64,000 nt of DNA from Aureibaculum flavum (lineage in GTDB: Bacteria > Bacteroidota > Bacteroidia > Flavobacteriales > Flavobacteriaceae): assembly GCF_016406085.1 (NCBI RefSeq), contig NZ_JAEHFJ010000003.1, positions 498,288-562,287 on the forward strand. The letters run 5' to 3'. Made by a program: the position numbers and the translations under genes. A model generated the notes under the pieces. That model worked only from the letters and a program-made list of their open reading frames with translations. It had not been told where the DNA came from and made no database searches. Below, piece by piece: positions 1 through 64,000 of the stretch (positions are counted from its first letter, which is position 1; every line of letters begins with the position of its first letter).

Positions 1-606
1 GAAAGCTGTAGCGGATTCAATTGTAATTGGATTGGTAATGTTTAACAGTAAAAAATAGCCTAATGTGGTAAATAAAATCCACTGAAAGTTGATAAAGCTA
101 AAGTCTATTTTATTTAAAAGTTCATCAAAATAGGGATTAGCACTTCGGTATAGGATTACAAAAACGAGCAATACTATTGTCGGTATTCCAATCATTTTTA
201 ACCAATAAACATAATCGATGCTTTTCTTTTTTACGGCTTCTGTCTCCTCTAAGAAACGATTGTAATACATGGAGAAACCCGAAGCAATAGAAGAGAAAAA
301 GCCATTTAGCAGTTGAATGTAAACGGAGGAGTGTACTTCACTTAAGGTTCCTAAAAGATAAAAGAAGGCAATAATGCTCGATATTATACTTAATGTAGTG
401 TTATAAATAAAGACAAAGGTTGCGGTTGCTAAAAAAACGAGTGCAGCTGTAAGCACCTTTATTGTTTTAAATTGCTTGGTATTAAATATAAAGAGTAGTG
501 CTATTGTAAGCGTTGAGAATAGTAGGAAATTTAAACCAATATTCTGCTTAAAGAATAATAAGCTAAAGATTAGTGAGCTGGCGATTAATGGAATATTTTT
601 GTTCAT
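1..606 (-). CDS. DUF4173-type multi-TM membrane protein (3' end cut off)
   Basis: An open frame of 202 codons runs from an ATG at 606 leftward off the window edge with no stop, so the C-terminus is missing. The translation begins MNKNIPLIASSLIFSLLFFK and continues as hydrophobic stretches alternating with short loops (NFLLFSTLTIALLFIF, ALVFLATATFVFIY, IIAFFYLLG, MIGIPTIVLLVFVILY, WILFTTLGYFLLL), giving at least six membrane segments. The start resembles flavobacterial DUF4173/DUF4153-type inner-membrane proteins of unknown function; that assignment is from memory of the family. It lies just downstream of the winged-helix regulator gene on the same strand, and a palindrome shared with the regulator operon's promoter (627-643) sits between them, suggesting co-regulation. 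No function can be assigned. Confidence 0.8.
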   Translation of the reverse strand, partial: MNKNIPLIASSLIFSLLFFKQNIGLNFLLFSTLTIALLFIFNTKQFKTIKVLTAALVFLATATFVFIYNTTLSIISSIIAFFYLLGTLSEVHSSVYIQLLNGFFSSIASGFSMYYNRFLEETEAVKKKSIDYVYWLKMIGIPTIVLLVFVILYRSANPYFDELLNKIDFSFINFQWILFTTLGYFLLLNITNPITIESATAF

Positions 607-626
607 GTTTTTTATATTTTAAAAGC

Positions 627-643
627 ACTTTGAAATACAAAGT
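627..643. promoter_or_regulatory. Candidate operator palindrome upstream of the DUF4173 gene
   Basis: ACTTTG-AAATA-CAAAGT is a perfect 6-5-6 inverted repeat. On the minus strand its outer half forms TTACTTTG, a 7/8 match to the flavobacterial -7 box, 20-30 bases before the ATG at 606. A near-identical palindrome lies at 1611-1627 over the promoter of the membrane-protein/regulator pair. The natural candidate ligand is the winged-helix protein encoded at 660-959; this is inference. Confidence 0.5.
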
Positions 644-659
644 AATTAGGTAAAAAATT

Positions 660-959
660 TTAAGGTTTATTATTAATGATACGTTCTAAGGCAGCTAAAT
701 GTTTTTTGAATTCTAATGTACCTAAATGTGTTGCGTTATATTTAGTATTGGTTTTTTTACCAATAAATGATTTTCTTATTTTAATGTATTCTGCTCTTTC
801 TAATGCTTTAATATGACTCGCTAAATTACCATCGGTAACATCAAGTAAATCTTTTAGTGTATTAAAGTCGAGGGTGTCATTAACCATTAAAGCAGACATA
901 ATTCCTAGTCTGATTCTATGATCAAAGAGTTTGTTTATATTTTTAATTAGGTCTTTCAC
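660..959 (-). CDS. Winged-helix transcriptional regulator (HTH_34-like)
   Basis: A 99-residue protein consisting of a single winged-helix DNA-binding domain. Helices run from about residue 5 to 60 (KLFDHRIRLGIMSAL, then FNTLKDLLDVTDGNLASHIKALERAEYIKI, the HTH with its recognition helix), followed by a wing containing GKKTNTKYNATHLG. This matches the small stand-alone MarR/ArsR-like 'winged helix DNA-binding' proteins (PF13601 type) common in Bacteroidota. It starts 3 bases after the stop of the membrane protein gene at 963-1601, so the two are surely co-transcribed, and it precedes the DUF4173 gene. Such regulators usually repress their own operon. The two palindromes at 627-643 and 1611-1627 are its plausible targets. 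The signal it senses is unknown; no metal-binding Cys/His cluster is visible. Confidence 0.8.
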   Translation of the reverse strand: MKDLIKNINKLFDHRIRLGIMSALMVNDTLDFNTLKDLLDVTDGNLASHIKALERAEYIKIRKSFIGKKTNTKYNATHLGTLEFKKHLAALERIINNKP

Positions 960-962
960 TTT

Positions 963-1601
963 TTAGTTTCTCTCTATTTTAAAATACATCAATGCACCAT
1001 AGATAATATGTAGAATGCCAAATCCGAGTATCCAAAATAACAATCCATTTCCAAAAAACACCAAGGCTAATAAGCCTAATAATATTTCTAATACTCCTAA
1101 AAATCGGACTTGACTTAATGTGTATTTGCTCGCATTTATTAAGGCTAATCCATAGAATATAAGAGCAGCTGGTGCAGCAATACCATAAATGCCTCTTTCA
1201 ATTAAAAGAAAGATAAATACTCCACCAGTTATCATTGGTATTGCAAAGCTACTAATAAGTTGACGAGAAGCCGGTGTCCAAATGTTTTCATTATTCTTTT
1301 TCGCTTTTTTCTTTGTTAAAACATAGCCAGTTATCGCTGATAAAAATGCAACAATTAAAGCAAGTCCTATCAGTGAGTTTTTTAGTGAACCAAGTATTGT
1401 ATAGTTTGTTTTTAGAATTTCAGTAGAGTAATCAAAATTATAATTAACATCTTCTAATAACTTGTAGGCAATAAATGCACCAAGTAATGCATAGGTTCCT
1501 GCCAATATACCTGAGAGTCCACTTAATGAAATAAACCGAGTTGAACGGTTCATAATATCCTTAATCTCCGAGATGTCTTTTAAATAATCTTTTTCATTCA
1601 T
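963..1601 (-). CDS. Conserved six-TM membrane protein of unknown function
   Basis: A 212-residue protein. The N-terminal cytoplasmic helix (MNEKDYLKDISEIKDIMNRS) is followed by about six membrane segments near residues 24-48, 70-96, 115-134, 137-157, 165-183 and 186-207. A basic loop (KKKAKKNNE) between the second and third supports a membrane topology. I do not recognise an enzymatic motif. It is the first gene of a two-gene unit with the winged-helix regulator (3-base gap) and is preceded by a good flavobacterial promoter overlapped by a palindrome. In flavobacteria such membrane proteins commonly accompany HTH_34 regulators, so a role in the same response is likely but unproven. Confidence 0.7.
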   Translation of the reverse strand: MNEKDYLKDISEIKDIMNRSTRFISLSGLSGILAGTYALLGAFIAYKLLEDVNYNFDYSTEILKTNYTILGSLKNSLIGLALIVAFLSAITGYVLTKKKAKKNNENIWTPASRQLISSFAIPMITGGVFIFLLIERGIYGIAAPAALIFYGLALINASKYTLSQVRFLGVLEILLGLLALVFFGNGLLFWILGFGILHIIYGALMYFKIERN

Positions 1602-1610
1602 AATAAAAGT

Positions 1611-1627
1611 ACTTTGAAATGCAAAGG
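1611..1627. promoter_or_regulatory. Candidate operator palindrome at the regulator operon promoter
   Basis: ACTTTG-AAATG-CAAAGG repeats the palindrome at 627-643 with two changes. It overlaps the minus-strand -7 box (1622-1629) and the expected transcription start, which is where a repressor would block initiation. Similarity between the two sites extends a few bases on each side. Confidence 0.5.
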
Positions 1628-1651
1628 TAATGGAATATTTGAAATGTGCAA
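1622..1651 (-). promoter_or_regulatory. Flavobacterial promoter for the membrane protein/regulator operon
   Basis: Reading the minus strand, TTG (1649-1651) is followed after 19 bases by TACCTTTG (1622-1629). This fits the Flavobacterium consensus TTG-N17-23-TAnnTTTG. The predicted start lies about 15 bases before the ATG at 1601. Confidence 0.65.
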
Positions 1652-1667
1652 GAATTTATTTACTTTG
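1639..1667 (+). promoter_or_regulatory. Probable promoter of the DUF1801 gene
   Basis: TTG (1639-1641), 18 bases, then TTACTTTG (1660-1667), a 7/8 match to TAnnTTTG, about 35 bases before the ATG at 1703. It overlaps the divergent promoter at 1622-1651, so the two may interfere. Confidence 0.45.
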
Positions 1668-1702
1668 TAATCATTAAATTGGATTAATTGATTTGTTGAA
1701 TT

Positions 1703-2068
1703 ATGAACCCAGCAGAAAACTACATTTTAAATCAACCAGAACCTTATCGTTCTATGGTATTACACTTGCAGGTAATTATTGAGAATACTATTTCAGAGGT
1801 CGATTTAAAATACAAATACAGAATTCCCTTTTATTACATATACAATAGACCGTTTTGTTATATGAATGTAAGTAAAAAGGAGCAATTTGTAGATTTAGGC
1901 TTTTGGAATGGCAGTAATTTAACGGTTCATTTAGAGAATTTGACAACGGCCAATCGTAAAGTAATAAAGTCATTACGATATTTATCATTGGATGAAATTG
2001 ATGAAACTATTTTAATAAATGTACTAAAAGATGCTTATTCAGTTAAGGATAAAATGTTTAACCATTAA
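1703..2068 (+). CDS. DUF1801 domain protein
   Basis: A 121-residue cytoplasmic protein with no signal peptide or membrane segment. It has the DUF1801 (YdhG-like) layout: MNPAENYILNQPEPYRSMVLHLQ at the start, a central strand region with YKYRIPFYYIYNRPFCYM, then a glycine-containing VDLGFWNGSNL segment and a C-terminal helix ending in LKDAYSVKDKM. The fold is compact and found in many bacteria, but its biochemical role is not established. It appears monocistronic: its own promoter lies at 1639-1667 and a hairpin at 2117-2148 follows the stop. Confidence 0.75.
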   Translation: MNPAENYILNQPEPYRSMVLHLQVIIENTISEVDLKYKYRIPFYYIYNRPFCYMNVSKKEQFVDLGFWNGSNLTVHLENLTTANRKVIKSLRYLSLDEIDETILINVLKDAYSVKDKMFNH

Positions 2069-2116
2069 CATTTAAAGCATAGCAATAATTGCTGAATAAT
2101 TTACCTAAAAAAAATC

Positions 2117-2148
2117 ACTTTTTAGATATTAATTCTCTAAAAAGTTTT
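2117..2148 (+). terminator. Probable rho-independent terminator after the DUF1801 gene
   Basis: A perfect 10-bp stem ACTTTTTAGA (2117-2126) / TCTAAAAAGT (2136-2145) with a 9-base loop, followed by only a short T run (2145-2148). The stem is A/T-rich, so termination strength is uncertain. Confidence 0.5.
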
Positions 2149-2206
2149 CAACCTCTCATTGTTATTAAAATTCAAAACCTATTCAGGAACATGTAAATTT
2201 CTAGTT

Positions 2207-2214
2207 TAATTTTG
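2207..2214 (+). promoter_or_regulatory. Candidate -7 box of the nrdJ promoter
   Basis: TAATTTTG matches TAnnTTTG and lies 30 bases before the nrdJ ATG. No TTG sits at the expected upstream spacing, so the call is tentative. I saw no cobalamin riboswitch in the 170 bases upstream. Confidence 0.4.
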
Positions 2215-2243
2215 GCAACTCTAATTATCAATAAAAACCGATT

Positions 2244-4799
2244 ATGTCTGTAGAAATTACCAAAACCAAAGCTGAAATTTATGATTATCAAGAAGTTTTA
2301 GAAGCTTCATTAGCCTATTTTAAAGGGGATGAACTAGCCGCTACTACTTGGATAAACAAGTATTGTCTCAAAGACAAAACTGGAAACTATAAGGAGAGAT
2401 CTCCTGATGAGATGCATTTACGTATGGCAGAAGAATTTGGTAGAATTGAAAAAAATTATATTCCTACAGACAACGTTTCAGATAATTTATCTACATATGG
2501 AAAAGCGAGAAAACCATTAACTACTGAAAAAATATATGATCTTTTTAAAGATTTTAAATATGTAATTCCACAAGGAAGTGTAATGTTTGGTTTAGGTAAT
2601 AAAGAAGTAATTGCTTCACTTTCTAACTGTATTGTGGTACCATCAGTAGTAGATTCATATGGAGGTGTTTGTTATACCGATCAACAGTTAGCACAATTAT
2701 TTAAAAGACGATGTGGAGTAGGAGTAGATTTATCTGAGTTACGGCCAAAAGATGCTTTGGTATCAAATGCGGCAGGAACAACTACAGGAGCCGTATCTTT
2801 TATGGATAGGTTTTCAAATACAACACGCGAAGTTGCTCAGAATGGTCGTCGTGGTGCGTTAATGTTAACCATGGATGTTGCACATCCAGATATTGAAGAT
2901 TTTATTACCATTAAACAAGACCTAACTAAGATAACAGGTGCAAATATTTCTATCAGATTATCTGATGCTTTTATGAATGCTGTAGTAAACAATACAAAAT
3001 TCACATTGCAATGGCCTATCGAAAGTTCAGAACCAAAATATACCAAAGAAATTGATGCAAATGAATTATGGGAAAAAATTATAACATGTGCTCATAATTC
3101 AGCTGAACCAGGATTGATATTTTGGGATAGGCAGCATCACTATTCTACATCATCAGTCTATCCTGAATTCAAAAATAGTTCTACAAATCCATGTTCTGAA
3201 ATTGCAATGCAAGGTGGTGATAGTTGTCGTTTAATTGCAGTTAATTTGTTCAGTTTTGTAGAAGATCCTTATACAAAAAAAGCAAAATTCAATTTTAAAA
3301 AATTCTACGAGGTTGTATATGAATCACAACGCTTAATGGATGATTTAGTTGATTTAGAATTGGAGGCTGCAGATAAAATTTTAGCAAAAATTGAAGCAGA
3401 TCCTGAACCTGATCATATCAAACGAACAGAAAGAGAAATTTGGGAATTATTGTCAGAAACTGGTAAAAAAGGAAGAAGAACTGGTCTAGGTTTTACTGCT
3501 TTAGCAGATGCTATTGCCGCTTTGGGAATTAAATTTGACACAGATGAAGCTTTATCTGTGGTTGATGCCATAATGAAGAAAAAATTCGTAGCTGAATTTG
3601 ATAGTAGTATTGATATGGCCATAAACAGAGGTCAATTTGAAGTGTTTAACAGAAACATTGAAGATACATCTGAATTTGTTCAAATGATGAGTAATGAGTT
3701 TCCTGATTTGTATGATAGAATGATGCAAAATGGTAGAAGAAATATTTCAATTAGTACGGTGGCTCCAACGGGTTCATTAAGTATGTTGGCACAAGTATCA
3801 TCAGGTATAGAACCTGTGTACATGCTATCTTATGTACGTCGTAGAAAAGTGAATACCAATGACGAAAATTCTAAAGTAGATTTTGTAGATGAATTAGGAG
3901 ACGCTTTTGAAGAATTTACAGTTTATCATAAAAAGTTTGAAACTTGGATGAACACCACAGGTAAAACTGATGTTAAAGACAGTCCATATGCCGGTGCAAC
4001 TGCCCCTGAAATTGACTGGAACAAACGTGTTGAAATGCAGGCTTTGGTTCAAAAATATACCACGCATTCGATTAGTTCAACTATTAATTTGGCATCAGAT
4101 GTTACTGTTGATAAAGTTGGAGATATTTATGTTGAATCTTGGAAGCAAGGCTTAAAAGGTATTACCGTATATAGAGATGGTTCAAGAAGTGGTATTTTGG
4201 TATCAACAGATGAAAAAAGCGAAGAAAAAAAGGAAGGATATAAAGAAGATACTATAGTTGCTAAAAGACCAGATAGAATTGAAGCTGAAATTATTAGATT
4301 CCACAATGAATCAGAAAAATGGTTGGCCGTTATTGGTTTAATTGATGGAAAACCTTACGAAATTTTTACAGGAAAAATGAAAGATGCCTTTAACCTACCA
4401 CAATGGGTTGAGAAAGGTTGGGTAATAAAAAATAGAGATGAACAAGACGAAGCTAGATACGATTTTCAATATATAGATAGTGATGGCTATAAAACAACTA
4501 TTGAAGGATTGTCTAGATCTTTCAACAAAGAATTTTGGAACTATGCCAAATTACTTTCTGGTGTGTTACGTCATGGTATGCCAATGCCATATGTAGTTGA
4601 TTTAATTCAGAATCTAAATTTATATGACGATCACATCAATACATGGAAAAATGGTGTTGCACGAGCTTTAAAACGCTTTATACCTAAAGATGCCATAGTA
4701 AAGGATAAAAAATGTAGCGAATGTGGAGATCCAGAAGGGTTGGTTTTTGAAGAAGGTTGTTTAAAATGCAAAAGTTGCGGAATGTCTAAGTGTGGATAG
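2244..4799 (+). CDS. nrdJ: Adenosylcobalamin-dependent (class II) ribonucleotide reductase
   Basis: An 851-residue enzyme that reduces ribonucleotides to deoxyribonucleotides using a radical generated from adenosylcobalamin, so it works with or without oxygen. The catalytic barrel shows the radical-site motif NPCSEI at residues 315-320 (N315, C317, E319), an NGRRGALMLTMDVAHPD segment near 200-216, SCRLIAVNLFSF after the active-site motif, and APTGSLSM near residue 508. The C-terminus ends in paired cysteines (CSECGDPEG...CLKCKSCGMSKCG), the thioredoxin-linked or zinc-ribbon tail typical of the long NrdJ proteins. Length is normal for the family. The gene stands alone, with a candidate promoter box at 2207-2214 and a strong terminator at 4821-4866. 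Its product makes dNTP synthesis dependent on cobalamin supply. Confidence 0.95.
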   Translation: MSVEITKTKAEIYDYQEVLEASLAYFKGDELAATTWINKYCLKDKTGNYKERSPDEMHLRMAEEFGRIEKNYIPTDNVSDNLSTYGKARKPLTTEKIYDLFKDFKYVIPQGSVMFGLGNKEVIASLSNCIVVPSVVDSYGGVCYTDQQLAQLFKRRCGVGVDLSELRPKDALVSNAAGTTTGAVSFMDRFSNTTREVAQNGRRGALMLTMDVAHPDIEDFITIKQDLTKITGANISIRLSDAFMNAVVNNTKFTLQWPIESSEPKYTKEIDANELWEKIITCAHNSAEPGLIFWDRQHHYSTSSVYPEFKNSSTNPCSEIAMQGGDSCRLIAVNLFSFVEDPYTKKAKFNFKKFYEVVYESQRLMDDLVDLELEAADKILAKIEADPEPDHIKRTEREIWELLSETGKKGRRTGLGFTALADAIAALGIKFDTDEALSVVDAIMKKKFVAEFDSSIDMAINRGQFEVFNRNIEDTSEFVQMMSNEFPDLYDRMMQNGRRNISISTVAPTGSLSMLAQVSSGIEPVYMLSYVRRRKVNTNDENSKVDFVDELGDAFEEFTVYHKKFETWMNTTGKTDVKDSPYAGATAPEIDWNKRVEMQALVQKYTTHSISSTINLASDVTVDKVGDIYVESWKQGLKGITVYRDGSRSGILVSTDEKSEEKKEGYKEDTIVAKRPDRIEAEIIRFHNESEKWLAVIGLIDGKPYEIFTGKMKDAFNLPQWVEKGWVIKNRDEQDEARYDFQYIDSDGYKTTIEGLSRSFNKEFWNYAKLLSGVLRHGMPMPYVVDLIQNLNLYDDHINTWKNGVARALKRFIPKDAIVKDKKCSECGDPEGLVFEEGCLKCKSCGMSKCG

Positions 4800-4820
4800 G
4801 TAAATAACTAATAATATTCA

Positions 4821-4866
4821 AATCCCAAATTACACATGATTCAGTTGTAATTTGGGATTTTTTTTA
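4821..4866 (+). terminator. Strong rho-independent terminator of nrdJ
   Basis: A perfect 14-bp stem AATCCCAAATTACA (4821-4834) / TGTAATTTGGGATT (4846-4859), an 11-base loop, then eight Ts. It lies between convergent nrdJ and the transglutaminase-like gene. Confidence 0.95.
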
Positions 4867-4872
4867 TAAGAT

Positions 4873-5910
4873 TTATTTCAGTTTTACAAAGTATTCTAAA
4901 ATAGGTCTTTGATTGACGAAAATGTACAATTCAGAATCGCTAGTTTTTGTAAATGAAATGTTAAAAGTACATTGATCACTATTGCAATCAGGTTCAATTT
5001 TTTTACTATATCTATCGCCCTTAAACGCATAAAACAAATTAATATTTTCAGGTAAGTGTCCCATTAAAAACACAATATCTGTCTTAGTTGCTTCTTCAAG
5101 AACACCAAATTTTGGTGAAATTAATTTCAATTTATTAAGAAAAAAAGAATTTTTATAAATGGGTTTGCTATAAAATTGCTTTAATGTCAGTTTTGATTCA
5201 GTTAGTAACCATTCGGTTTCAGAAGGGTAATGGGTTAAAGCAAATTGATCAGGGTCAGAAAAAAAATAGAAATCGTCAAATTGCGAAAACCATTTGTTAC
5301 CATAGGTATAGCCTGCACCCCAAGTAGCATCAATCAAATACCATTTTTCATCAATTCTGACGGCATTCCATGCATGATTTTCTGCTTCTGGAATTGTATT
5401 AATATCACTAACATCACCTTTGGCATATCCCCCAATTAATTTACATTCAATACCTAAGTATTCTGAAACTTCTTTAAATGTTTGGGCATAACCTTCACAA
5501 ATTGCTTTTTTGGTCTCAAGTGTTTTATGGACAATTGAATTGTTTATAGCCTTCATTTTACGGTTAAAATCCGTTTTAGAGGTGTAACTGAAACCAATTT
5601 CAGTCTGTCCTTTAGCATAGGAAGTCATGTCATATTTAATTGTAATACATAGCCAAGTATAGAGGGCTCTAATTCTATCTTTTTTCGTCGTAAAATCTTT
5701 CAGAATTTGTTCCGCTAAAGCCGCCGAGCTTTTGTAATCTGAGCTATAGCTTCTTACTCTTGCGTCAACAGCATCATATTCATGCGTCATGGTTTTTGTG
5801 GAAGTAATTGGAGAATGGATATTATTCATTTGTCCAGCAATATCAAATTGCTGAGCATAGTTTTTGTTTATAAACAAAAACAGCAACAGGTATAGTGTTA
5901 TGTTTCTCAC
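4873..5910 (-). CDS. Secreted transglutaminase-like (cysteine protease fold) protein
   Basis: A 345-residue protein with a Sec signal peptide (residues 1-19, ending NYA-Q). The transglutaminase core spans roughly residues 70-205 and shows the full triad in order: C138 in KKAICEGYA, H179 in ENHAWNAV and D194 in YLIDATWGAG. It resembles the kyphoscoliosis/transglutaminase-like domain proteins that bacteria export. Family members cleave or cross-link peptides, but the substrate is unknown. The C-terminal 100 residues (KFGVLEEATKTDIVFLMG and onward) look like a beta-sandwich. It is the last gene of a minus-strand run after kdsA and an outer-membrane protein gene, 40 bases from its neighbour, and may be co-transcribed with them. 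Confidence 0.85.
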   Translation of the reverse strand: MRNITLYLLLFLFINKNYAQQFDIAGQMNNIHSPITSTKTMTHEYDAVDARVRSYSSDYKSSAALAEQILKDFTTKKDRIRALYTWLCITIKYDMTSYAKGQTEIGFSYTSKTDFNRKMKAINNSIVHKTLETKKAICEGYAQTFKEVSEYLGIECKLIGGYAKGDVSDINTIPEAENHAWNAVRIDEKWYLIDATWGAGYTYGNKWFSQFDDFYFFSDPDQFALTHYPSETEWLLTESKLTLKQFYSKPIYKNSFFLNKLKLISPKFGVLEEATKTDIVFLMGHLPENINLFYAFKGDRYSKKIEPDCNSDQCTFNISFTKTSDSELYIFVNQRPILEYFVKLK

Positions 5911-5950
5911 AATAAACTATATAACAACATTTTAGCTAAAAAATTGTAAT

Positions 5951-6805
5951 CTATAACTTAAAAATCCCTCCTAGAGATATTACTCTTTGAAGGTAAAAAA
6001 ATGATTGAGAAGCACTATCAGCATTGCTTTTAGTAGTTCTAATATTATTCATATCAATAAATCCTCCTTTTACATCACCTCTAATATAGAAATATTTAAA
6101 GAAATTAAGATGTAATCCTGCACTTAATGCAACACCATATCCAGAAATATGAAAATCGTCATGGCGTTCTTTTGATAAAAGCGTAGCATTGGTTTTAGGG
6201 TATAACACACCAGCACCAATTCCTTCCGTAATATTTACTTGAAAAACATCCGTATTTTTAATATTGAAAAGAGAGGAAATATCATCAAATCTCGAAAATT
6301 CAGAATAGATAAAGTTTAAACCGTCTGTATGTTCAAATTTTAGAAAATCTTCTGTTAATTGAATAGGAACGTTGTTATATAAGCCATTAAAAACAGCTCC
6401 AGGTTCCGTAATTGGCATATTTATGTCACCATCAATTTGTGCAGTTTGATTTTGGGTCATCACATACTTCATATGATCTAGACCAATAGCAACCGTATAA
6501 TGTTCATTAATAAAATATCCAATTTTCGCATTAGTCTGAGGAATGGTCATCCGTCCAGGGTTAATATAGTCAATATGCCAACCTTTAGGCTTATCGTGCG
6601 ATTTTACATCCGTTAGTGTAAAGTCATAATCAGCCCCTTTAAAAGTGATGTCTGAGTTCGTAAATGAAGTTCTATTACCACCCCAACTTACAAAAAACTT
6701 CCCTTTATTACTAGCGGTATATCTTGTAGGTTTTATTTCTTGTGCTAAAAGACTTAATGTTATTAAAGATAAAATAATACTTAGAAAAAATCTAGTTTTA
6801 AACAT
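5951..6805 (-). CDS. Predicted outer membrane beta-barrel protein
   Basis: A 284-residue protein with a signal peptide (MFKTRFFLSIILSLITLSLLA-Q). The remainder alternates short amphipathic strands, for example GKFFVSWGGNRTSF, AKIGYFINEHYTVAIGLDHMKYV, VNITEGIGAGVLYPKT and ISGYGVALSAGLHLNFFKYFYIRGDVKGGFI, and ends with a strand finishing in Phe-Lys-Leu. This layout is typical of small Bacteroidota porin-like barrels. No enzymatic motif is visible and the ligand is unknown. It starts 14 bases after the kdsA stop on the same strand, so it is probably translated from the kdsA message. Confidence 0.7.
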   Translation of the reverse strand: MFKTRFFLSIILSLITLSLLAQEIKPTRYTASNKGKFFVSWGGNRTSFTNSDITFKGADYDFTLTDVKSHDKPKGWHIDYINPGRMTIPQTNAKIGYFINEHYTVAIGLDHMKYVMTQNQTAQIDGDINMPITEPGAVFNGLYNNVPIQLTEDFLKFEHTDGLNFIYSEFSRFDDISSLFNIKNTDVFQVNITEGIGAGVLYPKTNATLLSKERHDDFHISGYGVALSAGLHLNFFKYFYIRGDVKGGFIDMNNIRTTKSNADSASQSFFYLQRVISLGGIFKL

Positions 6806-6819
6806 TACGGTATTTCTAA

Positions 6820-7638
6820 TTATAGTGAATTTATTGTTTTTCTTATAGCCACTAGGTTGGTAAGTAGTTTTTCTAAATGATCTAGATGTAACATATTAGC
6901 ACCGTCAGATTTGGCATTAGCTGGATCAAAATGAGTTTCTAAAAATAATCCGTCAACCCCTGTTGCAATACCAGCTCGTGCAATAGTTTCGATCATGTCC
7001 GGTCTACCACCAGTTACACCTGAAGTTTGATTTGGTTGTTGTAATGAATGCGTTACATCTAAAATAGTGGTTCCGAATTCTTTCATTGTAGGAATTCCTC
7101 TAAAATCAACAATCATATCTTGATACCCAAACATGGTACCTCTATCGGTTATCATAACTTTTTCATTACCGCTATCAATCACTTTATTTACAGCATGTTT
7201 CATGCTTTCTGCACTCATAAATTGTCCTTTTTTCAAATTGACAACCTTACCTGTTTTTGCAGCAGCAACGACTAAATCCGTTTGACGAACTAAAAATGCG
7301 GGAATTTGTAAGACATCAACAAATTGAGCAGCGAGATAAGCATCACCACTTTCATGTATGTCAGTTACTGTTGGTACGCCAAAAGTTTTACTTACTTTTT
7401 GAAGTATTTTTAAGGCTTTTTCATCTCCAATGCCACTAAAACTATCTACTCTAGAACGGTTAGCCTTTTTAAAACTACCTTTAAAAATAAAGGGAATTTC
7501 TAGCTTATCAGTTACTGAAATAATTTTTTCAGCTATTCGTAAAGCCATCTCTTCGCCCTCAATGGCACATGGCCCAGCCAATAAAAAAAAGTTGTTACTA
7601 TTTGTGTGTTTAATATTGGGAATAACAGAAATATCCAT
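6820..7638 (-). CDS. kdsA: 3-deoxy-8-phosphooctulonate synthase (KDO-8-P synthase)
   Basis: A 272-residue cytoplasmic enzyme that condenses arabinose-5-phosphate with phosphoenolpyruvate to give KDO-8-phosphate, the first committed step toward the KDO sugar of lipopolysaccharide. The family signature is intact: FLLAGPCAIEGEE near residue 18, FKGSFKKANRSR near 53, FGVPTVTDIHE near 87, and the C-terminal GLFLETHFDPANAKSDGANMLHL. Length fits the family (about 270-285). It is distinct from the DAHP synthase at 56962, which belongs to the same superfamily. It leads a minus-strand unit with an outer membrane protein gene. A TACTTTTG box lies 17 bases upstream of the start. Confidence 0.95.
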   Translation of the reverse strand: MDISVIPNIKHTNSNNFFLLAGPCAIEGEEMALRIAEKIISVTDKLEIPFIFKGSFKKANRSRVDSFSGIGDEKALKILQKVSKTFGVPTVTDIHESGDAYLAAQFVDVLQIPAFLVRQTDLVVAAAKTGKVVNLKKGQFMSAESMKHAVNKVIDSGNEKVMITDRGTMFGYQDMIVDFRGIPTMKEFGTTILDVTHSLQQPNQTSGVTGGRPDMIETIARAGIATGVDGLFLETHFDPANAKSDGANMLHLDHLEKLLTNLVAIRKTINSL

Positions 7639-7654
7639 GCGTTAAAATTTATTG

Positions 7655-7662
7655 CAAAAGTA
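7655..7662 (-). promoter_or_regulatory. Candidate -7 box of the kdsA promoter
   Basis: On the minus strand this reads TACTTTTG, an exact match to TAnnTTTG, about 17 bases before the kdsA ATG. No clear TTG is found at the -33 distance, so confidence is limited. Confidence 0.45.
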
Positions 7663-7825
7663 CAATATTTTACGCTTTTCTTAACATGAGAAATAGTAAA
7701 TGAAAATTACTTTTGTCAATTGAGTTAATGATAAAATGTTATGAGATAAAATGCGTTATTAAAGTGTTATATTTTACCATTTGAAGAAAGTTTATTAAAA
7801 TTAAGTCAATTAAGGATAAAAATAC

Positions 7826-10462
7826 ATGAAAAAAATATTTAAAATATTAGGGATACTTTTAGTTGTTTTAATAGCGGCAGTAATTATTATTCCCATAGTT
7901 TTTGAAGGAAAAATAATAGAATTGGTAAAGAAAACAGCCAACAATAATTTGAATGCTACATTAGAATTTGAAGATGCTGATTTAAGTATTTGGAGTAGTT
8001 TTCCGAGTGCTGAAGTTTCATTATACAAAACTTCATTGGTAAATAAGGCTCCTTTCGAAGGTGATACTTTATTTAAGGCAAAATCAATTAATTTAAAATT
8101 ACCAATAGGTCAATTGTTTAAAAGTAATTCTGATATTAGCATTACTACATTTGCAATAGATGGTGCAAAATTAGCGGTTAAAATTGATGAAAATGGAAAT
8201 GCTAATTATGATATTGCAAAAGAAACTGAAACGGAAACAACTTCAACTACTGAGTCAGATCCTTTACAGTTGCAATTAGAGGGGTATAGTATTACCAACA
8301 GTGAAATTTCCTATACAGATGCTTCAAGTAAAATGTCGTTTTCATTAAAAGAGTTTAATCATAAAGGAGAAGGCAATTTGTCGGCAGCAACCTCTAAATT
8401 AGATACAAAAACGGATGGATTAATTTCATTTGAAATGGATAGTGTCGCTTATTTTAACAACAATAAAATTGATTTACAAGCTTTAATTGGTATTGATTTA
8501 AATGAAAATAAATTCAGCTTTTTAGAAAACAAGGCATTGATTAATCAATTGCCGCTAGTTTTTGATGGTTTTGTTAAAATTAATGATAACAATCAAGAAG
8601 TGGCTATCAATTTTAAAACGCCATCATCAGATTTTAAGAACTTTTTAGCGTTAATACCTGAGGTATATTCTAAAAATATTGAAGGGGTAACAACTACAGG
8701 TAATTTTGACGTTACAGGTAATTTTGAGGGGGTGGTTGACGACACACACATTCCGAAGTTTAATATCATAATTAATTCGGATAATGCTTCTTTTAAGTAT
8801 CCTGACTTGCCAAAATCATTGGAAAACATCAACATAAATACAAAGATTGCAAATGAAACAGGTTTGGTCAAAGATACCTATGTAAATGTTGACACCTTAT
8901 CTTTCCGAATCGACAAAGAGATATTTAATGCGTCTGCTCAATTATCAGAAGTAACCGAAAACATGAAGGTTAAAGCTCATTTGGATGGGAAAATAAACTT
9001 GGCGAATTTAGAAAAGGTATATCCTGCGGAAGCTGTAAAAGATTTGAAAGGAAATTTATCCATAAATGCCAATACTGCTTTTGACATGAATTCTATAGAA
9101 AAAGGAAATTATGAAAACACGAGAACATCAGGTACTTTTTCATTGCAGAATTTTGAATATGTATCTGCAGAGCTGAGTGATAAATTAATAATTGATAAAA
9201 CCTCATTAACGTTAAATCCCAAATCTGTAAAACTTAATAGTTTTGATGCTAAATTGGGGAAAACAGACATTCAAGCCACGGGTAGTATAGATAATTTAAT
9301 TGGTTTTTTCTTCAATAAAGAAGACATGGAAGGCCGTTTTTCTTTGAACTCTAATACGTTTTCGGTGAATGATTTTATGGTGGCTGAGGCAAGTGAAAAA
9401 GAAGGAGAAAAGAAAAAAGAAACCCCAATTGCAGCAACTGAGAGTATTAAAATACCCTCTTTTTTAAACTGTACTATTGATGCAAAAGCAAATACGGTTT
9501 TGTATGATAACTTAACATTGAAAAATGTATCAGGTACGTTGTTAATTAAAGATCAAACAGCTACGTTAAAAAACATGAAATCCAATCTTTTTAATGGTAT
9601 CATTGGTTTTGATGGAAATGTATCTACGAAGTCCGCAACACCAACTTTTGCAATGAATTTGGACATGAAAAGCTTAAATATTGATGAATCTTTTAAGCAA
9701 TTGAGTTTGTTAGAAGCATTGGCACCAATTGCCAACATAATTCAAGGAAAATTAAATACAACTATTAGCCTTTCAGGATTTTTAAATAATGATTTTACAC
9801 CCAATTTGAGCACTTTGTCTGGTAAGGCTGCTGCAGAGTTATTGAGTTCAAAGCTTTCATCAGAAAACTCTCCATTGATACAGAAGTTAGAAGACCAACT
9901 CACCTTTTTAGATGCTAAAAAATTGAATTTAGACGATTTAAAAACAGCGTTGTCATTTAAAGATGGTAAAGTAGAGGTACATCCTTTTTCTATTAATTAT
10001 GAAGATATTAAAATTGACATTAGTGGTGGTCATGGTTTTGATAATACATTAGGTTATAAAGCGGTTGTAAATGTGCCAGCTAAGTATTTAGGGACGGATG
10101 TAACAAAGTTGTTAGCACAATTAAAAGAAGAAGACAGTGAAAACATTAAAATACCAGTTAATGCTTTGATTTCGGGTAGTTTTAAGAATCCTACGGTTAA
10201 AACGGATATGAAATCAGCTGTGACTGATTTAACGAAGCAGTTGGTGGCACAACAAAAAGATAAATTGATTGAGAAAGGAAAAGATAAGGTCGGCGATGCA
10301 TTAAAAGATTTGCTTGGTGGTAAAGAAAAAACTAAGGATTCAACAGTTGTTTCTACTGATTCAGTAGCGAAACCTACACCGAAACCTACAGTTGAAGATG
10401 TAGCAAAAGATGCTCTGAAAGGTCTTTTTGGTAAGAAAAAGAAGAAGGATACTGTAAACTAA
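7826..10462 (+). CDS. AsmA-family protein
   Basis: An 878-residue envelope protein with one N-terminal membrane anchor (about residues 5-28, ILGILLVVLIAAVIIIPIVF) and a very long extracytoplasmic region of repeating beta-strand segments, as in the AsmA/TamB/YhdP group. Characteristic pieces are ADLSIWSSFPSAEVSLYKTSLVNKAP near residue 50, and the AsmA C-terminal region with LDMKSLNIDESFKQLS and GKLNTTISLSGFL around residues 615-655. The last 80 residues are low-complexity and Lys/Asp-rich. Proteins of this group form hydrophobic grooves linking inner and outer membranes and are implicated in lipid transport; the precise role here is inference. The gene stands alone, convergent with gldA. Confidence 0.85.
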   Translation: MKKIFKILGILLVVLIAAVIIIPIVFEGKIIELVKKTANNNLNATLEFEDADLSIWSSFPSAEVSLYKTSLVNKAPFEGDTLFKAKSINLKLPIGQLFKSNSDISITTFAIDGAKLAVKIDENGNANYDIAKETETETTSTTESDPLQLQLEGYSITNSEISYTDASSKMSFSLKEFNHKGEGNLSAATSKLDTKTDGLISFEMDSVAYFNNNKIDLQALIGIDLNENKFSFLENKALINQLPLVFDGFVKINDNNQEVAINFKTPSSDFKNFLALIPEVYSKNIEGVTTTGNFDVTGNFEGVVDDTHIPKFNIIINSDNASFKYPDLPKSLENININTKIANETGLVKDTYVNVDTLSFRIDKEIFNASAQLSEVTENMKVKAHLDGKINLANLEKVYPAEAVKDLKGNLSINANTAFDMNSIEKGNYENTRTSGTFSLQNFEYVSAELSDKLIIDKTSLTLNPKSVKLNSFDAKLGKTDIQATGSIDNLIGFFFNKEDMEGRFSLNSNTFSVNDFMVAEASEKEGEKKKETPIAATESIKIPSFLNCTIDAKANTVLYDNLTLKNVSGTLLIKDQTATLKNMKSNLFNGIIGFDGNVSTKSATPTFAMNLDMKSLNIDESFKQLSLLEALAPIANIIQGKLNTTISLSGFLNNDFTPNLSTLSGKAAAELLSSKLSSENSPLIQKLEDQLTFLDAKKLNLDDLKTALSFKDGKVEVHPFSINYEDIKIDISGGHGFDNTLGYKAVVNVPAKYLGTDVTKLLAQLKEEDSENIKIPVNALISGSFKNPTVKTDMKSAVTDLTKQLVAQQKDKLIEKGKDKVGDALKDLLGGKEKTKDSTVVSTDSVAKPTPKPTVEDVAKDALKGLFGKKKKKDTVN

Positions 10463-10504
10463 TTGCTAATAATTTCTACCCTTGGGGGAGGTTAGGAGGA
10501 GTTT

Positions 10505-11398
10505 CTATTTCGTAAGACTTCTAAATAGACTTTCTAAATCTTGATTTTTTATAGAAGATTGCAGTAGCTTTAATCCATTATCATGAGCAAAGTCAAAAAT
10601 AGCAGGACGCATGTCTTTACTAGTGTTAAAAGTAAGTTTCCAGATGTTATCATGGACATTTTCAATGTTTTTCAATTTCGGAATCTGATTGATTAATTGA
10701 GGCTCAACACGTAAATCAAATTCAACTTCAATAACTTGTTCTTTATCAGACTTAAGTTCATTCAGTTTTTTATCAGTTACAATTTGTCCTTTATTAATAA
10801 TAATTACCCGGTCGCACACGGCTTCAACTTCTTGCATAATATGCGTTGAAAACAATACCGTTTTTGTTTTGCCAATTTCTTTAATCAATCCTCTTATTTC
10901 AACCAATTGATTTGGGTCTAATCCTGTAGTTGGCTCATCTAAAATGAGTACTTCAGGGTCATGCAATAACGCAGCTGCTAAACCAACTCGTTGACGATAA
11001 CCTTTAGACAATTGGCTAATTTTTTTGTGAGCTTCAGGTGTTAAACCAACTTGCTCAATTACCTCTTGAATTCTTGATTTAGTAATAGTATGTATAGAAG
11101 CATTAAACTGTATGTATTCTTTTACATACATGTCTAAATACAATGGGTTGTGTTCAGGTAAATACCCAACAGACTGTTTCACCGACATGGGTTCAGTGGC
11201 TACATTATGTCCGTTTACGATAACTACCCCATCAGAAGCATTGATGTAAGTTGTAATAATCTTCATCATCGTAGATTTACCAGCACCATTAGGTCCTAAA
11301 AAGCCTACAATTTCACCAGAGTTTATTTTAAAACTAATACCGTCTAAGGCTTTTTGTGCTCCGTAAGTTTTGCTAATGTTTTGTACTTCTATTGACAT
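10505..11398 (-). CDS. gldA: Gliding motility ABC transporter ATP-binding protein GldA
   Basis: A 297-residue ATPase with Walker A GPNGAGKST (residues 35-43), the signature LSKGYRQRVG, Walker B VLILDEPTTGLDP and a switch histidine in VLFSTHIMQE. The start, the QSVGYLPEHNPLYLDMYVKEYIQF stretch and the extra C-terminal domain of about 90 residues fit GldA of Flavobacterium, the cytoplasmic subunit working with the membrane proteins GldF and GldG. Loss of this transporter affects gliding in F. johnsoniae. gldF and gldG are not in this window; in many flavobacteria gldA is also unlinked from them. It is transcribed divergently from the lipoprotein hydrolase gene at 11471. Confidence 0.9.
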   Translation of the reverse strand: MSIEVQNISKTYGAQKALDGISFKINSGEIVGFLGPNGAGKSTMMKIITTYINASDGVVIVNGHNVATEPMSVKQSVGYLPEHNPLYLDMYVKEYIQFNASIHTITKSRIQEVIEQVGLTPEAHKKISQLSKGYRQRVGLAAALLHDPEVLILDEPTTGLDPNQLVEIRGLIKEIGKTKTVLFSTHIMQEVEAVCDRVIIINKGQIVTDKKLNELKSDKEQVIEVEFDLRVEPQLINQIPKLKNIENVHDNIWKLTFNTSKDMRPAIFDFAHDNGLKLLQSSIKNQDLESLFRSLTK

Positions 11399-11445
11399 GA
11401 TGATAGTTTAGTTTACAAAGAAACAAATCTTTTCTAAAATTTCGA

Positions 11446-11453
11446 TACTTTTG
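11446..11453 (+). promoter_or_regulatory. Candidate -7 box of the lipoprotein hydrolase gene
   Basis: TACTTTTG matches TAnnTTTG exactly and lies 18 bases before the ATG at 11471. No TTG is visible at the -33 spacing. Confidence 0.4.
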
Positions 11454-11470
11454 AACCAATTGCTTTAAGA

Positions 11471-12349
11471 ATGAATGAAATAGTTAAATATATTTACAAA
11501 AAACAGTCTCTAATCTTGTCAATATTGTTATTGATGATGTTAAGTTCTTGCTTTACTTTTAAGGTTAGTGATAGAAAAATTGAAAATAAGTTTAGAAAAG
11601 AAAATCTAAAGGCTAAGATTTATTATGAAGATTATAGCGGAAAAAGAATCCGATTCATTGCGAGTAAAACAATTGATAAATCGTTACCAACGATTCTATT
11701 TATTCATGGAGCACCTGGAGCTGGTAAAGATTATTTTAAATATTTAGCAGATATTGATCTTAATAAAAAAGCCAATTTAATAACCGTTGACCGCTTGGGT
11801 TATGGGTATTCCGATTATGGAAATGCGGAAACGTCAATCACATCACAAGCCGAAAGTATTTATACAATTATTGAAAACGAGCAACTTCATGATGTAATAC
11901 TAGTAAGCTGGTCTTATGGAGTTGCAATTGCTGGAAAAATGAATTATTTACATCCAACTATTTCTGATAATTTAATGGTCGCTGGAGCAGTTTCTCCAAA
12001 AGATGAAAAATTTTTTGCAATAGGTAAACTGGCACATTGGAAAGGCACACGATGGCTTTTTTCAAAGGCTTTGAGAGTCTCAGACCGAGAAAAATGGACA
12101 CATATAGATGAATTAAATAAAATGTCAGAAGATTGGCAACATATTAAAACACCAATTACTTACTATCATGGTACCAAAGATAAAATTGTACCCTATATAA
12201 ATATGGAGTTTATAGTGTCTAAAGTCCCTGATAAATATCTCGACACGGTCACCGTAAAAAATGCCAACCATTTTATTTTGTTTAAAAATTACGATTTGAT
12301 AAAAAGAAAGTTGTTAAATCTGATTGACGAAAAACAGAGTTCTAACTAA
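11471..12349 (+). CDS. Lipoprotein alpha/beta hydrolase
   Basis: A 292-residue protein. Its N-terminal hydrophobic segment ends in the lipobox LLMMLSSC, with the lipidated cysteine at residue 27, so it should be anchored in the envelope facing the periplasm or cell surface. The body is an alpha/beta-hydrolase fold: oxyanion-hole segment LFIHGAPGAGKD, LITVDRLGYGYSD, nucleophile elbow with Ser flanked as S-W-S-Y-G (the usual first Gly is replaced by Ser), acid in YHGTKDKIVPY and catalytic His in KNANHFILFK. The substrate cannot be told from sequence; esterase- or lipase-like activity is plausible. The start has overlapping ATGs; the ATG at 11471 gives the full signal. A short hairpin at 12387-12404 follows. 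Confidence 0.8.
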   Translation: MNEIVKYIYKKQSLILSILLLMMLSSCFTFKVSDRKIENKFRKENLKAKIYYEDYSGKRIRFIASKTIDKSLPTILFIHGAPGAGKDYFKYLADIDLNKKANLITVDRLGYGYSDYGNAETSITSQAESIYTIIENEQLHDVILVSWSYGVAIAGKMNYLHPTISDNLMVAGAVSPKDEKFFAIGKLAHWKGTRWLFSKALRVSDREKWTHIDELNKMSEDWQHIKTPITYYHGTKDKIVPYINMEFIVSKVPDKYLDTVTVKNANHFILFKNYDLIKRKLLNLIDEKQSSN

Positions 12350-12386
12350 TTGTTATATTTAATTATTAATTTTATGCCTAATTGTC

Positions 12387-12404
12387 AGCCAAATTAAATT
12401 GGCT
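12387..12404 (+). terminator. Weak hairpin between the hydrolase and ABC exporter genes
   Basis: AGCCAA/TTGGCT 6-bp stem with loop ATTAAA, followed by CGGTTTTAG. It could be a weak terminator for the upstream gene or an operator for the next one. Confidence 0.3.
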
Positions 12405-12426
12405 CGGTTTTAGTCAATAAGGTAGC

Positions 12427-14166
12427 ATGAGTAAAAAAGAGAAAGTATCGTTTGCATGGGCATTTAAAGAATTTATTTGGCCGAGAAGAAAAATTGTATC
12501 TATTGGATTAATATTAATAATTTTGAAGAGTTTGGCGGGTTTAGTGATACCACTTCAGACCAAAACATTAATTGATGATGTGGTACCAAACAAAGATATG
12601 AGTGGGTTATACACACTAATTATAATTGTGGTGTGTGCATTATTAATTCAAGCAGTTACCTCTTTTTCTTTAACACGTTTACTAAGTGTAGAGGCTCAAC
12701 ATTTAATATCATTATTACGAGCAAAAGTGCAACGTAAATTATTAAAATTACCTATAAATTTTTTCGATAATAATAAATCTGGAGCCTTGGTTTCTCGCGT
12801 AATGACGGATGTTGAAGGTGTTCGAAACCTGGTAGGAACAGGGTTGGTGCAGCTTATAGGTGGTTCAATAACAGCCATATTATCTTTTGTATGGTTACTT
12901 AAAATAAATGCCACAATGACATTAGTCGTGTTGGTACCTGTGCTGATTTTTGCAGTTGTTATGCTTAAAGCCTTTGGTGTAATTCGTCCCATTTTTAAGG
13001 CCCGTGGAAAAATTAATGCAGAGGTAACAGGTCGTCTTACAGAAACGCTTAACGGAGTTCGAGTCATCAAAGGGTTTAATGCTGAAGAACAAGAAAATAA
13101 GACCTTTGAAGAAGGGGTTGATAAATTATTTCAAAATGTAAAAAAGAGCTTGACTGCTACCGCTATAATTACAAGTTCCTCTACATTTCTAATTGGATTA
13201 GCATCTGCTGGAATCATGGGGTTAGGTGGTTATTATATCATGGGGGGCTCAATGACATTGGGTGATTTTGTTCAGTTTACCTTATTGTTAGGGTTTATGG
13301 TTGCACCAATAGTTCAGATGAGTAATATTGGGAGTCAGCTTACTGAAGCCATGGCGGGTTTAGATCGTACACAAGAGTTGATGAATATGACGGAAGAAGA
13401 TGATCCGGAAAAGAGAACGATTGTTTTAGAGGATATAAAAGGAGATATTGTTTTTGATAATGTGTCTTTTAGTTATGAAGAAAATAAGGAAGTGCTTCAC
13501 AATATTTCATTAAACGCTTCTTCTGGAAGTGTTACGGCATTAGTTGGTTCTTCAGGTTCAGGTAAAAGTACCATTGCAGGATTAGCAGCCACCTTTTTAA
13601 ATCCTGTTGAAGGGAAAATCACACTTGACGGTGAAGATTTAGCTAAGGTAAACCTAAACAGCTTTAGAAAGCATTTAGCTGTGGTTTTACAAGATGATTT
13701 TTTATATGAAGGTACTATTAGAGAAAATATTTTATTTCCAAGGCCAGATGCTACAGAAGAAGAATTATTAGCCGCTGTAAAAGGAGCTTATGTAAATGAG
13801 TTTACCGATCGATTTGATGAAGGTTTAGAAACAGTAATTGGCGAGCGAGGTGTAAAATTATCAGGAGGCCAACGCCAACGAATTTCTATTGCTAGAGCTT
13901 TATTGGCAGATCCGAAAGTTATAATTTTAGATGAAGCTACTTCTAATTTAGATACCGAAAGTGAATCGTACATTCAAAAAAGTTTAGGTGTTTTAATGCA
14001 AGACCGAACAACTTTTGTAATTGCTCATAGGCTAAGCACCATCCAAAAAGCAGATCAAATTTTAGTTATAGAAGATGGAAATATAGTAGAACAAGGCAAG
14101 CATGACGAGCTTATCGCTAAAAAAGGCAGATATTTTGATTTATATACTTATCAAAGTAGAATATAA
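12427..14166 (+). CDS. ABC exporter, fused permease and ATPase (MsbA-like)
   Basis: A 579-residue half-transporter that should act as a homodimer in the inner membrane. Residues about 20-310 form the six-helix exporter membrane domain. The nucleotide-binding domain follows from about 345, with Walker A GSSGSGKST (374-382), Q-loop VVLQDDFLYEG, signature LSGGQRQRIS, Walker B VIILDEATSNLD and H-loop VIAHRLST. This is the arrangement of lipid A flippase MsbA and of multidrug exporters, and sequence alone does not separate these. It is probably monocistronic. Its stop lies 10 bases from the end of the convergent sigma gene, and no terminator is visible in that gap. Confidence 0.9.
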   Translation: MSKKEKVSFAWAFKEFIWPRRKIVSIGLILIILKSLAGLVIPLQTKTLIDDVVPNKDMSGLYTLIIIVVCALLIQAVTSFSLTRLLSVEAQHLISLLRAKVQRKLLKLPINFFDNNKSGALVSRVMTDVEGVRNLVGTGLVQLIGGSITAILSFVWLLKINATMTLVVLVPVLIFAVVMLKAFGVIRPIFKARGKINAEVTGRLTETLNGVRVIKGFNAEEQENKTFEEGVDKLFQNVKKSLTATAIITSSSTFLIGLASAGIMGLGGYYIMGGSMTLGDFVQFTLLLGFMVAPIVQMSNIGSQLTEAMAGLDRTQELMNMTEEDDPEKRTIVLEDIKGDIVFDNVSFSYEENKEVLHNISLNASSGSVTALVGSSGSGKSTIAGLAATFLNPVEGKITLDGEDLAKVNLNSFRKHLAVVLQDDFLYEGTIRENILFPRPDATEEELLAAVKGAYVNEFTDRFDEGLETVIGERGVKLSGGQRQRISIARALLADPKVIILDEATSNLDTESESYIQKSLGVLMQDRTTFVIAHRLSTIQKADQILVIEDGNIVEQGKHDELIAKKGRYFDLYTYQSRI

Positions 14167-14176
14167 GCGATAAAAA

Positions 14177-14773
14177 TTAAGATGTTTTATTATTAGGAAA
14201 CAGCAAGAATAAGATACTACTTGTTTTTTTGCCAATTTTTTTTCTAATGATACAATAGGCTTTTGAAATATGAGCTTCTACAGTTTTAATGGAGATCTCT
14301 AAATATTCAGATATCTCCATATTTGTAAGACCATCTTCCTTACTTAATAGAAAAACTTTTTTACATTTTTTTGGTAAGTTTTGGATTTCTTGGGTTACAA
14401 TTGACATTAAGGTTTCAATTGTTTTTTCATCCGTTTCATTTATTACCTCATTTAAGGCTTGAGCATATTTATTTTCTAAATCTTTGGTGGACTGATTCTT
14501 CCAATATTGCCTAATAAACTCATTGTATGTAGCCGTATATAAAAAATTATTAATGGAAAGATTTGAATCGAGTTTATCTCGAAAAATCCAAACATTTAAA
14601 AAAACATTTTGTAATACGTCTTTTGCAAGCGGTTTATTATTTGTGAGCGAAAAAGCATAGATGAACAACTTTTTATGAAATTTTTCAATTAAATGAGAAT
14701 AGGCTTTCTCATCTCCTTGCTTAAGAGATTCAATTAAATAGGTATTATCTTCAAAATTAGTATTCAAATTCAT
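14177..14773 (-). CDS. ECF RNA polymerase sigma factor of the PUL
   Basis: A 198-residue sigma-70 family protein of the ECF type with region 2 at about residues 25-95 (LIEKFHKKLFIYAFSLTNN, AKDVLQNVFLNVWIFRDKL) and region 4 at about 130-185, whose helix-turn-helix reads EDGLTNMEISEYLEISIKTVEAHISKA. This is the Bacteroidota expansion group that pairs with FecR anti-sigma proteins. Its partner FecR is encoded divergently at 15121, not in tandem as is most common, and the SusC at 16383 carries the STN domain needed to signal to FecR. The expected role is to switch on the SusCD/enzyme genes when the glycan is bound outside. A housekeeping-type promoter lies at 14791-14825. Confidence 0.9.
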   Translation of the reverse strand: MNLNTNFEDNTYLIESLKQGDEKAYSHLIEKFHKKLFIYAFSLTNNKPLAKDVLQNVFLNVWIFRDKLDSNLSINNFLYTATYNEFIRQYWKNQSTKDLENKYAQALNEVINETDEKTIETLMSIVTQEIQNLPKKCKKVFLLSKEDGLTNMEISEYLEISIKTVEAHISKAYCIIRKKIGKKTSSILFLLFPNNKTS

Positions 14774-14790
14774 AAATAAGATTAGTCACT

Positions 14791-14825
14791 CAAATGTAAA
14801 GTTTTTAAATATTTTATTTTTCCAA
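14791..14825 (-). promoter_or_regulatory. Candidate promoter of the ECF sigma gene
   Basis: On the minus strand TTG (14823-14825) precedes TACATTTG (14791-14798, exact TAnnTTTG) by 24 bases, one more than the usual maximum, and 18 bases before the ATG. It is consistent with basal expression of the sigma factor by the primary sigma. Confidence 0.45.
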
Positions 14826-15120
14826 AACATCTAAAAATAAGAATTGAAATCAGTTAAAATCAATAGTTTCAAATTCTAAATTTAGTTCCTTAAAAACGAA
14901 TCTATCCCTTGCTATTACTAATAGTTTTAAAAAATATAATAATCAAAATTCAAAATAAAAAATAATGAAATATTTTGGCATTATTATAATCGATTTCGTA
15001 AAAATATTTATTCAAAAATAGTGATTTCATTTTTTTTAATCCTCTAATCGTTAAAAAAAAGTTAAAAAAACATAGGGTATTTAAAATGGGGTGGTTAATT
15101 ATAATAACTAAACTATCCGA
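14826..15120. other. Divergent intergenic region between the sigma gene and fecR
   Basis: This very AT-rich stretch completes the 347-base gap between the two divergent genes. I see no open frame or strong hairpin. It carries homopolymeric A/T runs and, near its right end, a candidate ECF-type element at 15074-15100. Confidence 0.6.
15074..15100 (+). promoter_or_regulatory. Candidate ECF-dependent promoter upstream of fecR
   Basis: AGGGTA (15074-15079), followed by TTTAAAATGGGGTGGTTAAT about 40 bases before the fecR ATG. G-rich elements stand out in this AT-rich gap, and an AGGG-containing element upstream of ECF-regulated PUL genes is what I would expect from memory. No canonical TAnnTTTG box is present. 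Low certainty. Confidence 0.3.
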
Positions 15121-16290
15121 ATGATTTCTAATAAAGCAGAAAATCTCATTGTAAAATATATTAACAAAGCTGCCAATGCAGAAGAGTTAGATCAATTGAG
15201 AGATTGGATAAAAAAACCAAACAATTACAAAGTTTTTAAAGAGTTTGTTCGAACACATTATTCCATTTTATATACGCTGGAAAATCAAGATAAGCTTGAT
15301 GCAAAGGAAGTATTGTTGCAAAGAATTAGTAAGGACAAATCTGTTATTAAACAAAAAAGAATTAGATCTTTTATTAAGTATGCGGCAGCAGCCATCTTCG
15401 TTTTAGGGCTAAGCTATTACTATCAACAAGGCTATCTAACTAATACACCTACTCCAAATATATCTGAGGATACTGCTCCTATAATTATTGAACCTGGTTC
15501 TAATAAGGCAGTACTTACGTTGGAAGATGGGTCTAATATTACATTGGGCAAAGGCAAAAATTACCAATCTGAAAATGTCAACAGTAATGGAGAAAAATTG
15601 GCTTATTCTTCTGAGGCAAAAACAAAACACAAAATAGTTTACAATTACCTTACTATTCCTCGTGGTGGTCAGTTTTATTTAAAGCTATCTGATGATACTG
15701 AAGTATGGCTTAATTCTGCAAGCCAATTAAAATATCCTGTACATTTTACTAAAGGAAAGACAAGAGAAGTAGAACTAGTTTATGGTGAAGCTTACTTTGC
15801 CGTTTCTCCAAGTTCTAATCACAATGGATCTAGATTTAATTTAATTTGTAATGAACAAGAAGTTGAAGTTATTGGTACACAATTTAACGTAAAGGCTTAT
15901 AAGGAAGAAAGAAATATATATACAACCCTTGTAGAAGGTAAAATTGATTTAAACGTAGATGATACGAAAAAAAGATTAAGACCCGATGAGCAATTAAATC
16001 TTAATCTTGATACAAATACATTCACCGTCAAAAAAATAGATGTTTATAATGAAATTTCGTGGAAGGAAGGTGTTTTTAGTTTTGAAGGTAAACCGTTGAA
16101 AGATATTGTTACCATACTTTCTCGTTGGTATGATGTTGAATTTATTTTTGAAAATAAAGCTGCTCAAGAAAAACGATTTAATGGATCGCTTAGAAAGGAT
16201 GTAAGCATAAATGAGGTACTCAATATTGTTAAAAATTTTGGAATAATTAAAGAATATGAAATAAAGAATAAGATAGTATTATTAAAATAA
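15121..16290 (+). CDS. FecR-family anti-sigma factor
   Basis: A 389-residue inner-membrane protein. The N-terminal cytoplasmic part (residues 1-80) should bind the ECF sigma. A single membrane span lies at about 84-101. The periplasmic FecR domain occupies about 175-280 (TIPRGGQFYLKLSDDTEVWLNS, then VELVYGEAYFAVS and VIGTQFNVKAY), and a DUF4974 domain ends the protein (FEGKPLKDIVTILSRWYDVEF, about 320-389). DUF4974 is the part thought to contact the STN domain of the SusC partner. Genetic order fecR-susC-susD and a 92-base gap containing a strong hairpin (16297-16335) link it to the transporter. It holds the sigma encoded at 14177 inactive until a signal arrives; that function is inferred from the family. 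Confidence 0.93.
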   Translation: MISNKAENLIVKYINKAANAEELDQLRDWIKKPNNYKVFKEFVRTHYSILYTLENQDKLDAKEVLLQRISKDKSVIKQKRIRSFIKYAAAAIFVLGLSYYYQQGYLTNTPTPNISEDTAPIIIEPGSNKAVLTLEDGSNITLGKGKNYQSENVNSNGEKLAYSSEAKTKHKIVYNYLTIPRGGQFYLKLSDDTEVWLNSASQLKYPVHFTKGKTREVELVYGEAYFAVSPSSNHNGSRFNLICNEQEVEVIGTQFNVKAYKEERNIYTTLVEGKIDLNVDDTKKRLRPDEQLNLNLDTNTFTVKKIDVYNEISWKEGVFSFEGKPLKDIVTILSRWYDVEFIFENKAAQEKRFNGSLRKDVSINEVLNIVKNFGIIKEYEIKNKIVLLK

Positions 16291-16296
16291 AAAAAG

Positions 16297-16335
16297 GGGA
16301 TGAAGTACTGAAATTTGGCCGTTTCACTTCATCCC
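16297..16335 (+). other. Intercistronic RNA hairpin between fecR and susC
   Basis: A perfect 10-bp stem GGGATGAAGT (16297-16306) / ACTTCATCCC (16326-16335), with a possible inner GAAA/TTTC pairing. No T run follows, so it is unlikely to terminate efficiently. It may set mRNA stability or processing so that susC is made in excess over fecR. Confidence 0.6.
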
Positions 16336-16382
16336 AGACATTATGTATTAATTAATAAGTTTAACTAACACAATTCAAATTT

Positions 16383-19300
16383 ATGGAAATTAATTTTATC
16401 AATGCCCGATCTTTCACTCGAAGTCGGCTACTAAAGTTTATTATGAGAGCATTTATTTTTCTATTATGCACTACGGTTTTTAGTTTTAATACTGTTGATA
16501 GCTATTCGCAGCAGAAAATTAAAATCAAAAAAGACATGGAAATGTCTATAGATGAAGTATTCAAGGTTGTAAGTAAACAATCTAAATTTAGTTTCTTATA
16601 TCCACAAGAACTATTTAAGGATGTTCCTAAAGTTAATTTAAAAAAAGGTGAAATTTTATTGAATCAACTTCTTACCAATATTTTTTCTAAGGGCGAAACT
16701 TCGTTTAGATTAACTGATAATAATGTTATTATTGTCGAAAAAAGTGATCCGAAACAGCTTAAAGAACTTAAAGATCAAAAGATTCAAATTTCGGGTACAG
16801 TACTTGATCAAAGCGGTGAACCATTGCCAGGAGCAAGTATCGTTGAAAAAGGTACACTGAACGGTGTACAAACGGATTTTGATGGTAAGTTTTCTTTAGA
16901 TGTTGCAGATGCTAATGCCATTTTAGAGATTTCTTTTGTTGGATTCGAAACCAAAGAAGTAGCTGTTACAAACCAAACAGAACTCACCATTACGCTTGTA
17001 GAATCTACAGCAAATCTTGATGAAGTAGTGATAGTTGGTTATGGTACTCGAAAAAAATCGACTGTAACCTCTGCTGTTGCACAGGTAAGTGCTGAAACTT
17101 TTCAAGACAGATCTATTGCAAGTGTATCTCAAGGTTTACAAGGGGCTGTAACAGGGCTAGTAATTACTAATTCTCAAAGTGGAGGTGAACCAGGAGCTGA
17201 ACAAAACATCAACATCAGAGGCTTATTAACGAGTACGGGTAATGATGGTGGAGCTAATGGTAATATAGTAAATTCGGAACCTTTAGTACTTATAGATGGT
17301 GCGGTAATGAATATAAATGACATTAACCCTGAAGACATTGAAACGGTTTCAGTGCTAAAAGATGCAGCTTCAGCTGCTATTTATGGTTCTAGAGCTGCTG
17401 GTGGTGCAATTCTAATAACTACTAAAAGTGGTAAAAACATGAATGGCGGTATGAAAATTAACTATTCTAACAGCTTCTCCTTTTCATCTCCTACACAATG
17501 GCCACAACAATCTGACGCAGTAACGTATGCTCATGTAATGAATGATTCAAGGTTTAATATGACTGGCCAAGAAAATTGGTTTTTTTCAGAAGAAGCCATA
17601 GGGTGGATACAACAAAATTTAGATAACCCAGGTAGTGCACCCACAACACTTAGCAAAAACAATGATACCGATTGGGTTGTAAATAGTGGAGGTCTTGGTG
17701 GTAGTGCAGCAACCGACTGGAAAGATTTTCTTTTTAAAGATTATGCAAAAAAATCTAAACACAACTTAAGCATTAGAGGTGGTGACCAAAAGCTAAACTA
17801 CTACATATCAGCAGGAGCATACTCAGAAGATGGTTTATTTAAAGTAGCTGAAAACACTTTTAATAGATATAATTTAGATGCAAAAATAGCTGCAAAACCT
17901 AATAAATGGTTAAAGTTCGAACTTTTAACGAAGTTACAAAGAAGTGATGCCGAGTTCCCATGGGATCCTGGTTTTGGTAGAGGTCGAGTATTTGATCAAT
18001 TATCAAAACTAAAACCTACTATGCCTACTGTAGACCCTATTTGGGGAGAGCCGATGCCAGCTGCTTATTATCCGCGTTGGCAACACTCTAGTGAAGTGAA
18101 TACAAGCAACCAATTGGTCTTACTCCCTAGAGTTGTTATAGAACCGCTTAAAGATTGGTTTATTAACTTAGAATACAACTATAGAACAAATAATAATAAA
18201 ACGGTTTTTTCTTCTACACAATATGAATCAAAACGTCCAAATGGTGAAACTAAAGTAGAAATTTCGAGAGATCAAACAATAATTAGACCTCGATTGTCTA
18301 CAAACGACTATTGGTCTCCTAATTTATATACTAGTTATCATAAATCCATTGGTGACCATAATTTTGACGCTACCGTAGGATATCAAAGTGAACGTTATAA
18401 TGTATACAATTTAAACGCAGACGCAGCTGGCGTATTATCAGATGAGGTTCCATCGATATCTACTGCTGTAGGTGAGCAAACCGTTACAGATGTAATAACG
18501 CATTGGTCAACGGAGAGTGTATTTGGTAGAATAGGATATAATTATAAAGAAAAATACATTGCAAGAGTAACTTACCGTAGAGACGGTACATCAAGGTTTG
18601 AACCTGATAACAGGTGGGCTGGATTTCCTTCTTTTGAATTAGGGTATAACATCGCAAAGGAAGATTTCTGGAAATTCGATGATATAAGTATGTTTAAGCT
18701 AAGAGCTAGTAAAGGGTCGCTTGGAAATCAGAATGTTGGGCTCTATGGATATATTACAGGAATCCCTGTAGGCCTTGGTTCTTTTCTATTTAATGGAGAA
18801 AGAGAATATACAGCTAACGTACAATCAACACTTCCAAATGACAACCTAACATGGGAAACCGTAAAAACAACAGATGTTGGAATCGATATTTTAGCATTAA
18901 ATAACAAACTAGGTTTCTCTTTTGATTGGTTTCGTTCAGATATTACAGATTTGGCTACTGGAGGACCCTCGTTACCAGCTGTGCTAGGAACAGCAGATGG
19001 AGCACTTCCTTTAGTAAACGGTGGTGTTGCACGAACTCAAGGATGGGAGACCGAAATATCTTGGAAACAATCATTAGGAGACTTTAATTATAACATTAGA
19101 GTTTCACTTACTGACTATAAACAAACCATTGTAGAATTCGATAATGCAACAGCATTACTTTCTGATCGTTTTGCAGGAAAAGATCTTGGAGATATATGGG
19201 GCTTTACATGGGATGGCTGGTTTGAAAGTGATGAACAAGCAGCTGAACAAACAGCACTTGTAAGCCAAAAATGGCATAGTCCATGGTCTTATAAAGAAGG

Positions 19301-19937
19301 TGATACTAGATATGCCAATTTAAATGGTGATGATGCTATTGACATTGGTGATAATACAGTAGATGATCATGGCGATTTATCTGTAATAGGAAACACGACG
19401 CCGAGATACCAATATGGAATTGCACTTGGTGCTAGCTTCAAAGGTCTAGACTTTAATATGTTTGTACAAGGGGTAGGAAAAAGAGATATTAATCCTATAC
19501 AAGGTAATTATAAGAAGCAATTTTTAGGACCAGCACAAGGGCCATTCCATTCTAATGTGTATGAAGAGCATTTAGATTATTATAGACCAGAAAATACCAC
19601 AAGTCCTCTAGGTCCAAATACAGATTCGTATTTTGCTAGACCTTATGCACAGAATGGTGGTAGAAATAATAAAAACACCAAATCTGCAGTTGACCATTAT
19701 TTACAGAATGGTGCCTATGCGAGATTAAAAACGATACAACTTGGATTTACAATTCCTAAAAATATATCAGAAAAATATAAGATTGATAGATTTAGAATAT
19801 TTGTTACAGGAGAAAACCTCTTAACAGTATCAGATCTTTTATTTTATGATCCTGAATCCGTTAGAGGTACTTTTAGTGGAGGTTCTTCTTATCCTTTATC
19901 AAAAACCATTTCGGCAGGAATTAATGTTTCATTTTAA
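16383..19937 (+). CDS. SusC-like TonB-dependent transporter with STN signalling domain
   Basis: An 1184-residue outer-membrane transporter for oligosaccharides. A signal peptide covers about residues 1-43. Next come an STN/secretin N-terminal domain (about 48-118, with SIDEVFKVVSKQSKFSFLY), a carboxypeptidase-regulatory-like beta domain (about 135-207, ISGTVLDQSGEPLPGASI), a TonB-box-like DEVVIVGYGT (213-222), a plug with VLIDGAVMNINDINPEDIET and SVLKDAASAAIYGSRAAGGA, and a 22-strand barrel. The STN domain marks it as a transducer that contacts the FecR DUF4974 domain, linking uptake to the sigma factor. It pairs with the SusD at 19957 (19-base gap). Confidence 0.95.
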   Translation: MEINFINARSFTRSRLLKFIMRAFIFLLCTTVFSFNTVDSYSQQKIKIKKDMEMSIDEVFKVVSKQSKFSFLYPQELFKDVPKVNLKKGEILLNQLLTNIFSKGETSFRLTDNNVIIVEKSDPKQLKELKDQKIQISGTVLDQSGEPLPGASIVEKGTLNGVQTDFDGKFSLDVADANAILEISFVGFETKEVAVTNQTELTITLVESTANLDEVVIVGYGTRKKSTVTSAVAQVSAETFQDRSIASVSQGLQGAVTGLVITNSQSGGEPGAEQNINIRGLLTSTGNDGGANGNIVNSEPLVLIDGAVMNINDINPEDIETVSVLKDAASAAIYGSRAAGGAILITTKSGKNMNGGMKINYSNSFSFSSPTQWPQQSDAVTYAHVMNDSRFNMTGQENWFFSEEAIGWIQQNLDNPGSAPTTLSKNNDTDWVVNSGGLGGSAATDWKDFLFKDYAKKSKHNLSIRGGDQKLNYYISAGAYSEDGLFKVAENTFNRYNLDAKIAAKPNKWLKFELLTKLQRSDAEFPWDPGFGRGRVFDQLSKLKPTMPTVDPIWGEPMPAAYYPRWQHSSEVNTSNQLVLLPRVVIEPLKDWFINLEYNYRTNNNKTVFSSTQYESKRPNGETKVEISRDQTIIRPRLSTNDYWSPNLYTSYHKSIGDHNFDATVGYQSERYNVYNLNADAAGVLSDEVPSISTAVGEQTVTDVITHWSTESVFGRIGYNYKEKYIARVTYRRDGTSRFEPDNRWAGFPSFELGYNIAKEDFWKFDDISMFKLRASKGSLGNQNVGLYGYITGIPVGLGSFLFNGEREYTANVQSTLPNDNLTWETVKTTDVGIDILALNNKLGFSFDWFRSDITDLATGGPSLPAVLGTADGALPLVNGGVARTQGWETEISWKQSLGDFNYNIRVSLTDYKQTIVEFDNATALLSDRFAGKDLGDIWGFTWDGWFESDEQAAEQTALVSQKWHSPWSYKEGDTRYANLNGDDAIDIGDNTVDDHGDLSVIGNTTPRYQYGIALGASFKGLDFNMFVQGVGKRDINPIQGNYKKQFLGPAQGPFHSNVYEEHLDYYRPENTTSPLGPNTDSYFARPYAQNGGRNNKNTKSAVDHYLQNGAYARLKTIQLGFTIPKNISEKYKIDRFRIFVTGENLLTVSDLLFYDPESVRGTFSGGSSYPLSKTISAGINVSF

Positions 19938-19956
19938 AATTTAATTTATACTAATT

Positions 19957-21675
19957 ATGAAAAAAATAATTTATATTCTAACAATATGCTCGGCAATCTT
20001 AATGGTGTCGTGTGACGATGATATATTGGAAAGAACCCCTCTAGATGAAATATCAGAGCCAGCTTTCTGGAAATCAGGAAGTGATTTAGAGTTGTATACA
20101 AACTCTTTTTATAATAAACTACCCGGATGGTCTGGTGTAGGTTTTGGTAGTGCTCAAATGCCTGATACAGGTACAGATTTCGGGTTGGGTACAGGTGCAG
20201 GATCTAGATTGAATGGTACTCAAGGTATCCCTGACGAGGCTAACAGATCGCTTTGGAGTTGGGATGAAATAAGGCAAGCAAATTATTTTGCATCAAATGT
20301 TGATAAAGCCGTGGGTGAAGAGGCCAATATTAATCAATTTAAAGGTGAAGGATTATTCTTTAGAGCCTACTTCTATTTTGATTTATTAAAAAAATATGGA
20401 GCCGTTCCTATTTATAAGGAGTATTTTAATAATTTAGATACAGAGGCTTTATATAGAGCTAGATCGCCACGTAATGAAGTGGCTGATTTTATACTTGCGG
20501 ACCTTGATATGGCAATTTCATTATTGAAAACAAAAGCTAATCTAAGTCAGCCTCGTGTAAGTAAAGAAGCAGCTCAATTACTAAAAGCCACAATTGCACT
20601 TTACGAAGGTACATGGGAAAAATATCACAATGGAACTGCCTTTGGTGTCACTGGCTCTGACGGTACTGCTTATTTGGAACAAGCTGCCGATGCCGCTAAA
20701 GACCTTATAGATGGAGGCACAAGAAGCTTACACTCTAGCTATAGCGGTTTGTTTAACCAAACGAACCTGAGTGCTAATAACGAAATTATTCTTTGGAAAC
20801 AATATGATTTTGTTGGTTTAGGAAATTCTTTTGGTAACGATGCTCAAGTTTTTTGGCCAAATAAATACTCTTATGCATTAGATGCTATACGCAGTTATTT
20901 ATGTATAGATGGTTTGCCTACAGCTATAAGTACACTACCTACAACCGATACTGAGCTAGCAAACATTGAGACTAATAGAGATCCAAGACTGGCTGAAACA
21001 CTTATGGTTCCAGGAGATGTAGTTCGTGTTAATATTGATAACTCTATAGTCTCTTGGACTGCACCAAATATAAGTGAGAGTGTTGGTGCCTATGAGGGTC
21101 AAAAATATAGAATTCCAGAATTAGATGCTACTACGGGTAATTTCACAAGAAATACGGCTAAAATTCTTATGAGATATGGTGAAGCCTTACTTATATATGC
21201 TGAAGCTAAAGCAGAATTAGGAACCATAACGCAAGAGGACTTAGATATCTCTATCAATGCATTACGTGAAAGAGCCGGTTTTGATTTTATTGCTAATCCA
21301 ACTGCCAAACTTACTTTAGCACCCGTTACAGATCCAAATTGGCCAGATTATGGTCACAGTATATCGCCTATTATTCAAGAAATAAGAAGAGAAAGAGTTG
21401 TAGAGTTAATGAATGAAGGCTTTAGACTTGATGATTTAATGCGTTGGGGGGCTCATAAGCTTTTTGTTGGAAAAAGACCAAAAGGTGCCTATTTTGAGAC
21501 TCTGATATCGGATGTTTCAGGATCTCAAGATGTTGATGAAAATGGTTACCTTGATCCATTTGCTGGGTCTATGCCAGATGGTTTTGGCTTTATTCCGGAG
21601 CGAGATTATTTACTTGCTATACCAGCTGAAGAGTTAGTGCTTAATACAAACCTAACTCAAAATCCAGGTTGGTAA
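19957..21675 (+). CDS. SusD/RagB-family glycan-binding lipoprotein
   Basis: A 572-residue surface lipoprotein with lipobox ILMVSC (Cys19) that forms the lid of the SusC transporter and binds the glycan. The SusD layout is clear: an N-terminal ERTPLDEISEPAFWKSGSDLELYTNSFYNKLP segment, helical TPR-like repeats (KGEGLFFRAYFYFDLLKKYGAVPIY), the AKILMRYGEALLIYAEAKAELG helix pair, then SPIIQEIRRERVVELMNEGFRLDDLMRWG and a C-terminal LLAIPAEELVLNTNLTQNPGW. It directly follows susC. A modest hairpin and a 422-base gap separate it from the enzyme genes, so the SusCD pair may be expressed at a different level. Confidence 0.95.
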   Translation: MKKIIYILTICSAILMVSCDDDILERTPLDEISEPAFWKSGSDLELYTNSFYNKLPGWSGVGFGSAQMPDTGTDFGLGTGAGSRLNGTQGIPDEANRSLWSWDEIRQANYFASNVDKAVGEEANINQFKGEGLFFRAYFYFDLLKKYGAVPIYKEYFNNLDTEALYRARSPRNEVADFILADLDMAISLLKTKANLSQPRVSKEAAQLLKATIALYEGTWEKYHNGTAFGVTGSDGTAYLEQAADAAKDLIDGGTRSLHSSYSGLFNQTNLSANNEIILWKQYDFVGLGNSFGNDAQVFWPNKYSYALDAIRSYLCIDGLPTAISTLPTTDTELANIETNRDPRLAETLMVPGDVVRVNIDNSIVSWTAPNISESVGAYEGQKYRIPELDATTGNFTRNTAKILMRYGEALLIYAEAKAELGTITQEDLDISINALRERAGFDFIANPTAKLTLAPVTDPNWPDYGHSISPIIQEIRRERVVELMNEGFRLDDLMRWGAHKLFVGKRPKGAYFETLISDVSGSQDVDENGYLDPFAGSMPDGFGFIPERDYLLAIPAEELVLNTNLTQNPGW

Positions 21676-22097
21676 TAGCGTTTTAAATAAAAATAATATT
21701 TGAGTTTGATATAAGAGGGAGGATGTAAAAGTTTTCCCTTTTATTTTATCCTGTCATTAATAAATGTATGTTTTGAATTCTGTTTTTGGGTTCTTTATAT
21801 AGCTCTTTCTTATTAAAAATTTTTAGATAAAATAGAATCATATTTTTATCTTCTTTAATTAGTTGTTGGTCGAAAAGAAGTTTTCTTAGAAAAAGGAATG
21901 TATACTTTTAGATATTCTTTAAAGGTTTTAACTTTTCAAGTTAGTTTTAAGTAAAAAACCATTTTAATTTTTAATCAAAATAGATTATTTCTAATAAGTT
22001 TTTTTATGTTTTAGTATGATAATTATATGTAATAGGTACTTTAAACGAATGGCTTATTTTAAGAACCAAAATTTATATTTATAAATTAACCTTTCCA
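21676..22097. other. Long intergenic region between susD and the enzyme operon
   Basis: No open frame or tRNA-like structure is seen in these 422 bases. The left end holds a possible terminator at 21713-21748. The rest is AT-rich. I found no exact TAnnTTTG box in the 200 bases before the GH29 gene at 22098, so the enzyme operon may be served by an ECF-type promoter or by read-through from susCD. Confidence 0.6.
21713..21748 (+). terminator. Possible terminator or attenuating hairpin after susD
   Basis: AAGAGGGA (21713-21720) pairs with TCCCTTTT (21735-21742), one G-U pair, with a 14-base loop and a T-rich tail. It is moderate in stability and could allow partial read-through. Confidence 0.4.
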
Positions 22098-23147
22098 ATG
22101 AAAAAGATAACTTTTTTTATGTTTTTTGCATTTATAACTTCTCTTTATGCTCAAAAAACAGTTAATTATTTAGAAGAATCAAAAATAGATTTTAGTAAAA
22201 GAATGCAATGGTTTAATGATGCTAAATATGGCATGTTTATTCATTTTGGGTTGTACAGTCAACTTGGAGGTATTTATAAAGGCAATGATGAGGGAAGATA
22301 TGCTGAGTGGATTCAAGGAAATCAAAATATTCCTCAAGAAGAATATGTAAAGCTTTTGGAAACATGGAATCCAAAAGACTTTAATGCTGATAAGATTGTG
22401 AAATTGGCAAAAAAAGCCGGAATGAAGTATTTGGTAGTAACCACCAAACATCATGAAGGGTTTTGTCTTTGGGATTCTAAATATACCGAATTTGATATCG
22501 CAAATACGCCTATGAAAGGGCGTGATTTCGTACAAGAATTGGCCGATGCTTGTAAAAAACATGGAATCGTTTTTGGCACTTATTACAGTATTACTGATTG
22601 GCATCAAGGTTCACAATATGTAAAAGAAGGTAAAGATTGGGGTTGGGGAATGACGAAAATGCATGAAGGGAAAAAAGAGGAATATGTTCAATATTTAAAA
22701 AATCAAATAAAAGAATTAATTGAGAATTACGATACTAATATTATTTGGTTTGATGGAGATTGGGTGGATTGGTGGACTTTAGAAGATGGAGATGATTTGT
22801 ATCAATACATCAGAGAATTGAAACCTAGCATCATTATAAATAATCGGGTCTCTAAAAGAAAAATTTTCAAAAAAGATTTTGGAACTCCAGAGCAATTTCA
22901 TTTAGAAGATAAAGTCGATTACTATTGGGAAGCATGTTATACCATGAATGACTCTTGGGGTTTTAAAATAAAAGATACTGATTGGAAAAGTCCGCAAGAA
23001 GTGTATGAAAAATTAAAAGATATTAATGGTAAAGGCGGTAATTTTTTATTAAATGTTGGTCCTGACGGTGATGGAAAAGTACCGAAAGAGTCAGCTAAAA
23101 TTCTATTAGAAGTAGGTAAGATGTTGGCAAAAGAAGAAAAGAAATAG
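22098..23147 (+). CDS. GH29 alpha-L-fucosidase (short form)
   Basis: A 349-residue secreted enzyme (signal peptide to about residue 18, SLYA-Q) expected to remove terminal alpha-L-fucose. GH29 hallmarks are FNDAKYGMFIHFGLYS (39-54), TTKHHEGFCLWDS with the substrate-contacting His pair (115-127) and the nucleophile Asp219 in IIWFDGDW. It ends right after the catalytic barrel (GGNFLLNVGPDGDGKVP), lacking the C-terminal beta-sandwich or carbohydrate-binding domains found in longer members; the gene is intact, so this is a natural short form. It is first of the 13-gene enzyme operon, with a sulfatase 4 bases downstream. GH29 includes alpha-1,2 and alpha-1,3/1,4 specificities that cannot be separated here. 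Confidence 0.93.
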   Translation: MKKITFFMFFAFITSLYAQKTVNYLEESKIDFSKRMQWFNDAKYGMFIHFGLYSQLGGIYKGNDEGRYAEWIQGNQNIPQEEYVKLLETWNPKDFNADKIVKLAKKAGMKYLVVTTKHHEGFCLWDSKYTEFDIANTPMKGRDFVQELADACKKHGIVFGTYYSITDWHQGSQYVKEGKDWGWGMTKMHEGKKEEYVQYLKNQIKELIENYDTNIIWFDGDWVDWWTLEDGDDLYQYIRELKPSIIINNRVSKRKIFKKDFGTPEQFHLEDKVDYYWEACYTMNDSWGFKIKDTDWKSPQEVYEKLKDINGKGGNFLLNVGPDGDGKVPKESAKILLEVGKMLAKEEKK

Positions 23148-23151
23148 AAAC

Positions 23152-24672
23152 ATGGTGATGAACAAAAATATAGGGTACTGTTTACTTCTTTTAGGATTAC
23201 TTACTATAGGATGTAAAGAAAAGAAGCCTGAACAAAAAGAAGCAACAAAACCAAATATACTTTTCCTTTTTACCGATGATCAACGAGCAGGTACAATAGG
23301 AGCAATGGACAGGTATAATGTTCAAACTCCAAACCTGGACAAATTGGTTGAAAAAGGCACCTCATTTACCAATTCATATATTTTTGGAGCAACAACAGCT
23401 GCTGTATGTTCACCAAGTAGAGCCATGTTAATGACCGGTCGCTATTTTTTTAATATAGAACCTAATGTGTATGCACAATTTGCATTTCCAAAAGAAGAAA
23501 GAGGTAAAAGTGATTTATTAACATTCCCTGAGTATTTTAAGCAAAATGGATATGAAACGTTTGCAACAGGAAAGCAACATAATGGTGAAATTTGGTTAGA
23601 AAGAGGTTTTAATCAAATCAAGTCCGCCTTTTTAGGAGGAATGACCACTCATTTTGGTACCAAGGTAAAAGATTATACACCTGATGATGGTTGGTCTAAA
23701 CCGTATCAAAATAAAGAAAAGTTTAGTAGTGAGGTTTTTGCGGATGCTGCTGTTGGGTTTTTAGATTCTTATAAAAAAGAAGCTCCTTTTCTTATGTATG
23801 TTGCATTCACAGCACCACATGATCCTCGCACTCCACCGCAAGAGTTTAAAGAGATGTATCCATCTGAAGAGATTAAGCTTCCCAAAAATTTTATGCCGCA
23901 ACATCCATTTGAAATTGCCGATGATCATATTAGAGATGAAAGGTTAGCTCCTTTTCCACGAACAGAAGCTAGAGTTCAAAAAGAAATTTCAGATTATTAT
24001 GCGATGATTACTGCTACCGATGCACAGATAGGTAGAGTCCTAAAGGCGTTAGAAGCTTCAGGGAAGGCAGATAATACCATTATTGTATTTGCAGGTGATA
24101 ATGGATTGGCATTGGGGCAACACGGTTTATTAGGTAAACAAAATGTTTATGAACATAGTGTAGGTGTTCCATTAATTTTTATTGGGCCAAATATTCCTAA
24201 AAATGTAAAAAATGACGCATTAGCCTATTTACATGATGTATTTCCCACTTTATGTGGATTAACTGGACTAGCAATTCCTGAATCTATCGAAACGGAAGAC
24301 CTAACCCCACTATTAAAAGGAGAAAAAAAAGAAGTTAGAAATAGTATGCTTTACGCTTATAACTCTTGGCCTGGTGAAGCTTTTAACCCTAAAGTAAATA
24401 ATTATGGTGGACAAAGAGCTGTTCGTAAAGGCAATTTTAAACTGATAGTAAATGCAAAGCATGATGTGTTTACCTACCTATTGTTTGATTTATCAAAAGA
24501 CGCATGGGAACTAAATAACTTGGCAGAAGTTGTAGCTTTTAAAAAGGTAAAAAAAGACATGTTAGAGGAAATGCAAACACTAATTACAAAGACTGGAGAT
24601 CCAGCACAACTGGATAAAAAGGAGTTTGGACTTTTTGATAATCCAGAAGCCCATAATTTTAAAAAGAAATAG
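23152..24672 (+). CDS. Type I (S1) sulfatase, lipoprotein
   Basis: A 506-residue formylglycine-dependent sulfatase with lipobox LLTIGC (Cys21), so surface- or periplasm-anchored. Metal-binding residues appear in NILFLFTDDQRAG (35-47). The active-site sequence CSPSR starts at Cys86, the residue to be converted to formylglycine, followed by AMLMTGRY. Further sites are ATGKQHNGE, TAPHDPRTP and the C-terminal metal site FAGDNGLALGQHG. It removes sulfate ester from a glycan; the position and sugar are not deducible without subfamily assignment. The start uses the first of two close ATGs (M-V-M). It lies between two GH29 fucosidase genes (gaps 4 and 3 bases), suggesting that desulfation precedes fucose release. 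Confidence 0.93.
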   Translation: MVMNKNIGYCLLLLGLLTIGCKEKKPEQKEATKPNILFLFTDDQRAGTIGAMDRYNVQTPNLDKLVEKGTSFTNSYIFGATTAAVCSPSRAMLMTGRYFFNIEPNVYAQFAFPKEERGKSDLLTFPEYFKQNGYETFATGKQHNGEIWLERGFNQIKSAFLGGMTTHFGTKVKDYTPDDGWSKPYQNKEKFSSEVFADAAVGFLDSYKKEAPFLMYVAFTAPHDPRTPPQEFKEMYPSEEIKLPKNFMPQHPFEIADDHIRDERLAPFPRTEARVQKEISDYYAMITATDAQIGRVLKALEASGKADNTIIVFAGDNGLALGQHGLLGKQNVYEHSVGVPLIFIGPNIPKNVKNDALAYLHDVFPTLCGLTGLAIPESIETEDLTPLLKGEKKEVRNSMLYAYNSWPGEAFNPKVNNYGGQRAVRKGNFKLIVNAKHDVFTYLLFDLSKDAWELNNLAEVVAFKKVKKDMLEEMQTLITKTGDPAQLDKKEFGLFDNPEAHNFKKK

Positions 24673-24675
24673 AAA

Positions 24676-26328
24676 ATGAGATTTTCATTATCAGATAAAA
24701 ATAGGTTTCAAGTAAAATATCAAAAGCCGATTGTAATTCAATTATTTTTTGTGGCTCTGTTGTTTCTGATAAGCACGAATGTAGCAATAGCACAAGAGGA
24801 AGAATTATCTTGGGATGAACTAGCAAGTCAATATGAGTGTCCTGATTGGTTTAGAGATGCCAAGTTTGGAATTTGGTTTCATTGGGGGCCGCAAAGTGTT
24901 CCAGAACAAGGTGGTGGCTGGTATGCAAGACATATGTACATGAAAGATGTTGGACGTCAGAAGTTTGGAAAAATGGCAAATCCATATCACTTACAAACAT
25001 ATGGACATCCATCAAAATTTGGTTTTAAAGACATTATAAATGAGTGGAAAGCGGAAAAATTTGACGCTGAAGCACTTATTAAATTCTCTAAAAATAATGG
25101 TGCCAAATATATCGTGGCATTGGCAAATCATCACGATCATTTTGATTTGTTCAATTCAACATATCACGATTGGAATGCCGTAAATATGGGGCCAAAAAAA
25201 GATATTATAAAAGCTTTTGCGGATGCCACTAGAGCAGAAGGAATGAAGTTTGGTGTAACCAGTCACGATAATCGATTTCTAAGTTGGTGGTTGCCTGCTT
25301 TTGGGGCAGACGAAAGTGGAGAATATAAAGGCGTGCCTTATGATGGAAGATTAACTAAAGAAGACGGAAAAGGAAAATGGTGGGAAGGTTATGATCCGGC
25401 AGATTTATATGGCCCAATTCCAGAAAATAGAACACCAGAAGTTATAGAGAAAATTAAAGAAAATTGGGAACTACGTCATTTAGAATTGGTCAATAAATAC
25501 AAGCCTGATATTTTATATTATGATGGTTTTAATTTTGCTTACGGAGAACATGGTAAAGCGGTAAGTGCGAAAATGTATAACAACAGTTTAAAGGAAAACG
25601 GAAAGATAGATGCCGTTATGTTATTGAAAGCTCCTATCGCTGGTACGGTTACGGAGGTTGAAAGTGGAGGAAGTAACACCTTAAGAGCAGAACCTTGGCA
25701 ATCTGAAATAACCTTTACCGATTGGTTTTATAAAAAAGACAGACACTTAACGCATAATGCTAGAACCATTTTAGAAATGCTAATTGAGGCAGTAAGTAAA
25801 AATGGTAATTTATTACTTAATATAGAGTTGAATCCTGATGGAACTATTCCTCCAGAACAAGAAGTAATTATAAATACTGTAGGTGATTGGCTTAAGGTAA
25901 ATGGAGAAGCTATTTATGCAACAAGACCTTGGAAAGTTTATGGTGATGGTAAAAGTGTGCGAGGAGAATCTGAAACAGTTAGCAATGGAGAAATAAGAAA
26001 TGCTGGTGATGATATTGTTACAAAGAAAAAAACAGCTGAACATTACAATCAGAGAACTACAGCTTCACCAGAATATGCTTCTGATGAGGTGCGATTTACT
26101 AAAAAGGGTGATAATTTATATATTTTGATTATGAACCCAACAAAAGGCAAACTAATAATTCCGACCTTTGGGTTAAAGAATGAAATGGGGCCAGGGAAGC
26201 TTAAAAAACTTTACCGATTAAATACAAAAACGAAAGTAAAGTTTGTGCAAACAAATGAGCATACAAGCATAACAATACCGCTCATAAATGGTAGAAGTTA
26301 TCCAATAGTTTTAAAGGTTTTTTTATAA
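24676..26328 (+). CDS. GH29 alpha-L-fucosidase (long form)
   Basis: A 550-residue secreted enzyme. An extended N-terminus leads into a signal peptide ending near residue 39 (NVAIA-Q). The catalytic barrel shows WFRDAKFGIWFHWGPQSVPEQGGGWYARHMY (58-88), ANHHDHFDLFNSTY (150-163) and nucleophile Asp283 in ILYYDGFNFAYG. The C-terminal 150 residues form a beta-rich domain (TKKGDNLYILIMNP) absent from the fucosidase at 22098. The two share only core motifs and so should differ in linkage or context specificity. Gaps to neighbours are 3 bases (sulfatase) and 18 bases (GH3). Confidence 0.92.
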   Translation: MRFSLSDKNRFQVKYQKPIVIQLFFVALLFLISTNVAIAQEEELSWDELASQYECPDWFRDAKFGIWFHWGPQSVPEQGGGWYARHMYMKDVGRQKFGKMANPYHLQTYGHPSKFGFKDIINEWKAEKFDAEALIKFSKNNGAKYIVALANHHDHFDLFNSTYHDWNAVNMGPKKDIIKAFADATRAEGMKFGVTSHDNRFLSWWLPAFGADESGEYKGVPYDGRLTKEDGKGKWWEGYDPADLYGPIPENRTPEVIEKIKENWELRHLELVNKYKPDILYYDGFNFAYGEHGKAVSAKMYNNSLKENGKIDAVMLLKAPIAGTVTEVESGGSNTLRAEPWQSEITFTDWFYKKDRHLTHNARTILEMLIEAVSKNGNLLLNIELNPDGTIPPEQEVIINTVGDWLKVNGEAIYATRPWKVYGDGKSVRGESETVSNGEIRNAGDDIVTKKKTAEHYNQRTTASPEYASDEVRFTKKGDNLYILIMNPTKGKLIIPTFGLKNEMGPGKLKKLYRLNTKTKVKFVQTNEHTSITIPLINGRSYPIVLKVFL

Positions 26329-26346
26329 TTTTTTAATGAATTAAGT

Positions 26347-28941
26347 ATGAAAAAGTTACATTTTTGTTGGTTCATAGTATTGCAATTTTATGTTAATGTA
26401 AGTTTTGGGCAACAGGTTAAATTCCCATTTGAAGATGCATCATTAAGTATCGATTTTAGAGTAAATGATCTGGTTTCTAGAATGACATTGGAGGAAAAAG
26501 TTTCTCAAATGATGAATGAGTCTCCGGAAATTAAAAGGCTTCATATTCCTGAATATGAATGGTGGAACGAGTGTTTACACGGTGTGGCTCGTGCAGGTAA
26601 AGCCACTGTTTTTCCTCAGGCTATTGGTTTAGCGGCAACATGGGATACGAATTTGATTTATCGTTCGGCTATGTCTATTTCTGATGAAGCACGAGCTAAA
26701 TATAATGAAGCACAACGAAATAACGAGTTCAAACGTTATCAGGGCTTAACCTTTTGGACACCTAATGTAAATATCTTTCGTGATCCACGTTGGGGAAGAG
26801 GCCAGGAAACTTATGGTGAAGATCCTTATTTAACAGGTCGTATGGGCGTCAATTTTGTCAAAGGACTTCAGGGAGACAATCCAGATTATCTTAAATTGGT
26901 TGCTACTCCTAAACACTTTGCTGTACATAATGGTCCAGAACCAGAAAGACATTTTTTTGATGCATTAACCAATGAAAGAGATTTTTATGATACTTACCTT
27001 CCTGCTTTTGAGGTATGTATAAAAGAAGGAAAAGCATACTCCATAATGGGTGCCTATAATCGTTATATGGGTGAACCCTGTTGTGCAAGTCATCGTTTGT
27101 TAAACGATATTTTACGAAAAGATTGGGGATTTGAAGGCTACGTTGTTTCAGATTGCGGTGCAATTCGAGATATTCATGATTATCATAATTTTGTAGACTC
27201 CAAAGAAGAAGCGGCTGCTGTTGCGGTTAAAGCAGGTTGCGATTTAAATTGTGGTGATCGTTATACATATTTGACAAATGCAGTGGCAAAAGGTGATATT
27301 ACTGAAGATGAAATAGATATTTCTTTAAAAAGATTGTTTAAGGCTCGTTTTAAACTAGGAATGTTTGATGCTCCAGAAAAAGTGCCTTATTCGAAGATTT
27401 CAATGGATGTAGTTAGTTCTCCAAAACACCGAGCATTGGCCTTAGAGACAGCTCAAAAATCGATGGTATTATTGAAGAATGAAGATAACACATTGCCGCT
27501 TAAAAAAAATATTAAATCTATTGCAGTTGTTGGTCCTAATGCCAATCATCTTGAAGTCTTATTGGGGAACTACAATGGATTTCCTGAGAATTATATAACT
27601 CCTCTTGAAGGAATAAAAAATAAGGTATCAAAAGACACTAAAGTTTATTTTGAAACAGGATGTAATCTAATTGATTCTGAAAAAGCATTTTCATTAATTC
27701 CAACAGAATTTTTAAGTTATCAAGGAAAATCAGGTTTACAGGCTACTTATTATAATAGCGGCGACTTATCAGGAGCATCTTTACCTACCAGAATTGAAAA
27801 GGTAATTAATTCTAATTGGAATTCAAATCCTCTAGAATTATTAGAAAAAGATGGTGAATTCTCTGTAAATCTAACAGGAACACTAAAGGTTGAAGTATCT
27901 GGTGAATATACATTGTCACTTTTAGCTAAGAAAGGGTATAAGTTATCTATTAATAATGAAGTGTTAATTGATAATTGGAAAGAACCGAAAAGCAAAAGAT
28001 TAACGACTAAAGTGTTTTTGAAGAAAGGTAAAAAATACGCTATCGATATTGATTGTGCTCAAATTGGCTATCCATCAAAAATGAAGTTAGAATGGATAAC
28101 ACCAGAAAAAACTTCTTATGATAAAGCCATTGAAATCGCTAAAAAATCTGAGGTAGTTATTTTTGTTGGAGGTATTTCTGCCAATGTGGAAGGTGAGCAA
28201 ATGCGTGTTACTTATGATGGGTTTGACGGCGGTGATAAAACCAATATTAAGTTACCTGCAATACAAAAACAATTAATTAAAGATTTACATGCCACAGGTA
28301 AACCTGTTATATTAGTACTACTAAATGGTAGTGCATTGGCTGTTAATTGGGAAGAAGAAAACTTACCAGCTATATTAGAAGCTTGGTATCCTGGTGAGCT
28401 TGGTGGCACCGCTATATCAGATGTATTATTTGGCGATTACAATCCATCAGGACGTTTACCTGTAACTTTTTATAAGTCGATAAAAGATTTACCTCCATTT
28501 GTAAATTATGCTATGAAAGGCCGTACTTATCGTTACTTTGAAGGTGAAACTCTTTACCCTTTTGGTTACGGATTAAGTTATACGTCATTTGATTATAATA
28601 ATATAAAATTAACAAATCAAAAAATAAAGGCTAACGAATCAACATCAGTAAGTATTGATGTTACTAACATTGGAAAATTTCAAGGAGATGAAGTAGTTCA
28701 GCTATATATAAAAGATTTGGAAAGTAAAGAAGTAAGACCCTTAAAAAGTCTTAGAGGTATCAAAAGAATTTCATTAGATCCTCAAGAAACAATTCAAGTA
28801 AATTTCACCATAAAACCAGAAGATTTATCCTTTCATGACTTTGAACAAAACAAGCAAGTTGTAGAACCGGGATTATTCCAAATTGGAATAGGAAAGTCTT
28901 CTGATGATTTTATAAATATTAATTTAGAAGTAACAAACTAA
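26347..28941 (+). CDS. GH3 beta-glycosidase with inserted PA14 domain
   Basis: An 864-residue secreted enzyme (signal to about residue 21). The GH3 N-terminal barrel runs from about 38 to 350 with MTLEEKVSQM, ECLHGVARAGKATVFPQAIGLAATWD, GRGQETYGEDPYLTGRM, KHFAVHNGPEPERH and the nucleophile Asp269 in GYVVSDCGA. A PA14 domain (about 470-590) interrupts the second GH3 domain, and a fibronectin-III-like domain closes the protein (SVSIDVTNIGKFQGDEVVQLYI). PA14 insertions shape the substrate pocket in GH3 enzymes. GH3 covers beta-glucosidase, xylosidase and N-acetylglucosaminidase activities. This sequence looks closest to the xylosidase/glucosidase type, but that is an impression only. Confidence 0.9.
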   Translation: MKKLHFCWFIVLQFYVNVSFGQQVKFPFEDASLSIDFRVNDLVSRMTLEEKVSQMMNESPEIKRLHIPEYEWWNECLHGVARAGKATVFPQAIGLAATWDTNLIYRSAMSISDEARAKYNEAQRNNEFKRYQGLTFWTPNVNIFRDPRWGRGQETYGEDPYLTGRMGVNFVKGLQGDNPDYLKLVATPKHFAVHNGPEPERHFFDALTNERDFYDTYLPAFEVCIKEGKAYSIMGAYNRYMGEPCCASHRLLNDILRKDWGFEGYVVSDCGAIRDIHDYHNFVDSKEEAAAVAVKAGCDLNCGDRYTYLTNAVAKGDITEDEIDISLKRLFKARFKLGMFDAPEKVPYSKISMDVVSSPKHRALALETAQKSMVLLKNEDNTLPLKKNIKSIAVVGPNANHLEVLLGNYNGFPENYITPLEGIKNKVSKDTKVYFETGCNLIDSEKAFSLIPTEFLSYQGKSGLQATYYNSGDLSGASLPTRIEKVINSNWNSNPLELLEKDGEFSVNLTGTLKVEVSGEYTLSLLAKKGYKLSINNEVLIDNWKEPKSKRLTTKVFLKKGKKYAIDIDCAQIGYPSKMKLEWITPEKTSYDKAIEIAKKSEVVIFVGGISANVEGEQMRVTYDGFDGGDKTNIKLPAIQKQLIKDLHATGKPVILVLLNGSALAVNWEEENLPAILEAWYPGELGGTAISDVLFGDYNPSGRLPVTFYKSIKDLPPFVNYAMKGRTYRYFEGETLYPFGYGLSYTSFDYNNIKLTNQKIKANESTSVSIDVTNIGKFQGDEVVQLYIKDLESKEVRPLKSLRGIKRISLDPQETIQVNFTIKPEDLSFHDFEQNKQVVEPGLFQIGIGKSSDDFININLEVTN

Positions 28942-28953
28942 ACTTAAAACCAA

Positions 28954-30552
28954 ATGCAAAAAAGAAGATTATTTTATTTAGGAATTCTTACACTATCTCT
29001 ATTTATTTTCACTGTTGGTTGTAAAAATAAAACAGAAGCTAAACAAGAGGTAAAAGATACACGCCCAAATATTTTATATATAATGGCTGACGATCATACA
29101 TCACAAGCATGGGGTGTATATGATGGTATTTTAAAAGATTATGTGCATACACCAAATATTCAGCGGTTAGCAGAAGAAGGAACGGTTTTAGATAATTGCT
29201 TGGTCTCAAATTCTATCTGTTCTCCAAGTAGAGCAACAATTCTTACAGGTCAGTACAGCCACGTTAACGGTGTAACAATTTTAGCGGGAGGTTTACCTTC
29301 CAAACATCCAACTATTGCGGGTGTTATGCAACGCGGAGGTTATCAAACTTCAATTATAGGCAAATGGCATTTAAAACAAGAACCTACAGATGAGTTTGAT
29401 TATTATAGCGTTTTACCAGGGCAAGGAAGGTATTGGAACCCGATTTTAAAAACCAAAGAAAATTGGAAAGATTATATGCAAGGTGGTAAGCCCTATGAAG
29501 GTTTTAGTACCGATGTAATTGCAGATAAAACCATTGATTGGATGGAAAAACGCGATACTACCAAGCCTTTTATGATGATGTGTCATTTTAAAGCAACTCA
29601 TGAACCTTTTGATTACCCTGAACGTTTTAGTCATTTATATAGAGATGAAGATATTCCTGTTCCAAGTACATTTTATGATCAAGGTGCTGAAACTACAGGT
29701 AGATCTTTTAAAGGACAGTCTGTAGACAATTTGAAGAAAAGGTATTTAAAGGCTTCAGAAGATCCAGATAATGTGCCTGGTTACATGCAATATCCAGAAT
29801 TACCATTTGATGTAGATGGTTTAACAAATGATCAAGCACGTTACAAAACCTATCAAAAATATGTAAAAGATTTTATGCGTTGTGGTGCTGCGATAGATGA
29901 TAATATTGGGAAATTATTAAAATATCTTGAAGAATCTGGACTAGCAGAAAACACCATTGTCATTTACACTGCAGATCAAGGATACTTTTTAGGAGAACAC
30001 GGATGGTTCGACAAACGATTAATTTATGAAGAATCAATTCATATGCCTTTTGTAATTCGATATCCAAAAGAAATTCCTGCAAATACGCGTAACACAGATC
30101 TAATAGAAAATGTAGATTTTTCCGCATTATTTGCAGACTATGCAGGTCTTGAATATCCAGAAACAATGCAAGGTCATAGTTTCCGAGAAAACTTAAAAGG
30201 GAATACGTCTAAAGATTGGCGTAAATATGCGTACTACCGTTATTGGGATCATTCTATAGACCGTCCTGGGCATTTCGGTGTTAGAGGTCAACGTTATAAA
30301 TTGGCTTTTTATTACGGTAATGGACTCAAGGAAAACGGATACACCAAAGAGAATCAACCTAAAAAATATTGGGACTTCTTTGATTTAGAGAAAGATCCTA
30401 AAGAAACTCATAATGCATATAATGATGCAGAGTATCAAGATATCATAAAAGAGATGAAAGTAGAAATTATAAAGCAACGAGAAGCTTTAGGAGATACCGA
30501 TCCTGATAATCAAGAAATTCATGATATAATTAAAGCACACTGGAATGACTAG
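28954..30552 (+). CDS. Type I (S1) sulfatase, lipoprotein
   Basis: A 532-residue formylglycine sulfatase with lipobox TVGC (Cys23). Metal ligands occur in ILYIMADDHTSQ (40-51). The catalytic CSPSR starts at Cys89 within NSICSPSRATILTGQYSHVNGV. IIGKWHLKQEPTDEFDYY, CHFKATHEPFDYPERF and YTADQGYFLGEHGWFDKRLIYEES complete the active site. The GEHGWFDKR signature and the overall layout are shared with the sulfatase at 51971, so these two are paralogues of one subfamily. Its stop codon overlaps the start of the GH95 fucosidase by 8 bases, implying translational coupling and joint action on the same sulfated fucose branch; the joint action is inference. Confidence 0.93.
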   Translation: MQKRRLFYLGILTLSLFIFTVGCKNKTEAKQEVKDTRPNILYIMADDHTSQAWGVYDGILKDYVHTPNIQRLAEEGTVLDNCLVSNSICSPSRATILTGQYSHVNGVTILAGGLPSKHPTIAGVMQRGGYQTSIIGKWHLKQEPTDEFDYYSVLPGQGRYWNPILKTKENWKDYMQGGKPYEGFSTDVIADKTIDWMEKRDTTKPFMMMCHFKATHEPFDYPERFSHLYRDEDIPVPSTFYDQGAETTGRSFKGQSVDNLKKRYLKASEDPDNVPGYMQYPELPFDVDGLTNDQARYKTYQKYVKDFMRCGAAIDDNIGKLLKYLEESGLAENTIVIYTADQGYFLGEHGWFDKRLIYEESIHMPFVIRYPKEIPANTRNTDLIENVDFSALFADYAGLEYPETMQGHSFRENLKGNTSKDWRKYAYYRYWDHSIDRPGHFGVRGQRYKLAFYYGNGLKENGYTKENQPKKYWDFFDLEKDPKETHNAYNDAEYQDIIKEMKVEIIKQREALGDTDPDNQEIHDIIKAHWND

Positions 30553-32857
30553 TATACCAAACAATATAAAATTATTTATCGTAAGTATTTGTAGCTATTT
30601 GTTTTTAAATACGGCACAAGCACAAGAGCAGTTGAAGTTGTATTATGACAAACCTGCCGAAAAATGGACAGAAGCCTTACCGATAGGTAACGGTAGTTTA
30701 GGGGCTATGATTTATGGTGATGTATCTCAAGAACACATTCAGTTTAATGAAGAAACATTGTGGGCTGGAAAACCACATGATTATGCTCATAAAGGTGCCT
30801 ATAAATATTTAGGAGAAATAAGACAATTATTGACTGATGGTAAACAAAGAGAAGCTCAAGATTTAGGGAATAAAGAATTTATGAGTGTGCCATTGAAGCA
30901 AATACATTATCAACCTTTTGGTGATGTATATATTGATTTTCCTGGCCATGAAAAATATTCAGAATATGCTAGAGAATTAGATCTTAATAATGCGGTTAGT
31001 AAAGTTTCGTATAAGGTTAATAAAGTAATATATAAACGCGAAGTACTTTCAAGTTATCCAGATCAAATTATTGCAATCAATTTAACCGCAAGTGAATCAA
31101 AAGCATTGAATTTTAGTATTTGGTTAGATGCAATTCATGAAGAAAAGCAAGTTACAACAAGTGCAAATTCGCAAACGTTGGAAGTTCACGTAAAGGATGG
31201 CGTTTTAAAAGGGTTATCAACCATAAAAGTAACTACTGATGGTACAATAGAGTCTAAAAATGGAAAGCTCTCAGTCGCCAATGCATCAAGAGCCTCTATC
31301 TATTTATCAGCAGCGACCAATTATAAAAACTTTAAAGATGTTTCGGGTAATCCTCAACAGATAGTAAAAGAGACGTTAGAAAAAATTAAGGCTAAAAAGT
31401 ATAAAAAAGTAAAAGATACGCACATCAAAGATTATCAATCATTATTTAATCGTTTTCAAATTGATTTTGGTGATAACGGAAAATCTAAAGAGGTAACTAA
31501 TAAGCGGATTTTTGATTTTTGGAAGAATCCTAGCGATCCTCAATTGCTTTCTTTATATGTTCAATATGGTCGTTATTTAATGATTGCAAGTAGCCGTCCA
31601 GGCACTAAGCCTCCAACCTTACAAGGGCTTTGGAATGATAAAATAAAACCGCCATGGTTTAGTAGTTACACTACCAACATAAATTTAGAAATGAATTATT
31701 GGCCAGTGGAAGTTGCGAACTTAAGTGAATGCCATGAGCCATTATTTGATTTTATCAAAGATGTTTCTGAAACAGGAAAAAATGTTGCGAAAGAGCATTA
31801 TGATGCAAACGGATGGATTGTACATCATAACGTAGATATTTGGCGTGGTGCAGCACCAGTAAATAATGCCAATCATGGCCTTTGGCTGTCTGGTAGTGCA
31901 TGGCTTTGTTCACATATTTGGGAACATTATTTGTTTACACAGGATAAGAAATTTTTAAAAGAAAATTATGCATTAATGCGTGATGCGGCCCTTTTCTATA
32001 CAGATTTTCTTATTGAAGATCCAAAAACAGGCTACTTAATAAGTACACCTTCTACTTCTCCTGAAATAGGCGGTATGGTAGCTGGCCCTACAATGGATCA
32101 TCAAATTATAAGAGCTTTGTTTAAAAGTGTTGTTAAGGCAACTGAAATATTAGATACGGATCAAGAGTTTTCAAAAAAACTTCAAGTGATGATTCCTAAA
32201 ATAGCTCCAAATAAAATTGGAAAATATGGACAATTACAAGAATGGTTAGAAGATAAAGACGACCCAAAATCGCATCACAGACATGTTTCTCATTTATGGG
32301 CAGTTTATCCTGGTAACGAAATTAATTATGAGGAAACACCTGAGTTGATGAAGGCAGCAAAACAATCATTAGAGTTTCGCGGTGATAACGGAACAGGGTG
32401 GAGTTTGGCTTGGAAAGTTAATTTCTGGTCTAGATTTAAAGATGGCAATAGGGCCTATAAATTACTAGGTGTCTTATTAAGTCCTGCAGAAATACCAGAA
32501 CGAGAAATTAGTGGAGGTTCATACCCGAATTTATTTGATGCACACCCACCATTTCAAATAGATGGTAATTTTGGTGCCGCAGCTGGTATTATAGAAATGT
32601 TGGTACAAAGTCATTTGGGTAAAATAGAATTATTACCTGCATTACCCGATGCATTACCAAAAGGTAACATTTCTGGCGTTGTTGCTAGAGGTGGGTTTGA
32701 GTTAGATTTCAAATGGGAGAACTCCCTTTTACAAGAGGTAATAATTACCTCGAAAAAAGGTTCAAAATGTAAATTAAAATACAAGGATAAAGTTATTGAA
32801 TTTGATACAAAAGTTGGAAAAAAGTATACATTTGACGGTATGCTTAATGCAAAATAA
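30545..32857 (+). CDS. GH95 alpha-L-fucosidase
   Basis: A 770-residue secreted enzyme with a signal peptide ending near residue 27 (TAQA-Q). GH95 features are visible in order: LKLYYDKPAEKWTEALPIGNGSLGAMIYG at the mature N-terminus, FNEETLWAGKPHDY, the (alpha/alpha)6 barrel with GLWNDKIKPPWFSSYTTNINLEMNYWPVE, HHNVDIWRGAAP, ISTPSTSPEIGG and the C-terminal NLFDAHPPFQIDGNFGAAAGI carrying the catalytic Asp region. Characterised members mostly cleave alpha-1,2-fucose from galactose; some act on L-galactose. The start ATG lies inside the end of the upstream sulfatase gene. Confidence 0.93.
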   Translation: MTSIPNNIKLFIVSICSYLFLNTAQAQEQLKLYYDKPAEKWTEALPIGNGSLGAMIYGDVSQEHIQFNEETLWAGKPHDYAHKGAYKYLGEIRQLLTDGKQREAQDLGNKEFMSVPLKQIHYQPFGDVYIDFPGHEKYSEYARELDLNNAVSKVSYKVNKVIYKREVLSSYPDQIIAINLTASESKALNFSIWLDAIHEEKQVTTSANSQTLEVHVKDGVLKGLSTIKVTTDGTIESKNGKLSVANASRASIYLSAATNYKNFKDVSGNPQQIVKETLEKIKAKKYKKVKDTHIKDYQSLFNRFQIDFGDNGKSKEVTNKRIFDFWKNPSDPQLLSLYVQYGRYLMIASSRPGTKPPTLQGLWNDKIKPPWFSSYTTNINLEMNYWPVEVANLSECHEPLFDFIKDVSETGKNVAKEHYDANGWIVHHNVDIWRGAAPVNNANHGLWLSGSAWLCSHIWEHYLFTQDKKFLKENYALMRDAALFYTDFLIEDPKTGYLISTPSTSPEIGGMVAGPTMDHQIIRALFKSVVKATEILDTDQEFSKKLQVMIPKIAPNKIGKYGQLQEWLEDKDDPKSHHRHVSHLWAVYPGNEINYEETPELMKAAKQSLEFRGDNGTGWSLAWKVNFWSRFKDGNRAYKLLGVLLSPAEIPEREISGGSYPNLFDAHPPFQIDGNFGAAAGIIEMLVQSHLGKIELLPALPDALPKGNISGVVARGGFELDFKWENSLLQEVIITSKKGSKCKLKYKDKVIEFDTKVGKKYTFDGMLNAK

Positions 32858-32867
32858 ATTAAACACT

Positions 32868-34244
32868 ATGCAATATAATAAGTTTTTAATAGGGGCATTA
32901 ATTATCCTTTTAAGTAGCAATTTACGAGTTATCGCACAGAATGATTCGTCTAAACCGAATGTCATCATATTTTTTACAGATGATCAAGGGTATCAAGATG
33001 TTGGTGTTTTTGGTTCTCCATTAATAAAAACTCCAAACCTTGATAAAATGGCTGATGAGGGTATAAAATTTACCGATTTTTATTCTGCCTCTTCCGTTTG
33101 TTCGCCATCGCGTGCAGCATTGCTTACGGGGTCTTATCCGCCACGAGTTGGTGTACCTAAAGTGTTATGGCCAAATTTAGAAGGAGGTTTAAATAACCAA
33201 GAGCTTACCATTGCTGATATGCTTAAAACAAAAGGATATAATACAGCTTGTATCGGAAAATGGCATCTTGGAGATGAAGCACAATATTTACCAACAACAC
33301 AAGGGTTTGATTCTTATTATGGTATTCCTTTTAGTAACGATATGTCTGTGAATCCAAAGTCAAAAGTTTCAGAAGATATCCTCTTTAGAGAAGGTATGAC
33401 AATTGATAGCCTTCGTGAGCAAAAATGGAGAGGAAGAAAAGTGCCATTAATGAAGCAAGATGAGGTTGTGGAGTATCCTGTAGATCAAACGACATTAACA
33501 AAACGATACACAGAAAATGCAGTTGACTTTATTACAGAAAATAAAGACAACCCCTTTTTCTTGTATGTAGCCCATTCCATGCCACATATTCCATTGTATG
33601 CTTCAACAGAATTTAAAGGTAAAAGTGCAAGAGGTTTATATGGGGATGTTATTGAGGAGATAGATTGGAGCATGGGTAAGATATTAGAAACGCTTGAAAA
33701 ATTAAATCTTGACGAAAATACCTTGGTCATTTTCACTTCAGACAATGGACCTTGGAATTTAAAAGATGGGCAAGGTGGAAGTGCATTACCATTAAGAGGT
33801 TTTAAGTTTGAAACCTACGAAGGAGGGATGCGTGTACCTATGATTGCCAAGTGGAAAGGTAAAATAAAAGCAGGTATTGTAACGGAAGAAGTAGCTTCAA
33901 CAATTGATATACTACCTACATTGGCTTATTTGACGGGAGCTGAGCTTTCTGAAAAACCAATTGATGGCAAAAATATGTGGAAATTATTATCCGGTAAAAA
34001 AATGAAGTCGCCACATAAAAAAGAAGGGTTTTATTACTATTCAAATACAACGCTTCAAGCTGTAAGAAAAGGAGATTGGAAATTACGTATTGTTAAAGAT
34101 AAAGTAGAATTGTACAACCTAAAAACGGACATTTCAGAAAGTAAAAATGTGGCATTATCAAACCCTAAAATTGTAAAAAAATTGCAAAAAATGATGGTCG
34201 AGTTTGATTCAGATTTAAAAGAAAACCATCATCAGTATAATTAA
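32868..34244 (+). CDS. Type I (S1) sulfatase
   Basis: From the ATG at 32868 this gives a 458-residue protein with a good signal peptide (KFLIGALIILLSSNLRVIA-Q). An in-frame ATG at 32796 exists, but it would overlap the GH95 gene by 62 bases and bury the signal. Active-site segments are NVIIFFTDDQGYQDVG (31-46), CSPSR from Cys78 in SSVCSPSRAALLTGSY, CIGKWHLGD, VAHSMPHIP and FTSDNGPW. The arylsulfatase A-like shape suggests exo-acting sulfate removal. It sits 10 bases after the GH95 gene and 4 bases before a GH3 gene. Confidence 0.92.
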   Translation: MQYNKFLIGALIILLSSNLRVIAQNDSSKPNVIIFFTDDQGYQDVGVFGSPLIKTPNLDKMADEGIKFTDFYSASSVCSPSRAALLTGSYPPRVGVPKVLWPNLEGGLNNQELTIADMLKTKGYNTACIGKWHLGDEAQYLPTTQGFDSYYGIPFSNDMSVNPKSKVSEDILFREGMTIDSLREQKWRGRKVPLMKQDEVVEYPVDQTTLTKRYTENAVDFITENKDNPFFLYVAHSMPHIPLYASTEFKGKSARGLYGDVIEEIDWSMGKILETLEKLNLDENTLVIFTSDNGPWNLKDGQGGSALPLRGFKFETYEGGMRVPMIAKWKGKIKAGIVTEEVASTIDILPTLAYLTGAELSEKPIDGKNMWKLLSGKKMKSPHKKEGFYYYSNTTLQAVRKGDWKLRIVKDKVELYNLKTDISESKNVALSNPKIVKKLQKMMVEFDSDLKENHHQYN

Positions 34245-34248
34245 AAAA

Positions 34249-36942
34249 TTGCAAAACTTGAAAACTATAAATCATTTTATTAAAGTTGTAACTGTTGTAG
34301 TTCTTATTATAAGTTCGTTGTCTTTTTCTGATAAGAAAAAACCACCTTATAAAAATTCTAAATTATCAGTTGAGGAACGTGTAAACGATTTACTTAGCAG
34401 AATGACGTTAGAAGAAAAGTTCTGGCAAATGTTTATGATTCCTGGCGATTTAAGCGATGGTAAAGAAAAGTACAAACATGGTGTTTTTGGATTTCAAGTA
34501 TCTTCAAAAGGGAAAAAAGATAATGTTGCAGAGCAAATGATGGATTATGGTTCTTCGGGTAGTGCAGAACAAATGGCCGAAAAAATAAATGAAATTCAAC
34601 ATTATTTTTTGGAAGAAACGCGTTTAGGGATACCAATTATTCCTTTTAATGAGGCCTTACATGGTTTAGCAAGAGATGGAGCGACCACTTTTCCTCAAGC
34701 AATAGCGTTGGCAGCAACTTGGGATACTACTTTAGTAAGTAATGTAGCTCGTGCCATAACAAAAGAAACAAAAACTCGTGGTATACGTCAGATATTGTCA
34801 CCAGTTTTAAATATAGCTCGTGATGTTCGTTGGGGCCGTACGGAAGAAACGTATGGAGAAGATCCATACTTAACCTCTCAAATAGGGTTGTCTTTTATCA
34901 GTCAATTTGAAAAAGAAGGGGTTATTACTACACCAAAACATTTTGTAGCTAACGTTGGTGCTGGTGGAAGAGATAGTTATCCAATCAGTTTTAATGAACG
35001 CTTGTTAGAAGAAATCTATTTCCCTGCTTTTAAAACTGTTTTTCAAAAAGGAGGAGCAAGATCAGTTATGACCTCGTATAATTCTTTAGATGGCACGCCA
35101 TGCACCTCTAATGAATGGTTGTTACGTAAAAAATTAAAAGAAGAATGGGGCTTTAAGGGTTTTGTTATTTCAGATGCAGGAGCTACAGGAGGAGCCAATG
35201 TGTTGCATTTTACTGCAAAAAATTATGCCGAAGCAACAGAAGATGCTGTTGAAGCAGGTTTGGATGTGATGTTTCAAACCAGTTACAATCATTATCCATT
35301 ATTTTGGGAGGCTTACAAAACGGGAATGGTAGATATTAAAGCAATTGATGAAGCTGTAAGCAGAATTTTAACGGCTAAGTTTGAATTGGGTTTATTTGAA
35401 AATCCATACGTAGATGTTAAAGAAGCCGCCAAATGGAATGGACATAAAGAGCATAGAGCATTAGCCAAAACGGCAGCTTACAAATCAATGGTTTTATTGA
35501 AAAATGAAAATGAAATTTTACCTATACATAAATCAACTAAAAAAGTAGCACTAATTGGTTACGATGCAAAAGCAGGACGTTTAGGAGGGTATAGTGGACC
35601 TGGAAATAATATAGTTACTCTGTATGATGGTGTTGTAAATAAAATAGGAAAAGATCATGTTTTATATGCTCCCGGAGTGTCATTAAAAGCTGAAAAACAT
35701 AAGGCTATTACTTCAGAATATTTGTCAACAACAGATGAAAACGGTAAAAGAATTAATGGCTTAAAAGGTGCTTATTTTGATAATATTAAATTGAGTGGCA
35801 ACCCAAAAGTTGAACGAATAGACAAGCAAATTAAGTTTGGTTGGACTTTATTTTCGCCGCATGAAGATTTACCGTATGATTGGTTTTCGGTACGATGGAC
35901 AGGTAAATTAAAGGCTCCAAAAACAGGAGATTTTAATATAGGAATTGAAGGTAATGATGGCTATCGTCTGTATTTAGATGGGAAATTAATTATTGATAAC
36001 TGGCAAAAACAATCTTATAATTCTATCACAAAGACATTCACTTTTGAAGAAGGAAAAGAATATGATATAAAAATTGAGTTTTTTGAATCTGCAGGTAATG
36101 CAAAATTCAATTTGGTTTGGGATACTTTTATTGAAAATAAATGGAAACAACAAATAGTTGATGCCGTTGAAATAGCTAAAAAAAGTGATGTTGCTATTGT
36201 GTTCGCGGGTATTCATGAAGGAGAATTTCAAGACCGTGCATTATTGGCACTTCCTGGTCATCAAGAAGAATTAATCAAAGCTGTAGTAGCAACGGGTAAA
36301 CCAACAGTTGTTGTATTGGTAGGTGGTAGTGCTATTACCATGGCAAATTGGAAACAAGATGTAGACGGTATTCTAATGGCATGGTATTCTGGTGAAAATG
36401 GAGGAAATGGATTTGCAGATATCTTATTTGGTGATGAAAATCCAGCAGGACGCCTACCTATTACTTTTCCCGTAGATGAAGCACAATGCCCATTATATTA
36501 CAACAATAAGCCAACAGGTAGAGGAGATAATTATCATAACCTAACAGGGCAACCTTTGTTTCCTTTTGGTTTTGGATTAAGTTATACGTCTTTCGAATAT
36601 TCTGATTTAAAGTTTAGTAAAAATAATATTCAACCCGAAGACACCGTAAAAATTACATGTACAGTAAAGAATGTTGGTAAAACAAATGGAGATGAAGTAG
36701 TTCAATTATATATTCGTGATGAACTGGCTTCTGTAGCACGGCCAATAAAAGAATTGAAAGGCTTTCAACGTATTTCTATAAAAGCAGGAGAACAACAAAT
36801 GGTAACTTTTCAATTAGGACCTGAAAAATTATCAATGTTAGATAAAGATTTAAAGAGGCTTGTTGAGTCTGGCGATTTTAGAATTATGATTGGAGCTTCA
36901 TCGAAAGACGTTCGTCTTAGAGGTATACTCACAGTAAAATAA
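34249..36942 (+). CDS. GH3 beta-glycosidase with inserted PA14 domain (second copy)
   Basis: An 897-residue secreted enzyme. No ATG is available near the start: TTG at 34249, or TTG at 34258, which would yield MKTINHF, must be used. The first GH3 domain shows MTLEEKFWQMFM, NEALHGLARDGATTFPQAIALAATWD, RDVRWGRTEETYGEDPYL, KHFVANVGAGGRDSYP and nucleophile Asp309 in GFVISDAGA. A PA14 domain lies at about 508-660 (GDFNIGIEGNDGYRLYLDGKLI), then the rest of the second GH3 domain (GIHEGEFQDRALLALPGHQEELI) and a C-terminal fibronectin-III-like domain. It is clearly divergent from the GH3 at 26347 in the pocket loops, so a different aglycone or sugar is likely. Confidence 0.9.
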   Translation: MQNLKTINHFIKVVTVVVLIISSLSFSDKKKPPYKNSKLSVEERVNDLLSRMTLEEKFWQMFMIPGDLSDGKEKYKHGVFGFQVSSKGKKDNVAEQMMDYGSSGSAEQMAEKINEIQHYFLEETRLGIPIIPFNEALHGLARDGATTFPQAIALAATWDTTLVSNVARAITKETKTRGIRQILSPVLNIARDVRWGRTEETYGEDPYLTSQIGLSFISQFEKEGVITTPKHFVANVGAGGRDSYPISFNERLLEEIYFPAFKTVFQKGGARSVMTSYNSLDGTPCTSNEWLLRKKLKEEWGFKGFVISDAGATGGANVLHFTAKNYAEATEDAVEAGLDVMFQTSYNHYPLFWEAYKTGMVDIKAIDEAVSRILTAKFELGLFENPYVDVKEAAKWNGHKEHRALAKTAAYKSMVLLKNENEILPIHKSTKKVALIGYDAKAGRLGGYSGPGNNIVTLYDGVVNKIGKDHVLYAPGVSLKAEKHKAITSEYLSTTDENGKRINGLKGAYFDNIKLSGNPKVERIDKQIKFGWTLFSPHEDLPYDWFSVRWTGKLKAPKTGDFNIGIEGNDGYRLYLDGKLIIDNWQKQSYNSITKTFTFEEGKEYDIKIEFFESAGNAKFNLVWDTFIENKWKQQIVDAVEIAKKSDVAIVFAGIHEGEFQDRALLALPGHQEELIKAVVATGKPTVVVLVGGSAITMANWKQDVDGILMAWYSGENGGNGFADILFGDENPAGRLPITFPVDEAQCPLYYNNKPTGRGDNYHNLTGQPLFPFGFGLSYTSFEYSDLKFSKNNIQPEDTVKITCTVKNVGKTNGDEVVQLYIRDELASVARPIKELKGFQRISIKAGEQQMVTFQLGPEKLSMLDKDLKRLVESGDFRIMIGASSKDVRLRGILTVK

Positions 36943-36949
36943 ATAATTT

Positions 36950-38380
36950 ATGAGACTTTTAAAAGTAGTAGTAATTGGATTTTTAGTAGTGTTTGCGTCA
37001 TGTAAAAAACAACATAAAGTAAACTGGGTAAGTAGCACAGATGATAACCTTTGGGTAGAAAAGGTATACGCACCATCTATAAATGAGGCACTTTCAGATA
37101 TTGCTATAACAATAGATACAAATAAACAACAACAAACAATTACTGGTTTTGGAGGATGTTTTAATGAGTTAGGATGGGATGCATTAGAAATGGTTAAGCC
37201 AGAAGAAAAACAACAAATTTTAAATGATTTATTTGATTCTATTGCTGGGTGTAAGTTCAATATTTGTAGAATGCCCATCGGTGCAAATGACTATGCTGTA
37301 AATTGGTATAGTCATAACGAAACTCCAGAGGATTTTTCAATGGAAAATTTTTCCATTGATAGAGATAAAAAAAGATTGATTCCATATATAAAAGAAGCAC
37401 AAAAAATAAATCCTGAAATTGAAGTTTGGGCGTCACCTTGGTGTCCGCCATCATGGATGAAACACAGCAAACATTATGCTTGTAAAGCGAATCCCGAAGT
37501 TAATGATTTACCATTAGAATTAAGTTCAACAGAAGAGTTGGTTTCACGTTTTATTATGGAACCAGAATATTTAGAGGCGTATGCATTATACTTTTCAAAA
37601 TTTGTAAAAGCCTATGAAAAAGAAGGAATAGATATCAGTGCGGTTCATGTCCAAAACGAACCAAATTCAGCTCAAAATTTCCCATCATGCGTATGGAAAC
37701 CTCAAGATTTAGGAATTTTTATTGCTGATTATTTAGGTCCAAAATTTGAAGCAGAAAATTTAGATACTGACATTTGGTTAGGTACTATTGAACGTCCACA
37801 AATAGACCGTGTAAATGATGTTTTAGAATATAAGAACACTAAAGATTATGTAACAGGTGTTGGTTTTCAATGGGCAGGTAAAGGTGCTATAAAAGAGGTA
37901 CATGCTCAGTATCCAGAAATGCAATTGATGCAGACGGAAACGGAGTGTGGTGATGGTTCTAATGATTGGAAAGCGGCAGAACATACCTTCGAATTAATGA
38001 AGCATTATTTTGAAAATGGAGCCAATTCTTATATGTATTGGAATATGGTTTTAGATGAAACTGGAAAAAGTCAATGGGGTTGGAAACAAAATTCTATGAT
38101 TTCTATTGATAGTAAAACACGAGCAATTGTTTACAATCCAGAATTTTATTTAATGAAACATTTAAGTGCTTTTATTGCACCAGGTTCTATTAAATTGTTA
38201 GCAAGCGGTGATACCGATAATTCTATTGTGTTTCTAAATAATCAGAGTAATGAAATAAATGTAATTACTTATAATAATGATGATAATAAACGAACATTAA
38301 ATCTGAACGTTAATGAGCAAATTATTAAAGCAGAACTAGATCCTAAATCATTCAATACATTAACGATTAGCTTAAATTAG
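36950..38380 (+). CDS. GH30 glycosidase, lipoprotein
   Basis: A 476-residue lipoprotein (lipobox VFASC, Cys18) with a GH30 barrel plus the small beta-sandwich. QQTITGFGGCFNELGWDAL (61-79) is the typical GH30 entry. The acid/base Glu237 is in VHVQNEPNSAQNFPSC, and the nucleophile is in MQTETECGDG (Glu330 by alignment to the family pattern, Glu332 less likely). GH30 members cleave beta-linked glucose, xylose, galactose or fucose, including glucosylceramide-like targets. In this locus a beta-glucosidase, beta-fucosidase or beta-xylosidase role are all open. Gap to the preceding GH3 is 7 bases. Confidence 0.9.
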   Translation: MRLLKVVVIGFLVVFASCKKQHKVNWVSSTDDNLWVEKVYAPSINEALSDIAITIDTNKQQQTITGFGGCFNELGWDALEMVKPEEKQQILNDLFDSIAGCKFNICRMPIGANDYAVNWYSHNETPEDFSMENFSIDRDKKRLIPYIKEAQKINPEIEVWASPWCPPSWMKHSKHYACKANPEVNDLPLELSSTEELVSRFIMEPEYLEAYALYFSKFVKAYEKEGIDISAVHVQNEPNSAQNFPSCVWKPQDLGIFIADYLGPKFEAENLDTDIWLGTIERPQIDRVNDVLEYKNTKDYVTGVGFQWAGKGAIKEVHAQYPEMQLMQTETECGDGSNDWKAAEHTFELMKHYFENGANSYMYWNMVLDETGKSQWGWKQNSMISIDSKTRAIVYNPEFYLMKHLSAFIAPGSIKLLASGDTDNSIVFLNNQSNEINVITYNNDDNKRTLNLNVNEQIIKAELDPKSFNTLTISLN

Positions 38381-38412
38381 AAGTGTAAATATTATAATCT
38401 AAAGAAGAAATT

Positions 38413-40263
38413 ATGAAGATTAATTTACTATTTGTTTTTTTAATAGCACTTGTATTTTCAAGTGGACTAAAAGCACAGAATAATTTTATTCCACAACCAG
38501 AATCTGTTGTTATAAAACAGGGTAATTTCATCTTGAGTAATACAACTAAAATATTTCTTCCAAAGAAATTTCAAAAAGACTTAAAACCGTATTTGTTAGC
38601 AAAACTTAAAGAAGATACTGGGTTAACATTAAAAACAGAATCAAAACGCCCAAGAATTAATTCAAACTATATTCAATTTCAAACTACAAAAGAAGCTAAG
38701 GTTGAGAGTGAAGGCTATACTTTAGAAGTTTCTGATTTAAAAATAATAATTAAAGCGAAAGATTATGCTGGCTTTTTTAATGGTTTTCAAACGTTAAGGC
38801 AAGCAATACCTTTAGGATTAGCAGAGTCGATAGTTATTCCTAATTTAATTATAAAAGACAATCCAAGATTTAATTGGCGAGGAGTTATGTTAGATGTGTC
38901 TCGTCACTTTCAACCGAAAGCATTTATTTTGAAGCAAATTGATGTCCTCTCCTCTTATAAAATAAATAAATTTCATTGGCATTTAGTAGATGACCAAGGT
39001 TGGAGAATTGAAATAAAAAAATATCCTAACCTAACTAAAAAGGGAGCTTGGAGAGGCGATAGAACAGGTATAACTTGGTGGTCTCGTAAACCAGCTACAG
39101 CTGAAGAACCCAAATCAGTAGGTGGTTTTTATACACAAGATGAAATTAAAGAAGTTATTGAATATGCAAGAGTTAGAAATGTAGAAGTTATTCCTGAAAT
39201 AGATGTGCCAGGGCATAGTAAAGCATTAGTAGCATCTTATCCTGAATTGTTTTGTTATGATGATGCCAAAGCTAATTTTGAAGTTGCCGTTGGTGGAAAA
39301 GCCCCTGACAATGCTTTGTGTGCAGGTAAAGAAACAACGTATGAGTTTTTAGAAAATGTTATAAAAGAAGTAGCGGAGTTGTTTCCATCACAATACTTGC
39401 ATATTGGTGGAGATGAGTGTAATAAAACGAACTGGAAAAAATGTCCATATTGTCAAAAAGTAAAGACAGAGAATAACCTGAAGGATGAAGAAGAGCTACA
39501 GAGTCACTTTATTCAAAAAGTTAATAAAATAGTTACTGCTCAAAAGAAAATAATGATTGGTTGGGATGAAATATTAAGTGGAAAAGGAGCAAAAGGAGCA
39601 ACAATTATGGCATGGCGTAGAGGCAAGCATTCTCCTCAAATAGATGCTCCTAAAGAGGGTTATCCAACTATTATGACTTCTTATATCTATTCTTATATAA
39701 GTCAAGTTCAAGGGCCATCCTTTATGGAGCCAGAAGGTCCAAATGTAGTTTTACCGTTATCAAAAGTTTATAATCACGAACCTATTCCTTTAGAGTTAAC
39801 AGCAGAAGAAGCGAGTAACGTTTTAGGAAATGAAACGTGCTTATGGGGAGAGTTTACGCCAACAGAAGCACATTGTGAGTATATGCTTTATCCACGTGCT
39901 TTAGCAAGTGCAGAAGTTTCGTGGAGCCAACCAAAAGTTAAAGATTGGTCGCGTTTTCAATCTGCATTAGAAAAGTGGCATTTTAAAAGATTAGAAACAG
40001 CAAAGGTAAATGTTGCAAAAAGTATGTATAGTGTTTATCTGTCATTTGCTATTGACGAATTACATAATGAGGCAATTGTATATTTACAAACAGAAACTGT
40101 AGGTTATGATATTTATTATACAACAGATGGAACAGACCCTACTATTAATGCTACAAAGTATGATGAAAATTTTAAAACATCTCCTAAAACACTTTTAAAA
40201 GCGGGTTTGTTTGATAAATCAGGAGAATTATTAGGTGAAATCACCGAACTAAGATTAAAATAA
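38413..40263 (+). CDS. GH20 beta-N-acetylhexosaminidase
   Basis: A 616-residue secreted enzyme (signal to about residue 21, KA-Q). The GH20b-like N-terminal domain occupies about 25-150. The barrel follows with RGVMLDVSRHFQP, INKFHWHLVDDQGWRIEIKKYP, VIPEIDVPGHSKALVASYPE and the catalytic pair Asp334-Glu335 in LHIGGDECNKTNW. These residues support substrate-assisted cleavage of terminal GlcNAc or GalNAc. The last 70 residues form a chitobiase-like C-terminal domain (YDIYYTTDGTDPT). Its paralogue at 45448 has an added C-terminal domain. It sits 5 bases before a sulfatase gene. Confidence 0.94.
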   Translation: MKINLLFVFLIALVFSSGLKAQNNFIPQPESVVIKQGNFILSNTTKIFLPKKFQKDLKPYLLAKLKEDTGLTLKTESKRPRINSNYIQFQTTKEAKVESEGYTLEVSDLKIIIKAKDYAGFFNGFQTLRQAIPLGLAESIVIPNLIIKDNPRFNWRGVMLDVSRHFQPKAFILKQIDVLSSYKINKFHWHLVDDQGWRIEIKKYPNLTKKGAWRGDRTGITWWSRKPATAEEPKSVGGFYTQDEIKEVIEYARVRNVEVIPEIDVPGHSKALVASYPELFCYDDAKANFEVAVGGKAPDNALCAGKETTYEFLENVIKEVAELFPSQYLHIGGDECNKTNWKKCPYCQKVKTENNLKDEEELQSHFIQKVNKIVTAQKKIMIGWDEILSGKGAKGATIMAWRRGKHSPQIDAPKEGYPTIMTSYIYSYISQVQGPSFMEPEGPNVVLPLSKVYNHEPIPLELTAEEASNVLGNETCLWGEFTPTEAHCEYMLYPRALASAEVSWSQPKVKDWSRFQSALEKWHFKRLETAKVNVAKSMYSVYLSFAIDELHNEAIVYLQTETVGYDIYYTTDGTDPTINATKYDENFKTSPKTLLKAGLFDKSGELLGEITELRLK

Positions 40264-40268
40264 AAAAA

Positions 40269-41735
40269 ATGAAAAAACTTAAATTGACTGTTTTATTCAT
40301 GTTGGTATTCTGCTCTATTTGGGCACAAGAAAATCCAAATATTGTGTATATTATCTGTGATGATTTAGGGTATGGAGATGTACAGTTTTTAAATCCTGAA
40401 AAAGGAAAAATTCTCACTCCAAAAATAGATGCATTTGCAAAAGAGTCGATGTCTTTTACAGATGCACATTCTGCATCTGCAGTATGTACGCCTTCAAGAT
40501 ATGCCATTTTAACGGGACGTTATGCTTGGCGTTCAAGATTGCAAGAAGGTGTTTTAAGGGGTGGTGATGAATTTGAACCTTTAATTGACAAAAATCGTGA
40601 GACCGTGGCTTCCATGTTAAAAAAAGAAGGTTACAAAACCGCTGCTATAGGAAAATGGCATTTAGGCTTTAGCTTTTTAGATGAAAAAGGAGAACCTTAT
40701 AATCTTTACAATGGAAAAAAATTAGTAGATGCTCCTTTAGGAGCACACGTACCTAACGGCCCTGTTTCTCGTGGTTTTGATTCATACGTGGGTTTCCATC
40801 ATTCCGCATCTATGAGTACCGTAATTAAGGATGATAAGGTCATAGATCATATGCGACCAGTGAAAATGTTGAAGTATTTAACGGATAATGCGACAAAATA
40901 TATTGCAGATAATTCAAAAAAACCGGAACCATTTTTTATGTATTTGGCATTGAACTCTCCCCACAGTCCAGTGGTGCCATCTGAAGCATGGAAAGGAAAA
41001 AGCGGAATGGGCGATTATGTTGATTTTGTAATGGAAACGGATGATGCCGTAGGCCGTGTTTTAAAAGCGTTAGAAGAAAATGGTATTGCAGATAATACTA
41101 TTGTGTTTTTTACAAGTGACAATGGTTGTTCCTATCCTGTTGCAAAAGGTAAAAAATTAGAAAATGAATTTGGACATTATCCAAGTGCCGAATTTCGTGG
41201 TTCTAAATCTGATATCTGGGAAGGCGGTCATAGAATACCATTTGTAGTAAGATGGCTAGGAAAAATTGAGTCAAATTCTATAAATAATAAATTAATTTGT
41301 CAAACCAATTTAATGGCTACTTGTGCTGAAATATTAGGTTCGACGTTAGACAAAAAGGAAGGTGTAGATTCATACAGTATCTTAGCAATGTTAAAAAACA
41401 AGAAAGCTAAAACTGATTATAATTTAGTTGTACATCATTCTATAAATGGAAAATTTTCTATCCGAAATAAAAAATGGAAATTAGAATTGACTCCAGGCTC
41501 TGGTGGATGGACAGACCCAAGGGATCCGAAAGCACGTGAGCAAAACCTTCCGGAAATACAATTGTACAACATGAAAAAGGATAAAGAAGAGACTACTAAT
41601 GTCTATAAAAAGCACCCTAAGTTGGTAAAGAAAATGACAGAGAAGTTAGAGCACATTGTAAATAATGGAAGAACTACATCGGGTGAATTACAGCAAAATG
41701 ACGTGGTGGTTGATATTTTTAAAACAAATAAATAG
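40269..41735 (+). CDS. Type I (S1) sulfatase, arylsulfatase A-like
   Basis: A 488-residue secreted enzyme (signal to about residue 19, IWA-Q; no lipobox). Metal ligands are in NIVYIICDDLGYGDVQF (24-40). The active site is CTPSR from Cys73 in SASAVCTPSRYAILTGRYAWRS, which differs from the CSPSR form of the other four sulfatases. AIGKWHLGF, LNSPHSPVVPSEAWKG and FFTSDNGCSYP complete the pocket. The CTPSR-Y-ILTGRY-WRS style recalls galactose- or N-acetylgalactosamine-6-sulfatase-like groups, which is memory-based and unproven. It lies between GH20 and GH92 genes. Confidence 0.92.
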   Translation: MKKLKLTVLFMLVFCSIWAQENPNIVYIICDDLGYGDVQFLNPEKGKILTPKIDAFAKESMSFTDAHSASAVCTPSRYAILTGRYAWRSRLQEGVLRGGDEFEPLIDKNRETVASMLKKEGYKTAAIGKWHLGFSFLDEKGEPYNLYNGKKLVDAPLGAHVPNGPVSRGFDSYVGFHHSASMSTVIKDDKVIDHMRPVKMLKYLTDNATKYIADNSKKPEPFFMYLALNSPHSPVVPSEAWKGKSGMGDYVDFVMETDDAVGRVLKALEENGIADNTIVFFTSDNGCSYPVAKGKKLENEFGHYPSAEFRGSKSDIWEGGHRIPFVVRWLGKIESNSINNKLICQTNLMATCAEILGSTLDKKEGVDSYSILAMLKNKKAKTDYNLVVHHSINGKFSIRNKKWKLELTPGSGGWTDPRDPKAREQNLPEIQLYNMKKDKEETTNVYKKHPKLVKKMTEKLEHIVNNGRTTSGELQQNDVVVDIFKTNK

Positions 41736-41766
41736 TTTTTATTAAAGCAATAAATAATAAATAAAT

Positions 41767-44112
41767 ATGAGTGTAAGAACATCAAATATAATAGTACTAA
41801 TAATTGGTATTGCACTAAGTTCTTTAGTAACTATTTCTTGCACTTCCTCAACAGCCGGTGAAAAGTCAGCGGCAACAGAAAAGCAACCTGTAGATTATAT
41901 AAATCCCATAATTGGAGCAATTACTTATGGTAAAAAATCAAAAGATGCACATGGTTTTGGTAAGACATTTCCAGGAGCAGCAACACCTTTTGGGTTGGTG
42001 CAATTGAGTCCTGACACGTTTACAGGTGGAGATAATGGTTCAGGCTATTCGTATGAACATCCTACATTAGAAGGTTTTAGTTTTACACACATGAGTGGCG
42101 TTGGCTGGTTTGGGGATTTAGGTAACTTTTTAGTAACACCAACAACAGGCAAGTTAAAAACAAATAGAGGGGTGCCTAAAAATCCTGAGAGTGGATATCG
42201 TTCTCGATTTACCCATGATACAGAAGTGACACAGGCAGGATATTATGCTGTTACATTAGATGATTACAAGGTAAAAGTCGAGCTTACTGCAGCTCCTAGA
42301 GCAGGAATTATTCGTTTTACATATCCAAAACAAGACAGTTCAAGAATTCAAATAGATCTGTCACGTAGAGTGGGCGGAACGTCTACAGAGCAATATATAA
42401 AAGTGGTAGATGAAAATACTATTTCTGGTTGGATGAAGTGCCCGCCTGAAGGTGGTGGTTGGGGTGCTGGTGATGGAAACGCAGATTATGTAGTGTATTT
42501 CTATTGTCAGTTTAGCAAGCCCTTAAAAGACTATGGTTTTTGGAATGCTAATATACCTGATGTGCCAAGAAAAATGCGTTTTATCCGACAGGATGATTAT
42601 CAATTAGCGGTAGAAAATGCTGAAATTATTAAAGGTAAAAGTGAGTTACAAGGTAAACATATTGGTTTTTTCACCAATTTTAGTACTACTGAAGGTGAAG
42701 AAGTTTTGGTAAAAAGTGGAATTTCTTTTGTGAGTGTGGATGGTGCAAAAGAAAATTTAGAACATGATATTAAGCATTGGGATTTTGATAAAACAAAAGA
42801 GGAAGCACGTAACCTTTGGAATAATGCAATAAAAGATATTACTGTTTCTGGAGGTACAGTTGAAGAAAAAACGATTTTTTATACCGCGTTGTATCACACA
42901 ATGATTGATCCTCGAACATTTTCAGATGTTAATGGAAATTATATTGGTGCCGACAAAAAAGTGCATCAAACAAATGATTTTACTTATCGTACCATTTTTA
43001 GTGGTTGGGATGTGTTTCGTTCGCAGTTTCCTTTACAAACGATAATAAATCCTTCACTGGTTAATGATGAGATAAATTCTCTACTGCAAATGGCAGAATT
43101 AAGTGGTAATAACTACTTACCACGTTGGGAAATGCTGAATTCGTATTCGGGCTGTATGCTAGGTAACCCGGCAGTTTCAGTAATTGTAGACGCTTTTGAA
43201 AAGGGAATCAGAAATTATGATATAGAAAAAGCATTCAAATTTTCTAAAAACACAGTAGATCATACAGGAAATGGTGAGCTAGGATATACACCTAATAATA
43301 TTTCTAAGACCTTGGAATATGCTTATTCTGATTGGGCGTTAGGGACCATGGCAATGTCTTTAGGGAAAAATAAAATGGGCGAAGAATATTTAAAGAAAAG
43401 TGAAAGTTATAAAAATATTTGGAACGATGAAGTCAATTGGTTTAGAGCCAAAGACAGTTTAGGAAATTGGTTAGAATGGAAAGGGAAAACAGTCCATGGT
43501 CAGGGTTGTATTGAAAGTAATCCGTTTCAACAAGGTTGGTTTGTACCGCATGATATTGACGGTTTAAAAAAGCTTATGGGAGGTGAAGAAGCCTTTAGAG
43601 ATGAGCTTATTTCTTTCTTTGAAAAAACACCAGAAGATTTTTTATGGAACAATTATTACAACCACCCAAATGAACCCGTACACCATGTTCCTTTTATGTT
43701 AAATGAAGCAGGTGTGCCGTATTTAACTCAAAAAATTACACGACAAATTTGTAGAGATGCTTATGGAACTGATGCTTATGGATTATGTGGTAATGAAGAT
43801 GTAGGGCAAATGTCAGCTTGGTATGTATTGGCATCCATCGGTATACATCCTATTGCTCCAGGCGATAATAAATATCAGATTACAAGTCCTGTTTTTAGTA
43901 AAATTGAAATCAATTTAGATACAAATTATTATAAAGGTAAAACGTTTAAAATTATTGCGAATAATAATTCAGCAGATAATATTTACATACAATCCATAAA
44001 ATTAAACGACAAACCATTACAGCGTTATTGGATTACGCATCAAGAGATTACCCAAGGTGGTGTTTTAGAACTAGAAATGGGACCAAAACCCTTAATGAAT
44101 ACTAATAAATAA
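41767..44112 (+). CDS. GH92 alpha-mannosidase, lipoprotein
   Basis: A 781-residue lipoprotein with lipobox VTISC (Cys25). GH92 motifs are YINPIIGAITYG at the start of the mature domain, FPGAATPFGLVQLSPDT, GYSYEHPTLEGFSFTHMSGVG, YRTIFSGWDVFRSQFPL, GCIESNPFQQGWFVPHDI (acid Glu region), HHVPFMLNEAG and CGNEDVGQMSAWYVLASIG (general-base region). GH92 enzymes are calcium-dependent exo-alpha-mannosidases acting on N-glycan-type mannose, including mannose-1,2, 1,3 and phosphodiester-linked forms. This is the best single clue that the target includes N-glycan-like or mannose-capped structures. Confidence 0.94.
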   Translation: MSVRTSNIIVLIIGIALSSLVTISCTSSTAGEKSAATEKQPVDYINPIIGAITYGKKSKDAHGFGKTFPGAATPFGLVQLSPDTFTGGDNGSGYSYEHPTLEGFSFTHMSGVGWFGDLGNFLVTPTTGKLKTNRGVPKNPESGYRSRFTHDTEVTQAGYYAVTLDDYKVKVELTAAPRAGIIRFTYPKQDSSRIQIDLSRRVGGTSTEQYIKVVDENTISGWMKCPPEGGGWGAGDGNADYVVYFYCQFSKPLKDYGFWNANIPDVPRKMRFIRQDDYQLAVENAEIIKGKSELQGKHIGFFTNFSTTEGEEVLVKSGISFVSVDGAKENLEHDIKHWDFDKTKEEARNLWNNAIKDITVSGGTVEEKTIFYTALYHTMIDPRTFSDVNGNYIGADKKVHQTNDFTYRTIFSGWDVFRSQFPLQTIINPSLVNDEINSLLQMAELSGNNYLPRWEMLNSYSGCMLGNPAVSVIVDAFEKGIRNYDIEKAFKFSKNTVDHTGNGELGYTPNNISKTLEYAYSDWALGTMAMSLGKNKMGEEYLKKSESYKNIWNDEVNWFRAKDSLGNWLEWKGKTVHGQGCIESNPFQQGWFVPHDIDGLKKLMGGEEAFRDELISFFEKTPEDFLWNNYYNHPNEPVHHVPFMLNEAGVPYLTQKITRQICRDAYGTDAYGLCGNEDVGQMSAWYVLASIGIHPIAPGDNKYQITSPVFSKIEINLDTNYYKGKTFKIIANNNSADNIYIQSIKLNDKPLQRYWITHQEITQGGVLELEMGPKPLMNTNK

Positions 44113-44139
44113 CAGAACTCAAAAATTAAAATATATATT

Positions 44140-45435
44140 ATGAAGCAAAAGTTTTTAACCTTATTTAGTCTCGTTGTATTTACGGTAAGTGCACAGCAAT
44201 ATTCCTATCCAATGCCTGAGTATGTTCCAACTGCAGGAAATTTAGAAGCCCGTAAAGAGTTTCAAAATATGAAGTTTGGTATGTTTATCCATTGGGGTGT
44301 TTATAGTGTGTTAGGTGACGGCGAATGGGTTATGCATCAGCAAAAAATTAAATTAGATACTTATAAAAAACTAACTAAGTTTTTTAATCCACAAGACTTT
44401 AATGCAAAAGAATGGGTTCAGATTGCAAAGTCTGCAGGTATGAAATACATTACAATTACCTCAAGACACCACGATAGTTTTAGCATGTTTGATACCAAAG
44501 CAACAGATTATGACATTATTGATGCTACACGATTTAATAGAGATCCTTTGAAAGAGTTAGCTGAGGAATGTAAAAAAGAAGGTATTAAATTGAACTTTTA
44601 TTATTCTTTATTAGATTGGGCAAGGGAAGATTATAAGCTTGGAAAAAAGGGTGACGCTGTTAACTGGGATAATTATATCAAGTTTATGAAAACTCAACTA
44701 ACGGAGCTACTTACTAATTATGGTGAGATAGGTTGTATTTGGTTTGATGGACATTGGGATAGAAAGCAAGCGAATTGGCATTATGATGAAATTTATTCTT
44801 TAATTCATGAATTAAGTCCAAATACATTAATAGCCAATAATCACCATATTCAACCTATTCCAGGAGAAGATATTCAAACTTTTGAAAGAGATTTACCAGG
44901 GGAAAATAAGGGAGGTTTTAGTCATGGTGTTCAAATAAGCCAACTTCCACTTGAGAGTTGTGCCACAATGGCAAAATCTTGGGGTTTTAACATAAATGAC
45001 AATAAATATAAATCTACAAAACAACTTATTAACTTTTTGGTAAATGCGGCCGGTAAAAATGGTAATTTATTGTTGAACGTGGGGCCAATGCCTAATGGTG
45101 AAATTCAACCTGAATTTGTTAAAACGTTGAAAGAAGTTGGTGAGTGGACTTCAAAATATGGCGAAAGTATTTATGGTACTAAAGGAGGTGTTATTAAATC
45201 ACAAGATTGGGGTACTATAACTAAAAAGGATAAAACTTTATATGTACATATTTTAAACCCGTCTTCAGAACCTTATATTTTCATTCCAGAATTAAACGAA
45301 AAAATTCGCTCAGCGACTTCTTTTGATGGGAAAACAAAAATTAAATTTAAACAAGTAAAAGAAGGTACTTTTATTTATCCTCAAAAGAATTTAAATAATT
45401 CTATTGATGTTATCATCAAACTTATAATTAAATAG
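44140..45435 (+). CDS. GH29 alpha-L-fucosidase (third copy)
   Basis: A 431-residue secreted enzyme (signal to about residue 18, SA-Q). Motifs: FQNMKFGMFIHWGVYSVLGDGEWVMH (41-66), TSRHHDSFSMFDTK (107-120), nucleophile Asp203 in CIWFDGHWDRK, and WGFNINDNKYKST. It carries a short C-terminal beta domain (SIYGTKGGVIKSQDWG onward). The EWVMHQQKI loop is typical of the group A style fucosidases active on aryl and broad substrates, a tentative view. It is more similar in length and layout to classic GH29 than the copies at 22098 and 24676. Neighbour gaps are 27 and 12 bases. Confidence 0.93.
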   Translation: MKQKFLTLFSLVVFTVSAQQYSYPMPEYVPTAGNLEARKEFQNMKFGMFIHWGVYSVLGDGEWVMHQQKIKLDTYKKLTKFFNPQDFNAKEWVQIAKSAGMKYITITSRHHDSFSMFDTKATDYDIIDATRFNRDPLKELAEECKKEGIKLNFYYSLLDWAREDYKLGKKGDAVNWDNYIKFMKTQLTELLTNYGEIGCIWFDGHWDRKQANWHYDEIYSLIHELSPNTLIANNHHIQPIPGEDIQTFERDLPGENKGGFSHGVQISQLPLESCATMAKSWGFNINDNKYKSTKQLINFLVNAAGKNGNLLLNVGPMPNGEIQPEFVKTLKEVGEWTSKYGESIYGTKGGVIKSQDWGTITKKDKTLYVHILNPSSEPYIFIPELNEKIRSATSFDGKTKIKFKQVKEGTFIYPQKNLNNSIDVIIKLIIK

Positions 45436-45447
45436 TTTTAAACTTAA

Positions 45448-47745
45448 ATGAAAAAATATTTCGTTTTATTAATAATAGTAGGTTTTTTAGGAGCATGTTC
45501 AAATACAAAACCATCATTTGTACTGGAAGATATTTCAATAGTTCCAAAACCATTGCGTTTTCAATTAAATAAAGGTTCTTTTGAAATTGAAGCGGACACA
45601 AAAATCAGTCTTCAAAACGAAAGTCAACAAAAAGCTGCAAATTATTTGTCAGGTTTGTTTAACAAAGCTGCTGGTTACGACTTAGAAATAATAAACACAA
45701 AAACGGAAGAGGCAATTGTTTTTGAAACCATAGAAGGTTTAAAAGAAGGAGCTTATCATTTAGAAGTGAATCCAACTTCAATAAACATAAAAGCCTCAGA
45801 AGAGACAGGGTTTTTTAATGGTGTTCAAACCATTCGTCAGTTATTACCTACAGCTATAGAAAGTAAAGAAAAAGTAACAGCAGATTGGTTTGTACCTTCA
45901 GTTAGTATTGAAGATGAACCTCGTTTTGAGTGGCGAGGAATGCACATGGATTTTAGTCGACATTTCTTTAAATTGGAAGAAGTAAAGGAGTTTTTAGATT
46001 ATATGGCATTGTATAAATTAAACACCTATCATATGCATCTTACAGATGATCAAGGCTGGAGAATTGAGATAAAAAAATATCCATTATTGACAGAAAAGGG
46101 TGCGTGGCGAACTCCAAATAATCAAGATACAATTTGTAATACAAGAGCGATAGAAAACGAGCTCTATACTATCGATGAATCTAATTTTAAAACTATTGAT
46201 GGTGAACGTAAATACGGTGGTTTTTTTACACAAGAGCAGATACAGGAAATTGTTGCTTATGCTGATGAAAGATGTATAACTGTAATACCAGAAATAGATA
46301 TGCCTGGGCACTTTAAATCGGCCATAGATAATTACCCGTTTTTATCATGTAATGAAGAGTCTGGTTGGGATACTGTTTTTACATACCCTGCTTGTTTAGG
46401 TAAGGAGACCACAAATGAGTTTATGAAAAACATTTTGGCAGAAGTAATACCACTTTTTCCTGCTAAATACATTCATATAGGTGGTGATGAAGTCAATATA
46501 AAATCTTGGGAAAAATGTCCGCATTGTCAAAAAGTTATTAAAGAAAATTATTTAAAAGATGAGCACGAGTTACAATCACATTTTAACAGAGATATAGAAC
46601 AGTTTTTACAATCTAAAGGTAAACAACTTATGGGTTGGGATGAAATTGTTAGTGGTGGCTTAACAAAAGATGCTTCAGTAATGTGGTGGAGAAATTGGAA
46701 GCCAGATGCTCCTAAGATAGCCGCTAAAAATGGAAATAAAATTGTAGTATCAACCACAGCAGCTTATTATTTTGACTATCTAAATGATCACAATCCTATA
46801 GAGAATATTTACGGATATGAACCGATTCCAGATAGTTTTACATCAGAAGAAACAAAGAATGTTTTAGGCATACAAGCAAATCTTTGGTCAGAGTGGATTC
46901 CTAATTTTAAAAGATTACAATACCAAGCATTCCCTAGAATACTTGCAGTATCAGAAGTAGGGTGGGCCACTAAAGAAAAAAACTTTGAGACGTTTAATAA
47001 AAGATTAGACAAGCAATATGAAAGATTAGACGTGTTAGGGGTTTACTACTATATACCCGCAGTTAAAGGATTAGAAAAAGAGATTGTCTTTGTTGATAGT
47101 ACGTTGGTCAATTTAGATTTAAGCTATCCGCTTGAAGGTGTAGATATATACTATACGCTGGATGGGAGTATACCAAGTAAAGCATCTTTAAAATATGATG
47201 TACCATTTGTTGTGAAAGACATATCTGAAATAAAAGCTCGTGCGTATCGTGATGATAAATTTAACGATTTAAAAACTACAAAAGTCATTCATAAGAACTA
47301 TGTGGCAGCATCAAAAAATAGCCCAAAAGAAAGTGGATTAAAAAGATGGGTAACAAACGATAAATTAAAAAAAGTAAAAGATGTTAAGGTTCCTACAACT
47401 TCTAACTGGACAAGCGTAAATACTATTAATCTTGGGAAATTTAAAGATCAATTAAATTTCTCCCTAGTTTACGAAGGTTTTTTTAAAGCAGAAAAAGATG
47501 CTGTTTACGAATTTGAGACCCAATCAGATGGAGGAGATTTATTATATGTAGGCAATACGTTAATTGTTGATAATGGTGGTTATCATGGCCCTAGAAAACG
47601 TTATGGTAAAGTAGCACTTAAGAAAGGATGGCATCCTATTTCTATACGATATAAACCAAGCCATAACCCACGAATGATTAATGTTTGGTATGCTTTACAA
47701 GGAGAAACTCTAAAACCATTAGACAATACTGTTACTGGTTATTAA
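45448..47745 (+). CDS. GH20 beta-N-acetylhexosaminidase with C-terminal PA14-like domain
   Basis: A 765-residue lipoprotein (lipobox GFLGAC, Cys17). GH20 motifs: RGMHMDFSRHFF, LNTYHMHLTDDQGWRIEIKKYP, VIPEIDMPGHFKSAI and catalytic Asp347-Glu348 in YIHIGGDEVN. A chitobiase-like C-terminal segment (VDIYYTLDGSIPSKA) is followed by a roughly 120-residue PA14-like sugar-binding domain (FFKAEKDAVYEFETQSDGGDLLYVG to the end). It is the last gene of the operon. A strong hairpin at 47815-47843 follows. Being membrane-anchored and carrying a binding domain, it may act at the cell surface while the GH20 at 38413 works in the periplasm; that split is inference. Confidence 0.94.
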   Translation: MKKYFVLLIIVGFLGACSNTKPSFVLEDISIVPKPLRFQLNKGSFEIEADTKISLQNESQQKAANYLSGLFNKAAGYDLEIINTKTEEAIVFETIEGLKEGAYHLEVNPTSINIKASEETGFFNGVQTIRQLLPTAIESKEKVTADWFVPSVSIEDEPRFEWRGMHMDFSRHFFKLEEVKEFLDYMALYKLNTYHMHLTDDQGWRIEIKKYPLLTEKGAWRTPNNQDTICNTRAIENELYTIDESNFKTIDGERKYGGFFTQEQIQEIVAYADERCITVIPEIDMPGHFKSAIDNYPFLSCNEESGWDTVFTYPACLGKETTNEFMKNILAEVIPLFPAKYIHIGGDEVNIKSWEKCPHCQKVIKENYLKDEHELQSHFNRDIEQFLQSKGKQLMGWDEIVSGGLTKDASVMWWRNWKPDAPKIAAKNGNKIVVSTTAAYYFDYLNDHNPIENIYGYEPIPDSFTSEETKNVLGIQANLWSEWIPNFKRLQYQAFPRILAVSEVGWATKEKNFETFNKRLDKQYERLDVLGVYYYIPAVKGLEKEIVFVDSTLVNLDLSYPLEGVDIYYTLDGSIPSKASLKYDVPFVVKDISEIKARAYRDDKFNDLKTTKVIHKNYVAASKNSPKESGLKRWVTNDKLKKVKDVKVPTTSNWTSVNTINLGKFKDQLNFSLVYEGFFKAEKDAVYEFETQSDGGDLLYVGNTLIVDNGGYHGPRKRYGKVALKKGWHPISIRYKPSHNPRMINVWYALQGETLKPLDNTVTGY

Positions 47746-47814
47746 TTGTGAAATTAGAGTTAAGTGTAATCAAAAGGAAATTGAATTTTTGATAATAGAA
47801 TTACAATCTTTTAT

Positions 47815-47843
47815 TCTCCTCCTTTTTTCAAGGAGGAGATTTT
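47815..47843. terminator. Terminator hairpin at the end of the enzyme operon
   Basis: A perfect 10-bp stem TCTCCTCCTT (47815-47824) / AAGGAGGAGA (47830-47839) with loop TTTTC and a short TTTT tail. It lies between convergent genes and could serve both directions. Confidence 0.8.
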
Positions 47844-47857
47844 AAAAGGTGTGTTTG

Positions 47858-50272
47858 TTATTTATTCTTTACATATTTTTCCAACCATTGGTCTTGTTCC
47901 CAAAGCAGATGTAAGATACTTTCTTTTGCTCTGTAACCATGACTTTCTTTTGGTAGCATTACTAGCCTTACAGTTGCTCCTAATCCTTTTAAAGCATTAA
48001 AATAACGCTCGCTTTGCAGAGGATAGGTCCCTGAATTGTTATCAGCAATACCATGCGTCATCAACAAAGGAGTTTTCATTTTATCAGCATGCATAAATGG
48101 AGACATTGCGTAATACACTTCTGGAGCTTCCCAGTAATTACGTTCTTCACTTTGAAACCCGAAAGGAGTTAAAGTTCTATTGTAAGCACCACTTCTTGCA
48201 ATACCCGCAGCAAATAAATTACAATGAGATAGTAAATTGGCTACCATAAATGCTCCGTAACTATGTCCGCCTACGGCAACGCGGTTTCTGTCAATATACC
48301 CCAAACTATCTACGGCATCAATAGCGGCTTTTGCATTGGTTACCAATTGTGTTCTAAAAGTATCATTAGGTTGCTCATCTCCTTCACCTACAATTGGGAA
48401 TGCGGCATCATCTAAAACCACGTAACCTTTATTTACCCAATAAATTGGAGATCCCCAATACGGAGAAATAAACTCGTTTGGGTTACTTGTATTTTGTGAG
48501 GCACTACTTTTGTCTTTAAACTCTCTTGGGTATGCCCATAAAATCATTGGCATTTTTTCTTTTTTCTCTATGTCATAACCAACCGGAAGATATAATGTGC
48601 CAGAAAGTTCTAAACCATCATCACGTTTATAATTGATAACTTCTTTATGAACATCTTGAATAGCCTTAAACGGATTCTCAAAAGCAGTCAACTGCGTTAA
48701 TTTTTTATTTCGCAATTTTCTAAAATAATAATTTGGGTATTCACTTGGCGATTCAATTCTTACAAGTAGTTCATTTTTATCCACATCATAATCATAAATA
48801 TCTTCAAGTTTATCGGTATATGCAGATTGGTATACACGTTCTTTTTTGTTTGTTTCTAAATTCAATTTATCCACAAATGGAAATTGTCCTTTATCAGAAT
48901 AACCATCACCTAATAAATAGGTATTATTAGCCTTGTCTAGAGCTATTACAGAACGTCCCATTTCGTTTCTTTTAGTCACGAAATAACCGGGATTGGCATA
49001 AGCATCTTGATAATTTCTATCAACTAGAATTACAGGTTTTTGAGTTGCATCAGATGGGTTAAAAGTATAGGTTTTGGTATTTCTAGTGTTCCACCAATAA
49101 TCAGAGGCAATAGCAATATTGTCATTTGCCCATTGAATGCCAGAATAACGATTTATAGTTTTTAAAATACTTTTACCATCTCCTTTAAACGGAGTTTCTA
49201 ATTGAAAAACTTCATCTCTAAAATCGACTTTATTTTCAGGGTCACCGCCATCTAATGCTTTGGCATAAATCAGGGTTGCAGGTTTGTCAGAACGCCAAGT
49301 CATGTTTCTTCTACCTTTTTTAACTGCCATAAAACCTTGCGGTAAGTCTTCTAATAACGGAGACTCTAACACATTCGCTATTTCCATACCATTTTTAGCA
49401 TAAATTTTAGTTTTAGAAGGAAAACGGCCATAAGTAACAAGATATGAAAATGGTTTTTGAATAGAATTTACCATTACGTATTTTCCATCAGGTGAAAACG
49501 TAATAGATCCATACATATCAGTTTCTAGCCATTTAAGCGTATCTCCATTTAAAGAAATTTTGTATAATTCTGATAATGCCAATTGTTCAAAATTATGTTC
49601 GTCATTAGGATTTTTTAATAAATCTTGATAAGTTCTATTTTGAGCTTTTTTACCATCATTAACAGAAACTGTTGGTCCTGTAGGGATGGCTTCACTCGTA
49701 TTAATCAATTCTTTTCTATTTTCAGAAAGCATTTTTACCAAGACAGATTCGCTGTCATTAAACCAATTGATAACATCTCGCATGTTTGCATTGATTTTTG
49801 GTTCTGTTAATTTTCTAGCACTTACAGAAGCAATGTCTATTACCCATAATTCAACACCTTCAGGTGTAGTTTGTGTAAAGGCAATCTTTTTTTGATTAGG
49901 ACTCCAACTAAAATTGGCAATTCTTGGGTTTTTGGGTAAACCTGAAATTTGCAATAGTTCAGCTTTTTTATTGGCTAAACTTTGCATTTTAATATTGTTA
50001 TAGTAGTTAGTTCTACTACCAATATTAGTTTTTGGATTTATTCGTAGTCCTCCCAAGCGTAGCTCATCTTCAGAAAGTTCAGCAATGGTTTTAAAGGAAT
50101 CTCTGTATAAAAAAACCATAACAGATTTATTGTCATCCATAATAACTGATGGAGCCAATGGCACATCAACTAAATCTAAAATTTCTTTTGAGGGTTTCTG
50201 ATAGGTTACATTTACTTGAGCATTTACTTTTATTATAAAAAGTAGGAGGAAAGCATAAATAATTGGTTTCAT
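47858..50272 (-). CDS. S9-family serine peptidase (prolyl oligopeptidase type)
   Basis: An 804-residue exported peptidase (signal to about residue 18, VNA-Q). The first 520 residues are a beta-propeller (SPNQKKIAFTQTTPEGVELWVID, TFSPDGKYVMVNS). The C-terminal alpha/beta hydrolase holds the nucleophile in VAVGGHSYGAFM, the acid in THGIADNNSGTYP and the histidine in PKESHGYRAKES. The layout resembles the S9D glutamyl or acyl-peptide type. It is convergent with the enzyme operon and divergent from the sialidase. In a glycoprotein-directed locus a secreted peptidase could trim the protein backbone; that link is inference from position. Confidence 0.9.
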   Translation of the reverse strand: MKPIIYAFLLLFIIKVNAQVNVTYQKPSKEILDLVDVPLAPSVIMDDNKSVMVFLYRDSFKTIAELSEDELRLGGLRINPKTNIGSRTNYYNNIKMQSLANKKAELLQISGLPKNPRIANFSWSPNQKKIAFTQTTPEGVELWVIDIASVSARKLTEPKINANMRDVINWFNDSESVLVKMLSENRKELINTSEAIPTGPTVSVNDGKKAQNRTYQDLLKNPNDEHNFEQLALSELYKISLNGDTLKWLETDMYGSITFSPDGKYVMVNSIQKPFSYLVTYGRFPSKTKIYAKNGMEIANVLESPLLEDLPQGFMAVKKGRRNMTWRSDKPATLIYAKALDGGDPENKVDFRDEVFQLETPFKGDGKSILKTINRYSGIQWANDNIAIASDYWWNTRNTKTYTFNPSDATQKPVILVDRNYQDAYANPGYFVTKRNEMGRSVIALDKANNTYLLGDGYSDKGQFPFVDKLNLETNKKERVYQSAYTDKLEDIYDYDVDKNELLVRIESPSEYPNYYFRKLRNKKLTQLTAFENPFKAIQDVHKEVINYKRDDGLELSGTLYLPVGYDIEKKEKMPMILWAYPREFKDKSSASQNTSNPNEFISPYWGSPIYWVNKGYVVLDDAAFPIVGEGDEQPNDTFRTQLVTNAKAAIDAVDSLGYIDRNRVAVGGHSYGAFMVANLLSHCNLFAAGIARSGAYNRTLTPFGFQSEERNYWEAPEVYYAMSPFMHADKMKTPLLMTHGIADNNSGTYPLQSERYFNALKGLGATVRLVMLPKESHGYRAKESILHLLWEQDQWLEKYVKNK

Positions 50273-50360
50273 AGTTGTCTAGAATTATGGGTTGGGTTAC
50301 TATAATTATAAAATCTTCAGCAATTTAGGAAGAAATACTCGGTATTTAAAATTATAAGTA

Positions 50361-50387
50361 TAGCTTTACGATATGCGTTTAAAGCTA
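50361..50387. promoter_or_regulatory. Inverted repeat between the S9 peptidase and sialidase genes
   Basis: TAGCTTTA (50361-50368) and TAAAGCTA (50380-50387) form a perfect 8-bp inverted repeat with 11-base spacing, 16 bases before the sialidase ATG. It is a candidate regulator binding site or mRNA 5' hairpin. Confidence 0.4.
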
Positions 50388-50402
50388 AACCAAAACTAAA
50401 TA

Positions 50403-51521
50403 ATGAATAAATTAATTTTAATAGCCGTTTTATCTTTCTCATTGTACACAAATGGGCAAAAATTGGAGACTAAAATGAATTTGGAAAAAATTGTATTTAC
50501 AGATTTATTTAATTCCTCTATGGTGGATAGCGTTAGTTGTTACCGCATACCTTCATTAGTTACTGCTCCAAACGGAGATCTTATTGCAGCCATTGATGAG
50601 CGTATACCTTCTTGTGGTGATTTAAAATGGAGTAAAGAAATTAATATAGTTATTAGAAGGAGTTCAGATAATGGCAAAAATTGGTCTGATATAGAACGAG
50701 TAGTCGATTTTCCATATGGACAATCAGCATCAGACCCTTCTATGATTGTCGATACTAAAACAAATGAAATTTTTATGTTCTATAATTATATGAATTTAGA
50801 GAAGGAATTAAATGTTTATTATTTACATGTTACTAAAAGTTCAGACAATGGGTTAACGTGGTCCAAACCCGAAGATATTACCTCTCAAATTGCAAAACCT
50901 GAATGGCACAACGATTTCAAATTCATTACTTCTGGCAGGGGGATTCAGACCAGAGATGGTCGGCTATTACATTGCATGGTGAATTTAGAAAGCGGCATGC
51001 ATGTTTTTGGAAGCGACGATCATGGTAAGTCATGGTTTTTTATAGATAGTCCCTTAAAACCAGCAGACGAATCTAAAATAATTGAATTGGTTGACGGAAC
51101 ATTAATGATTAATGCTCGCGTCAATAAAGCGGGAATGCGTTATACCCATACTTCTAAAGACAATGGAAAAACGTGGAAAACCGAACCGCAAACCGAGTTG
51201 ATTGACCCTGCTTGTAATGCCAGTATCATAAGATATACTTCAATTGAAGATGGTTATAAAAAGAATAGATTGCTTTTCTCGAATGCCAACAGTAAAGATA
51301 AGCGAGAAAATATGTCTGTAAAGATAAGTTATGACGAAGGGAAAACATGGTCAAAAGGAAAGACTATCTATGCGGGAAGTTCTGCCTATTCCTCTTTAAC
51401 CATTCTTAAAAATGGAGATATTGGTTTGTTTTTTGAAAAGGATAATTATACTGAAAATCCTTTTGTGAGCTTTTCGCTAGAATGGTTAACGGATGGGGAG
51501 GATCGATTGATCAAGAGGTAA
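50403..51521 (+). CDS. GH33 exo-alpha-sialidase (BNR repeat)
   Basis: A 372-residue secreted enzyme (signal to about residue 19, NG-Q). The six-bladed propeller shows the sialidase YRIP motif (Arg48), an acid/base region IDERIPSCGD, five Asp boxes at about 87-94, 146-153, 204-211, 251-258 and 309-316 (for example SSDNGKNW and SYDEGKTW), and a likely nucleophile Tyr329 in AGSSAYSSL. It should release terminal sialic acid. GH33 also contains enzymes for Kdn and Kdo, so a nonulosonic acid other than Neu5Ac is possible in a marine source. It is monocistronic, divergent from the peptidase. Confidence 0.9.
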   Translation: MNKLILIAVLSFSLYTNGQKLETKMNLEKIVFTDLFNSSMVDSVSCYRIPSLVTAPNGDLIAAIDERIPSCGDLKWSKEINIVIRRSSDNGKNWSDIERVVDFPYGQSASDPSMIVDTKTNEIFMFYNYMNLEKELNVYYLHVTKSSDNGLTWSKPEDITSQIAKPEWHNDFKFITSGRGIQTRDGRLLHCMVNLESGMHVFGSDDHGKSWFFIDSPLKPADESKIIELVDGTLMINARVNKAGMRYTHTSKDNGKTWKTEPQTELIDPACNASIIRYTSIEDGYKKNRLLFSNANSKDKRENMSVKISYDEGKTWSKGKTIYAGSSAYSSLTILKNGDIGLFFEKDNYTENPFVSFSLEWLTDGEDRLIKR

Positions 51522-51589
51522 GTCTAAAAAAACCACCAGTTACAAACTGTCGAGAACAGGGGGAATAATAAGGACTAATAAAAAAGAGA

Positions 51590-51927
51590 CTAACATATAC
51601 TTAAAGTAATTTTCCAGTTCATTTTATGCTCTTCATCTGAGAAATCTTCATATTTTTTCATAATGTCTTTATACCAACTCTTATAATAAATGATTGCTAA
51701 ATTTAAAATTAATAAAAGAATTAATAAAAAACGAACAATAGTTTTCCTAACTTTTCGTAAACATTATAATCCAATATCTTTTTAATAAAACTAAAAATGA
51801 CCAAAATATTGAAACCTTCTACAGTCGCAAAAACCATCGCTGCAGTTCCAACTGCAGTTGATTTATCTTTTTTTCTTATTGATCTATAAATATAGTAATA
51901 TATAAAAAAGTAAACTTTTTTAATCAT
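51590..51927 (-). pseudogene. Small membrane protein gene broken by a one-base frameshift
   Basis: From the ATG at 51927 the frame encodes 68 residues (MIKKVYFFIYYYIYRSIRKK, then a membrane span VFATVEGFNILVIFSFI) and stops at 51721. In the +1 frame the translation continues sensibly as a second membrane span (FLLILLLILNLAIIYYKSW) and a charged tail (KKYEDFSDEEHKMNWKITLS), ending at a TAG at 51590-51592. The join falls at a run of six T on the coding strand (51726-51731); seven T would restore one frame of about 112 residues. The full product would be a two-span membrane protein of unknown function. Real mutation and sequencing error cannot be told apart here. Confidence 0.65.
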
Positions 51928-51970
51928 TATTAACTTTATTCCTAGCTCCTGTAAGTTTTACTAGTGAAAA

Positions 51971-53596
51971 CTAATGTTTTTTCTTATCCTTATACAATTC
52001 AATATAATGATTATCCAATGTTTCTGAATCTTTATATTTTGCTCTAACCTCTTTTAATTTTTGCTTCATTTCTGTAATAGTATCTGCATAGTTTTTGTCA
52101 TTGATAAGGTTATTCATTTCTTGCGGATCTTTTTTACGGTCATAAAATTCCCATTCATCAATGTCGTAGTAAAAATGAATAATTTTAAATTCTTTAGTAG
52201 CAATACCATAATGACGTTTTACAGCATGTTCTGCAGGATATTCATAATAATGGTAATACACAGCATCTCTGTCCCATTTTTCTTTTTCTCCTTTTAAAAG
52301 AGGCACTAAACTTTCACCTTGCATTTCTTCAGGAGCTTCAACACCTGCTATATCTAGAAAAGTTTGAGCAAAATCAAGATTTTGAACCATTTCATCTTCT
52401 GTTGTTCCTGCGGTAATTTTATTTGGCCATTTTATCAATAAAGGAGTTTTAAAAGATTCGTCATACATAAAGCGTTTATCAAACCAGCCATGTTCACCAA
52501 GATAAAAACCTTGGTCAGAAGTGTAAACTATTATTGTATTTTCTGATAGTTTTTCTTCATCAAGATAATCTAACACTCGTCCAACATTATCATCAACAGA
52601 AGCAATAGTACCTAAATAATCTTGTAGATAGCGTTGGTATTTCCATTCCATTAATTGTTTGTCGTCCATCGTAGGGTATCGCTTTTCAAAATCTGTAATA
52701 ATAGGATTGTAAACACTATCCCAACTGCTACGTTGCTCAGCAGTCATTCTTTTTATTTCAGACCTTCCCATTCCATCAAAAATGTTTAGTTTTTTTAAGA
52801 CCTCTTTGTCTATTTTATTATCATAAGCTAAATGCATATGTTCTAGAATATTCATTTCGGCAGTTTTAGCCGCAGTTCTACCTTCGTAATTATCAAATAG
52901 AGTTTCAGGTAATGGGAATGTTTTTTTAGTATATTCAGTATAATATTTTTTAGTAGGATACCATGCTCGGTGTGGTGCTTTGTGCAAGTACATCAGAAGA
53001 AATGGCTTATCAGCTACTCTTCTATTTTTTAACCAATCTAACGCCAAGTCAGTAGTAATATCAGTTACATAACCATTTATTGTGGTATCACCTTTTTGAG
53101 TAATAAACTGAGGGTTATAGTAACTGCCTTGCCCAGGTAAGATTTTAAACTCATCAAATCCCTTGGGGTTGTTACCAAAGTGAAGTTTACCAAACATTGC
53201 TGTTTGATAACCTGCATTTTGCAACAATTGCGGGAAAGTAACATTGGTGGTGTCAAATGAACTCAAATTATCAATTTTTCCATTTAAATGACTATGTTTT
53301 CCTGTAAGGATAACCGCTCTTGATGGCGAACAAATAGAATTAGTAACACTTGCATTACTAAACAACATGCCTTCGTTGGCAATTCTATCTATGTTTGGGG
53401 TTTTTATTAATTTATCAGAATAGGCACTTATCGCTTGATACGCATGATCGTCTGACATTATAAAAACAATATTAGGTTTTTTATTTTCTGTAGTTGGTGT
53501 TTTGTCGTTTTTTTGTTCAGTTTTACATGATGTCATAAATAACAAAATGCTGGTTAATACTGCAAACTTGAATGTGCTGATTGGGTTGATGGTCAT
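51971..53596 (-). CDS. Type I (S1) sulfatase, lipoprotein
   Basis: A 541-residue sulfatase with lipobox LFMTSC (Cys24). Active-site segments are NIVFIMSDDHAYQAIS (42-57), CSPSR from Cys89 in NSICSPSRAVILTGKHSHLNG, MFGKLHFGN, LHKAPHRAWYPTKKY and YTSDQGFYLGEHGWFDKRFMYDES. It shares the GEHGWFDKR layout with the sulfatase at 28954 and is probably the same subfamily. It is transcribed toward the sialidase from outside the main operon, so it may be independently controlled. Confidence 0.93.
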   Translation of the reverse strand: MTINPISTFKFAVLTSILLFMTSCKTEQKNDKTPTTENKKPNIVFIMSDDHAYQAISAYSDKLIKTPNIDRIANEGMLFSNASVTNSICSPSRAVILTGKHSHLNGKIDNLSSFDTTNVTFPQLLQNAGYQTAMFGKLHFGNNPKGFDEFKILPGQGSYYNPQFITQKGDTTINGYVTDITTDLALDWLKNRRVADKPFLLMYLHKAPHRAWYPTKKYYTEYTKKTFPLPETLFDNYEGRTAAKTAEMNILEHMHLAYDNKIDKEVLKKLNIFDGMGRSEIKRMTAEQRSSWDSVYNPIITDFEKRYPTMDDKQLMEWKYQRYLQDYLGTIASVDDNVGRVLDYLDEEKLSENTIIVYTSDQGFYLGEHGWFDKRFMYDESFKTPLLIKWPNKITAGTTEDEMVQNLDFAQTFLDIAGVEAPEEMQGESLVPLLKGEKEKWDRDAVYYHYYEYPAEHAVKRHYGIATKEFKIIHFYYDIDEWEFYDRKKDPQEMNNLINDKNYADTITEMKQKLKEVRAKYKDSETLDNHYIELYKDKKKH

Positions 53597-53793
53597 TTTA
53601 AAAAAGATTATTGCTTATTGTGTAAAGTTAAACTTATTAATTCTTTTTTTGCTAAAGTTGCTTTTTTATCAGAAACCAAAAAATAACTTTTACTATAATT
53701 TAGGCTGAGGGCATCTTTTAGTCTTTTATTAAAAATGAAAGTTAGGTATTATTGAAAATTCAATAAAAAAGAGTATATATCACTAAAAATAAT

Positions 53794-53823
53794 TTGTTTA
53801 TTAAATTTTTAATAATAGATTTG
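53794..53823 (+). promoter_or_regulatory. Promoter of the aromatic amino acid operon leader
   Basis: TTG (53794-53796), 19 bases, then TAGATTTG (53816-53823), an exact fit to TTG-N17-23-TAnnTTTG. Transcription should begin near 53830, about 12 bases before the leader peptide ATG. Confidence 0.7.
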
Positions 53824-53841
53824 TCTTTTCAAACAGAGAAA

Positions 53842-53931
53842 ATGAATTTATTTAACACTTGGCAAGCTTATTTCTACTTCTTTTATTTTTATAAGATGGA
53901 GCGAGGCTTTGTTGGTGTTTTAGAACAATAA
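53842..53931 (+). CDS. Phe/Tyr-rich attenuator leader peptide
   Basis: A 29-codon open frame (ATG at 53842, TAA at 53929-53931) sits between a good promoter and an attenuator-type terminator. Residues 10-17 read YFYFFYFY, eight consecutive aromatic codons, with Phe4 and Trp7 before them and Phe23 after. Such a run is the hallmark of a ribosome-stalling leader peptide sensing charged tRNA-Phe and tRNA-Tyr. Downstream lies the operon making exactly those amino acids. The codons for residues 21-23 overlap the 5' arm of the antiterminator (53902-53909), so ribosome position decides RNA folding. The peptide itself probably has no other function. Confidence 0.88.
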   Translation: MNLFNTWQAYFYFFYFYKMERGFVGVLEQ

Positions 53932-53960
53932 TTTGTAAACACAATCATATATAAGCCTCG
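53902..53960 (+). promoter_or_regulatory. Antiterminator structure of the aromatic operon attenuator
   Basis: CGAGGCTT (53902-53909) pairs with AAGCCTCG (53953-53960), extended inward by GTGTTT (53915-53920) / AAACAC (53937-53942). The 3' arm is the same segment used as the 5' arm of the terminator, so the two structures exclude each other. Stalling at codons 10-17 would leave the 5' arm free and favour this form. Confidence 0.8.
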
Positions 53961-53979
53961 TTAATTCGAGGCTTTTTTT
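53953..53979 (+). terminator. Attenuator terminator upstream of pheA
   Basis: A perfect 8-bp GC-rich stem AAGCCTCG (53953-53960) / CGAGGCTT (53967-53974), loop TTAATT, with a seven-T run (53973-53979). It lies 65 bases before the pheA ATG, and no gene other than the leader peptide precedes it, so it acts as a conditional terminator. Confidence 0.9.
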
Positions 53980-54044
53980 ATGAATTGATTTAAACTTTTT
54001 AAGATAGATTAAGTTTTAACCAATTCAATTGTAAATTTTTAAAC

Positions 54045-54881
54045 ATGAATATTGCTATTCAAGGTATTTTAGGCTCATTTCACCACATCGTGGCTCATCA
54101 ATATTTTGGTGAAGATGTTAATTTAACAGAGTGCTTGTCTTTTGATGTAATGCCTCAACTAATTAATTCTAATAAAGTCGATGGTGCGGTTATGGCCATT
54201 GAAAATACATTAGCAGGTTCTATTTTATCAAATTATGCTCTGATTGATGAATTTGATTTAAGAATTCATGGCGAAGTACATTTGCCTATTCATCATAATT
54301 TAATGGCATTGGAAGGGCAGTCATTATCTGACATAAAAGAAGTCTGGTCGCATCCTATGGCAATATTACAATGTAGAAAATACTTTAGAGATTATCCAAA
54401 TATAAAATTAGTTGAAGAAAGTGATACGGCAGAGGTTGCAAAGCAAATTCAAGATAAAAAGTTGATGGGTATTGCTGCTATCGCGAGTAACATGGCTGCG
54501 GAAATTTATAATTTGAATATCATTGAAAGTGAAATACAAACAAGGAAGCTAAACTATACCCGCTTTTTTATCTTAAAGAAAAGTAATGGTAATATCAAAA
54601 GCTCTACAGATGTTAATAAGGCGTCATTGCGTTTTGTAACACACCATCATACAGGAAGTTTGTCTGAGGTATTACGTATTTTTGCAAGCTTTAATATGAA
54701 TCTGTCTAAAATACAATCGTTACCAATAATAGATAACCCTTGGAATTATTCTTTTTTTGCAGATGTTGTTTTTGATGATTATCAACAATTTCAGAAGGCG
54801 ATTATAGAAGTTAAAAATAAAGTGAGTGATTTAAAAGTAATTGGAGAATACAAACAAAGTAAACGTAAGCATGACAGCTAA
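54045..54881 (+). CDS. pheA: Prephenate dehydratase
   Basis: A 278-residue cytoplasmic enzyme converting prephenate to phenylpyruvate in phenylalanine synthesis. The catalytic domain includes AIENTLAGSIL (51-61) and the signature TRF (Thr172-Phe174) in NYTRFFIL. A C-terminal ACT domain (about 195-270, FVTHHHTGSLSEVLRIFASFNMNLSKIQSLP) should bind Phe for feedback inhibition. No chorismate mutase domain is attached; that activity is fused to the DAHP synthase at 56962. It is the first structural gene after the attenuator and overlaps the aminotransferase start by 11 bases. Confidence 0.95.
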   Translation: MNIAIQGILGSFHHIVAHQYFGEDVNLTECLSFDVMPQLINSNKVDGAVMAIENTLAGSILSNYALIDEFDLRIHGEVHLPIHHNLMALEGQSLSDIKEVWSHPMAILQCRKYFRDYPNIKLVEESDTAEVAKQIQDKKLMGIAAIASNMAAEIYNLNIIESEIQTRKLNYTRFFILKKSNGNIKSSTDVNKASLRFVTHHHTGSLSEVLRIFASFNMNLSKIQSLPIIDNPWNYSFFADVVFDDYQQFQKAIIEVKNKVSDLKVIGEYKQSKRKHDS

Positions 54882-56025
54882 AGCCAACAGATTAAATAGC
54901 GTAAAAGAATACTACTTTTCTCGTAAATTAAGGGAAGTTCGTCAGCTTAAGGCAGCTGGCAAACCGATAATTAATATTGGTATTGGAAGTCCTGATCTGG
55001 ATCCACCAATTACTGTAAGTAGAGCAATGCAGAATGCGTTAGAACAAAATAATATTCACGGTTACCAAAGTTATCAAGGTTTACCGGAGTTTAGAGCTGC
55101 CATTTCTAATTTCTATAATAAATATTACGATGTTGATATAAACCCAGAGAATGAGATTTTGCCTTTAATGGGTTCCAAAGAAGGTATAATGCACATTTCA
55201 ATGGCATTTTTAAATGTAGGTGATGAAGTTTTAATTCCAAATCCTGGTTATCCTACCTATACTTCAGTTACTAATTTATTAGAAGCTCAACCTGTGTATT
55301 ACGATTTGGTTGATGAAAACAATTGGTTACCTGATTTAGAAACTTTAGAAAAATCTGATTTATCTAAAGTTAAGTTAATGTGGGTAAATTATCCTCATAT
55401 GCCAACAGGTAAAAAGCCAACAAAAGAGTTGTTTAAAAACCTGATTGCCTTTGCGAAAAAGCATGATATTATTTTAATAAATGACAATCCATATAGTTTT
55501 ATCTTAAATGATAATCCACTTAGTATTTTAAATATAGATGGAGCAAAAGAGGTGGCGTTAGAGCTAAATTCACTCAGTAAAACTTTTAATATGGCAGGTT
55601 GGCGTGTAGGGATGCTATTGGGTTCCGCTGAGCATATGAATACGGTTTTACAAGTAAAAAGTAATATGGATTCTGGAATGTTTTATGGAATTCAACAGGG
55701 AGCAATTGCAGCCCTACAATCGGATTATAGTTGGTTTAACAACTTAAATATTATTTATGAAAAACGTAGAAATATCGCTTGGAAGATTGCGGATGCGTTA
55801 GGTTGTACATATGACAAGGATGCCTCTGGACTGTTTGTTTGGGCAAAATTACCAATTGGATTAACGGCAGAGCAAACAGCAGATGATTTATTATATACCT
55901 ATGATGTGTTTCTAGCTCCAGGTACTATTTTTGGAACCAATGGAGAAGGCTATATAAGACTTTCATTATGTGTTACAGAAGAAGTGTTGAGCGAAGTATT
56001 AAGTCGAATATTGAGAGCTAATTAA
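54871..56025 (+). CDS. PLP-dependent class I/II aminotransferase (aromatic pathway)
   Basis: A 384-residue enzyme from the ATG at 54871. A TTG at 54841 in frame would lengthen it by 10 residues and overlap pheA more. The fold-type I layout shows INIGIGSPDLDPP near the start, GLPEFRAAIS, GSKEG (PLP phosphate loop), NYPHMPTGKK, the internal-aldimine Lys237 in LNSLSKTFNMAGWRVG, and GEGYIRLSLCVTEE at the end. Between pheA and tyrA it most likely transaminates phenylpyruvate and hydroxyphenylpyruvate, or prephenate to arogenate; sequence does not decide. The stop abuts the tyrA start. Confidence 0.9.
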   Translation: MTAKANRLNSVKEYYFSRKLREVRQLKAAGKPIINIGIGSPDLDPPITVSRAMQNALEQNNIHGYQSYQGLPEFRAAISNFYNKYYDVDINPENEILPLMGSKEGIMHISMAFLNVGDEVLIPNPGYPTYTSVTNLLEAQPVYYDLVDENNWLPDLETLEKSDLSKVKLMWVNYPHMPTGKKPTKELFKNLIAFAKKHDIILINDNPYSFILNDNPLSILNIDGAKEVALELNSLSKTFNMAGWRVGMLLGSAEHMNTVLQVKSNMDSGMFYGIQQGAIAALQSDYSWFNNLNIIYEKRRNIAWKIADALGCTYDKDASGLFVWAKLPIGLTAEQTADDLLYTYDVFLAPGTIFGTNGEGYIRLSLCVTEEVLSEVLSRILRAN

Positions 56026-56877
56026 ATGGAAAAAGTAGTTGTTATCGGTTTAGGGTTAATAGGAGGTTCAATGGCAATTGACCTTAAGAAAAATGGTAAT
56101 TATCATATTATTGGAATTGATAGAAATGTAAATCATACTAATAAAGCATTGGAATTAGGCATTATAGATGAAATTGGAGCTGATTCAATTTTAACTGAAG
56201 CAGACGTGGTAATTGTTGCCGTTCCTGCCGATGCAATACCTCCAGTTACAAAATCGGTTTTAGATCAAATTAATGAAAACACATTGGTTTTTGATGTAGG
56301 GTCAGTAAAAGGGCAAGTATGTAATCAGGTAAAAGAACATCCAAATAGAAGGAATTATGTAGCAGCCCACCCTATTGCTGGTACTGAGTTTTCAGGACCG
56401 GAAGCAGCATTTAGTGGTTTGTTTACCAATAAGATTAATATAATTTGTGAAAAAAAGTTATCAGATAAAAACATATTAGAAAAAGCATTGCAAATTTTTG
56501 ATAAATTAGAAATGCGAACCACTTTTATGAAAGCTGATGAGCATGATAAACACATTGCTTATGTTTCACATTTATCGCATATAAGTTCATTTATGTTAGG
56601 TAAAACGGTGCTAGAAATTGAGCCAAATGAGCACAATATTTTTAATATGGCAGGGAGTGGATTTAGATCAACGGTGCGTTTAGCAAAAAGTTCTCCCGCA
56701 ATGTGGACACCTATTTTTTTGCAAAACAAGGAGAACGTTTTAAAATCGTTAACCGAGTATATAAAAAACCTAGAAACCTTTAAAAATAAGATTGAAGAGG
56801 GGTCAAATGAAGAAGTTTTTAATATTATGGAGAACACAAACAGAATTAAAAACATACTAGATGGTATTGTTAAGTAA
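56026..56877 (+). CDS. tyrA: Prephenate dehydrogenase
   Basis: A 283-residue enzyme that oxidatively decarboxylates prephenate (or arogenate) in tyrosine synthesis. The NAD(P)-binding Rossmann motif is GLGLIGGS (Gly8, Gly10, Gly13), then DVVIVAVPADAIPP, VFDVGSVKG, and the catalytic-domain motif AAHPIAGTEFSGPEAA. HIAYVSHLSHISSFML carries the substrate His region. It is shorter than mutase-fused forms and has no ACT domain. It starts immediately after the aminotransferase stop, consistent with translational coupling. Confidence 0.95.
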   Translation: MEKVVVIGLGLIGGSMAIDLKKNGNYHIIGIDRNVNHTNKALELGIIDEIGADSILTEADVVIVAVPADAIPPVTKSVLDQINENTLVFDVGSVKGQVCNQVKEHPNRRNYVAAHPIAGTEFSGPEAAFSGLFTNKINIICEKKLSDKNILEKALQIFDKLEMRTTFMKADEHDKHIAYVSHLSHISSFMLGKTVLEIEPNEHNIFNMAGSGFRSTVRLAKSSPAMWTPIFLQNKENVLKSLTEYIKNLETFKNKIEEGSNEEVFNIMENTNRIKNILDGIVK

Positions 56878-56961
56878 TTAATCATCTAGAAATCAATAAG
56901 TAAAAAATAATTAATAATAAATATAATACGCAGTAGTATTTAATCGCAAACAGAAGAAATT

Positions 56962-58041
56962 ATGGAATCAGTAGACTTTTCAACATGGTTAAAGAAGATG
57001 GAGTTAAACCATCCTTTAGTAATTGCCGGACCATGTAGTGCAGAAACGGAAGAGCAAGTTTTAAAAATAGCTCATCAATTAAAAGAAACGGATGCTACTG
57101 TTTTTAGAGCAGGTATTTGGAAACCAAGAACACGTCCAGGAAATTTCGAAGGCAATGGTGTAAAAGCATTACCATGGATGGCTAAAGTAAAGGAAGAAAC
57201 AGGAATGTTAACTACTGTTGAAGTGGCAAATGCAGAGCATGCTAAGTTAGCTTTAGAATTTGATATTGATATCATTTGGATTGGTGCAAGAACAACTGTA
57301 AATCCTTTTGCTGTACAAGAAATTGCAGATGCATTGGCAGGTACTGATAAAATAGTGTTAGTAAAAAATCCTATAAATCCTGATTTAGAATTGTGGATTG
57401 GTGCTATTGAGCGTTTACATACTATGGGAATAAAGAATTTAGGAGCTATTCATAGAGGCTTCTCATCTTTTAAAAAGACGAAATATAGAAACACACCACA
57501 ATGGCAAATTCCTATTGCTTTAAAACAAAGGTTTCCAACATTGCCTATTATTAATGATCCTTCGCACATTTGTGGTGAGCGTGAAGGTCTTTTTGATGTA
57601 TGTCAGACTTCTTTAGATTTAAAATTTGAAGGCTTAATGATAGAAACTCATTTTGATCCAGATAACGCATGGAGTGATGCTAAACAACAAATTACACCAG
57701 CTAGATTAAAAGAAATTACAGAAGAGCTTAAAGTTCGTAAAGGTAGAGTTGAAGAAAAAGATTCTTTAGCTAAATTGAATAATTTAAGAGCTGAAATCAA
57801 TGTATTAGACAAACAATTAATTGATTTATTAGCTGATAGAATGGATGTTGTTGAAAACATTGGTAAGGTGAAAAAAGAAAGTAACGTTGCTATTTTACAA
57901 CGTAGCCGATGGTCAGAAGTAATGCAAGGAATGGTTAATGAAGGTAAACTAAATGGGCTTAGCGAAGATTTTATAGAAAAAATATTCAAATCTATCCACC
58001 AAGAGTCTATTGAACATCAAGAGAAAATTGTAAATAACTAG
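56962..58041 (+). CDS. Bifunctional DAHP synthase / chorismate mutase (type II)
   Basis: A 359-residue fusion. Residues about 10-265 are a type I DAHP synthase of the KDPG-aldolase-like subgroup (VIAGPCSAETEEQV, FRAGIWKPRTRPGNFEG, IIWIGARTTVNPFAVQEIADAL, NDPSHICGEREGLF, GLMIETHFDPDNAWSDA). Residues about 275-350 are an AroQ chorismate mutase (LNNLRAEINVLDKQLIDLLADRMDVVENIGKVK). It thus supplies both the first shikimate step and prephenate. Fusion of this kind is usual in Bacteroidota and lets prephenate or chorismate regulate entry to the pathway. An 84-base gap follows tyrA, and a terminator at 58075-58110 closes the operon. Confidence 0.95.
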   Translation: MESVDFSTWLKKMELNHPLVIAGPCSAETEEQVLKIAHQLKETDATVFRAGIWKPRTRPGNFEGNGVKALPWMAKVKEETGMLTTVEVANAEHAKLALEFDIDIIWIGARTTVNPFAVQEIADALAGTDKIVLVKNPINPDLELWIGAIERLHTMGIKNLGAIHRGFSSFKKTKYRNTPQWQIPIALKQRFPTLPIINDPSHICGEREGLFDVCQTSLDLKFEGLMIETHFDPDNAWSDAKQQITPARLKEITEELKVRKGRVEEKDSLAKLNNLRAEINVLDKQLIDLLADRMDVVENIGKVKKESNVAILQRSRWSEVMQGMVNEGKLNGLSEDFIEKIFKSIHQESIEHQEKIVNN

Positions 58042-58074
58042 TATTCAATTTTTGAAATAGATTTAAAGATTAAG

Positions 58075-58110
58075 TCCTACATGGTTTTCAAAACTATGTG
58101 GGATTTTTTT
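58075..58110 (+). terminator. Terminator of the aromatic amino acid operon
   Basis: TCCTACATGGTTTT (58075-58088) pairs with AAAACTATGTGGGA (58090-58103) with two G-U pairs; the innermost pairs open to form the loop. Seven Ts follow (58104-58110). Confidence 0.85.
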
Positions 58111-58150
58111 ATAATAGAGGTGTTATTTTTAGTATTTTTATTCGAAATTT

Positions 58151-59182
58151 ATGGACTCTAAATCAACACATATATTAGTTATTCGTCTCTCTGCAATGGG
58201 CGATGTGGCGATGGTCGTTCCCATTATTAGAGCTTTGGTAGAACAATACCCAACAGTTAAAATAACAATGGTTTCCAGGACTTTTCTCAAACCTTTGTTT
58301 GATGATATTCCTAATGTGCACTTTTACGCCGCAGATGTAAAAGGAACACATAAGGGTCTTATGGGTTTGTATAAGTTGAGTAAAGAATTGAAACAATTGA
58401 AGTTCAATGCATTTGCCGATTTACATAATGTGTTGCGATCAAAAGTGTTGCGATTTTTTCTTTTTGGGATAAAAATGGCGGTAATTGATAAGGGTAGGGC
58501 GGAAAAAAAAGCATTAACACGTATTGAGAATAAGATTTTTAAACCGCTTAAAACTTCACACGAACGTTATGCGGATGTATTTGGAAAATTAGGTTATCCA
58601 ATAAATTTATTGAATCCTATTTTTCCAGAAAAAGAAAAATTATCAGAAAGGATAACTAATCTAATAGGTTTAGATCATAAAAAGTGGATTGGTATTGCTC
58701 CTTTTGCACAGCATCAAGGTAAAATGTATCCATTAGATTTAATAGAAAAGGTAATTGATAAGCTGACGGTATCTAACAATTATAAAGTATTACTGTTTGG
58801 AGGTGGTGAAAAGGAAATAAAGGCCTTAAACGATCTAGAAAACCGTTATTCAGATACTATTACGGTAGCCGGAAAGTTAAATTTTAAGGAAGAGTTAGCT
58901 TTGATTTCAAATTTAGATGGTATGCTTAGTATGGATTCTGCGAACGGACATTTATCGGCCATGCAAGGCGTAAAAACCATCACCATTTGGGGTGTTACCC
59001 ATCCCTATGCAGGATTCACTCCATTTAACCAACCGCAAGAGTATCAAATTTTACCAGATTTAGAGAAATATCCGAAGTTACCATGTTCAATTTATGGTAA
59101 TAAAATTTGTGAAGGCTATGAAGATGTAATGCGGAGTATTGATCCACAAACTGTGGTCGATAAAATTGCTGAGATCATTTAA
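58151..59182 (+). CDS. GT9 (heptosyltransferase-like) glycosyltransferase
   Basis: A 343-residue protein of the ADP-heptose:LPS heptosyltransferase family. It has the N-terminal ILVIRLSAMGDVAMVVPIIRAL, FADLHNVLRSKVL, the donor-domain IGIAPFAQHQGKMYPLDLIEKVI, VLLFGGGEKE and the late SMDSANGHLSAMQGVKTITIWGVTHPYAGF. It should act at the inner membrane in lipopolysaccharide core building. Which sugar is transferred cannot be stated; many Bacteroidota members are annotated only as GT9. It follows the aromatic operon terminator and precedes a lipoprotein gene by 46 bases. Confidence 0.88.
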   Translation: MDSKSTHILVIRLSAMGDVAMVVPIIRALVEQYPTVKITMVSRTFLKPLFDDIPNVHFYAADVKGTHKGLMGLYKLSKELKQLKFNAFADLHNVLRSKVLRFFLFGIKMAVIDKGRAEKKALTRIENKIFKPLKTSHERYADVFGKLGYPINLLNPIFPEKEKLSERITNLIGLDHKKWIGIAPFAQHQGKMYPLDLIEKVIDKLTVSNNYKVLLFGGGEKEIKALNDLENRYSDTITVAGKLNFKEELALISNLDGMLSMDSANGHLSAMQGVKTITIWGVTHPYAGFTPFNQPQEYQILPDLEKYPKLPCSIYGNKICEGYEDVMRSIDPQTVVDKIAEII

Positions 59183-59228
59183 TAGGTTTTGTAAACTTTT
59201 ATGGAATAATAGTTGATAATCTAATCAC

Positions 59229-60092
59229 ATGACAAAAAAAATTACAAGTATTATTCTGTTAATTGTACTTTTTTCCTGTAAAAAGGAAAGTATATCACAG
59301 AATTCGTTAATTACAGCCATTGCTCCAACAGTAAAACATAATCTACTCAATCCTGACGGAAATACGTTAAAAACTAGATTTCATCCACCAATCGGCTATA
59401 AAAGAGATTCACTTCAAAAAGAATCATTTGGCTATTTTTTACAAAACTATCCTTTAAAAGAGCATGGCAAGCAAGTTCAGATTTATAATGGTAATTTAAA
59501 GAACCGACAAGACGTGCATGCTGCTATTTTTGATGTCAGTGTTGGCAAACGCGATTTGCAACAATGTGCAGATGCCACCATGCGTTTACGAGCCGATTAT
59601 CTCTACCAACAAAAGAAATATGATAGCATTCATTTTAATTTCACTAACGGGTTTAATGCTAATTATAGCAAATGGAGAACGGGTCAACGAATTTCGGTAA
59701 AAGGAAATAAAGTAAGTTGGTATGGTGGAAGTTCTAAAAGTGACTCAAGATCTAGCTTCGATAAATATTTAACCATGGTCTTTAGTTATGCCGGAACCCT
59801 ATCTTTAGAGAAAGAGTTGAAGAAAATTTCAATTAGTCAAATGCAAATAGGCGATATTTTTATTCAAGGAGGTAGTCCCGGTCATGCCGTAATTGTGGTA
59901 GATATTGCTAAAAATATAGCGGGTAAAAAGCTATTTCTACTAGCACAGAGTTATATGCCTGCACAAGAAATACATGTTTTAAAGAATTTTAACAATACGG
60001 AAATTTCCCCTTGGTATAATGCTGAAAACTTGGAACAGTTATATACTCCAGAGTGGAATTTTACTAAAAATGATTTAAGAAGATTCAATTAA
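59229..60092 (+). CDS. DUF4846 lipoprotein
   Basis: A 287-residue lipoprotein (lipobox VLFSC, Cys17). The mature part matches DUF4846: TRFHPPIGYKR, FGYFLQNYPLKEHGKQVQIYNG, DVSVGKRDLQQCADATMRLRADYL, a YSKWRTGQR segment, and a late GDIFIQGGSPGHAVIVVDIA with a conserved Gly-His. The domain is widespread in Bacteroidota and of unknown function; the His-containing end might be catalytic, which is speculation. It may be co-transcribed with the GT9 gene. Confidence 0.85.
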   Translation: MTKKITSIILLIVLFSCKKESISQNSLITAIAPTVKHNLLNPDGNTLKTRFHPPIGYKRDSLQKESFGYFLQNYPLKEHGKQVQIYNGNLKNRQDVHAAIFDVSVGKRDLQQCADATMRLRADYLYQQKKYDSIHFNFTNGFNANYSKWRTGQRISVKGNKVSWYGGSSKSDSRSSFDKYLTMVFSYAGTLSLEKELKKISISQMQIGDIFIQGGSPGHAVIVVDIAKNIAGKKLFLLAQSYMPAQEIHVLKNFNNTEISPWYNAENLEQLYTPEWNFTKNDLRRFN

Positions 60093-60138
60093 ACAGTGCC
60101 GTTTTCGAATCTTTTTAAAAATTTATTTTACTTCAGGC

Positions 60139-60162
60139 AACTATTTTTAACATCGCTGCGTC
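60139..60162 (+). promoter_or_regulatory. Candidate autoregulated ECF-type promoter
   Basis: AAC (60139-60141), 17 bases, then CGTC (60159-60162). This -35 AAC / -10 CGTC pattern is typical of promoters read by group ECF sigma factors. It lies 25 bases upstream of the sigma gene itself, with no TAnnTTTG box, so the sigma factor likely drives its own operon. Confidence 0.5.
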
Positions 60163-60186
60163 TATATAAATAGAAAACAAAAACAA

Positions 60187-60747
60187 TTGAAAATCATTTC
60201 ATTTTATACCAACGAAAAACAATTGATAAATAAGGCTGCTGCTGAAAACAGGCAAGCACAGCAGGCGTTGTATGAAAAGCATGCACCAAAAATGTTAAGT
60301 GTATGTAGGCAGTATATTAATGATTTGCATTTTGCAGAAGATGTAATGATTAATGGGTTTGTAAAAGTTTTTAAGCATTTAAGTTCGTTTAAACACGAAG
60401 GCAGTTTTGAAGGTTGGATACGGAAAATTATGGTAAGGGAATCTATTTCACACCTTAGGAAACAGCAATTTGTGGTTTATGACGATGATATTATTGATCG
60501 GAATAATGATGTTGAAACTTTTACTTCTGAACTAGACGTTGCTCACATTCAGTTGTTAATTGATGCGTTACCTACAGGTTATAAAACGGTGTTTGTTTTA
60601 AATACTGTAGAGGGTTATAAACATCAAGAGATTGCTAAGATGTTAGATATTTCAGAAAGTACATCTAAATCACAATTGTTTAAAGCACGAAAAATGCTTC
60701 AAGAAAAATTAAAGCAGCAGAAAATTATAGGTTATGGCACAAAATAA
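60187..60747 (+). CDS. ECF RNA polymerase sigma factor (second)
   Basis: A 186-residue sigma-70 factor using TTG as start; no ATG is available before conserved region 2. Region 2 spans about residues 20-95 (ALYEKHAPKMLSVCRQYINDLHFAEDVMINGFVKVFKHL, GWIRKIMVRESISHLRK) and region 4 about 125-180 (LPTGYKTVFVLNTVEGYKHQEIAKMLDISESTSKSQLFKARKML). It differs from the PUL sigma at 14177 in size and partner. The downstream gene, overlapping by 14 bases, encodes a membrane-anchored protein that is probably its anti-sigma. The target genes are unknown apart from likely autoregulation. Confidence 0.92.
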   Translation: MKIISFYTNEKQLINKAAAENRQAQQALYEKHAPKMLSVCRQYINDLHFAEDVMINGFVKVFKHLSSFKHEGSFEGWIRKIMVRESISHLRKQQFVVYDDDIIDRNNDVETFTSELDVAHIQLLIDALPTGYKTVFVLNTVEGYKHQEIAKMLDISESTSKSQLFKARKMLQEKLKQQKIIGYGTK

Positions 60748-61495
60748 ATTTGAACAACATATAAAAGAGGAGCTAAATAGGCGAGAAATTCAACCATCTG
60801 ATAATGCATGGAACAAAATTTCTAATAAATTAGAACCACCTCAAAAAGAAAAGAAACCTCGTTATATGTGGTTAGGTGTTGCCGCAAGTTTTGCTGGATT
60901 ACTTATTATTTCAACAATATATTTCAATTATGATAAAACTGATAGTAATGATAGTAATACTGTGGTTGAAACTAATAAAGAAAATATTGAAATTATAGAA
61001 AGGGATTCAAATTCATTAGCAAAAGAAGTTGAAGAAAATCAAATTGCAAATACAGAGGTGGTAACACCAAGTAATAGTAAAGAAGGTTATAAAAAAGAAA
61101 AAGTTGAGAGGTTAGAAAAAGAAATTAAAAAACCAATAATAAATGAAGATAATGCGATGGCTATAGTTCAAACTCAACAGAAAGTTAAAAATGACAAAGT
61201 CGTGTTTAGTCAAGAAGAAATAATACAACAAAAAATTGCTGAAGTAGTTGCTAAAGTTGATAAACTTGAGAAAGATAGCAGCACTTTAACAGATTTAGAA
61301 GTTGATGCTTTAATTCTTCAAGCTCAAAAAGAAATATTGCAGAACAAAATATTTCGCCAAGATCGTTCTGTTGATGCTATGGCTTTATTGAACGAAGTTG
61401 AAGGAGAATTAGAAAGACCTTTAAAAGACAAACTTTTCGACTTACTTAAAAAAGGAATATTAGAAACAAAAAATGCCCTTGCCGATTCAAATTAA
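60734..61495 (+). CDS. Putative anti-sigma factor (membrane-anchored)
   Basis: A 253-residue protein. The N-terminal 45 residues (FEQHIKEELNRREIQPSDNAWNKISNKLEP) form a short cytoplasmic helix pair resembling the sigma-binding part of anti-sigma proteins. One membrane span lies at about 46-64 (WLGVAASFAGLLIISTIYF). The rest is Glu/Lys-rich and probably coiled coil in the periplasm. It lacks a FecR domain. The 14-base overlap with the sigma gene is the main evidence of function. A regulator unrelated to the sigma is the alternative. Confidence 0.65.
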   Translation: MAQNKFEQHIKEELNRREIQPSDNAWNKISNKLEPPQKEKKPRYMWLGVAASFAGLLIISTIYFNYDKTDSNDSNTVVETNKENIEIIERDSNSLAKEVEENQIANTEVVTPSNSKEGYKKEKVERLEKEIKKPIINEDNAMAIVQTQQKVKNDKVVFSQEEIIQQKIAEVVAKVDKLEKDSSTLTDLEVDALILQAQKEILQNKIFRQDRSVDAMALLNEVEGELERPLKDKLFDLLKKGILETKNALADSN

Positions 61496-61517
61496 TAATT
61501 AAAAAAAATTTAACAAA

Positions 61518-62597
61518 ATGAACAAAAGTATCTATGTAATAGGTTTGCTAATGGTATTTAGCACCCTAAATTTAAACGCACAAGAGGATAGTATACCAAT
61601 GATTAAGAGCTTGAAGTTCCAAAAGGAATATGTAGCTACTCAGGAAAAAGAAGCTCTGAAAAACGAAATTGAAAGCATTAACAACCGTTTAAAAAATAAA
61701 CAAATAACTGAAAGTGAAGCTCAAAGTTTAAAGGAAGCAGCAGCAAAAAAAAGAGCATTGAATATCGAAAATAGAAATGCTATAATTGATAATAAAATTG
61801 CTTTGCTAGAAAGGAATGATGGTGAAATGTTAATGATTAGTGAGAAAGATTCATTAGGAGCTTCAAGAATTGTACTAGGAATGGGACACAAAGATTTAGA
61901 TAATGACTATATTTTTGGTGTAAAAGTTCAAGATAATCGACCTAAAAAAGTGAAATATGATGATAGAACTACATCGGCTTTAATTATAGCTGTGGGTTTG
62001 AACAATGCATTAATAGAAAATCAGTCCTTAGATGACTCTCCATATAAAGTAGGGGGAAGCCGCTTTTTTGAATTAGGATGGGAGTGGCAAACACGTGTAT
62101 TTAAAAACTCCAATTTCTTAAGATTAAATTATGGACTTTCGTTTCAATTTAATGGTTTAAAACCAGAGGGTAACCAATATTTTGTAAACAATAATGGTCA
62201 AACAGAACTGCAAGAGTTTGATTATGAATTAAAAAAATCGAAACTACGTATGGATAATTTGGTCTTCCCTGTTCATTTTGAGTTTGGTCCTTCAAAGGTT
62301 AAAAAAACAGAACAAAGTATCAGATATTCCACTCATAAAAAGTTCAGATTTGGAATCGGTGGCTATGGTGGATTTAACTTAGGTACACGTCAAAAATTAA
62401 AATATAAAATAGATGGTGAAAATGTAAAAGATAAAATTAAACGTGACTACAACTCCCCAAATTTTATATATGGATTAAGTACATATGCTGGATTTGGAGA
62501 TACTACAATCTATTTAAAGTATGATTTAAATCCAATTTTTAAAGATGCACTAGTAGAACAACATAATATTTCATTAGGACTTCGTTTTCATTTATAG
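61518..62597 (+). CDS. Predicted outer membrane beta-barrel protein with N-terminal coiled coil
   Basis: A 359-residue protein with signal peptide (to about residue 21, LNLNA-Q). A charged helix region follows (KEALKNEIESINNRLKNKQITESEAQSLKEAAAKKRALN, about 45-90), then beta-strand-rich sequence from about 150 (SALIIAVGLNNALI, RFFELGWEWQTRVF, FRFGIGGYGGFNLGTRQ, FIYGLSTYAGFGDTTIYLKYDL) ending NISLGLRFHL, an outer-membrane closing strand. It is last in the sigma/anti-sigma operon (22-base gap), so it may be the sensor or the effector of that system. The function is unknown. Confidence 0.7.
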   Translation: MNKSIYVIGLLMVFSTLNLNAQEDSIPMIKSLKFQKEYVATQEKEALKNEIESINNRLKNKQITESEAQSLKEAAAKKRALNIENRNAIIDNKIALLERNDGEMLMISEKDSLGASRIVLGMGHKDLDNDYIFGVKVQDNRPKKVKYDDRTTSALIIAVGLNNALIENQSLDDSPYKVGGSRFFELGWEWQTRVFKNSNFLRLNYGLSFQFNGLKPEGNQYFVNNNGQTELQEFDYELKKSKLRMDNLVFPVHFEFGPSKVKKTEQSIRYSTHKKFRFGIGGYGGFNLGTRQKLKYKIDGENVKDKIKRDYNSPNFIYGLSTYAGFGDTTIYLKYDLNPIFKDALVEQHNISLGLRFHL

Positions 62598-62775
62598 ATA
62601 CATACCAAATAGTCATTAAAATACTCGATTAAATTTGTTTCTATTACCTTTATATTTCAAAATAAAATAGAACCGTAGTCAAAACTATGCTTATATTTTC
62701 TATTTCATTTAAATGAAATATAACTCAAATTTATTATCAATTATTTTAGAGTCTATCCGGTATTAATTTGAAACA

Positions 62776-62802
62776 AAAAAACCTCCAATTTGGAGGTTTT
62801 TT
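62776..62802. terminator. Bidirectional terminator between the OMP and BON-LysM genes
   Basis: A 12-bp stem AAAAAACCTCCA / TGGAGGTTTTTT with loop ATT; the stem itself supplies T runs on both strands, suiting the two convergent genes. Confidence 0.92.
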
Positions 62803-62823
62803 GATATTATAACATGTGTTATT

Positions 62824-63309
62824 TTAGTCCAAAGCAGGAATACGTAACATTTGTCCTGGATAAATTTTATCAGGATCTGATAACATTGGTTTGTTAGCTT
62901 CAAATATTACAGGGTACTTCATAGCATTACCATAATATGTTTTTGCAATTTTACCAAGCGTATCTCCACTAACAACCGTATGAAATTGAGCTTCGGGCTC
63001 TTGAACAGCAGTTGTCATTCTGTCGTCAACACTTGCAATACCTTCTGTGTTGCCTACAACTAATACTATTTTTTCACGAGTAGCTTGATTTTCAGCTTCT
63101 CCGTAAACAAGTGCTAAATCACCGTCAACAGATATGTCTAAGTCCGTTACACCAAAGCCTAAAGCTTCAACAGCATTAACCAATTTACTTGCTTTTACAC
63201 GAGCTAGTTCAGTTGCTTTCGCTGCATCTTCTAATGCTTCTTCTTCTGTAGTTTTTCCAATGCCAAATACTTTTGCACCAGCGTTTTTAATAAATGAAAA
63301 TAATCCCAT
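62824..63309 (-). CDS. BON-LysM protein, Kbp (YgaU)-like
   Basis: A 161-residue protein without a signal peptide, starting MGLFSFIKNAGAKVFG. A BON domain covers about 40-95 (LVNAVEALGFGVTDLDISVDGDLALVYGEA) and a LysM domain about 108-158 (FHTVVSGDTLGKIAKTYYGNAMKYPVIFEANKP, then IYPGQMLRIP). This matches E. coli Kbp in size and domain order. Kbp is a cytoplasmic potassium-binding protein; whether this homologue binds potassium is not shown. It is monocistronic and convergent with the OMP gene. Confidence 0.9.
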   Translation of the reverse strand: MGLFSFIKNAGAKVFGIGKTTEEEALEDAAKATELARVKASKLVNAVEALGFGVTDLDISVDGDLALVYGEAENQATREKIVLVVGNTEGIASVDDRMTTAVQEPEAQFHTVVSGDTLGKIAKTYYGNAMKYPVIFEANKPMLSDPDKIYPGQMLRIPALD

Positions 63310-63394
63310 AATTTAATTTTTAGTTTTTATGTTTAAGGCTGTGAAGATACGATAAATTTAAAAAATAGTAGAACCTTTAATTAGGAACAGAAAT

Positions 63395-63639
63395 TTACTT
63401 TGGATATAAACTTGGGTTGTACTTAAAAAAGCCATACAAATAAGCAAGAATTCCCGTAAATATAATTAATCCATATACTATACGAACCGTTTTTCGTCCA
63501 AACATTACTATATGGTGCAAATATTATTATAGTCTCCACGAGGTTCTACAACCCAATCTCAATCGAGTATCAAGCCTATTATTATAAGTAGAAAGCTTAC
63601 AACTCCAAATAAATAACTATACTCGGGGTTTGCTAACAT
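63395..63639 (-). pseudogene. Broken Imm17-like small membrane protein gene
   Basis: Reading from ATG at 63637-63639, the frame gives MLANPEYSYLFGVVSFLLII then GLILD and hits TGA where a Trp codon would be expected. It continues as DWVVEPRGDYNNICTI and stops again. Removing two bases (a TA doublet in CATATAG) rejoins the frame to VMFGRKTVRIVYGLIIF and on to NPSLYPK before TAA at 63395-63397. The repaired product of about 80 residues has two membrane spans flanking a DWVVEP and FGRK-RI-YG pattern, recalling Imm17-type immunity proteins; that match is from memory. Two lesions make decay more likely than error. No partner toxin is nearby. Confidence 0.6.
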
Positions 63640-63816
63640 AAAATCTGTAAATACTTCCGTGTGTTAATCTTTTATGGGTAAAGTACGTTTTTAAGTTTGT
63701 AAATATTTTACTTCCATTATTTATGTTTTAAAAGGTATTTAATATTTGGTTAATTGAAATGATATAACCAAAAAAGTGAAATATAAAATTGTATTTTTGT
63801 ATAAAGTCAAATTTTT
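63640..63816. other. Intergenic region before upp
   Basis: AT-rich, no open frame seen. It holds the candidate upp -7 box near its right end. Confidence 0.5.
63792..63799 (+). promoter_or_regulatory. Candidate -7 box of the upp promoter
   Basis: TATTTTTG fits TAnnTTTG and lies 17 bases before the ATG at 63817. There is no TTG at the ideal -33 distance. Confidence 0.4.
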
Positions 63817-64000
63817 ATGATACTCCACAATTTTGAAGAACACAATTCAATTTTAAATCAATTTATTGCAGAACTGAGAGCTACTGATATTCAAAAAGAT
63901 AGTATGCGGTTCAGAAGAAACATTGAACGTGTTGGTGAAATTCTCTCTTATGAAATAAGTAAAACATTAGATTTTAAATCTAAAAATGTAAAAACGCCAT
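63817..64000 (+). CDS. upp: Uracil phosphoribosyltransferase, N-terminal part
   Basis: An open frame of 61 codons from ATG at 63817 to the window edge. It begins MILHNFEEHNSILNQFIAEL and continues RATDIQKDSMRFRRNIERVG, then EILSYEISKTLDF. The FRRNIERVGEILSYEISKTL pattern is the start of the flavobacterial Upp protein, which salvages uracil to UMP using PRPP. The PRPP-binding motif would lie beyond the window, so the call rests on the N-terminus alone. Confidence 0.75.
   Translation, partial: MILHNFEEHNSILNQFIAELRATDIQKDSMRFRRNIERVGEILSYEISKTLDFKSKNVKTP

Follow-up and report, generated by a model that had tools for sequence, protein, structure and literature searches.

The DNA upstream of pheA in Aureibaculum flavum raises the question of whether an operon for aromatic amino acid synthesis is controlled through translation of a short leader and, if so, which amino acids that leader senses. 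The initial annotation of the window, by which we mean the whole 64,000-nucleotide stretch analysed here, had read this region as a complete ribosome-mediated attenuator. Our follow-up supports that reading: the parts are in place and are conserved in relatives, segments 2, 3 and 4 of the leader covary, and the operon context agrees, which leads us to regard the element with high confidence as a classical ribosome-mediated transcription attenuator.

The leader and its operon

All parts of the element lie on the plus strand. A putative Bacteroidota-type promoter (53793–53823) consists of TTTG at 53793–53796, a 19-base spacer and TAGATTTG at 53816–53823. A sigma-70 promoter was rejected, as no plus-strand match to the sigma-70 consensus was found at this site; the Bacteroidota-type motif fits instead. 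In 77 of 121 leaders TANNTTTG occurs no more than 60 bases ahead of the leader ATG, mostly at a distance of 24–32 bases, compared with 626 occurrences in 13243 background pieces (4.7%), an enrichment that would argue against a transcription start downstream of 53931. The leader ORF that follows (53842–53931), which would encode the peptide MNLFNTWQAYFYFFYFYKMERGFVGVLEQ, comprises an ATG at 53842–53844, 29 codons and a TAA stop at 53929–53931, and its frame extends to an upstream TTG in the ORF listing. The candidate regulatory codons form one uninterrupted aromatic run, YFYFFYFY, at 53869–53892 (TAT TTC TAC TTC TTT TAT TTT TAT).

Beyond this run lie the segments of two alternative folds. Segment 2, the 5′ arm of the antiterminator (53902–53920), is made up of CGAGGCTT at 53902–53909 and GTGTTT at 53915–53920, while segment 3, its 3′ arm (53937–53960), is made up of AAACAC at 53937–53942, which is able to pair with the GTGTTT, and of AAGCCTCG at 53953–53960. 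The latter doubles as the 5′ arm of the 3:4 intrinsic terminator (53953–53979), which reads AAGCCTCG-TTAATT-CGAGGCTT and then runs into Ts, the second copy of CGAGGCTT lying at 53967–53974 and the T run at 53973–53979. A terminator scan of 53500–54300 returned two sites (53953–53979 and 53702–53724) against a mean of 0.1 in shuffled sequences, and the 3:4 terminator is placed between the leader ORF and pheA, the first gene of the operon. On re-reading of the sequence, every coordinate in the initial annotation proved correct.

The operon begins with pheA for prephenate dehydratase (54045–54881, plus strand), with a PDT domain and an ACT domain scoring slightly below the Pfam cut-off, and the window's PheA is 97% identical to that of Aureibaculum luteum (family Flavobacteriaceae, phylum Bacteroidota). 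There follow, on the same strand, a class I/II aminotransferase gene (54841–56025), whose start is uncertain, TTG 54841 giving the longest frame and 54859–56025 being the part used in the family search, and two genes assigned by family search, tyrA for prephenate dehydrogenase (56026–56877) and a gene for DAHP synthase fused to chorismate mutase (56962–58041). This order is kept in 58 of the 60 loci that have at least 4.3 kb of downstream sequence, to which the count was confined. Among the exceptions, one locus stops after tyrA, and the other (L044) has pheA alone, with no leader and no match for the aminotransferase, tyrA or DAHP synthase; its record is labelled Gammaproteobacteria, its PheA shares 55% identity with that of the window, and it is possibly a binning error. 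The upstream neighbour (51971–53596, minus strand), a sulfatase by Pfam, is divergent, so that no upstream gene on the strand of the leader needs a terminator.

Conservation and alternative pairing

An aromatic run alone was rejected as evidence, since six-codon F/Y strings match the genome less often (110 matches, overlaps counted) than a reversed-pattern control does (163). Our detector calls for at least five F/Y within nine codons of a short ORF, followed by a terminator no more than 130 bases on, and by this definition an aromatic leader with its terminator is found in 125 of 140 pheA upstream regions. The 140 regions comprise the window, 79 of 80 related loci (L027 ends inside the gene) and 60 further genome stretches, which were hand-picked, mostly from the more similar end of the match list, and which take in 26 of the 39 genomes from the same family that gave a match; L082 and L003, whose contigs have the same length (441961 bases), are apparently one record counted twice. 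The positives are the window, 76 of the 79 related loci, all 26 same-family stretches and 22 of the 34 other stretches, and they span eleven family labels (f1, f3, f4, f5, f8, f9, f11, f12, f17, f20 and f35). In the controls, both drawn from related loci longer than 5 kb, the detector responded to 19 of 2902 other 450-base pieces, five of them with the same spacing, and, among 524 regions upstream of ORFs other than pheA, to a single one, which is the displaced pheA leader of a locus with a gene inserted before pheA (L034). It is the combination of leader and terminator, rare in the controls and frequent before pheA, that is therefore special, and not the F/Y run alone. Twenty hand-picked regions from more distant families gave no leader with terminator (0/20), at least two of these (L157 and L158) being unfair tests, as they belong to long fused genes that begin beyond the sequence covered; over all 160 regions the detector was positive in 125.

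Fifteen of the 140 regions are without the full set of leader and terminator. One of them (L014) has just 44 upstream bases, another is the displaced leader of L034, and in three (L115, L130 and L134) the aromatic leader is there but no terminator passes the threshold; ten have neither leader nor terminator by the detector's definition, with one borderline ORF in L110. One of these ten, L123, belongs to a long fused gene that begins beyond the sequence covered and makes an unfair test. In L108 and L109, where no leader was found, the ORF preceding pheA resembles by eye the end of an EPSP synthase gene, and the start of their operon may lie further upstream.

The pairing of the segments was assessed on 61 non-redundant leaders taken as representatives. 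The 2:3 duplex averages −13.8 kcal/mol within a genome against −9.4 kcal/mol between genomes (0 of 10000 permutations, n = 61), in a swap test that leaves each pairing free to pick its own register and so is without the bias of the segment 2 location. It is likewise stronger than pairing in which segment 2 has been shuffled (mean z −3.6, n = 61). In 11 of 61 cases no other genome offers a segment 2 a better partner than its own segment 3, and in 31 the own segment 3 ranks in the top five; it seldom takes first place because similar arms are common to many genomes. Across 77 distinct arm triples, 73 cells of the 2:3 helix showed changes in both partners, where shuffles gave 23.4, and 87% of its cells are paired, compared with 24–49% when slid. 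These figures carry some bias towards 2:3 in that segment 2 was found by its complementarity to segment 3; the two end pairs of its 8-base arms do not form in 20 and in 33 of the 77. For the 3:4 helix, 58 cells changed on both sides against 14.8 in shuffles, and 98% of cells are paired against 9–56% when slid (77 arm triples). As judged by this comparison of sequences, antiterminator 2:3 and terminator 3:4 would exclude each other, and changes in segments 2, 3 and 4 are coordinated. Relatives retain the aromatic run as well as both stems, with compensatory changes, so that in this respect the refuting condition set by the initial annotation did not materialise.

While both folds of the two-structure scheme first put forward for this leader are borne out, the scheme was missing the third classical part, a 1:2 hairpin. 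Folding predicts such a hairpin at 53854–53919 (−16.8 kcal/mol), enclosing the aromatic codons, with segment 1 (53854–53885) as its 5′ side pairing with 53890–53919. For the 61 representatives, native 1:2 pairing has a mean of −16.4 kcal/mol against −12.1 kcal/mol when permuted (0 of 10000), the comparison with shuffled segment 2 gives a mean z of −2.3 with 69% of cases below −1.5, and the number of pairs is moderately above that in shuffles (median 23 against 16). Random synonymous recoding weakens the leader fold (mean z −1.6; 44 of 61 below −1 and one above +1; −1.1 for the window itself), as does permutation of synonymous codons within each leader (mean z −1.05; 32 of 61 below −1 and none above +1). 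After the swap and synonymous-codon tests, the two-structure model without 1:2 was dropped, and we predict a 1:2 hairpin around the regulatory codons on the basis of folding, the swap and the two codon tests rather than of column covariation.

Proposed mechanism and the amino acids sensed

Segment 1 sits directly before and across the aromatic run, at the site where a stalled ribosome would be expected, and 91 of 124 leaders have 9–11 bases between the last aromatic codon and the start of segment 2 (L129, whose arm failed to fit the anchor, is left out of this set), a distance close to the reach of a ribosome stalled at that codon. We propose that RNA polymerase would initiate just upstream of 53842, with a ribosome following along the leader ORF. 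When charged tRNA-Phe, and probably charged tRNA-Tyr as well, is scarce, this ribosome would stall at 53869–53892 and mask segment 1, leaving segment 2 (53902–53920) free to pair with segment 3, so that no terminator would form and the operon would be transcribed. With ample Phe and Tyr, the ribosome would cross segment 2 to reach the stop codon, and the 3:4 hairpin would terminate transcription. With no ribosome on the leader, 1:2 and 3:4 would both form and transcription would terminate as well, such that the 1:2 hairpin would determine the outcome for an untranslated leader. The predicted energies, −29.1 kcal/mol for 1:2 plus 3:4 (a sum), −20.7 kcal/mol for 2:3 (folded with the 8-mer pairing imposed) and −12.3 kcal/mol for 3:4 alone, would fit a switch that is off by default and on once segment 1 is masked. 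The stop codon lies within 24 bases of the start of segment 2 in 115 of 124 leaders and farther away in nine; in the window it lies 27 bases past that start, where a ribosome at the stop, judged from the ribosomal footprint, would leave 53902–53909 uncovered. Such a ribosome would still cover 53915–53920 and 53937–53942, and 1:2 could re-form behind it and hold segment 2, so that we would still expect termination in the window.

The codons themselves point to what is sensed. Both Phe and Tyr occur in the nine-codon core of all 125 leaders, with at least two Tyr codons in 112, under a detector that required F or Y and not both, and the cores of the 61 representatives hold 177 Tyr against 275 Phe codons. 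We consider Phe sensing very likely and Tyr sensing likely; joint sensing by one leader, as the initial annotation had it, is probable on the evidence of codon content, the shared presence of the two codons being confirmed throughout and their conservation being the ground from which sensing is argued. The same mechanism could instead answer Phe starvation alone, the Tyr codons being passive filler or neutral variants, a reading we hold to be possible and clearly less probable. It draws on the AroR leader of Corynebacterium glutamicum (Phe-Tyr-Phe), reported in passages of PMC11802643 to answer Phe and not Tyr, and on the final aromatic codon, where Phe outnumbers Tyr (43 against 18 of 61); it sits poorly, however, with the retention of Tyr in every leader and with an operon that includes tyrA and the first shikimate step, for which control by Tyr would be sensible. 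We are more doubtful still that a leader sensing Phe and Tyr additionally senses Trp through the codon that often precedes the run (53860–53862 in the window). Trp is present in 59 of 125 leaders, most often 10–11 codons before the end of the run, DAHP synthase feeds Trp synthesis too, and the geometry permits it, in that a ribosome stalled at 53860–53862, where two of the three bases are unpaired in the predicted fold, would also mask outer segment 1. Yet only 20 of the 61 non-redundant leaders contain Trp, and in the window's genome the trpE-type gene is preceded by a separate leader containing three Trp codons, which makes Trp sensing less likely than that of Phe and Tyr.

Readings that dispense with the codons fare worse. 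That the structured leader is a ligand-binding riboswitch, a T-box or a protein-binding site, with the small ORF incidental, strikes us as very improbable. A pheA 5′ element of Flavobacterium psychrophilum without an Rfam hit was called a probably original cis-regulatory element in the available text of PMC9723704, which would suit such a reading, but its counterweight is that neither the window nor 11 relatives searched gave an Rfam match over threshold at the element, and that the conserved features are codons and helices, with codon identity tracking the operon. Within 52000–56000 no Rfam family reached its gathering score (Leu_leader, 21.6 against 50 bits), RF01859 Phe_leader attained 24.3 bits against a gathering threshold of 55 (E 0.66), and membership of the element in an Rfam family was rejected, every score being below threshold. 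We find it hardly credible that the region is just a terminator of the usual kind, or encodes a small peptide with a function in the membrane, and does not regulate pheA: F/Y-rich peptides are hydrophobic and short ORFs frequent, but the divergent gene upstream (51971–53596) needs no terminator on this strand, and the peptide varies outside its aromatic run while the RNA pairing is kept. As a separate observation, a SAM-I-IV riboswitch scores above the Rfam threshold at 1241–1334 on the minus strand of L065, about 4.7 kb from pheA and unrelated to it.

Attenuation by codon sensing draws its strongest argument from other leaders of the same genome, in which codon identity follows the operon. 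A leader with His codons, MTLNHIHHHFHTGFQAR, and then a terminator stand before hisG (L192); MNTILNHTWWWNSRKTNS, which includes three Trp codons, lies together with a terminator before one PF00425 gene (L194), which by eye we take to be of the trpE type; and MKTRNLVNNSILNVVIISWQ, rich in Ile/Leu/Val, and a terminator precede ilvD (L196). The second of these is a probable Trp attenuator and the third a probable branched-chain attenuator. No cognate leader was found within 450 bases before two homoserine dehydrogenase genes (L197 and L198) or pheS, nor before the two other PF00425 genes of the genome (L193 and L195). Among 21 genomes, hisG was found in 16, and in 15 of these 16 it is preceded by an ORF that has three or more His in a stretch of eight codons and by a terminator, a raw count that includes the genome's own case and some near-identical genomes; L202 was read from the wrong ORF and entered as a miss.

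Relation to known attenuators

The element resembles the enterobacterial pheL–pheA system (RF01859), in which a leader peptide, alternative hairpins and a terminator likewise precede pheA. The pheL leader carries Phe codons only, whereas the one described here mixes Phe with Tyr, belongs to a different phylum and stands before an operon that also has the aminotransferase, tyrA and DAHP synthase/chorismate mutase genes. Codons for more than one amino acid in a single leader are found in the enterobacterial ilvGMEDA and thr operons, with branched-chain or Thr/Ile codons where ours has aromatic ones. A comparative survey of attenuation by Lopatovskaya from 2010 (PubMed 20198868) could pre-empt part of the novelty, as could a modelling paper (17477496). 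Passages of PMC11802643 describe the enterobacterial pheL–pheA attenuator as regulated by Phe-charged tRNA and the C. glutamicum AroR leader, before aroF, as controlling DAHP synthase through ribosome stalling, with Tyr having no effect. AroR is thus like our element in being an aromatic leader with Phe and Tyr in control of a DAHP synthase, and differs from it in phylum and operon. A further relative, uORFC-13-1, is described in passages of PMC8632094 as a small ORF, containing one or more Phe codons, that precedes a terminator and aroF (DAHP synthase), with 24 representatives; it differs in concerning aroF only, those passages mention no Tyr codons, and the paper contains no Bacteroid-, Flavobacter- or pheA term.

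Closest to the present case is a 2021 study of F. psychrophilum, whose available text counts 64 5′ regions with structure, sees strong indications of leader-peptide attenuation before amino acid biosynthesis operons, and describes conserved elements before pheA and hisG, found in other genera too and without Rfam hits (PMC9723704). Its pheA element is most probably the orthologue of the one described here, and the claim of novelty made in the initial annotation is weakened to that extent; the main text, so far as available, gives no peptide, alternative folds or Phe/Tyr specificity for that element (PMC9723704), and a two-amino-acid Phe/Tyr sensor remains the new part. That study aside, none of the literature matches listed describes a leader with Phe and Tyr codons in Bacteroidota. 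Leader-peptide attenuation is a textbook mechanism, described chiefly in Proteobacteria and Actinobacteria. According to a 2010 survey, which extended the list to Firmicutes, all leader-peptide systems known until then except ermC came from those two groups (PMC2965389).

We lean slightly towards a broader view, in which one Phe and Tyr leader, sampled under eleven family labels, governs the first shikimate step and both terminal branches in one transcript, serving as a main aromatic control of the Bacteroidota in place of a TyrR-like repressor, within a lineage-wide set of His, Trp and Ile/Leu/Val leaders. A case conserved across several families of the phylum suggests leader attenuation as one of the main routes of amino acid control there. 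Translation initiation in Bacteroidota proceeds largely without Shine–Dalgarno pairing, and if attenuation works in these bacteria, coupling of ribosome and polymerase would be required in spite of it. The element also offers a clean test of whether a single leader senses two amino acids. One relative (L034) is a natural insertion that has parted the attenuator from its operon: a gene of 197 aa at 5149–5742, transposase-like by eye and without a Pfam match at E 0.001, separates the aromatic leader from pheA.
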